A stretch of DNA of 64,000 nucleotides from Bremia lactucae (Eukaryota; Oomycota; Peronosporomycetes; Peronosporales; Peronosporaceae): contig NC_090622.1 of assembly GCF_004359215.1 (NCBI RefSeq), positions 635,829 to 699,828 on the forward strand. The letters are read 5' to 3'. Of this stretch, positions 1-64,000 are shown one piece after another; positions within the stretch are counted from its first letter, which is position 1; each line of letters starts with the position of its first letter. A model generated the notes under the pieces. The model saw only the letters and a list, made by a program, of their open reading frames with translations. It searched no databases and was not told the origin of the DNA. The translations under genes and the position numbers were made by a program.

Positions 1-1262
1 CTCGGAGCGAGGCTCTCAACAGGACTGTTGAGATGCTCTCTGTCCGGCCGCATCAGCCGAGGCCCATTCGGATGGACCCGCCCAAGTTCGATGGAACTGC
101 GGCGCACACGATTGTCCCTGGCTACTAGCCGTGGAGTAATGCGGTGTCGCCCAGCTCATCGATGACGACAGCCGAATGGTGCGTACGCCATGTCGCATCT
201 GCGCGGTAAGGCCTTAGAGTGGGCTTACTCGGCGCTTATAACGGACAGAAAGGCGTTCCCTACATGGACGATCTTTAAAGAAAAGATTCGCGCCATGTAC
301 CAGCCACCGAACAACGAAGTGTTGCTTCAGGCGCGCTTCTTTGAAGCGCCACAGGCGAAGCGATCTCTCTGCAAGAGTATGTGCAAGAGATGCGCTCGCT
401 GTCGGCGTTCATAACCGTAGGTCGGATTCCGGAGCACATTAAGGTGCCCACGTTTATGAACGGATTACAACATGGCTCATCGAGACAGGCCTTTTTCAGA
501 AACTTGCCGTCGACGATGGAAGAGGCAATCCAAATTGCCTTGGTTGAAGATGAATACTTCAACAGTGCCTCGGCTACAGCTTGGTAGAAGTCGTCGGCCG
601 AGAGGGCAGATTCCACTACCATGGAGTTGGTCAATGCAGACGTTGTCTGTTATAAATGCGGCAAGCGCGGCCATATGATGGCTCGCTGCTATGCCAGGGT
701 CCCTGCTGGGGCAAAGATGCCCAGCAAGAGGACTCCCTTCCCAAAGGGCGATGGCAAGAACCAACGTGCGAGACGCATGAGTTCTGCTTCAACCACTGAG
801 GGAGCGGAAAATGGAGGAGCGCAGAAGGGGCGGGATGCCCCACTAACGCGGACTCTGAAGCTACTCTAAGTTCAGAGTTGTGGAACAAATGGGTAGCATA
901 GTCCCTGAGGTCTCGAAATCTCTGACCGCAACCCTGCTGGTCTGTAGCGCTCATTTAAGAGGCTATGACCAGGTGATGACCCTCCTAGTGGATCCGGGTG
1001 CATCACAAAATTATGTGAAACTCGCGGCTCTAAGAAAGAGTCCGGCGATGTTTGAGTCGCTTTGCCAGGATTGCAAGCGAGAAGAGGCGGCCGTTCGTTT
1101 AGCAAACGGAGCGCTCGTTAAGTCTGAGGGAGTTCAGGTAGACCTCGCCTTCAGCTTTAGTGACTTCTCTTGTAAAGAGAAGCTCACAGTGCTAGGTATG
1201 GAGAGTCCGAATGACGTCATCCTAGGCATCACATGGTTGGCAAAATACCATTTATGGATAGA
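1..1262 (+). pseudogene. Gypsy-1 gag and protease, 5' half of a split copy
   Basis: This is the left part of a Ty3/Gypsy retrotransposon. The capsid-like region is read in shifting frames up to about 600 (e.g. MSHLRGKALEWAY at 190), followed by a CCHC zinc knuckle at about 650-692 (CYKCGKRGHMMARC). The aspartic protease starts near 985 with VDPGAS where the family copies have DSGAS, so the active-site triad is altered at its Ser. Several stops and frameshifts break gag. The copy stops at 1,262 inside the protease/linker and resumes at 9,259, where the same coding sequence continues; other copies at 13.1-13.4 kb and 40.3-40.7 kb (reverse) show the uninterrupted order. The element's 5' LTR lies outside the window. 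Confidence 0.85.
1254..1262. repeat. Left copy of 9-bp target-site duplication
   Basis: ATGGATAGA here and again at 9,250-9,258. The uninterrupted Gypsy-1 sequence (reverse strand near 40,376) has this string once, so the two copies most simply flank one insertion event. Confidence 0.65.
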
Positions 1263-1368
1263 GTTCAAGATATCTGTAATATTTTGTTAATACGGTGTTT
1301 TCTTCTCTATACCTATGTCAAAATGATTCGTTATGACTCTAAATGGCTAAAGCGGAGGAAAACAAAAC

Positions 1369-2796
1369 CTACTCGCTAAGGAAGACCTTGATAGGCCTGA
1401 TAAAACTAATGGTACGAAACCAACGGTTTTCTCCCAAGCCTGTGTTAGCTCCATTCTCAGAAATGATGACTGCACCGAGCTGATTGATTTGCATTGCAAA
1501 ACAATGGCCACGCATATTTTTCTTATATGCACCAACGATGTAAACACCTGATCCAAGGACGATGTTAGGCAGAGGAAGTACCCGTCGCGCTATGGCCAAA
1601 TAGCCCACCTCATCCCTGTCGAAAAGATATTGACGAAGTTGGGGCAGATGAATGCTCCACCCAGACCTGGGGACGGCATAACAGCAGTATCAAACTATCT
1701 GTTCAACATGCTTGAAGCCGCTGGACATATCAATGCCGGAAAGATTGGCTTGGTCAACATACTCCCGCTAGATTTCTGGGAGATGGCGGCTGGCTTCATC
1801 GAGACCCAGCAACTCATATGCCATTTAAAATAGCATGCGCAACGCAAGAAATATCCTCATTAGCTGCCATGGCGAGCAGGGAGCGACAATCCTGGGCCAC
1901 AAATGCTTGATACGTCGTCTTACGATCTGGATGTTGGGTCAGGAATCGATCCACGGTGTCGATAGAGGCTTGGTTGCCATCATCAATGAGCGGCTGGCAG
2001 GGGACCCAAGACGTCTCAGCAGTGTCCGACCAGCGAACATGGTACTCATAGGAGTCGGCAGATCACCGGCGGTCGTCGATAGCGTCAAATTCGAAGACTT
2101 CGACGATGGCTGAGGATCGACGCGCTCGCTTGGGAGGCTGGGCTGGGACAAGAGGTGCAGCGATTCTCCTCTGAAGGTGATAACGCAGAGTAGACGCATT
2201 AACGTCCACTGGCATCGCGGGCGTTACCTGCAGCGTCTGCAATCCCACGGCTGGAAGGGAGGGCTGCACAAATGGAGTACTAGACGCAACTCCGTCCGTA
2301 CCAGCGGTCACGCTACCCTCACAAGCGGTCTCGTGTCGAAGATTCGCAACCGCGACACCTTGATCGAGAGTCAGGCTTGGGCCGCCCGTCACCCTTTCAG
2401 GCTCTGGCGACGACCCTTTAGTCTTATCCGACTCCGATCCAGACGTCTTGGTGTCGGAATTCCGGGATGGAGACCCCTTGGAGGCGGTCGCGATCGGGAG
2501 GTTCTTAGCGACTGCGTGGTCCATCTTGGCGATCGATGGTTTTGGGAATTGGGCTTGAGCTGGGCAGGAAAATTGAGAAGTGAGGACTGAAATCTGAAGG
2601 CCATGTAACCTTCAGAGCTGATATCCTGCAAACGGAGATAATCCGGGAAACGATGTATAAATTCTCGCAAGAGCGGGAAGGTCAGGTCTGCAGAAAGTTC
2701 CTTAGCCGTTGCGAGCCACTATACAAAGTTGCTGGGGCCTGCCAGCGGGAGACCTACCCCTGGACAAATTTTGCGATTGACACCCAATTGATGCAT
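1369..2796 (-). pseudogene. Broken ORF with chromodomain and a possible cysteine-protease-like C-terminus
   Basis: Reading the minus strand from ATG at 2,796, an ORF of about 475 codons can be followed with at least three in-frame stops (near 2,722, 2,063, 1,830) and at least two frameshifts (near 2,530 and about 1,800). The N-terminal part has the look of a folded domain (TFPLLREFIHRFPDYLRLQD). A Ser/Pro/Thr-rich linker follows, then a basic PPKRARR. Around 2,045-1,950 a chromodomain is visible: YEYHVRWSDTAETSWVPCQP matches the pattern Y-x-V-x-W-(8)-W-x-P. After it come a Cys in EDISCVAHAI and a His in MRGHCFAMQ, an order seen in papain-fold or OTU-type proteases, but I cannot assign a family. 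It could be a third ORF of the LINE or an independent repeat gene. Confidence 0.55.
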
Positions 2797-2817
2797 CTCC
2801 GTAATCATATGTCAGGT

Positions 2818-2876
2818 TCGGGCCGCCCGTCACCCTTACGGTCCCTGGCGACGACCTCTAGTCTTGACCGACACGG
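2818..2876. repeat. Diverged copy of 2,378-2,436
   Basis: The string GGGCCGCCCGTCACCCTT followed by a related stretch containing TGGCGACGACC and AGTCTT-type words occurs at both 2,380-2,432 (inside the chromodomain ORF linker) and 2,820-2,872. The copies are about 85 percent alike by eye. It is a local duplication of ORF sequence placed just upstream of that ORF. Confidence 0.6.
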
Positions 2877-2904
2877 AAAAAATCATTTTTGGCAATTCTG
2901 TCGG

Positions 2905-3112
2905 CCCCGGGATTCGAACCGTGACGTGACACTTGGCAAACCAGATCCACCTCTCTCATGGCCTGAAATTCCATTTGTTGAACTTCCAATGCAACTACCT
3001 CCTAGCAAACAATATGGACTGGATGCATAATTATAAATTGAGTAAGGCGATCCATCGGAAAGCCGGTGACCTTCCGATTTAAATTTGAGTAGTATACCAC
3101 TGAACCACCGGA
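2905..3112 (-). repeat. tRNA-like SINE candidate
   Basis: On the minus strand a perfect A-box-like TGGTTCAGTGG lies at 3,107-3,097, preceded by TCCGG as in tRNA-Gly-type 5' ends. A perfect B box GGTTCGAATCC lies at 2,920-2,910. The 177-bp distance is far above the 30-60 bp of a real tRNA and no cloverleaf with paired T stem can be drawn (only three of five pairs), so this is not a functional tRNA. It could be a SINE head with an insertion or two tRNA-derived pieces. Confidence 0.4.
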
Positions 3113-5082
3113 GTGGTTCCTTGACCTTAGATAAACTTTGTATATAAACCAAGCTGAAAAGTAAGAGTTTCAATCCAATGGCGCGCAAGGATCCTTCATG
3201 TTTGATAACCGCCAGAGGCATCATAGGCAGAAAAAGAGTACCTCTGAAACTTAATTATAATCCACCGCACAAAATGCCTTGAAAAATTGAAAGTATGGTT
3301 ACAGCATCTCACCGGAAGCGTGGAGTGATGCCGTAAAGAAGCCGTATCAGTTGAGTCCACCACATTGAGAGCTGGCTTGAATTCGAAAATTATGACGGGT
3401 AGGTTACAAGGAGCGCACTGAGAACAATGCCGGGTTGGCTTGCATAAAGGCAGCCAAAGAGCGTGAGCGCCTAAGCTGGCTCAACACAGTCCGTAGCGAT
3501 GCTCGTTGCGTCTGTCCGTACAGCCGACGTAGACAAGCTCATAAGTGGGCGCTAAATGTAGTGTAGAGGACACGTAAAGCTGGCCCAAGAGGTATGGGCG
3601 CACGCTGGCGAAACAAGCCGTCATTGCGCACAGTCCACAGCAGATGAAGGGTGGCACAACGCGTGACCTGCCATAAGTCGCGGATAACAATTTCTTGCTC
3701 CTGCCAAGCCAGCGTAAGACAAGGCGGTCGCCCAAGGGCAATATCGAGACACGATGGCATGGCAGTCAAAAAATCGACCAGTCGCGAAATTGGATCGACC
3801 ACAGGTTAACCGGCAGCGCACACTAAAAAAATAAGTGCCGCTCTGATTCCACTGCATGGCATCCACTCCGGACGCAATAGATGATGTTGGGATGCGCATC
3901 TCGAAGAAACGTGAAATGAACGCACCGGCAAAAGCCGAAAGGCAACTCGACACTGCAAGTCCGAATAGATTGGAAGGGGGAGCCACCGAAGTCGTTTGCA
4001 CTGATGTACGAACACCGTGATGTCAATTGCAGTGATTCGCGCATCGTGAAACTGGATTGGGTGGGGCTTCGTGGCAAGCGCTGCCGTCCACACCAGCATG
4101 AGCAACTGAGGACGGGGTATATAGGGCACGACGTGAACTCGGTCACCAACTCGCACACCAACGTACGGTGTGGCAGGACACGTCCACGCCGCACCTGGAG
4201 GTGGTAACGGCGTCTGACTACAGAGACCACGTAGCCGCTCATATATTTGTGTGGCTTCATGGTGCAACCGTCGAAGCCACTGAAATTGCTGGTACGCGGG
4301 AATTGACATGAGCCGGTAGTCGATATTGCCGCGAGCAAACGATTCAGAATCCGGCCACGCACCGTCAGAATCTAGAAAGTCAGCAAGACACCGAAGTTTA
4401 AAGTCGTCGCGGCATGTTGACGGTAACTTCGTTGAGGTTCAGCAACCATGCACAGACTGCGTCGCTGTGGCGCGAAGCTGTCGGAGCGGGACGCCAGGAG
4501 GAAGTGGAATTCAGGCTCGGCATGAAACCATATCGGTTGATGTAGCACATACCCACGGCGAGCCGTATGGAAAAGGTCCTTCCACGTAACTTCCCACTTG
4601 ATCAAATACCACAAACGCCAGACATGTCGCCACCAGTGAGATAACACATTTCACGGAAGCAAAGCTCCGTGACGAATAGGGCTGATAGTGAGGAAGCCGA
4701 AAGTTTTCCAGGGACCTCACATGGGCAAGGCCAGCGAAATAAGTCTAGTTCCCGGCGTGGTCCAGTCACGCTGGGTAGATGCTGACGCAGCGATACATTG
4801 GAGGAACACGTTGAGTTTTTGGCATTTGATAGCCGCTTCGATGCTAGGGATACCTAAACCCCCAATTTAGCGGGTCTGGTACAGAAACTCCTTAGGGATC
4901 AACTGAATGTGCTTAGCGTTCCGTTCGTAGTGCCGCGCAAGCACAAAGCGATTAAGTGTGGACTGCCACTGCTGAACTACGTGCCGCGGGATTAGTACAT
5001 GTACGGCATAGTACCAAAGTCGGGAAAGCACCATTGTCATCGAAATAAGCAACCGGCCTTGAAAAGTTCGTGCTCTCCGAAA

Positions 5083-6225
5083 TCAGTGCAAAAAGCCTTC
5101 GTAGAAACGCCGGTCCATGAACTCGACAATGGCGTCGTCAACTGGATCCTGACCAAAGAGAATACCCAAGAACTTAACCGTCTCACCCCGTTGTAGCACC
5201 TTGGCAACAGGAAAACAAGGCGAGGTGCTACGTCGGTTCAGGGGCATAATCACGCTCTTGGCAAGGTTGAGCCTGGCTCCGGAGCCGTCACAGTATAGTT
5301 GAACTAGCTTAAGCTGCGCTTGAATACCTGAGAGCGGGCTGGATAGCAACGTGGAATCGTCCGCAAAGAAGACACTGGTGACAGTGTGGTCGTTGCAAAG
5401 ACATACACCATGCTCCTCATGCTGCCGGAGCAGGTTACCAAGGGTTTCCATCACCATGACAAATAATAGTGCCGATAGCGGATCGCCTTGTTTGACCCCT
5501 CGGGTGGGAAAGAAAGGAGGTTGAACGTGGCCATTGAGAAGGAGGTGAGCCTGGGGACCAGTGTAGAGAAGTCTCACCCAGTTGATAAAGTCACCTCCAC
5601 AACCCATGCGATTGAGCACTTTAAACATGTAGCTCCACTCGACACGATCATACGCTTTCTCAAAGTCGAGAAACATGGCGTAAGCGTCCTCATCGAGTTC
5701 GGTCACCAGATCTTGTAGATCAGCGAGAAACCTCACGTGGTGATGTATAGTCCGACGCTTGACAAACGCCTTCTGGTCATCATGAATAAGATGTGGAAAA
5801 AAAGTCTGCAGGCGGTACGTCAGCACCTTGGACAACGCCTTGAAATCTACACCAATCAGCGAGATTGGTCTGAAGTTGCCGGGGTCATTCCGCGGACCCT
5901 TTTTGTGTACCATGCACACAGCTGACTTGCGTTGAGAGGGAAGAAGCTCACCACGTGCCAGCTGGTGGTTGAACACAATGCGCAGGCATTCACCAAATGT
6001 ATCTGGCGCAATTTGATAAAAACCAGCAGTGAGGCCATCCATGCCTGGGGCAGAATTTGCTCTCATGTGTTTAAGTGCTTCAGCAAAGTCAGCACCAGCA
6101 ATGGGAGCATTGAGATTATCTTGGTCAGCACCTGCGAGACGTTTATCGATCGTAAACAGCAGCTGCTCTCGGCTAACGCGGTCTGTGGGTGGTAGTGGTC
6201 CGGCAAGACTAGCAGCATCACCCAT
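5083..6225 (-). CDS. LINE reverse transcriptase core, intact stretch
   Basis: This 380-codon open segment of the ORF2 above carries the complete RT palm. Visible motifs are NSAPGMDGLTAGFY (motif 0/1 region), GNFRPISLIGVDFK, motif A AMFLDFEKAYDRV, motif B GVKQGDPLSALLF and the catalytic FADDSTLL. The metal-binding aspartates are all present, so the palm itself is not visibly inactivated, unlike the flanking parts of ORF2. The methionine at 6,225 is not a real start; it lies inside the longer ORF2. Confidence 0.9.
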   Translation of the reverse strand: MGDAASLAGPLPPTDRVSREQLLFTIDKRLAGADQDNLNAPIAGADFAEALKHMRANSAPGMDGLTAGFYQIAPDTFGECLRIVFNHQLARGELLPSQRKSAVCMVHKKGPRNDPGNFRPISLIGVDFKALSKVLTYRLQTFFPHLIHDDQKAFVKRRTIHHHVRFLADLQDLVTELDEDAYAMFLDFEKAYDRVEWSYMFKVLNRMGCGGDFINWVRLLYTGPQAHLLLNGHVQPPFFPTRGVKQGDPLSALLFVMVMETLGNLLRQHEEHGVCLCNDHTVTSVFFADDSTLLSSPLSGIQAQLKLVQLYCDGSGARLNLAKSVIMPLNRRSTSPCFPVAKVLQRGETVKFLGILFGQDPVDDAIVEFMDRRFYEGFLH

Positions 6226-6782
6226 GATTGAGCCCCAATGGGCCCGAAATCTGGCTGAGATGTCCGCCGGGTTGCTAGAGGTGGAGCATCAGGAGTCCGC
6301 ACCTCCTCAATGCTTATCCGTCAAAGGGACAGATCAATCGGACGGAAGAAAAAACAAGAAGAAGTTTCGGAATTCTGAATGTGAAAGTCGAAATCCAGGT
6401 CTTGCTTATAGCAACTGGATCGGTGCGCACAGTCCCGGTATGCCTCTAATGCAGCATGAAACATTGATTGTGAAATGTCGTTTCGCTTGGAGCGGTAAAT
6501 GAAATCTGCTTCGTCTAGCGTCGCTCGCGCCGCAACCAGCGCACCTTCCTGTTGCCGCCGTAAATGCCGCTGCAGAGCCAATAGCTAGGCCGAATGGATT
6601 TCTTCCATTGAACCATACTTTGCCTGGATTGGATACTTTGCGAAGGTTGTTAAGCGCCTGCTGTGCTTCACCGCGGATGGCATCGACCACATCAGGGTAC
6701 TCTAGAAGATACAGAAAATCGCCAGTATCCGTATCCTTGGGGCTGAGCTAAGGACTTCAATGTTACAGTGTGTGCCAAATGA

Positions 6783-7503
6783 TCACCAGCGCCCTGTGGA
6801 TCGAAGTAAGTCGAATCCCGTATATAACGCGTTGCAAAAATCCGTTGACAATAGAGCGTAGTCCAGCCGGTTCAGTCGTGGCTGTGGACCGGTGTACAGG
6901 CGCTCCCGGGAGTGATGAATGCGCCAGGCGTCAACGACTCCCAACTGACCTAGCCAGTCCATACACGCGCTTCGGCCTGGACGAGCAACCAATCGTGGCT
7001 GTGCTGAGTCAAGGCTAGGATTGAGAGGCGTGTTCAAGTCACCGAGGACGATGTGCGTCGCGTTATCTTCAAAGCTGTTGACATGGAGATGATTGAAAAA
7101 GACAGCTTTGTCGTGATCGTCCACTGGTGAGTACACGTTATGGACGTACAATGGCGCACTATTGACCACTAGTCGAACGACGAGATAGCGACCCGGGACA
7201 GTCAGTTCACGAAGTTCTGCTGCCGTGTCGAGACCTGGAAAATCGGGTTGAATAAGAGTAAGGACGCCTCCAGACCGGTGCATCGTCCACGATGTGCTGA
7301 CGGCGCCTGGATCGCTGACAAATAATTTGTGCGATGATCGAGCGTGAAGGTGAAACTTGAAGGTGGATAGATGGTGGCTATCACGGAGCTTGGCCTCCTG
7401 GACGCAAGAAAGGCTATATTGGGAGAGCAAGTGCTCAATAAGCAGGTGTCAATTCTTCTTGATACCGTTCGTGTTGGCGGTAAGCAAAGTGACGTTCTGC
7501 CAC
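6783..7503 (-). pseudogene. LINE APE-type endonuclease domain
   Basis: The domain begins with LLTANTNGIKKN, then one TGA stop, then the catalytic-Glu motif CVQEAKL. Further motifs are LYVHNVYSPVDD, the Asp/Asn motif THIVLGDLNTPLN and LDYALLS near the end (the SDH-type terminal motif is followed by a frameshift). This is the family of apurinic-like nucleases that nick the target site in L1-like elements. The in-frame stop means the present copy cannot give one ORF2 protein. Confidence 0.85.
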
Positions 7504-7536
7504 GAGACTGCAGTCTCATCCATTCGTGAAGCCACC

Positions 7537-9251
7537 TTAGTGGCGTGTTGAAAGCGGCCCCGTCACTAGGACCGGCCGATTCTCTGATTTCTGAAGCTGA
7601 AGAACCTCCTTGTTCTCAGGGAAGAAGCGTCCGCAGTCACGAAGATATTTGAGGTCATCGAGCATTTCACCCTGCCATTGGACTTGTTTCCAGATCGTGG
7701 AGCAGTGTATGCCGATGGGTGAGCGAAGAAGAGCCAGTAGCATGTTGGGTGGAGCAGGCGGGGGTTGTGCGCCGGTATCTAGGGAACCGACCAACCTGTC
7801 AATCGTTGGAGCCAGTAGTCGTTCATAAAGATCTGAGGCGCGGTGCACATCAACATCAGCTCAAAAAGAGATAGTGCTCTAGTTGCGCGTACGATAGTAA
7901 CTAGAATAGGGTTCGCATGTCACTCTTTAGTGCACTGGAGCACACCATCGCGTCTCTTGGGCACCTTGGTGCCGAAGAACTTTGCCCATTTACGAGCGAA
8001 CGTGGTGGAGTCGGTAGGAGCACCCGCACTCAAAATACGATTGGACAGGTGGAGCTGTGCCAGTTCGGTGACGCTGGGGCTGAGCTCACGCATCTCTCGC
8101 AGAAGTGCAGTGTTGAACGCCAACGTAGCTCTGACGGAGCTCGTATAAGTCAGCGAATCAGGATTATTGGACGTATGGAGCGACTTCTGAATGCCGCGCA
8201 CCATGGCGTCCGCAGCAGCCAGCCGATCGGGAAGGATTTGAAGAGTAGCCGTCTCTTCGGCAGCAATCATCTCGCTGATGATCTCCTGGATTGGAGTAGG
8301 CTCCTTGGTTTTAACCACCTTGGTCTGGTTTCTGGTAAAAAAGTGACTAGCTTCCTTTGATGCAGTCAGGTCGCGAGGCGAGCGAACCTTTCGCGGTACG
8401 ATCTGGTACCGTGGTATTTCCACTTCGTCGACCGTCGCTGGGCAGCAATCAAACTCGACTTCAACACTGCTTAGAATGTCAAAATAGTTGTTTGTTGTGA
8501 CACCAGCAAGAGGCTGTGGACGAGACTTCATCAACATGTTGGCAAAGTCCTCATCCGCTCGAGAACGTTTGCCCTTGCGTTTGCCTCCGGTCACAAGAAC
8601 CAATGCCGACTCAGTAGACGGGACGGGTTGTGGCGATGGGGGAAGCAGAAGGAGCTGAGAGGATTTCAAACTGCTTGGTGGCGACATTACCTGTTATCCT
8701 GCAGTTTCGAGGGATAATTCACTGGGCGTTATATTCTTCAACGGTGTCACGACGGATCACCGTTGAGCGCTGAAGCAAGGCACGAAGCGTAGGCGTGCGC
8801 AAGTGCTCGCGATCAGTCGACCGTGCGTCATCAGCAGTAGGGGGATGCGCAGCCCTTACATGGGTGGGTGGTATGCCTTGGCGAAAAAAAGTGTCAGACA
8901 GCCCATTCTCGTCAGGATCCTGTAGAGCATCTGGCTCGTTCATAGACGGTGCACGCAGCTGCACGACCATACCATCGCTGGATTCCGAAGACAACTCAGC
9001 GAATCCGTGTTCACAGGAACTCATGGGCTGTACGTTCGAGGATCCTTCCAAAGATCCATCGACGTTCGCAAGCACCGGAGATAAAAATTTGGACCAGATG
9101 CAACCACAGCTTCCACTACTGGCGTGGCAGACGTAAGGTCGTCGATACTGGAATCCATATGAGCAAATCGGAGCTGAGCGCAAAAGGGAAGGGGTTCTTC
9201 GGTTTTGCTTGGGTTGCTTGTGCTTGACAAGGCAAAATGAGAAGTAACCAT
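7537..9251 (-). pseudogene. LINE ORF1 (gag-like)
   Basis: The region upstream of the endonuclease reads as a broken ORF1 in three blocks: 9,251-8,719 (acidic, PTADDARSTDREH), 8,687-7,920 (255 codons, basic KRKGKRSRADEDF near its start, and a long helical stretch around ADAMVRGIQKSLH) and 7,848-7,537 (LYERLLAPTIDRL to RPVLVTGPL). The start at 9,251 coincides with the target-site duplication (the ATG is formed by it), so the true start may be a later ATG. By position it should be the RNA-binding ORF1 of the LINE; I see no zinc knuckle. The 8,687-7,920 block alone could still be translated. Confidence 0.65.
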
Positions 9252-9258
9252 GGATAGA
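9250..9258. repeat. Right copy of 9-bp target-site duplication
   Basis: ATGGATAGA, identical to 1,254-1,262; Gypsy-1 coding sequence resumes directly after it. Confidence 0.65.
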
Positions 9259-10175
9259 ATAGCGTATACGCACAGTTGAGAACTCTAAGAAAGACACCGG
9301 AAAGGATGCGCTCCTGCGAGAGGCGTATGCAACTAATGTCGTGTCGAACATATTTGAGGATGCGTTGACGGAATGTTAAACGTCACCAATTCCTACCCAG
9401 CTCGTGGAGACTGGCGTAGTAAATAGGACGATGACAAGAAGTCATGTGTCCCATAGTCCTGCTCAGAGCCGAGAGCCTGTGGCAGTAGACAGCGAGCTGA
9501 CAGGAAGTCAAGCGTCGCATGAACCGGCACAGTGCCAAGAGCCTGGTGCCGTTGGAAGGGGTGCGTTAGCCAGGAGTGCAACAGCACCCCCTTCCCAGAA
9601 AAAGGTCGTGGTAACTCGAAGAACGAGTTGTTTACAGATTAGGACGATCAAAGGCACGTCTAAACGAGTGACCTTTGGATCAGTCTCTAATAAAGAGGGC
9701 GGGCCTTCGAACGAGGTGTTCAAGGCCGTCAAAGACGAAATTGCGGAGGCATCTCCAATTAAGGTGCTCCGGCAAGCTTTAAATCACTCGAGGAGATAGT
9801 AAATCTCCCGGAGATGTCGTGGGATCTGTTCCTTGCCAAATTAAAGGAAGGAAAGATCCACGAAATAGCCGCACTAGTTCCAAAAGAGATTTCGGTGGAC
9901 TATTGCTCGTCGTCCACAATGGACGAGAGCGTCCTAGAAACGGACAAAAAGAAGCGGTACGCTGCTCAAGGCTGGGATGCCTTGAGAGACAGTCCGTTCT
10001 TTGAGGTTCCGTGGAAACATCGCGATGTGTTCCCAGAAGAAGTGCCGAGCCGCCTACCAGCAGATAGGGGCATCGGGCACGAGATAGACCTCGAACCTGG
10101 CACCAAGTATTGTGTGACCAGGCAATGGCCGTTGCCGAAAGAACAAGTCGATTATATCGATGAGTTCTTCGACAA
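9259..10175 (+). pseudogene. Gypsy-1 pol N-terminal part, right half of split copy
   Basis: This continues the Gypsy-1 copy that begins at 1. It covers the protease-RT linker (9,404-9,799, with short repeats built on 'SHxSHxPAQxxEPxAVxxxELT') and the start of reverse transcriptase (9,814-10,174), recognisable by MSWDLFLAKLKEG, MDESVLETDKKKRYAAQ and the RT entry DRGIGHEIDLEPGTKYCVTR. A frameshift or small deletion separates the two blocks near 9,790. It stops at the single N at 10,176, after YIDEFFD, where unrelated sequence starts. Confidence 0.85.
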
Positions 10176-10176
10176 N
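10176..10176. other. Single N, probable contig join
   Basis: Gypsy-1 RT on the plus strand ends in mid-codon at this N and a minus-strand gag of another family begins directly after it. It is most simply an assembly join, not a natural boundary. Confidence 0.7.
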
Positions 10177-11000
10177 TTGCCACTAAACCATCGATGCTTA
10201 AGAAAAGCATCGAGATAAAAATCTTCCTCAGCGCGAAAGTTCTTCGCGCTGGGATCAAGGCCATGTAGCTTTGTCGCAATAAATAAAGGATTTTTATTGT
10301 GAGGAGTAGTTTCTCCAGACAAGCTATTGATTAGCCTTTCTGGCAACAGCCACGGTTTTTTTTCAGGGGCTAGATGTGACATTTTACTGTCTTCAGTCCC
10401 CTGAGCGGTACCCACTGAAGCAGGGGTACCACAACAACTTTTATTACGATGGCTTACGCCATCGTCATCACCTTGCGCAGAAACACGTGCAGGTGACCGT
10501 ACGGGAGACGGAACGGGCGATGAGGGATCATCCTCATCGTCGGATCCAAATAGACTATTAACTCGTCTATCAGAATGAGCCCTCTCATTCGAAGGCTCAT
10601 AGTCAGCCGCCTGACGTCTATCGGGCGACTGTTCCATTCTCCCCGAGTCGGCCATTTCGTCCGACTCGCATTCGTAGTCGACCTCCAAAGAGGGGTCGTA
10701 TTCACGTGGTGAATCACCACGTGCACTCGCAACATCTAGTGTTGTGCGAGTGGAAGATACTACGGCAGACGTTCCTTCTGCCGCAAGAGATAATAGTGGG
10801 TCACCCGCGGCTGCACGAACCGCAGCCGAAGGCGCAACACTATCGTCACCCCGCATGAGTTGATCCTTCATGCGATGGAATTTAAAATGATGGATCTGAC
10901 CAATCAACATCGTTTTAAAAATTATGTGGTCACATAGCGACCACTCCATCCAGTGACAGTCAGAGTGATTGTCGTTTAAGGTAGGGATGATGCAACGGGG
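10177..11000 (-). CDS. Gypsy-4 gag N-terminal part (truncated)
   Basis: An open frame runs on the minus strand from about 11,024 to the N at 10,176 (about 280 codons). The likely start is ATG at 10,910 or 10,871 (MKDQLMRGDDS). The protein is acidic and Ser/Pro-rich (SLFGSDDEDDPSSP, then PSPVRSPARVS) and ends with a more ordered stretch (FYLDAFLKHRWFSG). Its position directly after the LTR at 11,001-11,443 makes it gag. It has no visible similarity to the Gypsy-1 gag. It is cut by the contig join, so no zinc knuckle or pol is seen. Confidence 0.6.
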
Positions 11001-11443
11001 TGTATCGTTACATGAAATTAACACTTAAAGGTTCTTAATTATTATATTACCCAAAAGGTGGATAATATTTGGAGGATATTACTTTAAATAGTATATTCAG
11101 AATTCTTATCCATAAATAGGTATAGACCATTATATCTATTTATTACGCAGACTAACCAGCTGTAGATGTAAACAAAAGAGAGAGACAGATAAGATAAGAT
11201 AAGAATTCAATTGCATGCTTAGTATTAGCTTATAATAAAGTTAGCATTTACAAGATAGATTAAAGAGATACTTAATTATATTAATACAGTTTTCATTTTA
11301 CCCTCTTTAAGGTAATTACCTTAAAGACTAGTCTTCCTCTGCACGTATTAGTGTACGCGAAATAACGTAAGGCACCACTCGCAACTGATGCAGTGCGAAG
11401 TGGACTTGTACTGAAGCAGTACAAGTCGTAGTGCCCCCTTACA
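11001..11443 (-). repeat. Gypsy-4 5' LTR
   Basis: On the minus strand this block starts TGTAAGGGGGCACTACG and ends ACGATACA, i.e. TG...CA ends, 443 bp. It is AT-rich with a short GATAA run (about 11,187-11,203) and a small palindrome GTACTGAAGCAGTAC near 11,408. Gypsy-4 gag follows directly downstream. The start abuts Gypsy-1 LTR sequence in mid-LTR, so Gypsy-4 inserted into that LTR. Confidence 0.6.
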
Positions 11444-11951
11444 CTAATGTTACACAGTCCCCGTTGAGTACACTTGATGTACTTAAGGGGATGGTCAATT
11501 ACTAAATTATAGTAATTAGACCCAGCACTCGGGTGTGGTGCACATTTGTGACCAATTCTTATGTGTGATGCACATGGGTACATTCACATTAGGAGGGATG
11601 ACGCCTAGCGTCATTCGTTACGCGAGGTCTTTAGAAAGATTAGCTCGCAATACATATTAAGTGTTATCTATAGAGATTACATATTGATTTGTAAAAATTG
11701 GTATTTATATTTAATAAAATTATATAAATCAGTCTACATACTTGATAAGTGCGCACGAGGAGCCGGATTACTGCTACCGTGACGACTCTTAGTCAAAATA
11801 CTTAGTGTGTTGGGTGAGGTCGCTAACGCGCCCACCACAATTACCTAACTGCACGCAAGAGAAGCAGGTCAAACCGTTTTCTCGCTCTGCTAGGGTGTGT
11901 GTCTAAGTAGAGCGGGGCCGCATTACGACAAGCCCGCCTATACTTTGTCGC
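11444..11951 (+). repeat. Gypsy-1 5' LTR (5' end removed by Gypsy-4)
   Basis: It matches the LTRs at 18,604, 34,038 and 46,786 from CTAATGTTACACAGTCC onward to the CCCGCCTA-type end. The first about 25 bp of the LTR (TGTAACG...) are missing because the Gypsy-4 LTR starts there. It contains the shared blocks GTACTTAAGGGGATGGTC and CACTGCACGCAAGAGAAG. Confidence 0.85.
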
Positions 11952-11998
11952 ACTTGTAATCCTATCCACGACCCGCATCTCTGCGTGTGTACGTGAGG

Positions 11999-12985
11999 AT
12001 GAGCCTCAATATTGATTGGGCTCATTTGCCCCACCTCTCCGAACATCATCGGGAGGTGGCAGGGCTTATGGCGCAGGGACTTGGTGAACAAGCCCTCGCC
12101 AGGCTCCTGGGAAGTCCATCTGAGAAACATGTTGCTCCGTTGGAGAAGTTTGAGGCATTCGTGCTCGGACAGCGGAGGGCCGCGTCCGAGGCACAGAGCC
12201 ATGCTGCGCCGGAGTCCGTCAATCAGACTCAGGATGAGCTGAGGCATGAGCAGGCTCGAGCGAGGCTCTCAACAGGACTGTTGAGATGCTCTCTGCCCGG
12301 CCGCATCAGCCGAGCCCCATTCGGATGGACCCGCCCAAGTTCGATGGAACTGCGGCGCACATGATTGTCCACTGGCTTTTAGCCGTGGAGCAATGCGGTG
12401 TCGCCCAGCTCATCGAGGACGACAGACGGATGGTGTCGTACGCCATGTCGCATCTACGTGGTAAGGCCTTAGAGTGGGCTTACTTGGCGCTTATGACGGA
12501 CAGAAAGGCGTTCCCTACATGAGCGATCTATAAGGAAAAGATTCGCGCCATGTACCAGCCGCCGAACAACGAAGTGTTGCATCAGGCGTCGCGACAGGCC
12601 CTTCCAGAAAGGTGCCGTCGACAGTGGAAGAGGTAGTCCAAATTGCCTTGGTTGAGGGGAAATCCTACAACAGTGCCTCGGCGACAGCTTGGTAGAAGCC
12701 GTCGGCCGAGAGGTCAGATGCCATTCCCATGAAATTAGGGCAATGCAGACGTGGTCTATTTTAAATGCGGCAAGCGCGGCCATATGATGGCTCGCTGCTA
12801 TGCCAGGGTCCCTGCTGGGGCGAAGACGCCCAGCAAGAGGACTCCCTACCCAAAGGGCGATGGCAAGAATTAGCGTGCGAGACGCATGAGTTCTGCATCG
12901 ACCACTGAGGGGTCGGGAAATGCAAGAGAGCAGTAGGGGCGTGATGCCCTACTGACGCGGACTCTGAAGCTACCCCTAAGTTTAG
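11999..12985 (+). pseudogene. Gypsy-1 gag
   Basis: The start ATG at 11,999 (MSLNIDWAHLPHL) lies about 50 bp after the LTR. The capsid region follows, frameshifted near 12,285 into SARPHQPSPIRMDPPKFDG, with MSHLRGKALEWAYLAL at about 12,445. A TGA at 12,521 interrupts it, and about 170 bp present in the copy at 1-1,262 (between LLQA and SRQA) are deleted near 12,590. The CCHC knuckle at 12,760-12,800 reads CGKRGHMMARC, with its first Cys replaced by Phe (YFKCGKRGH). The product would form the particle that packages element RNA. Confidence 0.85.
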
Positions 12986-12999
12986 AGTTGTGGAACAAA

Positions 13000-14060
13000 T
13001 GGGTAGCATAGTCCCTGGGGTCTCGAAATTTCGGACCTCAACCCTGCTGGTCTATAGCGCTCATGTCAGAGGCTGTGACCAGGTGATGACCCTCTAATGG
13101 ATTCGGGTGCATCACAAAATTTTGTGAAACTCGTAGCTTTAAGAAAGAGACCGGCGATGTTTGAGTCGCTTTGCCAGGATGGCAAGCGAGAAGAGGCGAC
13201 CGTTCGTTTAGCGAACGGCGCGCTCGTTAAGTCTGAGGGAGTTCAGGTAGAACTCGCCTTCAGCTTTAGTGACTTCTCTTGTAAAGAGAAGTTCACAGTG
13301 CTAGGTATGGAGAGTCCGTATGACTTCATCCTAGGCATGCATGGTTGGCAAAGTACCAACCATAAATAGACTGGCGTACACGCACAGTTGCGAACTCTAC
13401 GCAGGACACCGGAAAGGATGTGCTCCTGCGAGAGGCGTATGCAACTGATGTCGTGTCGAACACAGTTGAGGGTGCGTTGACGGGATGTCAAACGTCACCA
13501 ATTCCTACCCAGCTCGTGGAGACTGAGGTAGTGAATAGGACGATGACAAGTAGTCATGCGTCCGAATGTCCTGCACAGAGCCGAGAGCCTGTGGCAGTAG
13601 ACGGCGAGCTGACAAGAAGTCATGCGTCGCATAAACCGGCACAGTGCCAAGAGCCTGGTGCGGTTGGAAGGGGTGCGTTAGCCAGGAGTACAGCGGCACC
13701 CGCTTCCCAGAAAAAGGTCGTGGTGACTCGAAGAACGAGTACCCGACAGATTAGGACGATCAAAGGCACGTCTAAACGAGTGACCTTTGGATCAGTCTCT
13801 AATGAAGAGGACGGGCCTTCGAACGAGGTGTTCGAGGCCGTCAAAGACGAAATTGCGGAGGCATCCTCAGTTGAGGTGCTCCGGCAAGTCTTTAAATCTG
13901 CCGAGGAGATAGTAAATCTCCCGGAGATGTCGTGGGATTTGCTCCTTGCCGAATTAAAGGAAGGAGAGATCCACGAAAGAGTCGCACCAGTTCCAGAGGA
14001 GAACTTGGTGGACTGTTGCACGTCATCCACAATGGCGAGAGCGTCCTAGAAACGGGCAAA
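13000..14060 (+). pseudogene. Gypsy-1 protease and protease-RT linker
   Basis: A retropepsin-type aspartic protease with the active site DSGASQNFV at 13,099 runs to about 13,345 (VLGMESPYDFILGM). The linker (13,420-14,049) is open for 209 codons, Ser/Thr/Ala-rich, and contains three imperfect repeats of an 'SHAS..PAQSREPVAVDGELT' unit, then the basic KGTSKRVTFGS and the RT-proximal MSWDLLLAELKEG. The frame is lost after ARAS at 14,049 by a small deletion. Confidence 0.85.
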
Positions 14061-14079
14061 AAGAAGCGGTTCGCTGCTC

Positions 14080-14935
14080 AAGCGGCTGGAATGCAGTCCG
14101 TTCTTTGAGGCTCTGTGCAAACATCGCGATGTGTTCCCAGAAGAAGTGCCGAGCCGCCTACCAGCAGATAGGGGCATCGGGCACGAGATAGACCTCGAAC
14201 CTGGCACCAAGTATTGTGTGACCAGGCAATGGCCGTTGCCGAAAGAACAAGTCGATTATATCGATGAGTTCTTCGACAAGCGAGCCAAGGCGGGACATGT
14301 GCGTGAGAGCAAATCGCCTCACTGCAGCCCGACCTTTTGTGTGCGTAAAGCCACAGGTGGATGGCGCGTGGTTCATGCTTACAATAAGCTGAACACGGCG
14401 ACCATACCGGCGCAAACGCCAATCCCGCGGAAAGATGTCTTGTTGAACTCCATGGGAAAGTCAACTATCTTTTCCCGTTGAATTTGAAGGATGGCTAGTA
14501 TCAGGTACTCATGAGAGGAGTCCGATGTAGCCAAAACGGCAGTAAGCACCCCAAGCGGTATGCTTTGGGAGTGGCTTGTGACGCCCTAAAATTGGAAAAC
14601 CCACCGCCTACATTCAACCCAGTGGTGGCTCACGTGATGCGTCAGCACCGTGCCTACGAGCCCCATTACTTTGACGATGTATTTGTGCATAATAGGGCCG
14701 AGAGCGGGCTGAGCGCAATAAAGTCGCACAAGCGTCATTTAGACGCTGTGTTGCAGACTTTGAAGGACACCCAATTTTACGTCAACTTGCAAAAGTGGGT
14801 CAAAGGTGACCCCGAGATGCTTGTGCTGGGTTGTGTAGGTAGGTACACATGGTGTACGAGAAGACCCAGACAAGGTAAAATCAGTAGAGGGATGGCCAAT
14901 ACCACGGCAAGTTAAGGATTTGCGCCAATTCATAG
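14080..14935 (+). pseudogene. Gypsy-1 reverse transcriptase
   Basis: The RT starts with FPEEVPSRLPADRGIGHE and keeps TRQWPLPKEQVDYIDEFFD, HCSPTFCVRKATGGWRVVHAY and TIPAQTPIPRKD. A deletion near 14,480-14,520 removes the motif A region (LKDGYYQ-type) and shifts the frame. The catalytic motif appears as HYFDDVFVH at 14,662, followed by HLDAVLQTLKDTQFYVNL. The catalytic YFDD is intact but the ORF is not. Confidence 0.9.
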
Positions 14936-14971
14936 GGCTCGCTAATTACTTGCACAAATATAGTAAGAATT

Positions 14972-15502
14972 ATGCTGAGCAAACCAAAACTATTATCTGA
15001 CTTTCTTAAATGGACGCAGAATGGGCTTATCAAATATCAAGATGATGCGTCCGCATCAGTGAAGCAATCCTCTGTAGAGGCACCGGTCTTGGCATTGCCA
15101 GACGTGGATAAGCCCTTTAGCGTCGTATGCGACGCAAGTTATTTTGCAATCGGCAGCGCGCTCATGCAGAAAGATGACGATGGCGTTGACCGTGTCATTT
15201 CTTGTTAGGCCCGGCTATTAAAAGCCGCGAAACTAAATTACCCTGTGCATGACAAAGAGCTATTTTCAATAAAGTATGCTCTTTTCAAGTTTCGTGTGCA
15301 CCTATTGGGCACCGAACCATTTGTGGTTTATACGGATCACGCATGACCGCGGACCGCAATAAACTCACCGCACCTCTCGCCTAGAATGGCAAAATTCTTC
15401 TCTGAATTTAATTTCAAAGTTGGATACAAGCCAGGTAAGTCGAATATCTTGGCTGACGCTTTATCTCGCAGACCAGACTTCGAGGTTAGAAACTAGGAAA
15501 GT
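14972..15502 (+). pseudogene. Gypsy-1 RNase H
   Basis: It begins after the RT connection (FLKWTQNGLIKYQ). Typical Ty3/Gypsy RNase H words are FSVVCDASYFAIGSALMQ (first Asp), LNYPVHDKELFSIKYAL (catalytic Glu), FVVYTDHA (third Asp) and SNILADALSRRPDFE. Stops at about 15,207, 15,345 and 15,496 break it. Confidence 0.9.
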
Positions 15503-16435
15503 GTGTCTAGTGCGAAAGCACAATTTCAGCCGTCAGCTTTGGCAGCCATGAAGGCATACCACGTGACGAGCTCATTGGCCTCTGAAATCAAAGAGAGCTA
15601 CAGTCAGAACGACCACTGTCGCCTGCTGTTGGATCACTTTGGTGGACGAAAGGTATTCTTTCCGTCGCACCTGAAAGCTAAGCTAAATCGCTTTAGCTAC
15701 AGCGATGGCTTGTTATGGCATCAGCTGTCACCTTGTCATCCCTTGAGAATCTATGTGCCTCTTGACACAGATCTCAAGCTGATGATCCTTCACGAGCACC
15801 AAGATGCGTCATCTAGTGGGCATCTGGGCCGTGAAAAGTTATTCCTACGAGTGTCAGAGGAATTTTGGTGGCCACATCTCTATAGATGGGTGGCCAACTA
15901 TATTCGCTCTTGCGAACAGTGTCAGCGCATTAAGCCTGCACCGTCCAGCAGTGCGTCACTGAAGCCGCTATCGATTCCAACCAACTGTTGGAAGTCAGTA
16001 AGTCTGAACTTTACGTTTGGCATGTCGCCTGACCACAATGGTCGGACGGGGCTCGTCGTCTTTTTAGACAATCTGGGCAGAATGGTGCATTTAGCACCAT
16101 GAAGCACCACGATCACAGGCAAGGAGGCAGCTCTCTTGGTTTTTGGATCATGTATACTGACTTTTTAGGATGCTCGAGTCCATAACATCGGACCGGAATC
16201 CACGTTTTACGTCGGTTTTTTGGCGTTATGCGTTTGAGCTGCTAAGTAGCAAGCTCCACATGTCTTCAGCCGGTCTTTCCCAGACCGATGACCAAACGAA
16301 ACGTGCCGATCGGGTCGTGGTGGATGTATTGCGCAAGGTAGCGACTTTTAAAGAATGGAGCGAACAATTGCCCTTCGTGGAGCTCGCTATATATAACAGT
16401 GTCCACGGTAGTACGGGTAAGACACCGTTTTGATC
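15503..16435 (+). pseudogene. Gypsy-1 integrase, zinc finger and core
   Basis: The HHCC zinc finger is visible in HEHQDASSSGHLGREK and CEQCQR (about 15,795-15,930). In the catalytic core the first Asp is replaced: SLNFTFGM here versus SLDFMFGM in the copies at 41.4 and 44.1 kb. The second Asp is present in SDRNPRFTSVFW; the copy then continues to KEWSEQLPFVELAIYNSVHGSTGKTPF. A small frameshift with stops lies between 16,102 and 16,170. Integration activity is not expected. Confidence 0.9.
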
Positions 16436-16639
16436 AGGGACTGCGCCATCCTCGAGCGCCAGTATCGTTTGTGCGCAGCCCGAGTCTTAGTGGGAGAGGA
16501 CCTCTCACTATGCTCGGTGCAATGGAAAAAGATAAAAATTATTTAAATTCTTGCCCTCGCGATCCTGCCAGTTTAGCAGTGGTCACGACACCTAAAGGTG
16601 TCAATAAAACAATGCCCTAAATCTGAACTTTAGGCGGTG

Positions 16640-17084
16640 TCATAGGCGAGTTAGATGCAAAAAGCGTGAGCGAAGCTCAACGCTTTGTGGATAAGCGATT
16701 AGTCATCACACGAAAGTCCATGACGCGATGGAAATCGCACATGATAAGCACAAACAATATGTAGACCAAATAGTCGCCAAAACAATGAACGCTTTAGAGT
16801 GGGTGAAAAAGTACCATTAAGTACTGCTACCCTACCTAAAAATGCAATTCCTATACTACCTGGAGGTACTACGAAGTTGTTGCCGCGTTTCATTGGGCCC
16901 TTAACGGTGATAGAAGAGGTTGGAGACCTAAATTATAGGCTCACCCTTCCTTCGTACATGAAGACGCACCCCGTATTTAAGGAGGGCCGTTTGAAACGGT
17001 ATGCTGATCCAGAAGAGATCAATACTCCCGTCCGTCTAAGGAGACCAATAATGACGCCGACTGTCAGTCGAGCGTCAATCTGGT
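16640..17084 (+). pseudogene. Gypsy-1 integrase C-terminus (GPY/F module)
   Basis: GEKVPLSTATLPKN at about 16,799, then LLPRFIGPLTVIEEVGDLNYRL, a GPY/F-type module, and MKTHPVF. In the better copies at 42.2 and 44.9 kb the ORF goes on to a Ser/Asp-rich tail and stops; no chromodomain follows in this family. Confidence 0.85.
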
Positions 17085-17199
17085 GAGGAGACGGGGAAGG
17101 TATATAACTACCAGTCGAATGCCTCCTCCCACCCCAATAAGGACTTAAGAACGTAAGATCCTCGTGGGTAACGCGAATTAACTTTTCCAAACGGTCCAG

Positions 17200-18478
17200 C
17201 CGAAGTTTTGGCCTTCGGTAGCCCCGGCTAATTTTGCGCTGACATCGAGAAGATCCGAAGTCAGTCGCGGAATTTGACTTTCGAGATCCTGATCCGTCGT
17301 TCAGCAGCACTCAACACCTTTGCGACTAAACGGATGCGGGATAGGCTGCCGCGAGTAGGTGGGCGAAATCACTGCTCCTCTCGGGCACCACCTGCACTAA
17401 TGGATGCAGATGAGCAGAACATCACTTCCTCGTCTAGTAATGAGAGAATGGTGGGATACCCAAAGAGTTTTGACTCTTGGGAACCGGTCGACGCCCTGCG
17501 TGTCGACGTGCCGGGCCTGGTCTCTGCCTATGAGAAGAAGCACCAGTTGAAGCCGCACGGCTGGATCCAAGCGTACTAGCAGGAATAGCGCGATCAAGAG
17601 AAACAGGGGGTACAGTGTCACCCATGATTTATATCACACGCAAGCGAGCGAAGTTAATTCGCTGCGACCGTTGTTCCGCAACTTTGGAATGTGGCTGAAA
17701 GTGGCGCAGGAATTCCGCTTCGTATTCGTCGGTTCTTTCATTTTAATACGACACGAGCGGGATCGGGGAAACACGACCAGCTTATTTTTCCTGAGCCTTT
17801 TGCAAACTATAGATGCCATAATAGTTATGTGTATCTAGACTAGGGCGCTCTAGGAGCGACGCACTCATTCCATCCAAATAAGGCCATTCCGATGGAGGTG
17901 GCATCGGTGGTATGCCACCAGTCACATACTTACGCTCAATGCGACTGGCTTGTGACACCGACTGGGCACGCTCACGTCCCGTCGGTGGAGCTTTGCGCTC
18001 GGACTCTTCTGCGTCAGACCTTTTTTTAATGATGGTCTGAACGACAGGTGTTGTGGTTCTACCCAACTGAGAACCAGCTGCGCCTTTAAAGGACGAGACG
18101 AGACAGTTGCTTTTAGACGTAAGGCAAGTTGGCTTCGGCAACGTTGGGCGTCCCCATGTAAGGAGCAATGGGTGAAGTTTGGATGGGCAATAAAGCGCCA
18201 TCATCCTTCCTCATTAGCTCGCTGTGCTCATCACTATTATGAAGTGATGGCAGCGGTGACGACTCATTGAAGTCAACAATGAGGGACGAACTTTATCTGC
18301 ACAGTAAAGATGGGATAGATGTGTAAGTCCAGTTAGAGCGACAGCAGCAGTAGCTGCCGGTGTCGCAACTGCGTTGCTGGGTTTTATCGCTGCGCGTTCG
18401 CTTCGGGCGTGGTTGTGTGGATGTATTAGCAGACGACTTATCACCTTTGCTCCTCTTAGGTGGCATGGTTAGCGCCAT
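17200..18478 (-). pseudogene. Gypsy-1 antisense ORF (aORF), divergent copy
   Basis: Between the GPY/F module and the 3' LTR the only coding-like signal is on the minus strand. It starts at ATG 18,478 or 18,466 (MPPKRSKGDKSSANTS, then PRPKRTRS, a nuclear-localisation-like basic run), 126-138 bp inside the 3' LTR. It can be followed through frameshifts to about 17,200. The best-preserved block (about 18,070-17,820) reads RAQSVSQASRIERKYVTGG and MPPPSEWPYLDG and matches the three other copies with amino-acid replacements rather than stops. A C-terminal hydrophobic heptad-like stretch is weak here. No known domain is recognised. It runs opposite to gag-pol. Confidence 0.6.
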
Positions 18479-18590
18479 TTGAGTGCACACGAGTCGCTAG
18501 AGTGACTGAGAGGACTAAAAGCGGCGCGTAAAGCAGTTCGCTGTCCCTCGTTTCTCTTTGATGAATATGCAAAATGTAAAACCGTTCCGT

Positions 18591-18603
18591 AAGGGGGGGG
18601 GGG
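18591..18603 (+). other. Polypurine tract of Gypsy-1
   Basis: AA followed by eleven G directly before the LTR start TGTAACG at 18,604. It is the expected primer site for plus-strand DNA synthesis. The other copies have AAAGGGGGGGGATGG (46,771) and AAAGGAGGGGATGG (minus strand, 35,384-35,371). Confidence 0.75.
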
Positions 18604-19123
18604 TGTAACGAGGTAAAGTTGACCTGTGTTACACAATCCCCGTTAAGTACACTTTGTGTACTTAAGGGATGGTCAATTACTTAAGCGAAGTAATTAGGCC
18701 CACTATTTGGATGTGGTTCACATCGTGACCCACATTTGTGTATGTGATGCACCTGAGAGCATTCACATTAACGGGGGGTGGGGACGGCTAGCGGCATCCA
18801 AGACACGACGTTGTTAGAATAGTACGCTCGCAATACATACTGGAGCATATCTACATAGACGGCATTTATGATTGATTAAAATAGGTTTTATATCTAATAC
18901 GATTAAATATTAATCATTCTTAAAGATTCTTTGTAATTAAGAAATGCGCAAGTGAAGCCGGATTACCGATTCCGTGAAGAAGGTATTTAGTTTGTTGGGT
19001 GAGGTCGCTTAGGTGCCCACCAACTACATCACTGCACGCGAGAGAATACGGTCAAACCGGTTTCTTACTGTGCCTGAAGGTGTGTGTTAGAGTAGAGCGT
19101 GGCTGCTATCGTAGCGCCCGCCT
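18604..19123 (+). repeat. Gypsy-1 3' LTR
   Basis: It starts TGTAACGAGGTAAAG after the purine tract and ends near the degenerate CCCGCCTTCGG. Homology to the LTRs at 11,444, 34,038 and 46,786 runs over its length, with clear substitutions and small gaps. Confidence 0.85.
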
Positions 19124-19129
19124 TCGGTC

Positions 19130-19505
19130 GGCAGAATCACTCTCACCATGAATCCGAAGAGAACGTAACTGGTGTCGATGCTAGAACTTGTGCAGCCAGC
19201 CAGCAGAAAGTTTAATTGCATGATCTGGAATATTAAGGCTCTGTGCAAAGGTCTTGCTTTCATCTTGATGAGATTCCCAGGTAGGGTCACTCCATGACTC
19301 TGGCGCTGAACGACCCAGAATGCATCAGCTTCGTCCATAACATGGTGTTAGATAATCCGAGCCTGTTTGGCACTGAGCTCCGTCAGATCCATAGCCTCAA
19401 ACTTGTCGCTCTTATTTAGAATGCTGCTGATTGTAGTCTGAGTGACTTCATTAGGGAGATTGAACCGCCCCCTTTGCTAAAAATCCAATATGTCTGGCTC
19501 TTCTT
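19130..19505 (-). pseudogene. Pogo/Tigger-like transposase fragment (CENP-B type DNA-binding domain)
   Basis: The minus strand from about 19,500 reads RFNLPNEVTQTTISSILNKS followed by DKFEAM. This is the helix-turn-helix pattern of CENP-B N-terminal domains (x-F-x-L-P-x-x-T-Q-x-T-I-S-x-I-L). A second helical DNA-binding half follows (MDEADAFWVVQRQSHGVTLP, then GNLIKMKARPLHRAL), matching the Tc5/CENP-B HTH pattern. One stop lies at about 19,342. The DDE catalytic domain is not found. It sits between the Gypsy-1 3' LTR and the MULE and is a remnant. Confidence 0.65.
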
Positions 19506-19637
19506 TTGTTCTGCCGCTTTCCTTCTGCAGATTTCACGTTTCTGATTGTAGGTGAGGCGGACCTGAGGCACTACAAATATTGATCGATGATTATGGGTAA
19601 TAATATTTCAATCCCGCCATTTGATAATTTCCACTAC

Positions 19638-19728
19638 ATGCAAAAAATAAATTACCGTCGCTGCCAACTTGATTTTGATTAGCGAATCATAAGCCTTATG
19701 TATTGCGCTTCGCATATTTATTTACATG
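19638..19728. repeat. MULE terminal inverted repeat, left
   Basis: Inverted match to 21,852-21,941 with a few substitutions and one small gap; shared words include TTACCGTCGCTGCCAACTTG and the complement of AATATGCGAAGCG. Confidence 0.85.
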
Positions 19729-19876
19729 AGCGAAAAAAACAAATAGGGAGTGGAATTATCGAATGACGGGTGGAATAACGTATGATGCGGTGGAAATGGC
19801 AAGTTAATGGGATGAATGAAAAGGACTTTTTAAGAGCCAAAGATTGGGCGTTGGGGAAACCTGCGTGCATTGTGAC

Positions 19877-21723
19877 CTAAACTCCTGGAAATACTGCAAA
19901 GTCTCGAACGGCCAGCTGCTTGAACAATCTCAATCCAGATGGATCTCGTTGCGTTGATGAGTCATTCACAAAATTATTTTGTGAAGGTCTAGATCCAGTT
20001 GGGCGACCACAAGAGCGTCGGGGCTCAGGATTTTTTGGAGCCACATCATCCAGGACTGTAATTTCTCGTAATTTTCCCTTTACGGTCTCTTGATGGCGAG
20101 GCTCCACCATGTCGTAACGTTCTCTGACACCCTTTAAAATGATGGCAACAATTTGTCTACTCACTTCAGGCATGGCTGCAGGCGTAGCTGCACCCAAGCG
20201 CCACTGATGGCGGAAATTCTCAACAGTAAGAGGGCGGCCACTTCTTTGAAGAGCAAGTATTTGAGGCTAATAGGGTATTCTCATTCATAAATTAAACGAA
20301 ACTGAACAGGTTATGGTGGCATTGGTAGGATCTTCAGATAACTCATACTGCTTGAAGCATTCTCCTAGTACAAAAATTGAGATGCGGTGCACCACACGAC
20401 CAAAGAAAGGGATCTTGTACCCGCATTCTCTCTTGTGATAGCTGAGGATCATTATTTTGAATATGGGCATTGATGGCATGAGCTACGCGAGTTTGTACAT
20501 CACGCAAGTCTTTTGTGGAAACACTGATATAGCTCTTTAATATATGATGAAGTTCAGCTCTTGATGATGTGACGTTGCCAAATGCATGCGATTCCTAGTG
20601 TATGCTGAAATAAATTGATCTTTATGTGTCAACCAGGCAATATCCAGATATGCTAACATGTAAAGCAGTGCAGTATACGTTGAGTGGTGTACACTTTCTC
20701 TCGTTTCGAATACATTGGAGCTGTCCAACTCTTTAAGAATTCATTCCAGTCATCCTCAGGTCCCAAATACTCAAGACAATTTGCAAGAACGCTTTTCTGA
20801 ACATGCCAAACGCATAGAGGATGGGTTGAGGTGGAAAAATGTTGTGTCAGTGCATTCTTATGGGCTTATTTTCGTTCGGTTGTGGTTTTCTGTGGCAGCT
20901 GTTCATCAAATAGATCAAGCCGATGTCCGAGAGACCGAAGGTAGTTTGCTTCCCGTTCCTGCTTGATGAAAGCAGCAACAACTGTGAAGTAAGTGTTAAA
21001 GCTTGTGACACCAATAATATGGAGCAACGGCATTTTGAATCGATTTGTTTTATAGGTGCAGTTTATCACCAAAGCGTAATGATATCTGTGAAGGATTTCC
21101 ACAGATTTTGAGCTGGCGTATAATAGGTGCGAGAGATATTTAGCATCATCTTGCATTGTTTAAGAAACCCACTCTTCATGATGCAAAACGTCCAATAGAG
21201 CGTCCAGTGGGAGCGATTGCGAAGCTCTTCTGCTCGCAACCGCTGGCGCTCGCTTCAGATTGTCCTTCCTATAGCTTCTGTGCTGGGATCTATTTGACGT
21301 AGGGTTGTGGCAACCTCTTTCGGCGCAACACCAGTCTTAAGAAGTTGTTGTGTCAACGTCTTTTGCTCTGCTTGAAGGCGTCGAGCAGTCGGATGACCAC
21401 TCATGTTATCTGAAGGTTCATGGTCTTGTTCCCGATTAACAGTTCGTGGCTACCAGCTACCATCGCTTTGTAGACCTTGATAGACAAAACGGGCAATAAG
21501 TCAATCGGCTCGCACAATTTCGCTGCAACTTAAGTCCCGATGCTGCCCACCGCCGGTAGGTACCACCTCGATCGCAATTCAAAATAACCTGCTTTTTGTC
21601 GGAACGTAGGGTCGACACAGCATATCCTTCTGCATGAGCGAATTCGCGAATTGCATCCATCAGGGCCATTGTGCTGGGATAGGATGCATTAAGTGGTCCA
21701 AGCATTGGAGAAGAGTCTGACAA
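19877..21723 (-). pseudogene. MULE transposase
   Basis: Read on the minus strand: an N-terminal FAR1/WRKY-GCM1-like region (MDAIREFAHAEGYAVSTLRS at about 21,670), then the MULE catalytic domain at 21,156-20,866. That domain has YHYALVINCTYKTNRFKMPL, LHIIGVTSFNTYFTVVAAF and KQEREANY. The first catalytic residue, normally Asp in DxTYKTN, reads Asn here. The helical part with FISAYTRNRMHLATSHHQ follows (about 20,620-20,570), and a C-terminal tail is read at 20,197-19,877. Frameshifts and stops separate the blocks. It would cut the inverted ends; this copy looks dead. Confidence 0.75.
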
Positions 21724-21851
21724 GGATGAAGGAAGAAATTGAGTGCGATAGCGAGAATGTATTGTGATTGATATTGACTGGTAGGATCCGCTTGTTTACA
21801 CAGGATATTGGACATGGATCCATCTTGTTTCAACGCGATGATTTTTTTTCA

Positions 21852-21941
21852 CCCGTGTAAATAAATATGCGAAGCGTAATACATAAGGCTTCTGATTGGC
21901 TAATCAAAATCAAGTTGGCAGCGACGGTAATTTTTTTGCAT
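21852..21941. repeat. MULE terminal inverted repeat, right
   Basis: Partner of 19,638-19,728; ends in TTTTTTTGCATGGGGGGG close to the Gypsy-2 LTR. Confidence 0.85.
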
Positions 21942-21951
21942 GGGGGGGAAC

Positions 21952-22418
21952 TGTTATGGAGCTACCTCGCTCTTAAAGTCAGAGGAAGACTTCCGGAATC
22001 AGAGGGTCGCTTAGATCTATCGAACTAATGGGTTTAACAAATCAGAAAGTGGTAAAAGCTAATAAAGCTTTAGGAATTCTAGTTAAACGGATTCAGGGGT
22101 TCGTATAACCAAGTGGCAATTAGTGTTCAACAGGATTTACCTTAGAAAGGCTTCTATCTCTTGCAAATCAATGCGCAAGCCTTAGGATGGCAAAAGGGGA
22201 ACTGCACTTTATTTAATTATTTAACTTAAAACATTGCCCTCGTTAATTTAAGAATAAATTTCGTCCGCCAGATTTATATCTGGCGGCGACCACATCTCTT
22301 ACCCATAATAAATGGCATTTAAGTAATTAACTATTTTAGAATAGGATAAAAGGGTATTTTACCCATAAAGTAAATTTACCACAACAACGGTTCCCCAACT
22401 GATCTGTGCCGCATTACA
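21952..22418 (-). repeat. Gypsy-2 copy 1, 3' LTR
   Basis: On the minus strand it starts TGTAATGCGGCACAGATC, preceded by the purine tract GATGGGAAAGGG, and ends CTCCATAACA. It matches the LTR at 28,965-29,452 and the plus-strand copy at 47,329-47,817 along its length (e.g. TGGCGGCGACC / CTTAGAAAGG words in forward reading). Confidence 0.85.
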
Positions 22419-22528
22419 CCCTTTCCCATCAGACTGTTGGCACCGAGTGACAACATTCGCTTCATTTCCTTTTTGAGGTTGGAACTTAAACAGCTAACCG
22501 TTCGGTTGTGTTTTCTTTCATTTGTCGC

Positions 22529-23818
22529 ATGACAATCAAGCGTGAGTCACAGACTCTTAACACCTTCCTCGATGATGCGGGTATGGTGAACTTCAAAAGT
22601 GAAAGAGAAGGAGGAAAAAGATCGTCGTTCTCTCACGCCTTCTCCTCCGGGTGAACGTCGGCAGGCCCCAAAAACGTTCCCAGAACGTGGTGTTGCTGAT
22701 GTTTTTACTCTATTGAGCAGGACACGGGATCCTAAGTCCAACATCAGTACTAATCCACTCGATGAAGAGCAAGAGCAAGCAAATCTCATAGAGGAACAAG
22801 CTCGTCGTCGAGCCGAGATAGCGAAAGCTAAAGCTCATAGTGAATATAGATTCACTCCGCTTAATGCGGACATAGCGGGTCACACCGTGGCCATCAAAAT
22901 CTCTGGTTACCCGGCGAGGACGCCGGAGGAGATCGCTGCTCGCGACGCTCTTTATGAGCAATACCTTTCGCCAAAGGTAGTGACGCGAAGTCAGTATCTG
23001 ACGCGTTTACGTGATCAAGCCCGTGAAGCTTCGGTGACCTCCATGAGGAAAATTTCGATCGTTTTGTTTCCAAACGACACAAGGATCGAGAACGAAGTCT
23101 AAATTGAGAACTGGGTCCACCGGGCCCGGTGCCTTCGTAATATTGGAATACCAGAGAGTCTGCAAATAGAGGTGATGTTCGTTTCAAACGGAAGCTTCGC
23201 TTCTATTTCGCTAAGCTATAGGCCCAAGGCCAGTTACGTTCGGCATTACGCCACAAAACGAGGAAAGGTCTAGCCGGTATTTCAGTGCTTCGGTTGACCG
23301 TAAAACCATGGATCGAAGCCGCACTGAGGCTATAGAATCACCTAATCCCACGTCTAGTGGTGGGAAGCGTCGTTTCACGCAAGTGGACCCTGAGCTTGGC
23401 ATTCAAAAACGTCAACGGCTCACGGGCAATCTTGCCGAAGAGGTACCTTGAACTCCCGAGTTTTTCAAAAGACGGGTACCCTAGCCAGTTCACCAGATAC
23501 TGGTATTGGCCCTTACGACGACGTCGCTTTAAAATTGTCTTTACATGAAACTGAAAGTTCCCCAGCGCATCAAGCAGCGGGAGGGAGCCGAAATTTCGGC
23601 GAAGCATTTGATGCTCTAAAGCACAAGGTGCAACTTCTTCGTGAGGTCCTTGATCGGGTTAGAAGCTTTTAGAGGCGGTTTGTGACCGTCATTCAACGCT
23701 GTACCGTCAGCATTTAGAGGGTCAGCTGGACATCTTGGTGAGAATGCAGCTATCTGCGGTACGACTGCCTGTCTCGGCGCAAGCGTCTTCAAGTCCACGT
23801 GGGAAGGGTCCCGAATAG
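22529..23818 (+). pseudogene. Gypsy-2 antisense ORF (aORF), copy 1
   Basis: It starts at ATG 22,529 (MTIKRESQTLNTFLDDAG), 111 bp inside the 3' LTR, and reads against gag-pol. After one frameshift it is open from 22,599 to 23,102 (RRSLTPSPPGERRQAPKTF, then a charged helix EEQEQANLIEEQARRRAEIA, then PARTPEEIAARDALYEQYLS). Past one stop it goes on as NWVHRARCLRNIGIPESLQI and, after a shift, MDRSRTEAIESPNPTSSGGK with a basic KRQR. It can be followed to about 23,818, the last part (ALKHKVQLLREVLDRV, then HLEGQLDILVRMQL, coiled-coil-like) overlapping the sense chromodomain and linker. The copy at 52.7-53.7 kb conserves every block. Function unknown. Confidence 0.6.
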
Positions 23819-24279
23819 GGCTTAACCAAGCCAACGTAGAACACTGGATGCGTGCGCAGCTTGCTAGGAAGGTTTAGCGTATAAGCTAGGCCCTTCTTGG
23901 CCACGACCGTAAATGGTCCAATAAAGCGCGGGTGCAATTTGGTCTTGAAGACCACGGAAACCAGGATGGTAGGTAGATTTTTAGCGTTTAGTAAAACTCG
24001 GTCTCCGACCATATAAGAATTAATACAGCTTCTGCATTTGGCATCTGCTTGCTCTTTTTGTTTGTCTTGGCTATCAGCCATCGTATCCCTCACATGCCTT
24101 AAGACACTAATTCGCGTAGCGAGAAACTCACTTACTTGTTTCCGAACGGTAACAAGGCTGATATCAGCAAGCCTATCGGCTAATTCTCCCCCACCAAGCC
24201 CTGAACCACGCAGTGGTATCGTTAATGGAACGCGTGGGTGAATGAGAACGTTGACATAGAACGGAGCCTGTAGAGGCAT
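23338..24279 (-). pseudogene. Gypsy-2 integrase C-terminus and chromodomain, copy 1
   Basis: The C-terminal integrase part has GDRVLLNAKNLP and the GPY/F module LHPRFIGPFTVVAKKGLAYT, then LRTHPVFYVGLVKPY. After a linker (PRQAVVPQIAAFSP, KDLTKKLHLVL) a chromodomain is read at about 23,540-23,440: KGQYQYLVNWLGYPSFEKLG, matching Y-x-V-x-W. This class (chromoviruses) uses the module to steer integration to marked chromatin. Frameshifts separate linker and chromodomain. Confidence 0.8.
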
Positions 24280-24960
24280 GTATAGCGTTATTTAACGCAA
24301 AACCCACCACTGGGAGCATTAAGCTCCAGCGCTTTGGTGTCTGAGCACACACACTGCATCAAACGTCTTCAAATAACGCGATTGACACGTTCAGTTTGAC
24401 CATCGTTCTGTGGATGGTCCATAGTGGACATATCCAAGCTGGTGCCAAGCACTCGGAAAATTGACTTCAAGAATTACCCCGTGAAACGGGGGTCCCGATC
24501 AGAGAAAATTGCCACTGGCAAACCGTGTTGTCGAAACACGCGATCAACAAACAGCCTTACTATACCTTCACCATCAATGGAATCCGGCACGGCCGCTAAG
24601 TGAGCCGTTTTGCCTAATCGGCCAACAAAGACCACTATGCCGGAGTTATCGGTTGAATCGTTGGTAGACCAAAAACAAAATCCATACCAATGGACTCGCA
24701 ACAACCTATGGGTACGAGAAGGCTCGCCAGTGGCGCAGCAGCATGCGCCGAAGGTTTAGCTCATTGACAGGTTGACAGAATCGTCTAACCCATAGAGGAT
24801 TCGGTACTTTAAATCCCCATCATGAGGAACAACGACACACGGAGGGTCCGCAGTGTCCGTGCAATAAAGCAATAGGTCGTTATTGATAGAAATCATGTAA
24901 CCTTGCACGCAAACGTGCCGGCAATTTAATGCCTGAATCAGAGTTCGTAGCAGAGCTACA
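24280..24960 (-). pseudogene. Gypsy-2 integrase core, copy 1
   Basis: Around 24,704-24,474 the core reads GIVVFVGRLGKTAHLAAVPD, then LFVDRVFRQHGLPVAIFSDR and DPRFTG (second catalytic Asp). Downstream the pattern DGQTERVNR-type is visible near 24,400 with stops. The zinc-finger portion upstream (24,760-24,940) is decayed but has the LHR-type and SHxP words of the family. Confidence 0.8.
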
Positions 24961-24962
24961 CA

Positions 24963-25460
24963 CTATCCATCCTTGGCGTAAGCCGAACGAATTAATTCAG
25001 GAATAAGCGACAAGATAGTCAATAAATGAGAGAGCTCATAATCCGGGCTGCGTGATAACGCATCGGCCAAAGCATTCTGCTTACCAGGTTTACACTTCAC
25101 CTCGAAGTTGTATTCCGCGAAAAACGATAGACATCGGTTCATTCTCTGTGAGAGATGGGTGCGACTTAGTCGCCGTGCGTACAGACGCGTGATCTGTATA
25201 TACCACATACAGCTTAGAGCCGACCAGATGAACGCTTAATTTGACTAGAGCATACTTCATAGCAAGTAAATTTTTGTCATGAACTGCGTAAATGTTTTCC
25301 GCAGCTTTAAACTGTCTAGACTAGAACGCAATAACATGGTCACGCCCATCAACATCTATTTGTAATAGAGCGCTGGCAAAATTCGATGCGTCACAGACGA
25401 CACTGAAAGGCCAATTTGGATTTGGCAGTGCCAGGATTAGGGCTTGGATAAGACTATCTT
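24963..25460 (-). pseudogene. Gypsy-2 RNase H, copy 1
   Basis: The minus strand gives the FSVVCDASNFASALLQ-type first Asp region near 25,400, NIYAVHDKNLLAMKYALVK near 25,290, and then FFAEYNFEVKCKPGKQNALA with DALSRSPDYE at 25,110-25,040. Several stops are present. Compare the better copy at 51,360-51,770. Confidence 0.85.
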
Positions 25461-25499
25461 TACTGCTCGAAAAACATTATGTTCTGTGCTAGTGTAGCA

Positions 25500-26509
25500 C
25501 CATTTTGTATCCTTTTTAAGGAATTTAGATATTGGCCTAGCCATATCAGCGTAATTTTCGCTATATTTGTGTAAATAATTGGCGAGACCCAACCACTTAC
25601 GCAAATCCTTTTGGTGTTTAGGAACCGGCCAATCTACAATGGCTTTTACCTTAGCGGAATCCGCTCTAAGGCCTCGCTTTCCAATAAAGCATCCTAAAAA
25701 AGGAATTTCGTCTGCGCCAAAAATGCATTTAGATGCATTACATACAATTTATTTGTGCGCATTCACTCGAGCACTGCTCGCAAATGGTCTTAATGGTTTT
25801 CCATGTCCGACCGACCCTGCTTCGCACGACTATGGACAAAAATGTCATCGAAATAAGTCTGTGCATAACCTCAAATGAGGGCGGAACAGTTACGTCACTA
25901 GACGATTAAATGTTGCTAGGGCGTCGGAAACCCCTTGTGGTATAATCAACCACTCTCATAAGATACCGCTTGGGGTGCTAACCGCTGTAAGCCGGACATC
26001 GCTAGCTCGCATGAGTAGTTAGTAGTAACCAGCGACTAAGTTCAGTGCACTGTACATTGTACATCCCGCCATATTGTTCTGAAGAACATCCTTTCTGGAA
26101 ATGGGGGTTTGTGATGGTATAGTAAAAGCGTTAAGCTTATTATAAGCATGTAACCCCTATTTTGTGACACCTAAATGTTTTTAAACGTTTAGGTACTTTT
26201 TATCCCGAAGTTACAAAGTCATTTTGCCGAATCCTTCAATATAGTTCTCCATGCGTTATTTACCATTTGTTTCGAGACACAAAATGTCGGTGTCGAATGA
26301 GGAGATTTGCTCTCTCGTATTATTCTAGCCTCGTGCTTAGCTCGGAAGAAATCGTCAATGACGTCACACTGCTCCCTTGGTAAAGGCCATTGTCGTGTGA
26401 CACAGTATTTGGCTCCCGGAGCCAAGTCAATTTCATGACGAACACCTCTATCCAGAGGTAAAACAGAAGGTGGATTATTACATAACACATCCTGGAATTC
26501 TTTAATCAA
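25500..26509 (-). pseudogene. Gypsy-2 reverse transcriptase, copy 1
   Basis: The RT entry is clear at 26,509-26,219: LPLDRGVRHEIDLAPGAKYC, TRQWPLPREQCDVIDDFFRA, ESKSPHSTPTFCVSK. A frameshift follows. The catalytic motif is TYFDDIFVHSR at about 25,865-25,835, and KVKAIVDWPVPKHQKDLRKW-type thumb sequence at about 25,650-25,590. The active-site Asp pair is intact; the frame is not. Confidence 0.85.
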
Positions 26510-26598
26510 GGAACAAAATGGATCCGTAGGATCTTAAAGGATCGATGACCCATTCCGCGCACTAAGTGCAATTTTTGTGTCATCCAGGACAGCTTCGT

Positions 26599-27780
26599 CT
26601 AGAAGTGACGATGAGTTTTTAACTCAATTCTTGTTCGAATAACTACCATCTCAGAAAAGTCGCCAGCCTTTAAGGCTCGACCGCACTCATCGATAGACAT
26701 TTCGCCTAGCTCTAAAAGAGCTTGTAACGAAGGGATTGCCGCAAGGCTAACTTCCGTCTTAATGTTACCGGTTACACCATTTACAAGCGTGTAATTGCTA
26801 GCTTGTATCACTTTGTGAGGGTATAAACGCTTCGTGTCCCTTTTGTCTTGGAGTGGAGACAATACGACTCTTAGAGGCCGGGACCTTCACGTCCCCGAAT
26901 TTTCCAGCCTGTATTGGTTCTATTCCAGACATGGTGTCTAATTTGCCATCTGACAAGGAGTAAGGTAACTCAACTTCCTTATCTAACGAACGTTTACGTG
27001 TCGCTTCACGTGCATTAAAAGGATTTGACCCAAAATGTCCTGGCGAACCGCCAGTAGTGTCACTATTGACACTCAGTATGGTGCCACCTCGGCCGACCAT
27101 ACTCGGTGGCATTAGACGTGCCACTTCACGTATCTCAGGGATATTGCACCGTTGATGATTCGGCCTTAGGCCAACAATGCTTTCAGCATTTAGTATATCG
27201 TTATTATTACGAGTGTCACTCGACAGAATACGTGCCGTTCCACTTATTTCTGCTGAGCCGGGCTCATAATAAATGTTTTTAACCATAGAGTTTATACAGA
27301 CATGCCAATGTCTAAAACAATGACAGACTCAATCAATGATCCGCGCCAATAGCGCTTTTGTTGCCTAGCAAAGGTGGGTTCATGACTTTCCAAAACTTTG
27401 CTAGGAACATTGCGCGTAGCGCCTAAGGTCTTCGACCTTCTATCGATCCATGGCTCATGGTGTTCCAACCAGGCCCTACCACGGATGCGATCATATCTCG
27501 AATCCAAATCAAGGACGAGACAGCGTTCCATACTGTCAAAGTTCAGCAACTTTATGCCTAAGTTTAATGGAACATTGGGAACAGCGACACGAGTCCCAGT
27601 CGCTAAGCGAACAGTGATTATATCACCTCCATGCGCTTTAAGCGCCTCAAAGTATTGTTCACTTCCTTCATGGGAAAAGCGTCGAGCCTAATTGCAAGAC
27701 GCTCCTGAGTCAATTAAAATTGACCACGGCTTATCAAAGCCCTTTACTATCGCTTGAGCGGCTAGCAAGCCAGGCTTGCA
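26599..27780 (-). pseudogene. Gypsy-2 protease and pol linker, copy 1
   Basis: The protease active site DSGASCN is read at about 27,715, followed at once by a stop (codon for Tyr in copy 2), then RLATGTRVAVPNVPLNLG, MERCLVLDLDSRYDRIRGRA and WLEHHEPWID. The linker to RT is open in two blocks (27,286-26,798 and 26,862-26,599) with VGRGGTILSVNSDTTGGSPG and LVNGVTGNIKTEVSLAAIPS. Confidence 0.8.
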
Positions 27781-27885
27781 CTATCGCTTCGTGCTATTAA
27801 GCAATGATAGGGACAAGGTTCTATTTACTCTCACCTCCTAAATGTTCAACAGAGCCTAGGTATCCCCCAGTAGGGTGCTTCGCAC

Positions 27886-28904
27886 CTACTGGATATCGAC
27901 GTTTTTCCGGACCGTACCAGATCTCTGGTATAGGTCATAGTTGGTGCTCTTTCGAGCTTTACACGAATTTCCTAGGGTGTAGGCCGGACGTAAATGTTTC
28001 GTGCTTCCGCACATATAACATCTACGGATTGTCTTATGCTGTTTTAAAGTTTGAAGAGCCTCTTCTCCTTCCTCGACGAGGCTTGCATCCATGGGTTCCG
28101 GTCTATTAAACGGAACCCATGTGATCGAAGAGCTTGTTCGATGAATAAGCGTGCTAACGCGAGCAGACTTAAAGTCGAGCTCAGCGAGTAGCACTATGGC
28201 AACTGCCTCTTCGAAAGTAGCAGGATGAGATCGGAATAATTTCGTCCGGGCAACGCCCTCATTGAGACCCCCATTAAGATTGTTACGACAATTGCTTCTT
28301 GCACCGGGTCTTGATGCATAAATGCAATGAAGGTTCTCAACTCCTGAACAGAGTCCCTTAGGGTTCGTTTACCCTGTCGAGTCGCTAGGAGTCGTGCTCG
28401 TAAGCGAAAATCCTGATCAGGCGGTGCAAACATGCTAGTCATCTGCTGTTTCAGCGAATCTCAAGAGGGAAAAGCGTCGTTTATGGACGTACTGCACAAT
28501 AGGGCCCACTCCATAGCTCTACCTCCGAGTTTGGAAATGGCCATAGCCACCTTTTGCCGTTCTATTAAGAACAAGGTGAAAGTAATGGACATCTCCATCT
28601 CCTTAATCCAGAAAGGGAGATTTTCTCCCTCTTGCCCCTCAAATATCTTCACATTTACAGCTATAGGACGAGCCTTTGGCTCTGAGTCAGGTATGGAGAC
28701 GTACCGGGTTGACATATGTACCGCTAAGTGGTCCTGTACCTGACCGATCAGGGAGGCTTCGTATTGCATGAAGGCTTCAAGTCTTGCATGCAGGACCACT
28801 GGTCCCTCGGAGATAATGAATTCCACGTGTTCAAGCCCAAATAAAGTTCTGAACTTGTCATTAGCGTTGGTCTGCGCTTCTGACAGTTCTGAAACCTTTT
28901 CCAT
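27886..28904 (-). pseudogene. Gypsy-2 gag, copy 1
   Basis: The start MEKVSELSEAQTNANDKF lies at 28,904, about 60 bp after the LTR. The capsid region (NLPFWIKEMEMSITFTLF, GGRAMEWALLC) ends at a stop at 28,461 and continues as SLKQQMTSMFAPPDQDFRLR and DSVQELRTFIAFMHQDPVQE to 28,194. The zinc knuckle at about 28,025-27,985 is CYMCGSTKHLRPAY, where the last Cys of CCHC is Tyr. The product would be the structural Gag. Confidence 0.85.
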
Positions 28905-28964
28905 TTTCGTGAGGGTTTAGTCTTGTAAAGACTTAGGCGTAGATTGACTACGAGTACTACCAGG

Positions 28965-29452
28965 TGTAGCGGAGCTAACTCCCTACTAAAATCAGAGAAA
29001 GACTTTCAGGCTCAGGGAGTCGCTTAGTTCTATTGAACTTATGGGTTTAACAACTCAGGGAGTCGTACAAGCTATTAAAGCTTAAGGAATCATAGTTCAA
29101 GCGATTCAGGGGTACAGAAAACCAAGTGGCAACTAGTGCCCAAGAGGATATACCTTAGAACGGCTTATATCTCTTACAGATCAATGCGCAAGCCTTAGAA
29201 AGGCAGTTAACGCTTTAAGATCAAAAGGGGAACTGCACTTTATTTAATTATCTAAATTTAAAAACCTTGACCTAGCTAATTTAAATTAGATTTCGGCCGC
29301 CAGATTTATATCTGGCGGCCACCACATTTGTTACCCATAATAAATGGGATTTAAGTTACTACCTTTTTTGAATAGGATAAAATGGTATTTTACTCATAAA
29401 GTAAATGTACCACAACAATGGTTCTCCAACCGATGTGTGCCCCCCCATTACA
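28965..29452 (-). repeat. Gypsy-2 copy 1, 5' LTR, with primer-binding site
   Basis: On the minus strand it starts TGTAATGGGGGGGCACACATC and ends CTCCGCTACA; 488 bp. Two bases after the end follows TGGTAGTACTCG (28,962-28,951), starting with TGG as expected for pairing to a tRNA 3' CCA end. Copy 2 has TGGTAGCACAGG at the same place. Confidence 0.85.
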
Positions 29453-29457
29453 CACTA

Positions 29458-29541
29458 AGCTGTAATAGCTTGTACGACTCCCTGACTTGTTATACCTATA
29501 AGTCTTCCTCTATTATAAGGACTGAGGTAGCTTTGCTACAT
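29458..29541 (+). repeat. Inverted remnant of a Gypsy-2 LTR end
   Basis: The stretch CTTGTACGACTCCCTGACTTG ... TGAGGTAGCTTTGCTACA reads as the last about 85 bp of the Gypsy-2 LTR in plus orientation, directly next to the minus-oriented LTR. It ends in the expected GCTACA. Confidence 0.6.
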
Positions 29542-30489
29542 TTCTAATGACTTAGAGGTTGTATTTTGTACACTTTGACATCAGCTCGAGGTCACATGCA
29601 GCAAAGAGAGCATATTTCTGCCAAAACAGCTTATTTAAAGCATTAAAAGCGCTCTTAAAATGTCATTAGCAATCTGCAATGGCTGTTTTCAAAATTTACA
29701 CGAACAAAGCAGTTTCTTTTTCGCTAATTAGGGAATAACAAAAACGTATTTCTGTAAATATCTTTCTGAGTTTACTAGTAATATTTCGTGGAAAACTAAA
29801 ATACGTGAGTAAAAAGCTGTTTTGTACACAACATTTTTATATTTTAATCCCGTGTCGGACTGTCTTCAAATTGTACAATCTCCCCGATATTTCTGAAGCG
29901 GCCGCTCTTTTATGTTAGAGGTATATACACTTAATGCTTAAGATGAATTTATCGTGCTGTCGTCAGCATTTACGAACAAGTCACATTGCACGCTTTCAAA
30001 CACATACGTGGCATTTCAGAGTCCAGAAAGGTCATGTCAAACTTGTTATTGATAACAACTCAGCTAGCAGTATAAGTCGGTCGAGAATCAATTGTATACG
30101 GGTAGGCTGGATAAACTTTCCGCAAAGAGCAGATCTGGATACTAACGGGCCATGATCGAAAAATGTCTTTGTAACAGCAAGTTATGAAAGCAAAGACTGA
30201 ACTTTTCTTCAGCCAAATGTTATTGCCTCTGATTCATGGTTATCCCGTTAAATCGGATTGAGAAGGCATTTTTTGCAGTTGCAGAGATTGGCAAGGAGGA
30301 CGGACCGGACCTTATGGACTCGCTCTTTTGGCAATGTTCTAAAACAGGAGTTGATCAATCGCCCAGCCAGGCTCAGCCTCTTGGCGGTTCCAATTGCGTC
30401 TCGTTGTAAGAGATTAAAAAGGCGCTGAATTTATCGTCGTTTTATTCCGTAACTGCACCGCAGGCAGTGCAGTCTCCTCTCCCTTGGCT
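29542..30489. other. Intergenic region upstream of the receptor gene
   Basis: No coding signal, LTR or repeat recognised in about 950 bp. It presumably holds the promoter of the gene at 30,490; no oomycete initiator motif can be assigned with confidence. Confidence 0.6.
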
Positions 30490-33400
30490 ATGAATGGCTC
30501 GTCCGTGTGGCGACCGCATTCGTTCAGGGCACGCACGAAACACAACATGTTGCAGCTTCTTACGACGCTCCTGCTTCTATATTTCCTTCCGTTGCCTGTT
30601 GCGGCCACAGCTTGTGTGAATGCCAGTACTTTAGTTGAAGGCGAGTCGGACTTGACCGCCGTCGTGTATGATGCCAATTGCGTTGCACGCAGCTTTCTGG
30701 TCGTCGGAAATTCAGCAGTTGAAAGGAGTCTTAACCTTTCTAACTTGAACGTCGTTGAGGTCAGGAGCTATCCGCGCGTATATCAATTGTAAGAAGCTGT
30801 TTGATTTTGTAAACGAGTAAACCACACTATACTTAACTTGTCTTTTGAGCCCTCTTAGATTGCTCAATAACAATGAAATCGAGATCCTTGCACCCACAAA
30901 TCTGGACAATGACATGGAAACCTTGTTAGTAAAAGGTGGCAATTGATGGTTGCGATACTATACACTTACCAGATGTGATTTGTAAAACAGGGAATTGGCT
31001 AGCAACGTTATCATGGACTTGTCAGATTTTCGCTTTCCAAAGCGTTTGACTTATTTAGATTTGAGCTATAATTCGATTGCGACGCTTTCTTATTCCACGC
31101 CATGGCCCGAATCAGGTGAGCTACAAACGCTCCTACTCCATGGGAATAGCTTGAGCTCTGTGAGCGTCGATTCCTTTTCAAAACTAGTGGCATTGCAGTC
31201 ATTGTACGTGAAAACTGCCTTAGCTGTAGTATGCAAGATGCTGACACGTACAACCATCGCAGGTCCTTGTCAAACACAGGTATCTCGAATTTGAACGACC
31301 TAATTCTACCAGTTTCACTGCGAAAATTCAACGCGACCAGGAATTCGTTTACGAGCGCGTCAACCAACTTTTCCAATCTTCCGACGGCACTGCAATATTT
31401 GTACGTCTGCTTTGTCACGTTACGCTATCGTTGACTTTATTTAAGCCTGGCGAATGTATTCAGAGACCTTAGCAATAATCTTCTGACAGTCTTTCCTACG
31501 ATTGTATCTTCTCTCACGACGCTTGTGGAATTGTACGCCACATTTTATTCATTCTCTTAAACTTTGGACTTATGCTATTTTGTATAGGAATCTTGAGTCA
31601 AATGGGATCAAACAGATTCACGGTGTAACATTTGCATCAACGCTTCGCAAAATATATCTTAATGACAATCCACTGTCGACAATTGAAATCTGCCGCTCTG
31701 ACGTGAGCGTTTTTCAGAGTCTAACAGAATTTTCTGCTCCACTATCCGTGTCAAGTACGTGCTCAAATGTAAAAGCATCACGAGAGGAAATAAAAGGCGT
31801 CTCCTTCTGCGTTCTAGAGGATAATGACTGCATCAGATCGTCTGTTTCAAACTCTGCTGGGGGCAGCACCAAAGATGAGAGCTCAAGCTCTCTTGATGGG
31901 ACTGCCTCTTCTGAGTTGCGCACGCGTTCCAAATCGTGGATTTTTTCGGCTGAATCCATTGGAATTATTGGAACAACATTTCTTGTTATAGGCATCTTGT
32001 TAAGTGCACTCGTGTTCGGTTATGCATGGAAAAAGCGACAGCGCAATGACGACGACTTGTCCCACCGTGGTGCCACAAAGTTACAACGAGACCGCCCCTA
32101 CGGGAGCAGTGGAGGCAACTTTTTGGCCTTTACATCCAGCGGACGAGTTGCACGTGCCGTCGGAAACAATCAATACGAATACCACGATCGTGATAGTAAG
32201 AACGGTCACAATAGCTCGCTTGAATATAGTGGCACAAAGGCTCCTGGAGAGGACGCAGCTTGGAGCGTCTACGATAGTCCTCTCGACAACTACACTCCCG
32301 TAGCGCTCCTAGAATCAAGTCCAAAAGGCAGCAGCTTTCACGGCGCTAGCACGGTTTCACTGCAGGTGCGCAGTAAGATTAAGAGCAAGATGAATCTCGA
32401 TGACCTTCTTGTGTTTGAGATCCCGCCCGAAGAGATTCAAATGCGTCAAGCACTGCACATGTCGACGTCCAAGTCGAACAGCAAGACTGCCTTTGCATTG
32501 AGCAGCATGGGTGTGCGTAGCTTACGCAAGGTGGACACAGCTCTTTTTTTAGCCGAATATCAAGGCTACAAGGTAGTCATACAAGCGCTTATGCGGTCTA
32601 AAAAACGCTTTGAGCAGCACTTTGTCGAGCAAATTCGTCTTGCTGCTGCGCTAGACCATGCTTCAATTGTTCATTTTATTGGAGTTACGACCGGCTGCAG
32701 CGCAACAGCTAGCCGTCAACGGGGAAGTAGCGCTACGGCAGTGCCGTTCGACATAACATCAAGCTACGGTCTTAATGCGAGTAAAAGTCGTTATCCGACC
32801 ATGGGAGCACCAGCCTGGCACCTTGGGGTCGTATTTGAATACATGCAACACGGTTCCCTTGCCTCTATGTTCAAGGCTGAACGCCGTCGTCGTGAAGGCA
32901 ATGGATATTATATAAGCAATAATGTGGCAGTAGCCATTGGCAGTGGCACTGGCAATATATTTAGCTGGTACCCAGTCTTTGTGAAATCGAGCACATGTGT
33001 CAATGCAAACCCCAACACCGACTGGCGTTGTAAGCTCTCGATTGCTCTGGATGTGGCCATGGGGCTGGTCTACCTTCACGCCAACAATTATGCACACGGC
33101 TGTGTTTGCGCGCGAAAAGTGCTAGTAAATGAGCAAGGAGAGGCCAAGCTGAGTGCGATGGATGTACTTCTGCCTTCCGATCTCGCCTCTTTTGACAACA
33201 CGCACACGACGGACGATTTTCACGGCTCACTTAGAGAAAGCGCTCGATGGACTATGCAAAAGCTAGCAGGAATTCGCTCGATGCGTGTGTCAAAAGGACC
33301 GGCGAAGGAAAGTTCAGGGGAACTAGGACGCAGCCGCTATGCTAACAACAGTGGAGAGAGTGGAGTGAGTGGGGTGAGCGGTGCCACGCTTGACGAAAAT

Positions 33401-33892
33401 CACAGCCCAGGCGGCGATCAGTCAACTTCTGACAAAGAGTCAAGTAAATCCGACGAGAACTCGTTCGAGTCAAGTAACAGCAATTTGGCCTGCGTAGCGG
33501 CTCAGCGTGATGATGTATACGCGTTTGGCACGTTCCTTTGGGAGTTAGACACGATGATTGCCGTAGAGGAGGACTTGATGAGCTTGAGAGTCCCTAGCGG
33601 CAATTCACAGTTGCTCAAGTTTTCGCAAGATTGCCCGCTGGAGCTGCAAGAGCTAGCTCGCCAGTGCTGGCACGAGTCGCCGAGCGAGCGGCCAGATGCT
33701 ATTGACGTACAGGAAGAATTAGTACGTGTACTGGAAGGCCGTCTTACGACAAGCGGTCAACCTCCGCCCAATTGGACGCCGCCTAGCTATGTCAGTGCTG
33801 CCAGTACTCTTAATAGTTTGTCAAGCTTTGAGCCGTCGTCATACATGTCAAGCTCCCGCTCTGTGACGATTGCTGATCTGGAAGGAGATTAA
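30490..33892 (+). CDS. LRR receptor with transmembrane segment and pseudokinase domain (TKL type), six exons
   Basis: Spliced exons: 30,490-30,788, 30,859-30,924, 30,991-31,203, 31,263-31,400, 31,464-31,532, 31,588-33,892, giving 1,029 residues. All five introns are GT-AG, 55-70 bp, phase 2. A hydrophobic signal sequence follows the second Met (ATG 30,547, MLQLLTTLLLLYFLPLPVAA). Leucine-rich repeats fill about residues 70-300 (LTYLDLSYNSIATLSYS; QYLDLSNNLLTVFP across a splice). A transmembrane helix lies at 386-408, followed by KKRQR. The kinase-like domain (about 560-980) has VVIQ at 591-594 where VAIK is expected, HGCVCARK at 765-772 in place of HRDxKxxN, and SAMDV at 784-788 in place of DFG, while DDVYAFGTFLWEL (903-) and CWHESPSERP (955-964) are conserved. 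I infer a cell-surface receptor whose kinase fold is catalytically dead and acts by binding. No neighbours help; both sides are transposons. Confidence 0.85.
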
Positions 33893-33975
33893 GCTTCTGG
33901 ATATATTTATTTGCTAGCGAATTTTGCACATGTGTTAATATTAAGATATATATTTAACGTAGTCATTCCCTACTC

Positions 33976-34037
33976 CCACCACAACTACCTCACTGCACGC
34001 TAGAGAAGCAGGTTAAACCGCTTCCTCGCTGGGCTAG
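33976..34037 (+). repeat. Gypsy-1 LTR fragment (3' part)
   Basis: CCCACCACAACTACCTCACTG through to CGCTGGGCTAG matches the internal 3' part of the LTR (compare 47,208-47,270) and is joined head-on to a second LTR starting at 34,038. Confidence 0.7.
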
Positions 34038-34609
34038 CGTAACGGGCTATAGTTGTCCTAATGTTACACAGTCCCCGTTAAGTACACTTGGTGTACTTAA
34101 GGGGATGGTCAATTACTAAATAATGGTAATTAGACCCAGCACTCGGGTGTGGTGCACATTTGGGACCAACCCTTGTGTATGTGATGCACATGGGTGCATT
34201 CACATTAGGAGAGATGACACCCAGCGTAATCCGTGATGACGGCTAGCGTCATCCGTTTCGCGAGGTATCTAGAAAGGTACGCTCGCAATACATATTACGT
34301 GTTATTTTAGAGAAGACATTTTAATTGGTAAAAATAGGTATTTATATTTGATTCTATTAAATATAAATCAGTCTGAAAACTACTTCCTACTTGGTAAGTG
34401 CGCACGAGGAGACGGATTACCGCTCCCGTGACGACACTTGATTAGAGTACTTAGTGTAACCAGAGTACTTAGTGTGTTGGGTGAGGTCGCTTATGCGCCC
34501 ACCACAACTACCTCTCTGCACGCAAAATAAGCAGGTTAAACCGCTTCCTCGCTGTGCTAGGGTGTGTGTCTAAGTAGAGCGTGGCCGCATTACGACGTGC
34601 CCGCCCACA
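34038..34609 (+). repeat. Gypsy-1 LTR, plus orientation (palindrome arm 1)
   Basis: It starts CGTAACGGGCTATAG (TG changed to CG) and ends CCCGCCCACA. It carries two private duplications, GAGTACTTAGTGTAACCA twice and a doubled GATGAC..AGCGT block near 34,214-34,250. Both are shared with the inverted LTR at 34,909-35,370 but not with the LTRs at 11,444, 18,604 or 46,786. Confidence 0.85.
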
Positions 34610-34713
34610 GTGGGTCTAATTACTTTATTTAAGGAATTGACCACCCCTGAAGTACACCAAGTGTACCTCTTAACGGGGACTGTGAAACATTAGGGCAACT
34701 TTAGCTTGTTACA
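34607..34713 (-). repeat. Gypsy-1 LTR 5' fragment, minus orientation
   Basis: On the minus strand TGTAACAAGCTAAAGTTGCCC to AAAGTAATTAGACCCAC, the first about 105 bp of the LTR, abutting the end of the plus-oriented LTR. The following 195 bp (34,714-34,908) show no match or ORF. Confidence 0.75.
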
Positions 34714-34908
34714 TAATCAAATGGTGGGGTGGAAATAACATTCCCCTTGATTATATTTATGAACATGTCTAAAATTATGGATACCTATCAGCATGTTGAT
34801 TCTCCTTAAAATCCATCTGTGAATCCCCCTTAAGAAAAGGGGCTGCTATGTTAGCTGAATTCAATTACTTTTTAATTTCCGCAACTTTATAGGAAATCCT
34901 AAGCCACG

Positions 34909-35370
34909 GGCGCGCTAGCGATCTCACTCAACACACTAAGTACTCTGGTTACACTAAGTACTCTAATTAAGTGTCGTCACGGGAGCGGTAATCCGTCTCC
35001 TCGTGCGCACCTACCAAGTAGGAAGTAGTTTTCAGACTGATTTATATTTAATAGAATTAAATACATATACCTATTTTTACCAATTAAAATATCATCTCTA
35101 AAATAACACTTAATATGTATTGCGAGCGTACCTTTCTAGATACCTCGCGAAACGGATGACGCTAGCCGTCATCACGGATTACGCTGGGTGTCATCTCTCC
35201 TAATGTGAATGCACCCATGTGCATCACATACACAAGGGTTGGTTACAAATGTGCACTACACCCGAGTGCTGAGTCTAATTACTAATTTTTAGTAATTGGC
35301 CATCCCCTTAAGTGCACCAAGTGTACTTAACGGGGACTGTGTAACATTAGGGCAACTTTAATCCGTTACA
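34909..35370 (-). repeat. Gypsy-1 LTR, minus orientation (palindrome arm 2)
   Basis: On the minus strand it starts TGTAACGGATTAAAG, preceded by the purine tract AAAGGAGGGGATGG (35,384-35,371), and runs to GTGAGATCGCTAGCGCG. The last about 90 bp of the LTR are missing. Together with 34,038-34,609 it forms a long inverted repeat. Confidence 0.85.
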
Positions 35371-35502
35371 CCATCCCCTCCTTTAAGAACGAATTTACAT
35401 TTCAAATTCTTCAAAGTGGAGCGAGGAACTGCGAGCAGCTTTACGCGCCGATAGTTCACTCAATCACTCTAGCGCACGTGTGTTAACATACACGGCGCCA
35501 AA

Positions 35503-36455
35503 GATGCCACCTTAAAGGGGCCACGTTGGTGGGTCGTCTGTGAAGACGCCCACTCAACCTCGCACTAAGCGCACGCGCCTCGTTAACACGCCGGCAGCGT
35601 CTAATGCCTTAGTCGAAACGCCGACAGCAAGTGCTGCTGTCGCGCTATTAGGACTTAAGGATCCATCACACTTTAACAATGAGGATGCTGATCCGTCGCT
35701 CATTGTCGACAACAATGAGTCGACACCGTTGCCATCACCTCATAGTAGTGATGCGAACAACGAGCTCATGAGGAATGATGATGGCGCATTATTGCCCATC
35801 CAAACTTTTCTTATAGCTCACAACATGGAGACAGCAACATTTTCGAATGCTGTCTCGTCGTCTGCACTGGATAGCGCAGCGACTGTTAATGAGAGCGCTG
35901 CCCATAAAGGCACAATTGCTTCTTCGTTGGGTATAACCACAACGCCTTATGCTCAGACCATAATCCATCATGGTTCTGACATAGAGGATTCGGAGCCTAA
36001 AGCTCCGCCGACGACACGTCAACGTGCTCAGTCGGTGTCACAAGCCAGTCGTTTTAAACGTGGCTATGTGACGGGTGGCATTCCAAAGATGCCCCCTCCA
36101 TTTAAATTGCCTCGTTTAAACGGGCCAAGAGTGTCGCTCCTTGAGCGCTCTCTTGTAGACGCACATAATTATTATGGCGTCTTTCAATCATGGAGGGCTC
36201 AGGAAAATCGCTTGGGCGTATTTTCCTGATCCCAGTCGTGTTGCGTTCAATGATACGCCCGACCAATATGAGGCGGGATATTGCGCCGCATTCATCCGCA
36301 TTCCGATGCGATGAAGCAGCGGTCGCAACGAATTAATTTCGCCCGTTTGCGTGTAAAAGAAACTATAGGTGATTCTGTACCCCGTTTCTCTTCACAACGC
36401 TGCTTCTGCTAGTTCATTTAAGACTAGCGAAGAGGCCTCAGCTGGTGCTCCACCA
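35503..36455 (+). pseudogene. Gypsy-1 antisense ORF, copy next to the inverted LTR
   Basis: It begins at ATG 35,503, 133 bp inside the minus-oriented LTR (stop at codon 4), and is open from 35,540 to 36,229: KTPTQPRTKRTRLVNT, VALLGLKDPSHFNNEDAD, SDIEDSEPKAPPTTRQRAQS, SRFKRGYVTGGIPKMPPP and LLERSLVDAHNYYGVFQSW. Past the stop it continues LRRIHPHSDAMKQRSQRINF until about 36,455, where integrase sequence of the opposite sense takes over. It is antisense relative to the LTR at 34,909-35,370, exactly as at 45.3-46.7 kb. No known domain. Confidence 0.65.
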
Positions 36456-36688
36456 TTGTCGTCTCCTGTTGGTGGACGAAGGTAAGGTAACCCTTCCGTT
36501 GCACCTGAAAGCTAAGCTCAATTGCTTTAGCTACAGCGACGGCATGTTATGGCATCAGCTGTCACCTTGTGATCCCTTGAGAATCTATGTGCTACATGAC
36601 ACAGATCTCAAGCTGATGATCCTTCACGAGATCCATGATGCGCCATTTAGTGGGCATCTGGGCCGTGAAAAGACATTCTTACGACTCT
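36456..36688 (+). pseudogene. Gypsy-1 pre-integrase/zinc-finger fragment
   Basis: GGRR..VTLPLHLKAKLNCFSYSDGM to GHLGREKTFLR matches 15,640-15,855 of the full copy. It is cut at both ends by joins to other Gypsy-1 segments. Confidence 0.8.
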
Positions 36689-36955
36689 TGCAGAGATCGC
36701 TTCGCCTGTCGCGCCCCAAAGAAGCGCGCCTGAAGCAACACTTAGTTGTTCGGCGGCTGGTGCATGGCACGAATCTTTTCCTTAAAGATCGCTTATGTAG
36801 AAATTGCCTTTCTATCTGCCATAAGCGCCGAGTAATCCCACTCTGAGGCCTTACCGCGCAAATGCAACATGGCGAACGTGACCATCCAGGTGTCGTCCTC
36901 GATCAGCTACGCCATAACGCATTGCTCCACGGCTAACAGCCAGCGGACAAAAATA
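36689..36955 (-). pseudogene. Gypsy-1 gag fragment, inverted
   Basis: The reverse strand carries the part of gag around ALEWAY, FKEKIRAMHQPPNN and the RRSDLCKS-type stretch (compare 190-380). It is joined without spacer to integrase on the left and the GPY/F segment on the right. Confidence 0.75.
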
Positions 36956-37167
36956 TTGAACGCTTTTATGCGGGTGAAAACGTACTATTAAGTACTGCTA
37001 ACCCTACCTAAGAATGTAATTTCTGTACTACCTGGAGGTACTACGAAGTTGTTGCCGCGTTTCATTGGGCTCTTTACGGTGGTAGAAAAGGTTGAAGACC
37101 TAAATTATAGGCTCGCCCTTCCCAAGTACATGAAGACGCACTCCGTATTTTACGTGGGTTCCTGACT
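36956..37167 (+). pseudogene. Gypsy-1 GPY/F module fragment
   Basis: Matches 42,205-42,413: NLPKNVISVLPGGTTKLLPR, FIGLFTVVEKVEDLNYRLAL, MKTHSVFYVG. Ends in the middle of the module. Confidence 0.8.
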
Positions 37168-37235
37168 GTAGCTACCATTTACGAGGCTAATATGCTCGTC
37201 ACGGGTATACCTTCATGGCTGCCAACGTTGAACGG

Positions 37236-38771
37236 CTAAAATTGTGTTTTAGCACTAGACACACTTTCCTGGTGTCTTACCTCAAAGTCTGGTCTGCGCG
37301 ATAAAGCGTCAGCCGAGACATTCGACTTATTCGGCTTGTATTTAACTTTAATATTAAATTCAGAGAAGAATGTGAGCCATCTTGCCATTATAGGCGAGAG
37401 GTGCGGTGAATTTATTTCGGTCCGCAGTGATGCGTGATCCGTATAAATCACCAATGGTTCGGTGCCCAATAGGTGCACAAGAAACTTGACAAGAGCATTT
37501 TTATTGAAAGTAGCTCTTTGCCATACACAGGGTAATTCAGCTCCGCGGCTTTTAATAGCCAGGACTGATAAGAGATGACACGGTCAACGCCGCTGTCATC
37601 CTTCTGCATGAGTGCGCTGCCGATTGCAATATTACTTGCATCGCAGACGACGCTTAAGGGCTTATCCGCGTCTGGCAATGCCAAGACCGGTGCCTCTACA
37701 AAAGATTGCTTCACTGATGCGGACGCATCATCGTGATATTTGATAAGCCCATTCTGCGTCCTTTTAAGAAAGTCAGATAATAGTTTTAGTTTGCTCAGCA
37801 TAATTCTTAATATATTGGTGCAAGTAATTAGCGAGCCCTATGAATTGGCGCAAAATCCTTAACTTGCCGTATGATTGGCCATCCCTTCACTAATTTTACC
37901 TTGTCTGGGTCTTCTCGTACATCATGTGTACCTACCTACACAACCCAGCACAGGCATCTCGGGGTCACCTACGACCCACTTTTGCAAGTTGACGTAAAAT
38001 TGGGTGTCCTTCAAAGTCTGCAACGCAGCGTCTAAATGACGCTTGTGCGACTTTTTTGCGCTCAGCCCGCTCTCGGCCCTATTATGCACAAATACATCGT
38101 CAAAGTAATGGGGCTCGTAGGCACGGTGCTGACGCATCACGTGAGCGACCACTCGATTGAATGTCGCTGGTGCGTTTTTCAGTTCTTGGGGCATCACAAG
38201 CGGTGCTTACAGCTGTTTTGTCTACTTTGACTCTCATGGGTACCTGTAGTAGCCTACCTTAAGATCCAACGCTAAAAAGGTAATTGACTTTCCATGGAGT
38301 TCAACAAGACATCTTTACGCGGGATTGGCGTTTACGCCGGTTTGGTCGCCGTGTTCAGCTTATCATAAGCATGAACCACGCGCCATCCACTTGTGGCTTT
38401 ACGCACACAAAAGGTCGGGCTGCAGTGAGGCGATTTGCTCTCACGCACATGTCCTCCCTTGGCTCGCTTGTCGAAGAACTCATCGATATAATCGACTAGT
38501 TCTTTCAGCAACGGTCATTGCCTGGTCACACAATACTTGGTGCCAGGTTCGAGGTCTATCTCGTGCCCGATGCTCCTATCTGTTGGTAGGCGGCTCGGCA
38601 CTTCTTCTGGGAACACATCGCGATGTTTCCACGGAACCTCAAAGAACGGACTGTCTCTCAAGGCATCCCAGCCTTGAGCAGCGTACCGCTTCTTTTTGTC
38701 CGTTTCTAGGACGCTCTCGTCCATTGTGGACGACGAGCAGCAGTCCACCAAGTTCTCTTCTGGAACTGGTG
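37236..38771 (-). pseudogene. Gypsy-1 RNase H and reverse transcriptase, inverted
   Basis: From high to low coordinate on the minus strand: RT entry IGHEIDLEPGTKYCVTRQ (38,570-38,515), the HCSPTFCV..TGGWRVVHAY region, then MMPQELKNAPATFNRVVAHV and HYFDDVFVHNRAESG (38,197-38,080), which keeps the catalytic YFDD. The RNase H follows with LSVVCDASNIAIGSALMQKD, AELNYPVYGKELLSIKMLLS and VIYTDHASLRTEINSPHLSP, ending DALSRRPDFEVRHQ. The RNase H is the best in the window for this family. The right end is an assembly gap. Confidence 0.9.
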
Positions 38772-39357
38772 NNNNNNNNNNNNNNNNNNNNNNNNNNNNN
38801 NNNNNNNNNNNNNNNNNNNNNNNNNNNNNNNNNNNNNNNNNNNNNNNNNNNNNNNNNNNNNNNNNNNNNNNNNNNNNNNNNNNNNNNNNNNNNNNNNNNN
38901 NNNNNNNNNNNNNNNNNNNNNNNNNNNNNNNNNNNNNNNNNNNNNNNNNNNNNNNNNNNNNNNNNNNNNNNNNNNNNNNNNNNNNNNNNNNNNNNNNNNN
39001 NNNNNNNNNNNNNNNNNNNNNNNNNNNNNNNNNNNNNNNNNNNNNNNNNNNNNNNNNNNNNNNNNNNNNNNNNNNNNNNNNNNNNNNNNNNNNNNNNNNN
39101 NNNNNNNNNNNNNNNNNNNNNNNNNNNNNNNNNNNNNNNNNNNNNNNNNNNNNNNNNNNNNNNNNNNNNNNNNNNNNNNNNNNNNNNNNNNNNNNNNNNN
39201 NNNNNNNNNNNNNNNNNNNNNNNNNNNNNNNNNNNNNNNNNNNNNNNNNNNNNNNNNNNNNNNNNNNNNNNNNNNNNNNNNNNNNNNNNNNNNNNNNNNN
39301 NNNNNNNNNNNNNNNNNNNNNNNNNNNNNNNNNNNNNNNNNNNNNNNNNNNNNNNNN
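38772..39357. other. Assembly gap (586 N)
   Basis: The sequence just left (about 38,345-38,771) and just right (39,358-39,770) of the gap is the same piece of Gypsy-1 RT in the same orientation with a few percent differences. Confidence 0.99.
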
Positions 39358-41258
39358 TAAGCATGAACCACGCGCCATCCACCTGTGGCTTTACGCACAC
39401 AAAAGGTCGGGCTGCAGTGAGGCGATTTGCTCTCACGCACATGTCCCGCCTTGGCTCGCTTGTCGAAGAACTCATCGATATAATCGACTTGTTCTTTCGG
39501 CAACGGCCATTGCCTGGTCACACAATACTTGGTGCCAGGTTCGAGGTCTATCTCGTGCCCGATGCCCCTATCTGCTGGTAGGCGGCTCGGCACTTCTTCT
39601 GGGAACACATCGCGATGTTTCCACGGAACCTCAAAGAACGGACTGTCTCTCAAGGCATCCCAGCCTTGAGCAGCGTACCGCTTCTTTTTGTCCGTTTCTA
39701 GAACGCTCTCGTCCATTGTGGACGACGAGCAATAGTCCACCGAAATCTCTTTTGGAACTAGTGCGGCTATTTCGTGGATCTTTCCTTCCTTTAATTTGGC
39801 AAGGAACAGATCCCACGACATCTCCGGGAGATTTACTATCTCCTCGAGTGATTTAAAGCTTGCCGGAGCACCTTAATTGGAGATGCCTCCGCAATTTCGT
39901 CTTTGACGGCCTTGAACACCTCGTTCGAAGGCCCGCCCTCTTTATTAGAGACTGATCCAAAGGTCACTCGTTTAGACGTGCTTTTGATCGTCCTAATCTG
40001 TCAAGTACTCGTTCTTAGAGTCACCATGACCTTTGACTGGGAAGCGGGTGCCGTTGTACTCCTGGCTAATGCAATCCTTCCAACCGCACCAGGCTCTAGG
40101 CACTTTGCCGGTCATGTGACGCTTGAGTTCCTGTCAGCTCGCTGTCTACTGCCACAGGCTTTCGGCTCTGAGCAGGACTATTAGACACATGACTACTTGT
40201 CAGTGCTCCTTTCACTACCCCAATCTCCACGAGCTGGGTGGGAATTGGTGACGTTTAACATTCCGTCAGCGCATCCTCAAATATGTTCGAAACGACATCA
40301 GTTGCAGACGCCTCTCGCAGGAGCGCATCCTTTCTGGTGTCCTGCGTAGAGTTCGCAACTGTGCGTGTACGCCAGTCTATCCATGGTTGGTACTTTGCCA
40401 ACCATGTCATGCCTAGGATGAGGTCATTCAGACTCTCCATACCTAGCACTGTGAACTTCTCTTTACAAGAGAAGTCACTAAAGTTGAAGGCGAGTTCTAC
40501 CTGAACTTCCTCAGACTTGTAGCGCGCCGTCCGCTAAACGAACGGTCGCCTCTTCTGCCTTGCCATCCTGGCAAAGCGACTCAAACATCGCCGGTTTCTT
40601 TCTTAAAGCCGCGAGTTTAAAAAAAGTATTGTGATGCACCCGAATCCACTAGGAGGGTCATCACCTGGTCATGGCCTCTTACTTGAGCGCTATAGATCAG
40701 CAGGGTTGAGGTTCGAGATTTCGAGACCTCGGGGACTATGCTACCCATTTGTTCCACAACTCTGAACTTAAGGGTAGCTTCAGAGTCCGCGACAGTAGGG
40801 CATCCCGCCCCTACTGCGCTCCTGCATTTCCCGACTCCTCAGTGGTCGATGCAAAGCTCATGCGTCTCGCAAGCTGGTTCTTGCCATCACCCTTTCGGGA
40901 GGGAGTCCTCTTGCTGGGCGTCTTTGCCCCAGCAAGGTTCCCGGCATAGCAGCGAGGTGTCACATGGCCGCGCTTGCCACACTTAAAGCAGAATGCGTCT
41001 GCATTACCCTAGTCCGTAGGAGTGACATCTGACCTCTCGGCCGACGGCTTATACGAAGCTGTCGCCGAGGCACTGTTGTAGGATTGGTCCTCAACTAAGG
41101 CAATTTGGATTGCCTCTTCCATCGTCGACGGCACCTTCTTGGAAAGGGCCTGTCGCGATGGGCCATGCCGTAGTCCGTTCATAAACGTGGGCACCTTAAT
41201 GTGCTCCGGAATCGGACCTACGGTAATGGACGCCGATAGCGAGCGCATCTTTTGCACA
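39358..41258 (-). pseudogene. Gypsy-1 gag, protease, linker and RT start, inverted
   Basis: From high to low on the minus strand: gag C-terminal part QKMRSLSASITVGPIPEHIK and NGLRHGPSRQALSKKVPSTM (41,257-41,009); a zinc knuckle near 41,010-40,965 (CGKRGHVTPRC-type); protease VDSGASQYF-type near 40,645; VLGMESLNDLILGMTWLAKY and QPWID (40,449-40,380); the linker; and MSWDLFLAKLKEG to SKSPHCSPTFCVRK (39,821-39,400). It breaks off at 41,258, where plus-strand integrase begins with no N. Confidence 0.85.
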
Positions 41259-42630
41259 TAGTGTCAGAGGAATTTTGGTGGCCACACCTATTTAGATGGG
41301 TGGTCAACTATATTCGCTCTTGCGAACAGTGTCAGCGCATTGAGCCTGCACCATCCAGCAGTGCGCCACTGAAGCCGCTTCCGATTCCAAACAACTGTTG
41401 GAAGTTAGTAAGTCTGGACTTTATGTTTGGCATGCCGCCCGATCATAAGGGTTGGACAGGGGCTAGTCGTCTTTGTAGACAGACTGAGCAAGATGGTGCA
41501 TTTGGCACCATGTAAGACATCGATCACAGGCAAGGAGGTAGCTCTCTTGTTCCTGGATCATGTTTACCGACTACACGGGGTGCCCGAGTCCATAGTATCG
41601 GACCGGGATCCACGTTTTACGTCTGTTTTTTAGCGACATGTGTTCGGGCTGCTAGGTAGCAAGCTCCACATGTCGACCGCAGATCATCCCTAGACTGATG
41701 GCCAATCAGAACGTGCCAATCGGATCGTGGCGGATGCCTTACGCACTATAGCAACTCCCAAAGAATGGAGCAAGCAATTGCCCTTTGTGGAGCTCGCTAT
41801 AAATAACAGTGTCCACGCCAGTACGGGTGTGAAACCGTTTTATATTGACTGAGCCATCCTCGGACGCCAGTCTCGTTTCTGCGCAGCCCGAGTCTTAGTG
41901 GGGAAAGCCCCTCACTATGCCCGGTGCGAAACAGGGGTATAGTTTCGTCAATATGACGATGACCCATGATGGTATCATCTCAACGACAGAAACTTGCCCT
42001 AATGACCCTGCCAGTTTAGCAGTAATCAATAAAATTACGTCTTATGACCGACCTCTCAGCGGTATCATAGGCGCGTTTGATGCTAAAAGCGTGAGCGAGG
42101 CTCAATGCTTTGTGGATGAGCGATTAGCCGTAACACGAAAAGTCCGTGACGCGATGGCAAGCGCGCAGGACAAGCAAAAAAAATATGCAGACCGAAATGG
42201 TCGCAAAAATAATGAACGCTTTTAAGTGGGTGAAAACGTACTATTAAGTACTGCTAACCTGCCTAAGAATGCAATTCCTGTACTACCTGGAGGTACTACG
42301 AAGTTGTTGCCGCGTTTCATTGGGCTCTTTACGGTGGTAGAAAAGGTTGGAGACCTAAATTATAGGCTCGCCCTTCCCAAGTACATGAAGACGCACCCCG
42401 TATTTTACGTGGGTTGTCTTAAAAGGTATGTAGACCCAAATGAGGTCATATACCCCCATCCGTCTAAGGAGACCGATGGTGGCGCCGACTGTGAGTCGAG
42501 CGTCCTTCGGTTGTGGGAGACAGAGAGGGCGAAAAACTATCAGCCGACCGACTCCTCCCACCACGAACAGGACTCGGAGAGCGAAGGACATCACACTAGT
42601 AACTCGGATTACTCAGCATCATCCACTTAA
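41259..42630 (+). pseudogene. Gypsy-1 integrase and GPY/F module (repeat unit 1)
   Basis: It starts at VSEEFWWPHLFRWVVNYIRS in the zinc finger (CEQCQR), then SLDFMFGMPPDH (first catalytic Asp), VVFVDRLSKMVHLAPC, SDRDPRFTSVF (second Asp), MSTADHP.TDGQSERANRI (with a stop), then 41,917-42,225 MPGAKQGYSFVNM to DKQKKYADRNGRKNNERF. The GPY/F module GTTKLLPRFIGLFTVVEKVG ends in the Ser/Asp-rich tail HHTSNSDYSASST, stop at 42,630. A few stops remain (e.g. 41,631, 41,850, 42,223). Confidence 0.9.
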
Positions 42631-43927
42631 AAATGTTCAAGCGAGTCTTTAGGCGTTCATAACCCTGACGATCTTTCGCTCGATCATCACAAAGATCCAA
42701 GGTCAGTCGCGAGACTTGACCCTCGAGATCCGCAATAGGTCGTTCAGCAGCGCGAAACGCATGTACGGACGGAGGTAAGGCAGCCGCAAGAAGGTGGGCG
42801 AGATCGCCACTCCTGTCAGACGCCGCATGCTTTATTGGATGCGGGTGAGAGTCAACGCTTTCTTGTTCAAAGGTTGCTTGTTCACCGCTTACTCGTTTAA
42901 TGGAAAGGTTACCCGAAGAGTTTCGACTCTTGGGAACCGATCGATACCCTACGTATTGATGTGCCCGGCTTAGTGGCTGCCTATGAAAAGGAGCACCAGC
43001 TGAGACCTCTTCGCTAGTCTTAATTGGACTGGCAGAAGCAGCGTTGTGAGAAGAAACAGGGGGTTCCAGTACTGCCCATAGTTTCTTTTACACACAAGCG
43101 GGCGAAATTAATTTGTTGCGACAGCTGTTTCATTGCATCGGAATGCGGATGAATGCGGCGCAATAAATCCGCCTCGTATTGGTCGGGCGTTTCATTGAAC
43201 GCAACACGACTGGGATTGGGAAAATACGCCCAAGCGATTTTCCTTGAGCTTTCCATGACTAAAAGACGCGATAATAATCATGTACGTCAAGAAAAGCGCG
43301 CTCTACAAGTGACTCTTTTGGCCCGTTTAAAAAATAAGTTTATTTTGAGTTGCTTTACAAAATTAAAAAATAAAATTTTGATGGAGGGGGCATCATTCAT
43401 CACATAACCACGTTTTGAACGACTAGCTTGTGACACCGACTGAGCACGTTCACGTGTCGCCAGCGGAGCTTTAGACTTATAATACTCTATGTCAGAATTA
43501 TTATGGATAATAGTTTGAGCATAAGGCGTCGTGGTTTTACCCAGCGAAGAAGCGGTTGTGCATTTATGGCAGCGCTCTCATTAATAGTCGCTGCGCTATC
43601 CAGCGCAGACACCGAGACAGCATTGAAAAATGTTGCTGTCTCGATGTTTTTAGCCATGAGAGATGTTCGAATGGGCAATAATGCGCCATCATCCTTTCTC
43701 ATGAGCTCGTTGTCCGCATCACTACTATGAGGTGATGGCAACGGTGTCGACTCATTGTAGTCGGCAATGAGCGACGGATTAGCATCCTCATTGTTAAAGT
43801 GGGATGGATCCTTAAGTCCTAATAGCGCGACTGCAGCAGTAGCTGTCGGCGTTTCGACTAAGGCATTAGACGCTGCCGGGGTGTTCTCGAGGCGCGTGCG
43901 CTTAGTGCGAGGTTGAGTGGGCGTCTT
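42596..43927 (-). pseudogene. Gypsy-1 antisense ORF (repeat unit 1)
   Basis: This is the same ORF as at 45,306-46,651 but more broken. The N-terminal part at 43,920-43,487 reads KTPTQPRTKRTRLENTPAAS and VALLGLKDPSHFNNEDANPS; the middle (about 43,400-43,330) is replaced by about 50 bp of AT-rich filler; 43,256-43,020 gives MESSRKIAWAYFPNPSRVAF and TPDQYEADLLRRIHPHSDAM; the remainder to 42,596 is nearly identical to unit 2. It is cut at the N at 43,928. Confidence 0.65.
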
Positions 43928-43928
43928 N
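43928..43928. other. Single N, probable contig join
   Basis: Left of it the antisense ORF (minus) is cut after KTPTQP; right of it plus-strand integrase starts in mid-zinc-finger. Confidence 0.7.
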
Positions 43929-45340
43929 CCATCTAGTGGGCATCTGGGCCGTGAAAAGACATTCTTACGAGTGTCAGAGGAATTTTGGTGGCCACACCTA
44001 TATAGATGGGTGGCCAACTATATTCGCTCTTGCGAACAGTGTCAGCGCATTAAGCCTGCACCGTCCAGCAGTGCGCCACTGAAGCCGCTACCGATTCCAA
44101 CCAACTGTTGGAAGTCAGTAAGTCTGGACTTCATGTTTGGCATGCCGCCCGATCATAAGGGTCGGACAGGGCTAGTCGTCTTTGTAGACAGACTGAGCAA
44201 GATGGTGCATTTAGCACCATGTAAGACATCGATCACAGGCAAGGAGGCAGCTCTCTTGTTCCTGGATCATGTTTACCGACTACACGGGGGAGCCCGAGTC
44301 CATAGTATCGGACCGGGATCCACGTTTTACGTCTGGTTTTTAGCGACATGTGTTCGGGCTGCTAGGTAGCAAGCTCCACATGTCGACCGCAGATCATCCC
44401 TAGACTGATGGCCAATCAGAACGTGCCAATCGGATCGTGGCGGATGCCTTACGCACTATAGCAACTCCCAAAGAATGGAGCAAGCAATTGCCCTTTGTGG
44501 AGCTCGCTATAAATAACAGTGTCCACGCCAGTACGGGTGTGAAACCGTTTTATATTGACTGAGCCATCCTCGGACGCCAGTCTCGTTTCTGCGCAGCCCG
44601 AGTCTTAGTGGGGAAAGCCCCTCACTATGCCCGGTGCGAAACAGGGGTATAGTTTCGTCAATATGACGATGACCCATGATGGTATCATCTCAACGACAGA
44701 AACTTGCCCTAATGACCCTGCCAGTTTAGCAGTAATCAATAAAATTACGTCTTATGACCGACCTCTCAGCGGTATCATAGGCGCGTTTGATGCTAAAAGC
44801 GTGAGCGAGGCTCAATGCTTTGTGGATGAGCGATTAGCCGTAACACGAAAAGTCCGTGACGCGATGGCAAGCGCGCAGGACAAGCAAAAAAAATATGCAG
44901 ACCGAAATGGTCGCAAAAATAATGAACGCTTTTAAGTGGGTGAAAACGTACTATTAAGTACTGCTAACCTACCTAAGAATGCAATTCCTGTACTACCTGG
45001 AGGTACTACGAAGTTGTTGCCGCGTTTCATTGGGCTCTTTACGGTGGTAGAAAAGGTTGGAGACCTAAATTATAGGCTCGCCCTTCCCAAGTACATGAAG
45101 ACGCACCCCGTATTTTACGTGGGTTGTCTTAAAAGGTATGTAGACCCAAATGAGGTCATATACCCCCATCCGTCTAAGGAGACCGATGGTGGCGCCGACT
45201 GTGAGTCGAGCGTCCTTCGGTTGTGGGAGACAGAGAGGGCGAAAAACTATCAGCCGACCGACTCCTCCCACCACGAACAGGACTCGGAGAGCGAAGGACA
45301 TCACACTAGTAACTCGGATTACTCAGCATCATCCACTTAA
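43929..45340 (+). pseudogene. Gypsy-1 integrase and GPY/F module (repeat unit 2)
   Basis: SSGHLGREKTFLRVSEEFWW, CEQCQRIKPAPSSS, SLDFMFGMPPDHKGRTGLVV and FVDRLSKMVHLAPCKTSITG are in one open frame of 150 codons (43,917-44,369). A frameshift at 44,286 hits before the SDRDPRFTS motif. The rest, including stops, is the same as unit 1. From 41,400/44,110 to 43,059/45,769 the two units are almost base-identical. Confidence 0.9.
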
Positions 45341-46651
45341 AAATGTTCAAGCGAGTCTTTAGGCGTTCATAACCCTGACGATCTTTCGCTCGATCATCAC
45401 AAAGATCCAAGGTCAGTCGCGAGACTTGACCCTCGAGATCCGCAATAGGTCGTTCAGCAGCGCGAAACGCATGTACGGACGGAGGTAAGGCAGCCGCAAG
45501 AAGGTGGGCGAGATCGCCACTCCTGTCAGACGCCGCATGCTTTATTGGATGCGGGTGAGAGTCAACGCTTTCTTGTTCAAAGGTTGCTTGTTCACCGCTT
45601 ACTCGTTTAATGGAAAGGTTACCCGAAGAGTTTCGACTCTTGGGAACCGATCGATACCCTACGTATTGATGTGCCCGGCTTAGTGGCTGCCTATGAAAAG
45701 GAGCACCAGCTGAGACCTCTTCGCTAGTCTTAATTGGACTGGCAGAAGCAGCGTTGTGAGAAGAAACAGGGGTTACAGTACTGCCCAAAGTTTCTTTCAC
45801 ACACAAGCGGGCGAAATTAATTCGTTGCAACCGCTGCTTCATCGCATCGGAATGCGGATGAATGCGGCGCAATAAATCCGCCTCGTATTGGTCGGACGTT
45901 TCATTTGAACGCATCACGACCAAGATCGGGAAAATACGCCCAAGCGATTTTCTCTGAGCCCTCCATGATTGAAAGACGCCATAATAATCATGTGCGTCTA
46001 GAAGAGAGCGCTCTAGGAACGACGCTCTTAGCCCGTTTAAACGAGGCCATTTAGATGGAGGGGGCATCTTTGGAATGCCATCCGTCACATAGCCACGTTT
46101 AAAACGACTGGCTTGTGACACCGACTGAGCACGTTCACGTGTCGCCAGCGGCGCTTTAGGCTCCGAATCCTCTATGTCAGAACCATGATGGATTATGGTC
46201 TGAGCATAAGGTGTTGTCGTTTTACCCAACGAAGAAGAGGTTGTGCCTTTATGGGCAGCGCTCTCATTAACAGTCGCTGCGCTATCCAGTGCAGACGACG
46301 AGACAGCATTCGAAAATGTTGCTGTCTCCATGTTGTGAGCCATTGGAGAAGTTTGGATGGGCAATAATGCGCCATCATCATTCCTCATGAGCTCGTTGTC
46401 CGCATCACTACTATGAGGTGACGGCAACGGTGTCGACTCATTGTTGTCGACAATGAGCGACGGATCAGCATCCTCATTGTTAAAGTGTGATGGATCCTTA
46501 AGTCCTAATAGCGCGACAGCAGCACTAGCTGTCGGCGTTTCGACTAAGACATTAGACGCTGCGGCGTGTTCTCGAGGCGCGTGCGCTTAGTGCGAGGTTA
46601 AGTGGGCGTCTTCGCAGATGACTTATTAACGTGGCCCCTTTTTGGTGGCAT
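45306..46651 (-). pseudogene. Gypsy-1 antisense ORF, best copy (373 codons open)
   Basis: ATG at 46,651 (MPPKRGHVNKSSAKTPT) lies 135 bp inside the 3' LTR. A stop at codon 18 and a frameshift break the N-terminus, but from 46,427 to 45,306 the frame is open for 373 codons. Parts in order: Ser/Asp/Glu-rich N-terminal third (SPHSSDADNELMRNDDGALL), SDIEDSEPKAPLATRERAQS, basic SRFKRGYVTDGIPKMPPPSK, LLDAHDYYGVFQSW, a helical SDQYEADLLRRIHPHSDAMK, and a C-terminal coiled-coil-like AAERPIADLEGQVSRLTLDL. It overlaps the 3' end of the sense pol frame tail-to-tail by 35 bp only, so it is not a shadow of pol. No database family is recognised; a nuclear protein is conceivable from its basic runs. Confidence 0.65.
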
Positions 46652-46770
46652 CTTTGGCGCCGTGTATGTTAACACACGTGCGCTAGAGTGATTGAGTGAA
46701 CTATCGGCGCGTAAAGCTGCTCGCAGTTCCTCGCTCCTCTTTGAAGAATGTAAAATGTTAATTCGTTCTT

Positions 46771-46785
46771 AAAGGGGGGGGATGG
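46771..46785 (+). other. Polypurine tract of Gypsy-1
   Basis: AAAGGGGGGGGATGG directly before the LTR start TGTAACGG at 46,786. Confidence 0.8.
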
Positions 46786-47320
46786 TGTAACGGGCTAAAG
46801 TTTCCCTAATGTTACACAGTATCTGTTAAGTACACTTGGTGTACTTAAGGGGATGGTCAATTACTAAATAATAGTAATTAGACCCAGCGCTCGGGTGTGG
46901 TGCACATTTGTAACCAACCCTTGTGTATGTGATGCACATGGGTGCATTCACATTAGGAGGGATGACGCCCAGCGTCAAACGTTACGCGAAGTTTCTAGTA
47001 AGGTACGCTTGCAATACATATATGGGATATATACAGAGATGACATTTTATGATTGGTTTTAATAGGTAATTTTATTAGACACAATTATATATAAATCAGT
47101 CTGAAAACTAAATTTTACTTGGTAAGTGCGCGCGAGGAGTCAGATAACCGTTCCCGCGACGACACGTTTACCATAGTACTTAGTGCGTTGGGTGAGGTCG
47201 CTAAGGCGCCCACCACAACTACATCACTGCACGCAAGAGAAGCTGGTTTAACCGCTTCCCCGCTGTGCTAGGGTGTATGTCTAAGTAGAGCGTGGCCGCA
47301 TTACGACGTCCTTACCTACA
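46786..47320 (+). repeat. Gypsy-1 3' LTR
   Basis: It starts TGTAACGGGCTAAAG and ends ACCTACA, 535 bp. It lacks the two private duplications of the LTRs at 34,038 and 34,909, so it belongs to another subfamily. The Gypsy-2 LTR starts 8 bp further on. Confidence 0.85.
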
Positions 47321-47328
47321 GGATTTTC

Positions 47329-47817
47329 TGTATGGGGCACACATCGGTTAGAGAATCGTTGTTGTGGTACATTCACTTTATGTGTAAATACCCTTTATCC
47401 TATCCTAGAAAAGTTATCTACATAAATCCCATTTATGGGTAACAAATGTGGTCACCGCCAGATATAAATCTAGCGGCCGAAATCTAGTTTAATTAAGCTA
47501 GGGTAAGGTTTTTAATTTTAAATAATTAAATAAAGTGCATTTCCTCTTTTGATCTTAAAGCGTAAACTGCCTTGCTAAGGCTTGCGCATTGATCTGTAAG
47601 AGATAGAAGCCTTTCTAAGGTATATCCTCGTGGGCAATAGTTGCCACTTGGTTCTCCGAACCCCTGAATCCCTTGAACATAATCCCTTAAACTAGGATTC
47701 CGTAAGCTTTATAAGCTTGTCCCCGAGTTGTTAAACCCATTAGTTCAATAGAACTAAGCGACTCTCTGAGTCTGATAGTCTTTCTTTGACTTTAGGAGCG
47801 AGGTAGCTCCGCTACGC
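47329..47817 (+). repeat. Gypsy-2 copy 2, 5' LTR
   Basis: It starts TGTATGGGGCACACATCGG and ends CTCCGCTACG, 489 bp, the same length as the 5' LTR of copy 1. Two bases later TGGTAGCACAGG (47,820-47,831) is the probable primer-binding site. Confidence 0.85.
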
Positions 47818-47877
47818 CTGGTAGCACAGGTAGTCAATCTACGCCTGAGTCGTTACAAGACTAATTTCTCACGAGAA

Positions 47878-48900
47878 TAAAAGAGGTTCCAGAACTGTCA
47901 GAAGCGCAGACCAACTCTTATGACAAGCTCAAAAGTTTTTTTGGACTTGAACACGTGGAATTCATTATCTCCGAGGGACCAGTGGTCCTGCATGCAAGAC
48001 TTGAAGCCTTCATGCAATACGAAGCCTCCCTGATCGGTCAGGTACAGGACCACTTAGCGGTACATATGTCAACCCGGTACGTCTCCATACCTGACTCAGA
48101 GCCAAAGGCTCGTCCTATAGCTGTAAATGTGAAGATATTTGAGGGGCAAGAGGGAGAAAATCTCCCTTTCTGGATTAAGGAGATGGAGATGTCCATTAAT
48201 TTCACCTTGTTCTTAATAAAATGGCAAAAGGTGGCTATGGCCATTTTCAAACTCGGAGGTAGAGCTATGGAGTGGGCCCTATCGTGCAGTACGTCCATGA
48301 ACGACGCTTTTTCCTCATGAGATTCGCTGAAACAGCAGATGACTAGCATGTATGCACCGCCTGATCAGGATTTTTGCATGAGAACCTTCATTGCATCTAT
48401 GCATCAAGACCCGGTGCAAGAAGCAATTGTCGTAACAATCTTTATGGGGGGGTCTCAATGAGGGCGTTGCCCGGACGAAATTATTCCGATCTCATCCTGC
48501 TACTTTCGAAGAGGCAGTTGCCATAGTGCTTCGCTCTGAGTTCGACTTTAAGTCTGCTCGCGATAGCACGCCTGTTTATCGAACAAGCTCTTCGAGCACA
48601 TGGGCTCCGTCTAATCGATCGGACCCCATGGATATAAGCCTTGTCGAGGAAGGAGAAGAGGCCATTCAAGCTATGAAATAGCATAAGACCATCCGTAATG
48701 TTATACGTGCGGAAGCACGAAACATTTACATCCGGCCTGCCCCCTAGGAAATTCGTGTAAAGCTCGAAAGAGCTCCAACTATCACCTATACCAGAGATCT
48801 AGTACGGTGCGGGAAAATGACGATATCCAGTAGGTGCGGGGCGCCCTACTGGGGGATACCTAGGCTCTGTTGAACATTTAGGAGGTGAGAGTAAATAGAA
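47878..48900 (+). pseudogene. Gypsy-2 gag, copy 2
   Basis: KVPELSEAQTNSYDKL-like start just after the primer site, then an open block 47,955-48,320 (VEFIISEGPVVLHARLEAFM, FWIKEMEMSINFTLFLIKWQ, GGRAMEWALSC). Compared with copy 1 about 60 bp are missing at 48,376 (DFCMRTFIASMHQDP joins DF directly to RTFIA), and a one-base shift near 48,450 breaks the rest. The zinc knuckle region near 48,700 is frameshifted. Confidence 0.85.
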
Positions 48901-48950
48901 CCTTGTCCCTATCATTGCTTAATAGCACGAAGCGATAGTGCAAGCCTGGC

Positions 48951-49280
48951 TTGCTAGCCGCTCAAGCGATAGTAAAGGGCTTTGATAAGCCGTGGTCAAT
49001 TTTAATTGACTCAGGAGCGTCTTGCAATTACGCTCGACGCTTTTCCCATGAAGGAAGTCAACAATTTGTTGAGGCGATTAAAGCGCATGAAGGTGATATA
49101 AACACTGTTCGCTTAGCGACTGGGACTCGTGTCACTGTTCCCAATGTTTCATTAAACTTAGGTATAAAGTTTCTGAACTATGATAGTATGGAACGCTGTC
49201 TCGTCCTTGATTTGGATTCGAGATATGATCTCATCCGTGGTAGGGCCTGGTTGAAACACCACGAGCCATGGATCGATTGA
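48951..49280 (+). CDS. Gypsy-2 aspartic protease, copy 2 (intact stretch)
   Basis: Active site SILIDSGASCNYARRF with the DSGA triad, then GTRVTVPNVSLNLGIKF, MERCLVLDLDSRYDLIRGRA and WLKHHEPWID. It is a retropepsin-like domain of the pol polyprotein that would process Gag-Pol. Open for about 110 codons; the stop after WID at 49,278 is a CGA-to-TGA type change relative to copy 1. Confidence 0.85.
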   Translation: MLAAQAIVKGFDKPWSILIDSGASCNYARRFSHEGSQQFVEAIKAHEGDINTVRLATGTRVTVPNVSLNLGIKFLNYDSMERCLVLDLDSRYDLIRGRAWLKHHEPWID

Positions 49281-49301
49281 AGGTCGAAGATCTTAGGCGC
49301 C

Positions 49302-50186
49302 ATGCGCTATGTTCCTAGCAAAGTTTTGGAGAGTCATGAACCCACCTTTGCTAGGCAACAAAAGCGCTATTGGCGTGGATCATTGAATGAGTCTGTCATC
49401 GTTTTAGACATTGGAATGTCTAAAGTAATGAACTTTAATGTTAAAAACATTAATTTTGAGCCCGACGCGGTAGAAAGAAGTGGAACGGCACGTACTCCGT
49501 CGAGTGACACTCATCGTAATAACGATTCACTGAATGCTGAAAGCATTGTTGGCCTAAGGCCGAATCATCAAGGGTGCAATATCCCTGAGATATGTGGAGT
49601 GGCGCGTCTAAGCCCACCGAGTATGGTCGGCCGAGGTGGCACCATACTGAGTGTCAATAGTGACACTACTGGCGGTTCGCCAGGACATTTTGGGTCATAC
49701 CCTTTTAATGCACGTGAAGCGACACGTAAACGTTCTTTAGATAAGGAAGTTGAGTTACCTAACTCCTTGTCGGATGACAAATTAGACACTATGTCTGGAC
49801 ATACAATACGACTCTTAGAGGCCGGGACCTTCACGTCCCCGAATTTTCCAGCCTGTATTGGTTGACATATATACAGGCTGGAAAATTCGGGGACGTGAAG
49901 GTCCCGGCCTCTAAGAGTCGTATTGTCTCCACTTCAAGACAGAAGGGACACGAAGCGTTTATACCCTCACAAAGTGATACGAGCTAGCAATTACACGCTT
50001 GTAAATGGTGTAACCGGTAACATTAAGACGGAAGTTAGCCTTGCGGCAATCCCTTCGTTACAAGCTCTTTTAGAGCTAGGCGAAATGTCTATCGATGAGT
50101 GCGGTCGAGCCTTAAAGGCTGGCGACTTTTCTGAGATGGTAGTTATTCGAACAAGAATTGAGTTAAAAACTCATCGTCACTTCTAG
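49302..50186 (+). pseudogene. Gypsy-2 protease-RT linker, copy 2
   Basis: Open from 49,302 (VPSKVLESHEPTFARQQKRY) to 49,865, rich in Ser/Gly/Asn, with SIVGLRPNHQGCNIPEICGV and MVGRGGTILSVNSDTTGGSP. The frame ends in the palindrome at 49,802-49,925 and resumes as HKVIRASNYTLVNGVTGNIK at about 49,965. No fold is recognised. Confidence 0.7.
49802..49925. repeat. Near-perfect palindrome, 56-bp arms, 12-bp spacer
   Basis: Arm 1 (49,802-49,857) is the exact reverse complement of arm 2 (49,870-49,925). Arm 2 is the original pol sequence (compare minus strand near 26,860-26,920); copy 1 has only this arm. So arm 1 is a fold-back copy placed just upstream of its template. Confidence 0.95.
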
Positions 50187-50275
50187 ACGAAGCTGTCCTG
50201 GATGACACAAAAATTGCACTTAGTGCGCGGAATGGGTCATCGATCCTTTAAGATCCTACGGATCCATTTTGTTCC

Positions 50276-51275
50276 TTGATTAAAGAATTCCAGGATGTGT
50301 TATGTAATAATCCACCTTCTGTTTTACCTCTGGATAGAGGTGTTCGTCATGAAATTGACTTGGCTCCGGGAGCCAAATACTGTGTCACACGACAATGGCC
50401 TTTACCAAGGGAGCAGTGTGACGTCACTGACGATTACTTCCGAGCTAAGCACGAGGCTAGAATGGTACGAGAGAGCAAATTTCTTGATTCGACACCGACA
50501 TTTTGTATCAAAAAGCCAAATGGTAATTAACGCATGGAGAACTATATTGAAGGATTTCGGCCAAATGACTTTGTAACTTCGGGATAAAAAGTACTTAAAC
50601 GTTTGAAAACATTTAGGTGTCACAAAATAGGGGTAACATGCTTATAATAAGCTTAACGCTTTTACTATACCAGCACAAACCCCCATTTCCAGAAAGGATG
50701 TTCTTCAGAACAATATGGTGGATGTACAATGTACAGTGCACTGAACTTAGTCGCTGGTTACTACTAACTACTCATGCGAGCTAGCAATATCCGGCTTACA
50801 GCGGTTAGCACCCCAAGCGGTATCTTATAGGAGTGGTTGATTATGCCTCAAGGGGTTTCCGACGCCCTAGCAACATTTAATCGTCTAGTGACGTAACTGT
50901 TTCGCCCTCATTTGAGGTTATGCACAGACTTATTTCGATGACATTCTTGTCCATAGTCGTGCGGAGCAGGGTCGGTCGGACATGGAAGACCAGTTAGACC
51001 ATTTGCGAGCAGTGCTCGAGTGAATGCGCACAAATAAATTGTATGCTAATGCATCTAAATGAATTTTGGCGCAGACGAAATTTCTTTTATAGGATGCTTC
51101 ATTGGAAAGCGAGGCCTTAGAGCAGATCCCGCTAAGGTAAAAGCCATAGTAGATTGGCCGATTCCTAAAAACCAAAAGAATTAGCGTAAGTGGTTGGGTC
51201 TCGCCAATTATTTACACAAATATAGCGAAAATTACGCTGATATGGCTAGGCCATTATTTAAACTCCTTAAAAAGG
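50276..51275 (+). pseudogene. Gypsy-2 reverse transcriptase, copy 2
   Basis: LPLDRGVRHEIDLAPGAKYC and TRQWPLPREQCDVTDDYFRA, then FCIKKPNGN before a stop at 50,528. About 100 codons later SEQYGG..., TAVSTPSGILxEWLIMPQGV and the catalytic region TYFDDILVHSRAEQG-type near 50,925-50,960 are read with frame changes. The thumb follows (ISFIGCFIGKRGLRADPAKV, KAIVDWPIPKNQKN, RKWLGLANYLHKYSENYADM). Confidence 0.85.
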
Positions 51276-51775
51276 ATACATAATGTTGCTGGGCTAGCAC
51301 AGAACATAATGCTTTTCGAGCAGTTAAGGATAGTCTTATCCATGCCCCGATCCTGGCACTGCCAAACCCAAATTGGCATTTCAGTGTCGTCTGTGACGCA
51401 TCAGATTTTGCCATTGGCAGTGCTCTGTTACAAACAGATGTTGAAGGGCGTGAACATGCTATTGCGTTAGAGTCTAGGCAGTTTAAAGCTGCGGAAAACA
51501 TTTACGCAGTTCATGACAAAGATTTACTTGCTATGAAGTATGCTCTAGTCAAATTCAGCGTTCATCTGGTCGGCTCTAAGCCGTATGTGGTATATACAGA
51601 TCATGCGTCAGTACGCACGGCGACTAAGTCGCCCATATCTCTCAGAGAATGAACCGATGGCTATTACAACTTCGAGGTGAAGTATAAGCCTGGTAAGCAG
51701 AATGCTTTGGCCGATGCGTTATCACGCAGGCCGGATTATGAGCTCTCTCATTTGTTGACTATCTTGTCGCCTATT
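51276..51775 (+). pseudogene. Gypsy-2 RNase H, copy 2
   Basis: AFRAVKDSLIHAPILALPNP, FSVVCDASDFAIGSALLQTD (first Asp), AAENIYAVHDKDLLAMKYAL (Glu), PYVVYTDHASVRTA (Asp), then a small deletion and FEVKYKPGKQNALADALSRR. The catalytic residues are all present; only the deletion near 51,650 shifts the frame. Confidence 0.9.
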
Positions 51776-51780
51776 TCTGT

Positions 51781-52920
51781 TTGCCAGTAGCAATTGTCTC
51801 GTACCGGGACCCCCATTTCACGGGTTATTCTGGAAAAACAATTTTCCGAGTGCTTGGCACCAGCTTGGATATGTCCACTACGGACCATCCGCAGACCGAT
51901 GGTCAAACTGAACGTGTTAATCGCGTCATTGAAGACGTTTTACGCAGTGTGTGTGCTCAGACACCAAAGCGCTGAAGCTCAATGCTCCCTGTGGTGGGGT
52001 TTGCGTTAAATGACGCTGTACATGCCTCTACAGGCTATACTCCGTTCTATGTCAACGGTCCCATTCACCCACCCGCGTGTTCCATTAACGATACCACTGC
52101 GTGGTTCAGGGCTTGGTGGGGGATAATTAGCCGATAGGCTTGCTGATATCAGCCTGTTACCGTTCGGAAAGAAGTAAGTGAGTTTCTCGCGACGCGAATT
52201 AGTTTTTTAATACATGTTTCGAATACGATAACTGATAGCTAAGACAAACAAAAAAAGCAAGCAGATGCCAAAGGCAGAAGCTGTACTAATTCTTATATGG
52301 TGGGAGACCGAGTTTTACTTAACGCTTAAAAATCTACCTACCATCCTGGTTTTCCGTGATCCTCAAGACCAAATTGCACCCGCGCTTTATTGGACCATTT
52401 ACGGTCGTGGCCAAGAAGGCCCTAGCTTATACGCTAAACCCTCCTAGCAAGCTGCGCACGCATCCAGTGTTTTACGTTGGCTTGCTTAAGCCCTATCGGG
52501 ACCCTATCCACGTGGACTTGAAGGCGCTTGAGCCGAGACAGGCGGTCGTGCCGCAGATTATTGCATCCCCACCAGGATATCCAATTGGCCCTCTAAACGA
52601 GGCTGCTGACGCTACAGCGTTGAAAGACGGTCCCAAACCGCCTCTAAAAACTTTCAACCCGAGCAAGGACCTAACGAAAAAGTTGCACCTCGTGCCCTAG
52701 AGCATCAAATGCTTCTCCGAACTTTCGGCTCCCTCCCGCGATGCTTGATGCGCTAGGAAACCTTCAGTTTCATGTAGAGAAACTTTTTAAGGGACGTCAT
52801 CGTAAGGGCCAATATTAGTATCTGGTGAATTGGCTAGTGTACCCCTCTTCTGAAAACTTTTGGGAGTTCGAGGTACCTCTTCGGCAAGATTGCCCGTTAG
52901 CCGTTGACGTTTTTGAGTGC
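51781..52920 (+). pseudogene. Gypsy-2 integrase (internally deleted), GPY/F and chromodomain, copy 2
   Basis: RNase H runs straight into the late part of the integrase core at 51,781 (LPVAIVSYRDPHFTGY), so the zinc finger and first half of the core (about 600 bp in copy 1) are missing. Then MSTTDHPQTDGQTERVNRVI (catalytic Glu region), STGYTPFYVNGPIHPP, SYMVGDRVLLNA, the GPY/F module LHPRFIGPFTVVAKKALAYT and the linker RDPIHVDLKALEPRQAVVPQ. A diverged chromodomain follows near 52,795-52,870 (YLVNWLVYPSSENFWEFEVP). Integration is impossible for this copy. Confidence 0.85.
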
Positions 52921-53690
52921 CAAGCTCAGAGTCCACTTGCGTCAAACGACGCTTCCCACCACTAGACATGGGATTAGGAGAATCTATAGCCTCAGTGCGG
53001 CTTCGGTCCATGGTTGTACGGTCAAATGAGCACTGCATATCGGCTAGACATTTCCTCGTTTTGGGGCATGATGCCGAATGTAACTGGCCTTGGGCCTATA
53101 GCTTAGCGAAATCGAATCGAAGCTTCCGTTTCAAACAAACACCACCACTATCCGCAGATTCTCAGATATTCCATTATTACAAAGACGCCGGGCCCGGTGG
53201 AACTAGTTCTCAAATTGGACTTCATTTTCACTCTTTGTGTCGTTTGGAAACAAAACGATCGGAAATTCCCTTATGGAGGTTGCCGAAGCCTTACGGGTTT
53301 GAATACGTAAATGGGTCAGCTTCTGACTTCGCGTCACAACCTTTGGCAGAAGGTATCGCTCATGAAGAGCGTCGCGAGCAGCGATCTCCTTCGGCGTCCT
53401 CGCCGGGTCATCAGAGATCCAGATGGCCAAGCTGTGACCCACTATCTGTTTGAGACGCTCGTCCGCACTAAAGCGGGGTGAATCTATATTCACTATGAGC
53501 TTTAGCTTTGGCTATCTCGGCAGCTCGACGACGAGCTTGTTTCTCTATGAGGATTGCTTATTCTTTATCGAGCGGATTCGTAATAATGTTGGACTCAGGG
53601 TCCCGTGCCTTATGCTCACTCTTGATTTGCTCAGCCGGCTCAAAATTGAACCGGCGTGAAAGGGCACCACATTCCACGGAGAAGTCATAC
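52730..53690 (-). pseudogene. Gypsy-2 antisense ORF, copy 2
   Basis: Read on the minus strand from about 53,690 (YDFSVECGALSRRFNFEPAE) through EKQARRRAAEIAKAKAHSEY, IVGHSLAIWISDDPARTPKE, ALHERYLLPKVVTRSQKLTH and FPIVLFPNDTKSENE to RPKASYIRHHAPKRGNV, then MDRSRTEAIDSPNPMSSGGK and KRQRLTGNLAEEVPRTPKSF (53,038-52,787). Every block has its match in the plus-strand ORF at 22,529-23,818. Frameshifts or stops lie near 53,560, 53,440 and 53,130. The start codon region has been replaced by the 73-bp repeat. Function unknown. Confidence 0.6.
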
Positions 53691-53816
53691 CCCGCGAAGA
53701 AAGGCGACCGTCTCGTATATCTTTGCGAGATATGAAGACTTATATTCCACGGAGAAGTTATACCCCGCGAAGGAAGGCGACCGTCTCGTATTTCTTTGCG
53801 AGAGATGTAGACTGTA
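53671..53816. repeat. 73-bp tandem repeat, two copies
   Basis: ATTCCACGGAGAAGT... starts at 53,671 and again at 53,744. The two units differ at a few positions and share ACCCCGCGAAG and GGCGACCGTCTCGTAT. It lies at the join of Gypsy-2 copy 2 and Gypsy-3. Confidence 0.9.
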
Positions 53817-54080
53817 ACGGCCGTGCGTAAAGACGCCTGGTCCGTTTAAATAATGAGCAATCTATCTCCGAAGAGATACACCCTAGACTTAGCCAGTGCA
53901 TACATATTTTTTCATGGCGAGGATTTCCTTATCATGCACTAAATAATTGCGTTCAGCTGATTAAATCTGACGCGTTTGATAACAGACAACACGCTCTACG
54001 CCGTCTGTGTCATATTACATTAGCGCACAGCCGATTCAAAAATCGCTGGTGTCACAGACCACAGGAAATAGTCGTTTTGG
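53813..54080 (+). repeat. Gypsy-3 5' LTR candidate (cut by gap)
   Basis: It starts TGTAACGGCCGTGCG, like the TGTAACGG start of the Gypsy-1 LTR, but the rest is different. It runs into the gap at 54,081, and a gag-like ORF starts 33 bp after the gap. The end is not visible. Confidence 0.5.
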
Positions 54081-54180
54081 NNNNNNNNNNNNNNNNNNNN
54101 NNNNNNNNNNNNNNNNNNNNNNNNNNNNNNNNNNNNNNNNNNNNNNNNNNNNNNNNNNNNNNNNNNNNNNNNNNNNNNNN
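54081..54180. other. Assembly gap (100 N)
   Basis: Exactly 100 N, the conventional filler for a gap of unknown size. Confidence 0.99.
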
Positions 54181-54212
54181 TATTTGCATTATTGATTTTG
54201 TTCGAAATCAAC

Positions 54213-54835
54213 ATGGCGACAAATAAGTCTGGGCGCGTTGTCCGTGAGGCCGCAAAGCTGGCATCTGCACGGATCAGTGTAGCTGTTGTTAATGAAATGG
54301 TTTCAGTAGACGCTAATGCGTCAACTGTGGGGAATACGTCACCTCCTACTCATATTGCGGTGACGGTGACAAGTCATCTGCTACACCAGTTGTAGGTGAC
54401 TGGTCCAAGTCACCTGCATCGTCCGACTCAGTGGCCACTGTAAAGGCCGCCGAATTACCTTGGGCCTGTATTTCTATAACACTTGAGTACGAAGGCCGAG
54501 TCCGTTAAACCGTTGGGTTATAACGTGACAACCAGAGAGGCGATGCCGAGGTTATTCGACCTGTCGGACCTATTTGGTGGGGAGTCATCAACAGATGATT
54601 CCGCGGGCGATGGCCACTCTGGTGTCGTTAGTATGCGTCACCAGGAACAAAGAGGTTGTGAAGGGAAGAGTGCTGGTGGTAGCGCCAATTTACTTTACCA
54701 GGAAAGGAGTGATTCTAGGGATCGCTCGAACGGCCAAGTTAACGTCATAGGTAACATGAGCCAACAGGAGAGGGAACTCATATACGTTACGGTTCGACCC
54801 TGAAGAGGCTTTCGACTTTCTCTAAGGGTAACCTT
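54213..54835 (+). pseudogene. Gypsy-3 gag N-terminal part
   Basis: ATG at 54,213 (MATNKSGRVVREAAKLASAR) opens a Ser/Thr/Val-rich region that shifts frame near 54,360 and 54,480. The later block 54,483-54,803 reads MPRLFDLSDLFGGESSTDDS and RSNGQVNVIGNMSQQERELI. No known domain; position after an LTR suggests gag. Confidence 0.45.
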
Positions 54836-55085
54836 ATTCGCTGGTCTGGTATGGTCAACGGTCGATATTAAATTCCGTTATTCGGCTCATTTAGGCTTCA
54901 CAGACCTGATGAGAATTAAAAGAAATTTCATCATTGCATTTCCGGCATCGGTGGTACTCTTGTAAGCAGGCAAAGATGTTAAACCTTTATTTCAACCTTG
55001 GACATCCTTTGTACAGAATGTGCAAAACATAAGTCGTGAGGTCAGGCTTGACAAGCTGAATGGTTCAAGAAACGGACCGTAGTCA

Positions 55086-55782
55086 GTGCACGCTATAAAT
55101 TGCGCTGTTGATTTAGAGTGGCAAGGATTCCTTGCCTCTCTTGGGAAGACTCATGCCCGTGCTGTTTTAAGGGTGCAAGTCATGCCCCCAAGGAATCATA
55201 TTCCTTCAAAGATCCTCATTGGGAGACTCTCATCTCTTACGAGATGCGTCAAAAGATTGAGTACCTCCAATTCTTTTACGAGCGCGGAAAGCGCTCGTTC
55301 TCCGATAGACCTTCTGTCGAGGAGGATGAGTCTCGTCTTACTGCAGGACGAGACCAGGACCGTCCAGCATCAGCTGGGGACGAAATTCCAATCCATCTTG
55401 CGATGAAGGATACGAGTTTAAAGTTTTGGTTTAGGGTTTAGGGTTAGGGTTTAGGGTTTAGGGTTTAGGGTTTAGGGTTTAGGGTTTAGGGTTTAGGGTT
55501 TATGAATTTGAAGAGGGAGGGAAAATTGGGCTCGCCTTGTTTGACGAACCCGAATCAACATCGTTATTTGGATCACAATCTGACATTGATCACGAGCGGT
55601 CCTGTCGCCACGAAATATCGGTGATGGTTGATAATGTTTCTCGTGACCAGTTGAGAAGCTGTACGCAGGTTGCGCCCGATCAACTGGCGTACGAAATATC
55701 ACATCAGTCATTTCAAAACAAGCTGGCAGAAGCTCGTCAGGAGATCTCTTCCTTGGAGGAAACTATACCGTCTGGTTCATGA
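55086..55782 (+). pseudogene. Gypsy-3 gag-like region interrupted by telomere repeat
   Basis: An open block at 55,118-55,441 reads ETLISYEMRQKIEYLQFFYE and RGKRSFSDRPSVEEDESRLT and ends in the telomere repeat; 55,537-55,782 (VMVDNVSRDQLRSCTQVAPD, LAEARQEISSLEETIPSGS, coiled-coil-like) resumes after it. Both blocks have normal protein-like composition. The telomere repeat separates them. Confidence 0.45.
55430..55502 (+). repeat. Interstitial telomere-type repeat (TTTAGGG)n
   Basis: Ten units: nine TTTAGGG and one TTAGGG (third unit), then TTTA. TTTAGGG is the telomere unit known from Phytophthora. Degenerate AACCCTAAAC-type words occur near 56,310. Confidence 0.97.
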
Positions 55783-56364
55783 AAACTAGACTCTGTTCCG
55801 AAACCATCAGACTTTGGCGGATGCCCTAGACCATTCTGGTGAAATCAGGAGTAACCTCGTACGGATGATACGGACGGAGATGACCACATAAAGCGTAGGA
55901 TGCGTACGCAAAGTACGAGGTAGCTCGATCGTGTACGCATTGGCTTGGCGATGTTGTACACGAAACAAGATGATAATTGGGTAGTGTAATTTAGTACTGC
56001 CTACATTCGTCAGTACATGTTTTGATGGGTTTACCGTAGACAGGAGGACTAAGTCGTTAACATTAAATGAAAGTATGTTTGCTCTACCATTTTGTCCGAG
56101 TTCCGTTTCTGTCGGTGCACGACATCGGCGATAAATTCATGTATGAAACGGACCACTGCTCTCTCTGGCGAACAGAAAATCCGTGCTAGCTCGGTTTAAA
56201 TTTTGTTTTCAGTGCTACTGGCTCGCACTGAGGAGAAATCAATCTCTTCATTATTGACTAGATAACGATGCTTAAAGACTCACAACGAACTTTAAACCCT
56301 ATTCCCATAACCCTAAACCTCACACCATAGACCCTTAAGGGTTTATTTTCTATGACTCTCATGA
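55783..56364. other. No gene recognised
   Basis: Nothing coding-like with support. A degenerate telomere-like patch (AACCCTATTC..AACCCTAAACC, 56,295-56,330) lies at its right side. Confidence 0.5.
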
Positions 56365-56562
56365 TTAAAACGTAAAACGTTCATTCTGAGTCTTCTCATC
56401 AAGGACACTTTCATCCATCAATGAGCTGCTGAGAAACCGTTCGTTCCTAGGAAATACTATTGCCGACCTAATATCGGCCACGTACACTTTCGACGATTTT
56501 AGCAGCAATGACAACTTCTTGGTCATACTTATGAGCTTTTTGTTTGATTGTATCTTCGGCAT
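56365..56562 (-). pseudogene. Gypsy pol fragment, inverted (protease-RT linker)
   Basis: VYVADIRSAIVFPRNERFLS and SSLMDESVLDEKTQNERFTF parallel the Gypsy-1 linker SSTMDESVLETDKKKRYAAQ just before RT. It is oriented against the surrounding Gypsy-3 parts. Confidence 0.55.
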
Positions 56563-56811
56563 TCGTGACTAGCTCAATTTCCGCCCCAGATCGACTGGTT
56601 GTCGCGGTCCTTTGAACGTCGAAAGGAATTCGACCTCAGCGAAGGGAAGTGTTCGCCCCAAGAGACTGGCCTCACGTCGCCGTGGTAGACGTGCGTTTAC
56701 GACATAAGAAGTGCACGAAGAGAGCGATGGACCTCTTTGTGCTGCTTGCACAGTCCTTGAGGCGCCCCATGCGATTTGCGTACTTCGCGTCCCCGCGAAG
56801 TTATTGTGACA

Positions 56812-57008
56812 GTGGTCGAGCAGAGGCTTCCACTTAAAAGTAATGTGGTCAAGTAAGAGCTTCCACAAGAAACTATGGTGGTCGAGCTGAAGCTCCAACA
56901 AGAGAGAAACATGGTCAATCAAGAGCTCCCACACGAGAGAAATGTGGTTGAGCAGGGGCTCCCACTCGTGAGAAACGTGGTCGAGCAGGGGCTCCCACAT
57001 CATGCGAC
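56812..57008 (+). repeat. 33-bp tandem repeat, six units
   Basis: Units start at 56,812, 56,845, 56,878, 56,911, 56,944 and 56,977. On the plus strand they encode an 11-residue repeat of the type VVEQGLPLVRN / MVNQELPHERN; only the second unit contains a stop. The last two units are the most alike. Confidence 0.9.
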
Positions 57009-57405
57009 AACGGTAAGCCTGCGACGCTTCCGTCATATAAGTTCGGTGCGAATGGGCACGGCCTTACATACCTGGGGTCACCACACTCGACCGACTTGGC
57101 GTCGATCCACGTGTTGGAATACGTGGAAGACAGCTCACGACGCCGTCGATTCGTCGACGTCGTGCAACCACCTCGCATTGCATCCTCCATTACACAGTTT
57201 CGGGTTGTCCTGGAAGCATTTCCTGCGCGGCCTGAATGCAGGTATAATTGATCAAAAGTGCTTGGTCATAGAGGAGACCACAGACAGCATCTTCTCACTT
57301 AAAGCAGCCGAGTCTGCTTTACGTCTCAAGAGAACTTTACCAAAAGTCAGCGTGGGGAGAGCGATTCGCGGCTTAATCTTTCAAGGCTTTACGCAAATCA
57401 CGTAA
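57009..57405 (+). pseudogene. Gypsy-3 gag capsid C-terminal fragment
   Basis: GLSWKHFLRGLNAGIIDQKC and LVIEETTDSIFSLKAAESAL followed by RLKRTLP resemble the end of a retrotransposon capsid (compare Gypsy-1 FMNGLQHGSSRQAF and STMEEAIQIALVEDEYF). It is in frame with the 33-bp repeat region upstream. Zinc knuckle, protease and linker are missing before RT starts at 57,430. Confidence 0.5.
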
Positions 57406-57429
57406 CCCGACCTATCAAACCGTCTACGA

Positions 57430-58330
57430 ATACGCAAACTGTGTCTCTTAACAAAATTCCGGCTAAAATCCCTTCTGATCGGGGAATTGAACACGAGGTT
57501 GACCTCGTACCTGGGTTTAAGTACTCTGTGACGCGGCAGTGGTCGCTGCTGCGCAATCAAGTCAAGGCGATTGACGACTTCTTCAAGGGTTACCGCCAAG
57601 TAAGCCATGTGCGTGACAGTGTTTCGCCTTATTAAAGTTTACCTTCTGTGCCAAGAAGGCAACTGGCGTATAGCGCATCGTCCACCCCTTAAAAATAGAT
57701 GAACGATGCCACTATTTCAGCGCAGAACACCGATACTTAGAAAGGACATGGGGCTGATTTCCTTGGCGGGAAGTGTTATTAACAGTGCCATCGACCAGAC
57801 CGATGGTTTTTGCCAAATTATAATGAGATCGAGTGATATTTTTCTGAGAGCGGTCAGCACGCCTAGTGGTATACTTTGGTATTGGTTGATAATGCCGCAG
57901 AGACTGAAGAACGCTCCCGCCATATTAAATCGCATGTGCTGCGACCACTCCGCGAGTTTGCACAGAGTAACTTCGACGACATATAATTTCATAGTCGCTT
58001 TGAGGGCGACCTCAGTGAAATTGACGTAAATTTGAGGCACTTTAAACAAGTATTTCAAGTGATGAAAGACAGCAAACTTTACGCGAATTAAAAGAAGTGT
58101 GCATTTGCGCGCCAAAAATCCGGTCCTTGACTGCTTCGTGAGTAAATCAGAGGTTCGAGCCGATCTTGAAGAGGTTTCATCTATCTGCTCATGACCAACA
58201 TCCTACGAACCCCACAAAATTGTGTCAATGGCTTGATTTAGCAAATTATCTGCACAAGGACACAAGAGATTACGCTGGATCTATTTAGCCATTATCGTCA
58301 TTCCTTAAGAGAGGCGTCATGAGATCTTGG
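57430..58330 (+). pseudogene. Gypsy-3 reverse transcriptase
   Basis: IPSDRGIEHEVDLVPGFKYS and TRQWSLLRNQVKAIDDFFKG start the domain; stops and shifts follow at 57,633 and 57,700. RTPILRKD at 57,723, GGILWYWLIMPQRLKNAPAI at 57,865-57,925 and the active-site region FDDI at about 57,971-57,985 remain, then LRHFKQVFQVMKDSKLYAN. The thumb (KCVNGLI, LANYLHKDTRDYAGS-type) is at 58,215-58,280. Confidence 0.8.
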
Positions 58331-58360
58331 CGTCCCGAATAGTTTGGCTTCGGCTCCAGT

Positions 58361-58560
58361 CGTGATCTTGCCAGACGAGTCGAAGCCGTTTCATGTCGTA
58401 TGCGATGCCAGCGATTTCGCGATTGGCTTGGATGGCTCGCTGGCTTTCTTTTTTGTATGAGTACAACTTCGTTGTTATCTTGAAGCCAGGCAAGAATAAT
58501 ATGTTTTGCCGATGCCCTGTCGCGACGCCCTGGCTACGATCTTGGCTTGAACTTTGGTCG
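58361..58560 (+). pseudogene. Gypsy-3 RNase H fragment
   Basis: VILPDESKPFHVVCDASDFA, then a large deletion that removes the middle of the domain, and LKPGKNNMFCRCPVATPWLR-type sequence corresponding to the ADALSRRPGY end in another frame. Confidence 0.75.
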
Positions 58561-58859
58561 TCAGAATACTGATGATAATGACGACAGGTGCGCGGCGTGC
58601 GTGTTACTAAATTTAACTCGATTCGTTCCTCACGATGAAATTGTAGCGGCTTACGACGACGACTCCGAAAACGCTGACACATAATCGCACTTCTACGCTC
58701 ACCCCAAAGATACTTCAGTGGGTGATCTTTCCAGTTCGAACCGTGATCACATCACACGTTACACTTAAGACAGAGATACAGCATCGATCGTTTTGATGAG
58801 CCACCGCCGGTGGTTGTCAACGATCCTGATCTACGAGCTCGGATAATTTAGGAGTTACA

Positions 58860-60170
58860 TGATTTCCCAGCTGAAAGTCATCTGGGCCGCGAAAAGGCTT
58901 TCGCAGCTGTTTGCGCAGTTTTTACTGGCTTCACTTGTGTTAGTGGGTGTAATTGGTGCAAACCTGTGAAATTTATTAGCGTGTGAAGCCGTCGCCTTCG
59001 TCGAAGGCTTCCCTGCGACCACTTCCTATCGCCTCAGAGGCATGGCACTCAATTGTATGGATTTCTTCTTTGACCTTCCACCTGACGACAGAGGCCGCAT
59101 GGGCATCTTGGCATTTGTCGACGGTTTCAATCAAATGAGTCATCTAATTTCTGTAACGGCGCAAATCATTGTGGCGGAGACTGCGGCGCACTTCATCGAC
59201 GCGGTACACCCCCTTCTTGATCTTCCGAAGTTGTTTGTGATCGACCGTGATCCACGATTCACTTCCACCTTCTGGTCTAAACTGTTCGAGCTTCTCGGAA
59301 CAAGATTGCTGATGTCGATGGCACCCGATTAGGAGACGGATGGGCAACCTGAACACGTCAACCGCATCTTTGAATACGTTCTTAACAGCTACTCAACATC
59401 GTTTCTCAATTAGAGCTCCTTTACTGCTTGCTGAACTCGCGCTCAACAGCGCAGAATGCGCGTCGACGGGTTTGACGTCTTTCTTTGCTAATATGCGCGC
59501 CACCCTCGCGTTCCCGCTCTTTTTGCCGTGAGTAGTCCCACGGCGCTTCGTGGCTCCATTCTGGAGGAGGATATAGCCGATGTCGACCATTCAAATTATC
59601 GAGTGCACCTCACGCCATGACCAGCGCTAATTGGGTCACACGGTCGCAGTTGCGGCTACCGATCTCGACGCCACCCAAAGCGGCGTGCCTCTTGGCGAAG
59701 TAGACTTCGCAGACATCAAACGATCCGTTTTTGAGGGTCGACGTCCGCGGCACTGCCTCATGCGGCTATCGGCGCGTCCGATCGATGACGTTGCTGTGAG
59801 CGACTTCATGCTGCAGCGGCAGTCAATAGCCTGATTTGTCCGGATACACTTTAGGCTTATATGGACAAACAAAAAGAGAGGACGTACAAACGTGAAAGAA
59901 AAAATCACGAATATTTTTTTAGGCAGAGGATCGTGAACATCTGTCAGCCGGATGCATAAGAGTCTCAGCGGTGACAAATTTGGGAGCATGTAACCTCGCT
60001 TCGAGATTTATTGGCGTCTTGAAGGTATTAAAGAAGCCTACACTCCCGACATACCCGCTTATCTACGATTGCACCCGACGTTCAACGTCTGGCGGCTGAA
60101 GGCGTATGTTCCAGCTACGATTCCCGAGTCTGCTCAGCAGGCTGAGATAGTGGCGCGTTAAGAATCAATC
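58860..60170 (+). pseudogene. Gypsy-3 integrase
   Basis: A zinc finger is recognisable: HDFPAESHLGREKAF and CVSGCNWCKPV (58,858-58,970). The core is open at 59,042-59,332: LNCMDFFFDLPPDDRGRMGI with the first catalytic Asp, LAFVDGFNQMSHLISV, and LPKLFVIDRDPRFTSTFWSK with the second. Then one stop and ETDGQPEHVNRIFEYVLNSY (Glu region). The C-terminal part (VHLTP, LRDLLAS, YPLIYDCTRRSTSGG-type) is eroded. Confidence 0.8.
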
Positions 60171-60268
60171 CCGGCGAGCCTGTCACTGAGCCGACATCGA
60201 GCAAGGCTGCAATCCAGCTTTCGGTTAACAGACGATGTGGCGGAATAGATCCTTACACACTCGAGCAT

Positions 60269-61366
60269 CTAGCGATTTGACTGACGAATCTCAGTTGCCG
60301 CCCGCCCTGCTTGCGCAGCACACTCCGATGCTTCCTCCGCTTCGAGCTGAGTACCAGCAGCCCGGTTTTTCGCGGCGTCCGCATCGTCCGCATCGTCTTG
60401 GGCGACCAGGACGAATGTTATACCATTGCGATGGTTAAGCTCACCTTGTGGATGCTGAGGGAGAATTTCGCCGGATTGTTGATCGACTTGATCATCACTC
60501 GGATCCACCGAGTGAGTTCGGTCTAATGGCATTTGAGGAGCGCGCGATTTCAATCGCTCGCCGCTATCAGACACGCTGAATGGGTACTTATCCCGAGAAA
60601 GATACATGAGGACCTCGCTTCTCCCTTCTTCGTGACGTTGCCGATGTCGTTTGAGAGTTTGATGCCAATTCGTTCTTTGCGCTGAGTCCTCGGGAACTTC
60701 GAGGCGAGCATATGTCACGACGACGTTCCAGCTTGTAGATTCGTCTCCGAGTTGCGAATGCGGTCTCCGCCTTGCGCAAAGAATTTGCAACGACCTTAAG
60801 ATGACCTGGCGGACTCGACGCTGTCGGCGGAGTCGACGCGATCTGCGACGAATAGTGGAGGCTTTTTAAAACCAAGGCTAAGCTCCTACTTGCCGACACA
60901 AGCCTGCTCGATCTCGCTGAGCGGTCGCCTAGCGATTTGGGTTCTCCAAGATGCCCTAGTCGGTCTAGGCTTGACGGACACGTGGACGAAGCAGAAGCGG
61001 TCCTCGTTTTAAGCGTTCTCACACTATGCCGCGTAAAGCGCTGAGGGAATAATCAGCGCGGAGATCTTCCCTGTCGACCAAACCGACAAAGATGGGACCG
61101 CTGGACATCGATTTTACTGCCTGATAAAGGCACACAACGACGTCTGATGCGCATAATATCCGACGCCGTCAATTATCTTTCCACGCAGGCTGCGGAAGCG
61201 TCGGAAATAATCTCGCAGGGTCCGGAGTATCCGCTCTGGGCAAGTCGTACAGCACCCACAGCTGAATGGCGACGTCCTCTAAATGGATGCATGCACTGCC
61301 GCTGATGTTATGGTCTTCTGCGAGACTGCTTACACTTCGTTCCGTCATAGTTGCCTGAGTCTTCAT
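60269..61366 (-). pseudogene. Possible Gypsy-3 antisense ORF (weak)
   Basis: After the integrase and before the LTR end the minus strand opens at ATG 61,366 (MKTQATMTERSVSSLAEDHN, then VAIQLWVLYDLPRADTPDPA) to a stop near 61,169, then in pieces 61,022-60,588 and 60,790-60,269. Position and orientation are those of the antisense ORFs of Gypsy-1 and Gypsy-2, but I see no convincing sequence match and the frames are broken. The long frame 60,790-60,269 may simply be the shadow of the decayed plus strand. Confidence 0.25.
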
Positions 61367-61473
61367 CGTCTCTTAAAGTTTTCAAAGATAAACTTTACAT
61401 ATATTACGAGCTAACTTAATGCTTTCTCACGTACACATGTAAGCCAGTAACGTCTCTCTAAGCCGTTACAACA

Positions 61474-61603
61474 ACCTTGTTGTGTGATGTCGCCGTAAGC
61501 TCCTACCACCTACTGCTGCACGCGAGAGAAGACGGTTGATCCGCTTTCTCCCGTTGCCAGGATGTGAATGCGAAATCGCTTAAGAAGTGCCCGCCTACAC
61601 ACA
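61474..61603 (+). repeat. Gypsy-3 3' LTR end
   Basis: GATGTCGCCGTAAGCTCCTACC, CTGCACGCGAGAGAAGACGG and the end GTGCCCGCCTACA parallel the last about 130 bp of the Gypsy-1 LTR (compare 47,198-47,320). It ends in CA. The LTR start is not clear (somewhere near 61,400). Confidence 0.6.
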
Positions 61604-62519
61604 GAGTAAACCTTTTTGTATTTACTGCGTATATACCTGGGACGCTTATGCATCTGACATGTTCCAATGAAAAAGTTGAGGAATACATCTGCTTTGGCCT
61701 CAGGTCGCGGGACCGTGCTAATTGAAGCAACTTTTCATAGCTCTGAAGTTAATAAATCAACGACCGCAAAATTATAATGTTGCTTTTATAAGTTTCTAAG
61801 ACTTTCTACCGACGCATGCATTGATTGACGAGTTCTTTACGCCGTTACACCTCCTCTTTAAGATGATTTTTTTTATTGAGAATAGTAATGAATACGAAGC
61901 AATTTGCTATAAATTTATTCTGGCTGCTCTTCTAAAGACAATATATTCTAATTACATTCCAGAACAAAAAAAGTGGAAGGCTGCATGCATCATCTTTGTT
62001 TGGATATTGTCAGATTAAATTGCCAAATTGCCGTAAGAGAATAGTATTCGTGACAAATTCCCGAGCACCTTGACCATCACAGACGCGACCGCAGAGTCGG
62101 CATTTGACGTGGTGACTCCAACACTAATCGTTTATGCAATTTGCATGCTAACTGCTCGCTGAGTACTCGCTTAATTTGTAATTGCAACATATTTTTTCTC
62201 TCGCCGGGCTTGGCAGGCAGTGGTACACCGAGAATGTAACAGGTGTACGTTACATAAATATTATTTACTATATGAGGAATAACAAACATTATTTCCTATG
62301 AGAGGGAATAAATAAGAAGTAAAAAAATATAATCGTTATTAGTTTTGACTTGATAATTTCAATATCACCAAATTTGGTAATATTGACGCAATAAGACATT
62401 AATTCTTTTGATGAGTTGATTAAACTTTTAATCAACCTCGCCAATCGTTATCAGTCACGATTGTGCGGTGCGCAGTGAGGCGCCATACAGAGTTAATTAT
62501 TAATATAACAAAGTCAGTA
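61604..62519. other. No gene recognised
   Basis: AT-rich; only short chance frames. No LTR or tandem repeat noticed. Confidence 0.5.
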
Positions 62520-64000
62520 GTAGATAGAAGACCGTTACGTATTCGTATCGAAGACGTGCTCTACGTTCCTGGTTAGTATGTTGACTTCTTTCGATCCCTG
62601 CATTGTATGAAGTGGTACTCAAGTGAACCAGAAGGGGAAATTGTTTGTTCTCGAATGTGAACAAGTTGTCTGCAAACATGAGTGAAGTGTTCGCGGTGGA
62701 CGAAACCTGTGAGTCCAACTTTATGGCACGCTCAACTAAATATCTGACTTAAAAACCCTAAAGAATTGTGTCGGATGATTTAAATGGAAGATAAGTCGGC
62801 CGTTGTGGAAGACCAAGATGACATATGTGAAGGTTGTGTGACTGGCAAGTCGTCAATTAAGCCATTTCTTAAGTCAACTTACGGTGAACTTAAGACGACG
62901 TCATTACTTCGAGTAGTTCATAATGACGTTATGGGTCCCATGGAGACCAAGTCATAGGGTGGAGCGAGATTCGTGGTTACATTTATTGACATTTTATGAT
63001 ATGTCGTCGCGTACTGTATTGCGCACAAGTTGGACGTGGTCGATAAATTTGTTGAGTACAAGTAGATAATAGAGAATAAATTGGATGCTAGGATTCAATG
63101 TACTTGCACCGATAATGGTAGCGAATATATTAACAATCGCTTTGATCAAGTGTGTCGACAGGCTGAAATTGTACACCAAGCGACAGTTCGTATTCGCCAC
63201 AGCAAAATTGGAGGATGAACTGGACGCTGACGGAAGAGCACGGTCAATGATTAATTACATGCAAGTTGAGAAGAATTGGTGGGCTGAAGCCACAAAACTA
63301 CGGTATATACTACGAATTCTGTACCCTGCGCTTCTTACTCAACCAAGATTCCGTTTGAGGTTTGCTTTGGAGCGAAGCCAGACCTGTCGCATTTGCAAGT
63401 TTTCGGCTCGCAAGGGTACGCTTACATCGATAAATCTAAACGATAAAAGCTGGATAAATAAGCATTCCGCTGCATGTTTTTGGGCTACGCAGATGGTGTG
63501 AAGGGCTACCGTGTTTGGAATTACGCCGCCAGTCGATTTTAAACGACTGGAAATTACGAGGTCAGTGCTAATCCAAGAACTACCCAAGTCTAAGTATGCG
63601 GAAGTTGGTGGTGGTAGTCGCACTCAAAGTGTGCATCATCATGGCGATAAAGGGACGTCTCGGTTTAATTGCCGTGCATTTCAACCAGGAGCGAAAGTGA
63701 ACTGAAGGTGGTGAATCATATCGGCACCAATCCGCTTATTTCATCTTTTAGCGAAATTGACTTAATGAGTCCAAGTCATAATACCATTGTCTGTTCTGAC
63801 ATTGCATTTGATATCGACGACATTTACATGGAGCCGAGTGATAAGAATGCAGATACGGATTAAGCGTCCAGAGGGGGCTTGGGTACTATCGACGACTGCT
63901 CGGATTTGGTGCCATCTCGATATGGTGGACACAATGCACCGGCTGCGTTGTTACACGATCAGAATTCTAAAGCATTAATTTTCGTAAATAATTCTGATGT
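62520..64000 (+). pseudogene. Ty1/Copia pol fragment (pre-integrase and integrase), runs off window
   Basis: In order on the plus strand: RIRIEDVLYVPG near 62,536 (end of protease/pre-integrase), LWHARL-type word near 62,720, the zinc-finger pair CEGCVTGKSSIKPFL at about 62,829, HNDVMGPMETKS followed by a stop (first catalytic Asp), ARFVVTFIDIL, CTDNGSEYINNRFDQVC (second Asp, about 63,100), VPCA..TKIPFEVCFGAKPD, LSHLQVFGSQGYAYIDKSKR and FRCMFLGYADGVKGYRVWN at 63,470-63,525. Stops and shifts are frequent. From 63,540 to the end the Ser/Asp-rich linker to RT (DIAFDIDDIYMEPSDKNADT) begins; RT itself is beyond the window. Class: Copia, distinct from all Gypsy elements here. Confidence 0.8.

Follow-up and report, generated by a model that had tools for sequence, protein, structure and literature searches.

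The locus

The window, the whole stretch of DNA analyzed here, comprises 64,000 nucleotides of the Bremia lactucae genome (C13:635829-699828). It contains copies of a Ty3/Gypsy element with a protein-like frame on the opposite strand to gag-pol, located between the end of pol and the 3′ LTR (Table 1). The initial annotation had placed this frame at four sites. It is present at all of them, open in the copy P0001 and found by tblastn at the other three. The motifs quoted for the divergent copy were also recovered: the ORF 17782-18204 reads RERAQSVSQASRIERKYVTGGIPPMPPPSEWPYL.

Table 1. Antisense copies and adjoining element features in the window.
Feature	Position	Strand	Basis and remarks
Antisense ORF, window copy P0001, 373 codons	45306..46427	-	Translation; N-terminus and Arg/Ser tail, present in fuller copies, are missing
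Start of the antisense gene (MPPKRG...), 17 codons followed by a stop	46598..46651	-	Translation and sequence; frame differs from the main ORF; same start in other copies
Inr-type motif TCACTCT (YCAYTYY), candidate antisense start site	46685..46691	-	Motif from PMC3599244; begins 40 nt before the ATG
Polypurine tract AAAGGGGGGGG, preceding the 3′ LTR	46771..46781	+	Sequence; putative assignment from position
3′ LTR, as far as other LTR copies of the window match it	46786..47309	+	Sequence comparison
End of pol with a Tf2-1-like SH3 domain	44936..45340	+	Domain match and layout; antisense ORF ends opposite the last codons
Second antisense copy, partly open, 229 aa	35540..36229	+	ORF; tblastn 35729-36397; element on the minus strand
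Third antisense copy, frameshifted	42596..43927	-	tblastn 42599-43741, in pieces; overlaps the near-duplicate of the stretch 43970-46041
Fourth, divergent antisense copy, 73% DNA identity	17176..18478	-	tblastn 17176-18253; pieces in several frames

P0001 had been described as the best copy, open for 373 codons and overlapping pol by 35 bp. Both values are correct (pol ends at 45340), and apply to a truncated copy, not to a full gene. The copy is damaged at both ends: the start region is out of frame, and the tail is cut by a stop. The fullest copy read contains 504 stop-free codons, 491 of them counted from the MPPKRG start. In the overlap of the window copy, the wobble base of each frame lies opposite the second codon position of the other (computed from 44936 and 45306). 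The antisense ATG at 46651 is separated by 134 nt from the LTR edge at 46786, in agreement with the distance of 126-138 bp given initially.

Two of the four copies (42596-43927 and 45306-46651) are not cleanly independent, because they lie partly in the stretches 41260-43331 and 43970-46041, which are 97.6% identical and have a single N between them at 43928. The remainder of the two ORFs (43394-43927 versus 46079-46612) is only 90.3% identical. The near-identical 2-kb stretches may stem from a tandem or local duplication within the element, or from a join made during assembly. The DNA of the divergent element (15810-18608) is 84-86% identical to that of the window copy (43930-46790) in pol, but only 73% in the antisense ORF. 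By this measure, the antisense accessory gene evolves faster than pol.

The window carries further features elsewhere. The region 5083-9351 on the minus strand looks like a non-LTR element of the LINE type, with a reverse transcriptase ORF (5083-6225, RVT_1 match) and, by eye, an endonuclease-like ORF (6783-7430). A 796-aa ORF on the plus strand (31502-33892) resembles by eye a membrane-anchored protein kinase and is likely a host gene; an LTR is close by at 34039.

Copy number and layout in the genome

A search of the genome (115.9 Mb, 220 contigs) yielded at least 113 matches to the antisense protein (110 of 5,313 candidates scored). The matched stretch was free of stops in 24 of the 113 rows, three of which are small fragments. 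The element carrying the antisense ORF is very common in the Bremia lactucae genome.

For the layout, 96 loci were gathered by matches to the antisense ORF itself, among the matches listed; many of them contain long N runs. The end of pol faces the antisense ORF in 66 of the 73 loci with a readable 3′ flank, and a pol end on the same strand was near the ORF in none of the 96. An LTR edge faces the ORF in 69 of the 77 loci with a readable 5′ flank. The distance from the LTR edge to the projected antisense ATG has a median of 131 bp (quartiles 128-132, range -57 to 430). A position between pol and the 3′ LTR, antisense to gag-pol, is the arrangement of the aORF-3R class, and these two flank counts place the Bremia frame in it. 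The segment from the pol stop to the LTR measures 1.4 kb in the window.

The overlap with pol was determined in 24 hand-picked pairs, with the antisense frame read through stops. In 17 pairs, the part with homology to the full protein extends 149-161 bp into the end of pol. One pair has an overlap of 29 bp, and in six the homologous part does not reach pol. The overlap of 35 bp is a property of the truncated window copy.

Relatives in Peronospora

Relatives of the antisense protein were retrieved with a single-protein query (12), with a profile (33) and with a distant relative as query (14). The named sources are Peronospora effusa and P. farinosa; the rest are ENA/Logan records. Peronospora-type DNA was also sought in viral contigs, where 18 stretches matched the pattern and none was a relative. 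The protein family was found here only in Peronosporaceae and in ENA/Logan records.

The P. farinosa protein P0009 extends beyond the shared region into sequence antisense to the pol end, with 31 of 50 residues identical to the antisense reading of pol in the window (E = 4e-20). P0011, an ENA protein, likewise runs into antisense pol (E = 5e-11). Since P0009 and P0011 read into antisense pol, the convergent layout at the pol end also occurs in Peronospora, and the continuation of the P. farinosa protein makes this layout older than one species. The occurrence in more than one species, another feature of the aORF-3R class, is given by P. effusa and P. farinosa, in the latter together with the layout.

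A single capture of a host gene or of another element, either nested here or merely carried along, would fit a family whose named relatives are all from Peronospora. The P. effusa relatives, however, are located on contigs of ten different lengths, as expected of a repeat, and the pol-end layout is common to two genera. Within the range of the protein searches, nested insertion and a captured host gene are regarded as very unlikely.

Openness of the frame

The other five frames are not as open as the antisense frame; equal openness had been named as counter-evidence in the initial annotation. Over 90 copies, the antisense frame has 0.54 stops per 100 codons (208 in 38,701 codons), while the other five have 3.47-7.62 (totals of 1,344-2,969 stops) and the base composition predicts 4.13. 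Compared with both, the frame is more open than expected by chance. This does not extend to the part overlapping pol. There, the antisense frame contains 19 stops in 1,993 codons, and two other frames contain 4 and 13 stops in 2,048 codons, the latter being the pol frame. Selection on the antisense tail is thus unsupported by openness, because two other frames are at least as open.

Five open proteins of 480-559 aa (P0002, P0003, P0006, P0008 and P0017) form ten pairs of 43-73% identity, a comparison to be read with caution, since databases show open frames but leave broken ones out. Neutral drift was simulated from one open copy. Runs ended stop-free in 9 of 2,000 cases at 80% protein identity, in 2 of 6,000 at 66%, and in 0 of 6,000 at 50%, where 10.5-12.1 stops had accumulated on average. 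A frame open by composition and inherited from a few recent source copies would fit the recent origin of most copies (median pairwise DNA identity 0.89). Such a chance origin is already contradicted by the cross-genus homologues, by the P. farinosa layout and by the simulations, with about 10-12 stops expected at 50% identity, and must be regarded as extremely improbable.

Tests of selection on the protein

Substitution rates were compared between copies, as the initial annotation had proposed. Among 32 deep pairs in the genome (dS ≥ 0.3), which reuse a few divergent copies and are not independent, omega was 0.63 in the antisense frame and 0.75-0.84 in four other frames. The opposite-strand frame sharing the wobble position reached 0.65, yet with 31 stops per deep pair. 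Against the divergent copy, the antisense ORF gave an omega of 0.52-0.71 (seven copies). The omega test is blunt, because pol, a known gene, shows only 0.68 in decayed copies against the same divergent copy (45 copies) and its mirror frame 0.64. In sampled within-genome pairs with dS > 0.05, the antisense omega of 0.74-0.87 was nearer to neutral than that of pol (0.56).

The ratio of nonsynonymous to synonymous changes shifts between private and shared changes in all six frames, so this comparison is uninformative for any one of them. An MK-like test against the divergent copy was not significant (p = 0.18). Codon-position diversity in the antisense ORF showed a weak third-position excess of 0.012 (permutation p = 0.0086). 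Together, the sequence data are read as an antisense gene that appears to be truly constrained, though less strongly than pol, the signal having been blurred as inserted copies decayed. The selection on the protein proposed initially is supported mainly by conservation across genera; inside the genome, dN/dS is reduced only moderately and does not decide the matter.

The near-neutral dN/dS in most sampled within-genome pairs could be explained if the antisense RNA matters and not the protein. The RNA would pair with gag-pol RNA and feed small-RNA silencing or limit expression, the ORF being incidental. Gypsy elements of P. infestans have been reported to yield small RNAs of both strands (PMC3522703), and an antisense-RNA option has been raised for antisense ORFs in a review (PMC7264820). 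An RNA-only role would not hold about 480 codons open across 43-73% protein identity, nor would it produce a stop deficit confined to one frame. This explanation is considered improbable, though less so than capture.

The antisense frame is very probably a protein-coding accessory gene. The initial annotation had regarded it as an accessory protein of the element. This reading is borne out by the fixed position and strand, the Peronospora homologues, the layout in P. farinosa and a frame kept open over deep divergence.

The antisense protein

The conserved antisense protein has about 480-490 aa and an overall pI of 9.7-10.4 (composition of five proteins). A basic start (MPPKRG..KRTRR) is followed by an acidic stretch rich in Ser, Thr and Pro, a small helical core, a linker, a long helix and a tail. 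The tail is rich in Arg and Ser, comprises 38-50 residues and is encoded over about 150 bp of pol. This overlap may be a natural example of one DNA segment encoding two proteins, one on each strand.

The AlphaFold model of P0008 is mostly disordered. Its low mean pLDDT (56.8) limits confidence to the helices. The core comprises predicted helices at residues 193-213, 234-245 and 249-269. A long helix at 378-435 is predicted with high confidence (pLDDT block means up to 97) and is read from the model as a probable coiled coil. Foldseek found no match to the model in the PDB. The protein-family search suggested in the initial annotation gave a limited answer: Pfam and PDB sequence searches returned weak matches only, several to coiled-coil families, and in the Pfam searches the HMMER filters drop most weak matches. 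TRP28 (PF04195) gave no match at E ≤ 1 for P0001, nor was it one of the 10 families that were listed for 13 aligned members with E values up to 10. The bZIP family was absent from the Pfam listings for P0001 and the 13 aligned members, despite the predicted long helix.

Candidate promoter and leader

The initial annotation had proposed an antisense promoter near the 3′ LTR. Core promoters of P. infestans have been described with an Inr of the sequence YCAYTYY near the start site (PMC3599244). A match on the antisense strand occurs in 39 of 50 leaders with a recognizable ATG; a match in reverse orientation was found in two. The match begins 38-39 nt before the ATG in 35 of the hits. The 39 leaders are related by descent and count as one conserved site, not as 39 observations. 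In relatives whose N-terminal read-on permits a guess, the Inr is not clearly kept. The promoter proposal has support at the level of a motif, most readable leaders carrying the match some 38 nt ahead of the ATG. An earlier Inr candidate, selected by eye further upstream near 46745, was dropped, as it is not conserved in other leaders. The leader 46652-46785 between the antisense ATG and the polypurine tract keeps blocks like GAACTGCGAGCAGCTTTACGCGCCGC in many of 51 copies; they may serve the antisense gene or cis signals of the element itself.

Possible function

The basic patches and the Arg/Ser tail point to a possibly nuclear protein, as proposed initially. A nuclear regulator is the most likely role; taken for itself, a nuclear regulatory role is possible, somewhat short of an even chance. 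Transcription might start within the 3′ LTR or at the gene's own Inr-type promoter, which would lie just before the ATG and beside the polypurine tract. The protein would pair via its long coiled coil. Inside the nucleus, its basic N-terminus and Arg/Ser tail could target RNA of the element itself or LTR chromatin. The result would be a tuned element expression or nuclear traffic, like that of HTLV HBZ and as proposed for Grande gene23.

The basic N-terminus, the Arg/Ser-rich tail and the coiled coil would suit a transcription factor and equally an oligomer that binds RNA. The same gene may therefore serve the life cycle, in a Rev-like or Gag-helper-like manner, by RNA export, packaging or nuclear import of the integration complex, and not regulate transcription. 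Life-cycle roles have been suggested for antisense ORFs (PMC7264820). They are opposed by the lack of a recognized RNA-binding domain in Pfam and by an antisense expression that would be separate from the packaged RNA. This alternative is a serious one, though rather unlikely. The preferred explanation, an antisense accessory gene of the aORF-3R class in a Ty3/Gypsy family of downy mildews, including nuclear action of its protein, is on balance probable.

Comparison with known systems

Antisense ORFs of the aORF-3R class, located between pol and the 3′ LTR, have been reviewed for Grande, RIRE2, Retand, PvRetro13 and the fungal element Boty (PMC7264820). The literature search found no such antisense ORF reported for oomycetes, with subscription papers largely outside its range, and the main text of the Bremia genome paper does not contain the word 'antisense' (PMC6570648). 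Within the literature searched, an antisense gene in an oomycete Gypsy family is unreported; previous descriptions of the arrangement come from plants and a few fungi. The initial statement that no counterpart is described holds for oomycetes in this literature, but Boty shows that the arrangement is not confined to plants. The Bremia frame encodes a new protein in the known class of antisense accessory ORFs, in an oomycete Gypsy family.

The plant members, maize Grande gene23, rice RIRE2 and Silene Retand, share the opposite strand, the position between pol and the 3′ LTR and the occurrence in several species. The presence of the ORF in most copies of a family is reported as a feature of the plant elements (PMC7264820). 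The Grande protein has been reported to be nuclear and its gene to have a promoter of its own (PMC7264820). Antisense proteins of Retand carry TRP28 (PMC11963269), whereas neither TRP28 (PF04195) nor SMC matched in the Pfam listings here. Protein family, host kingdom and pol overlap also differ. The regions between POL and the 3′ LTR of Retand are given as 2.9-6.6 kb (PMC11963269), compared with 1.4 kb in the window. Boty from Botrytis cinerea and Sclerotinia likewise has an antisense ORF between pol and the 3′ LTR in a non-plant host; it is likened here by arrangement alone (PMC7264820).

HTLV-1 HBZ is described as a nuclear antisense protein with a zipper, expressed from the 3′ LTR (PMC10186651). 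It is likened by this description: both antisense genes lie just inside the 3′ LTR, and the zipper of HBZ compares with the predicted coiled-coil helix. The Bremia protein differs in the missing bZIP match in Pfam, and host and element family are unrelated. It appears rather doubtful that a downy-mildew Gypsy element evolved, independently of plants and retroviruses, an HBZ-like nuclear regulator with a coiled coil, an Arg/Ser tail overprinted on the pol end and an oomycete-type Inr promoter beside the polypurine tract. If it did, the element would tune its own expression, and this may help to explain its expansion in Bremia. The B. lactucae assembly (115 Mb, gap-rich) has been reported to contain 58.6% Gypsy sequence in its contigs (PMC6570648), and an element-encoded regulator would for this reason bear on Gypsy expansion. 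With antisense accessory genes recurring among plant Gypsy elements, Boty and HTLV, a stramenopile case would suggest that one solution has been gained repeatedly at the same place.
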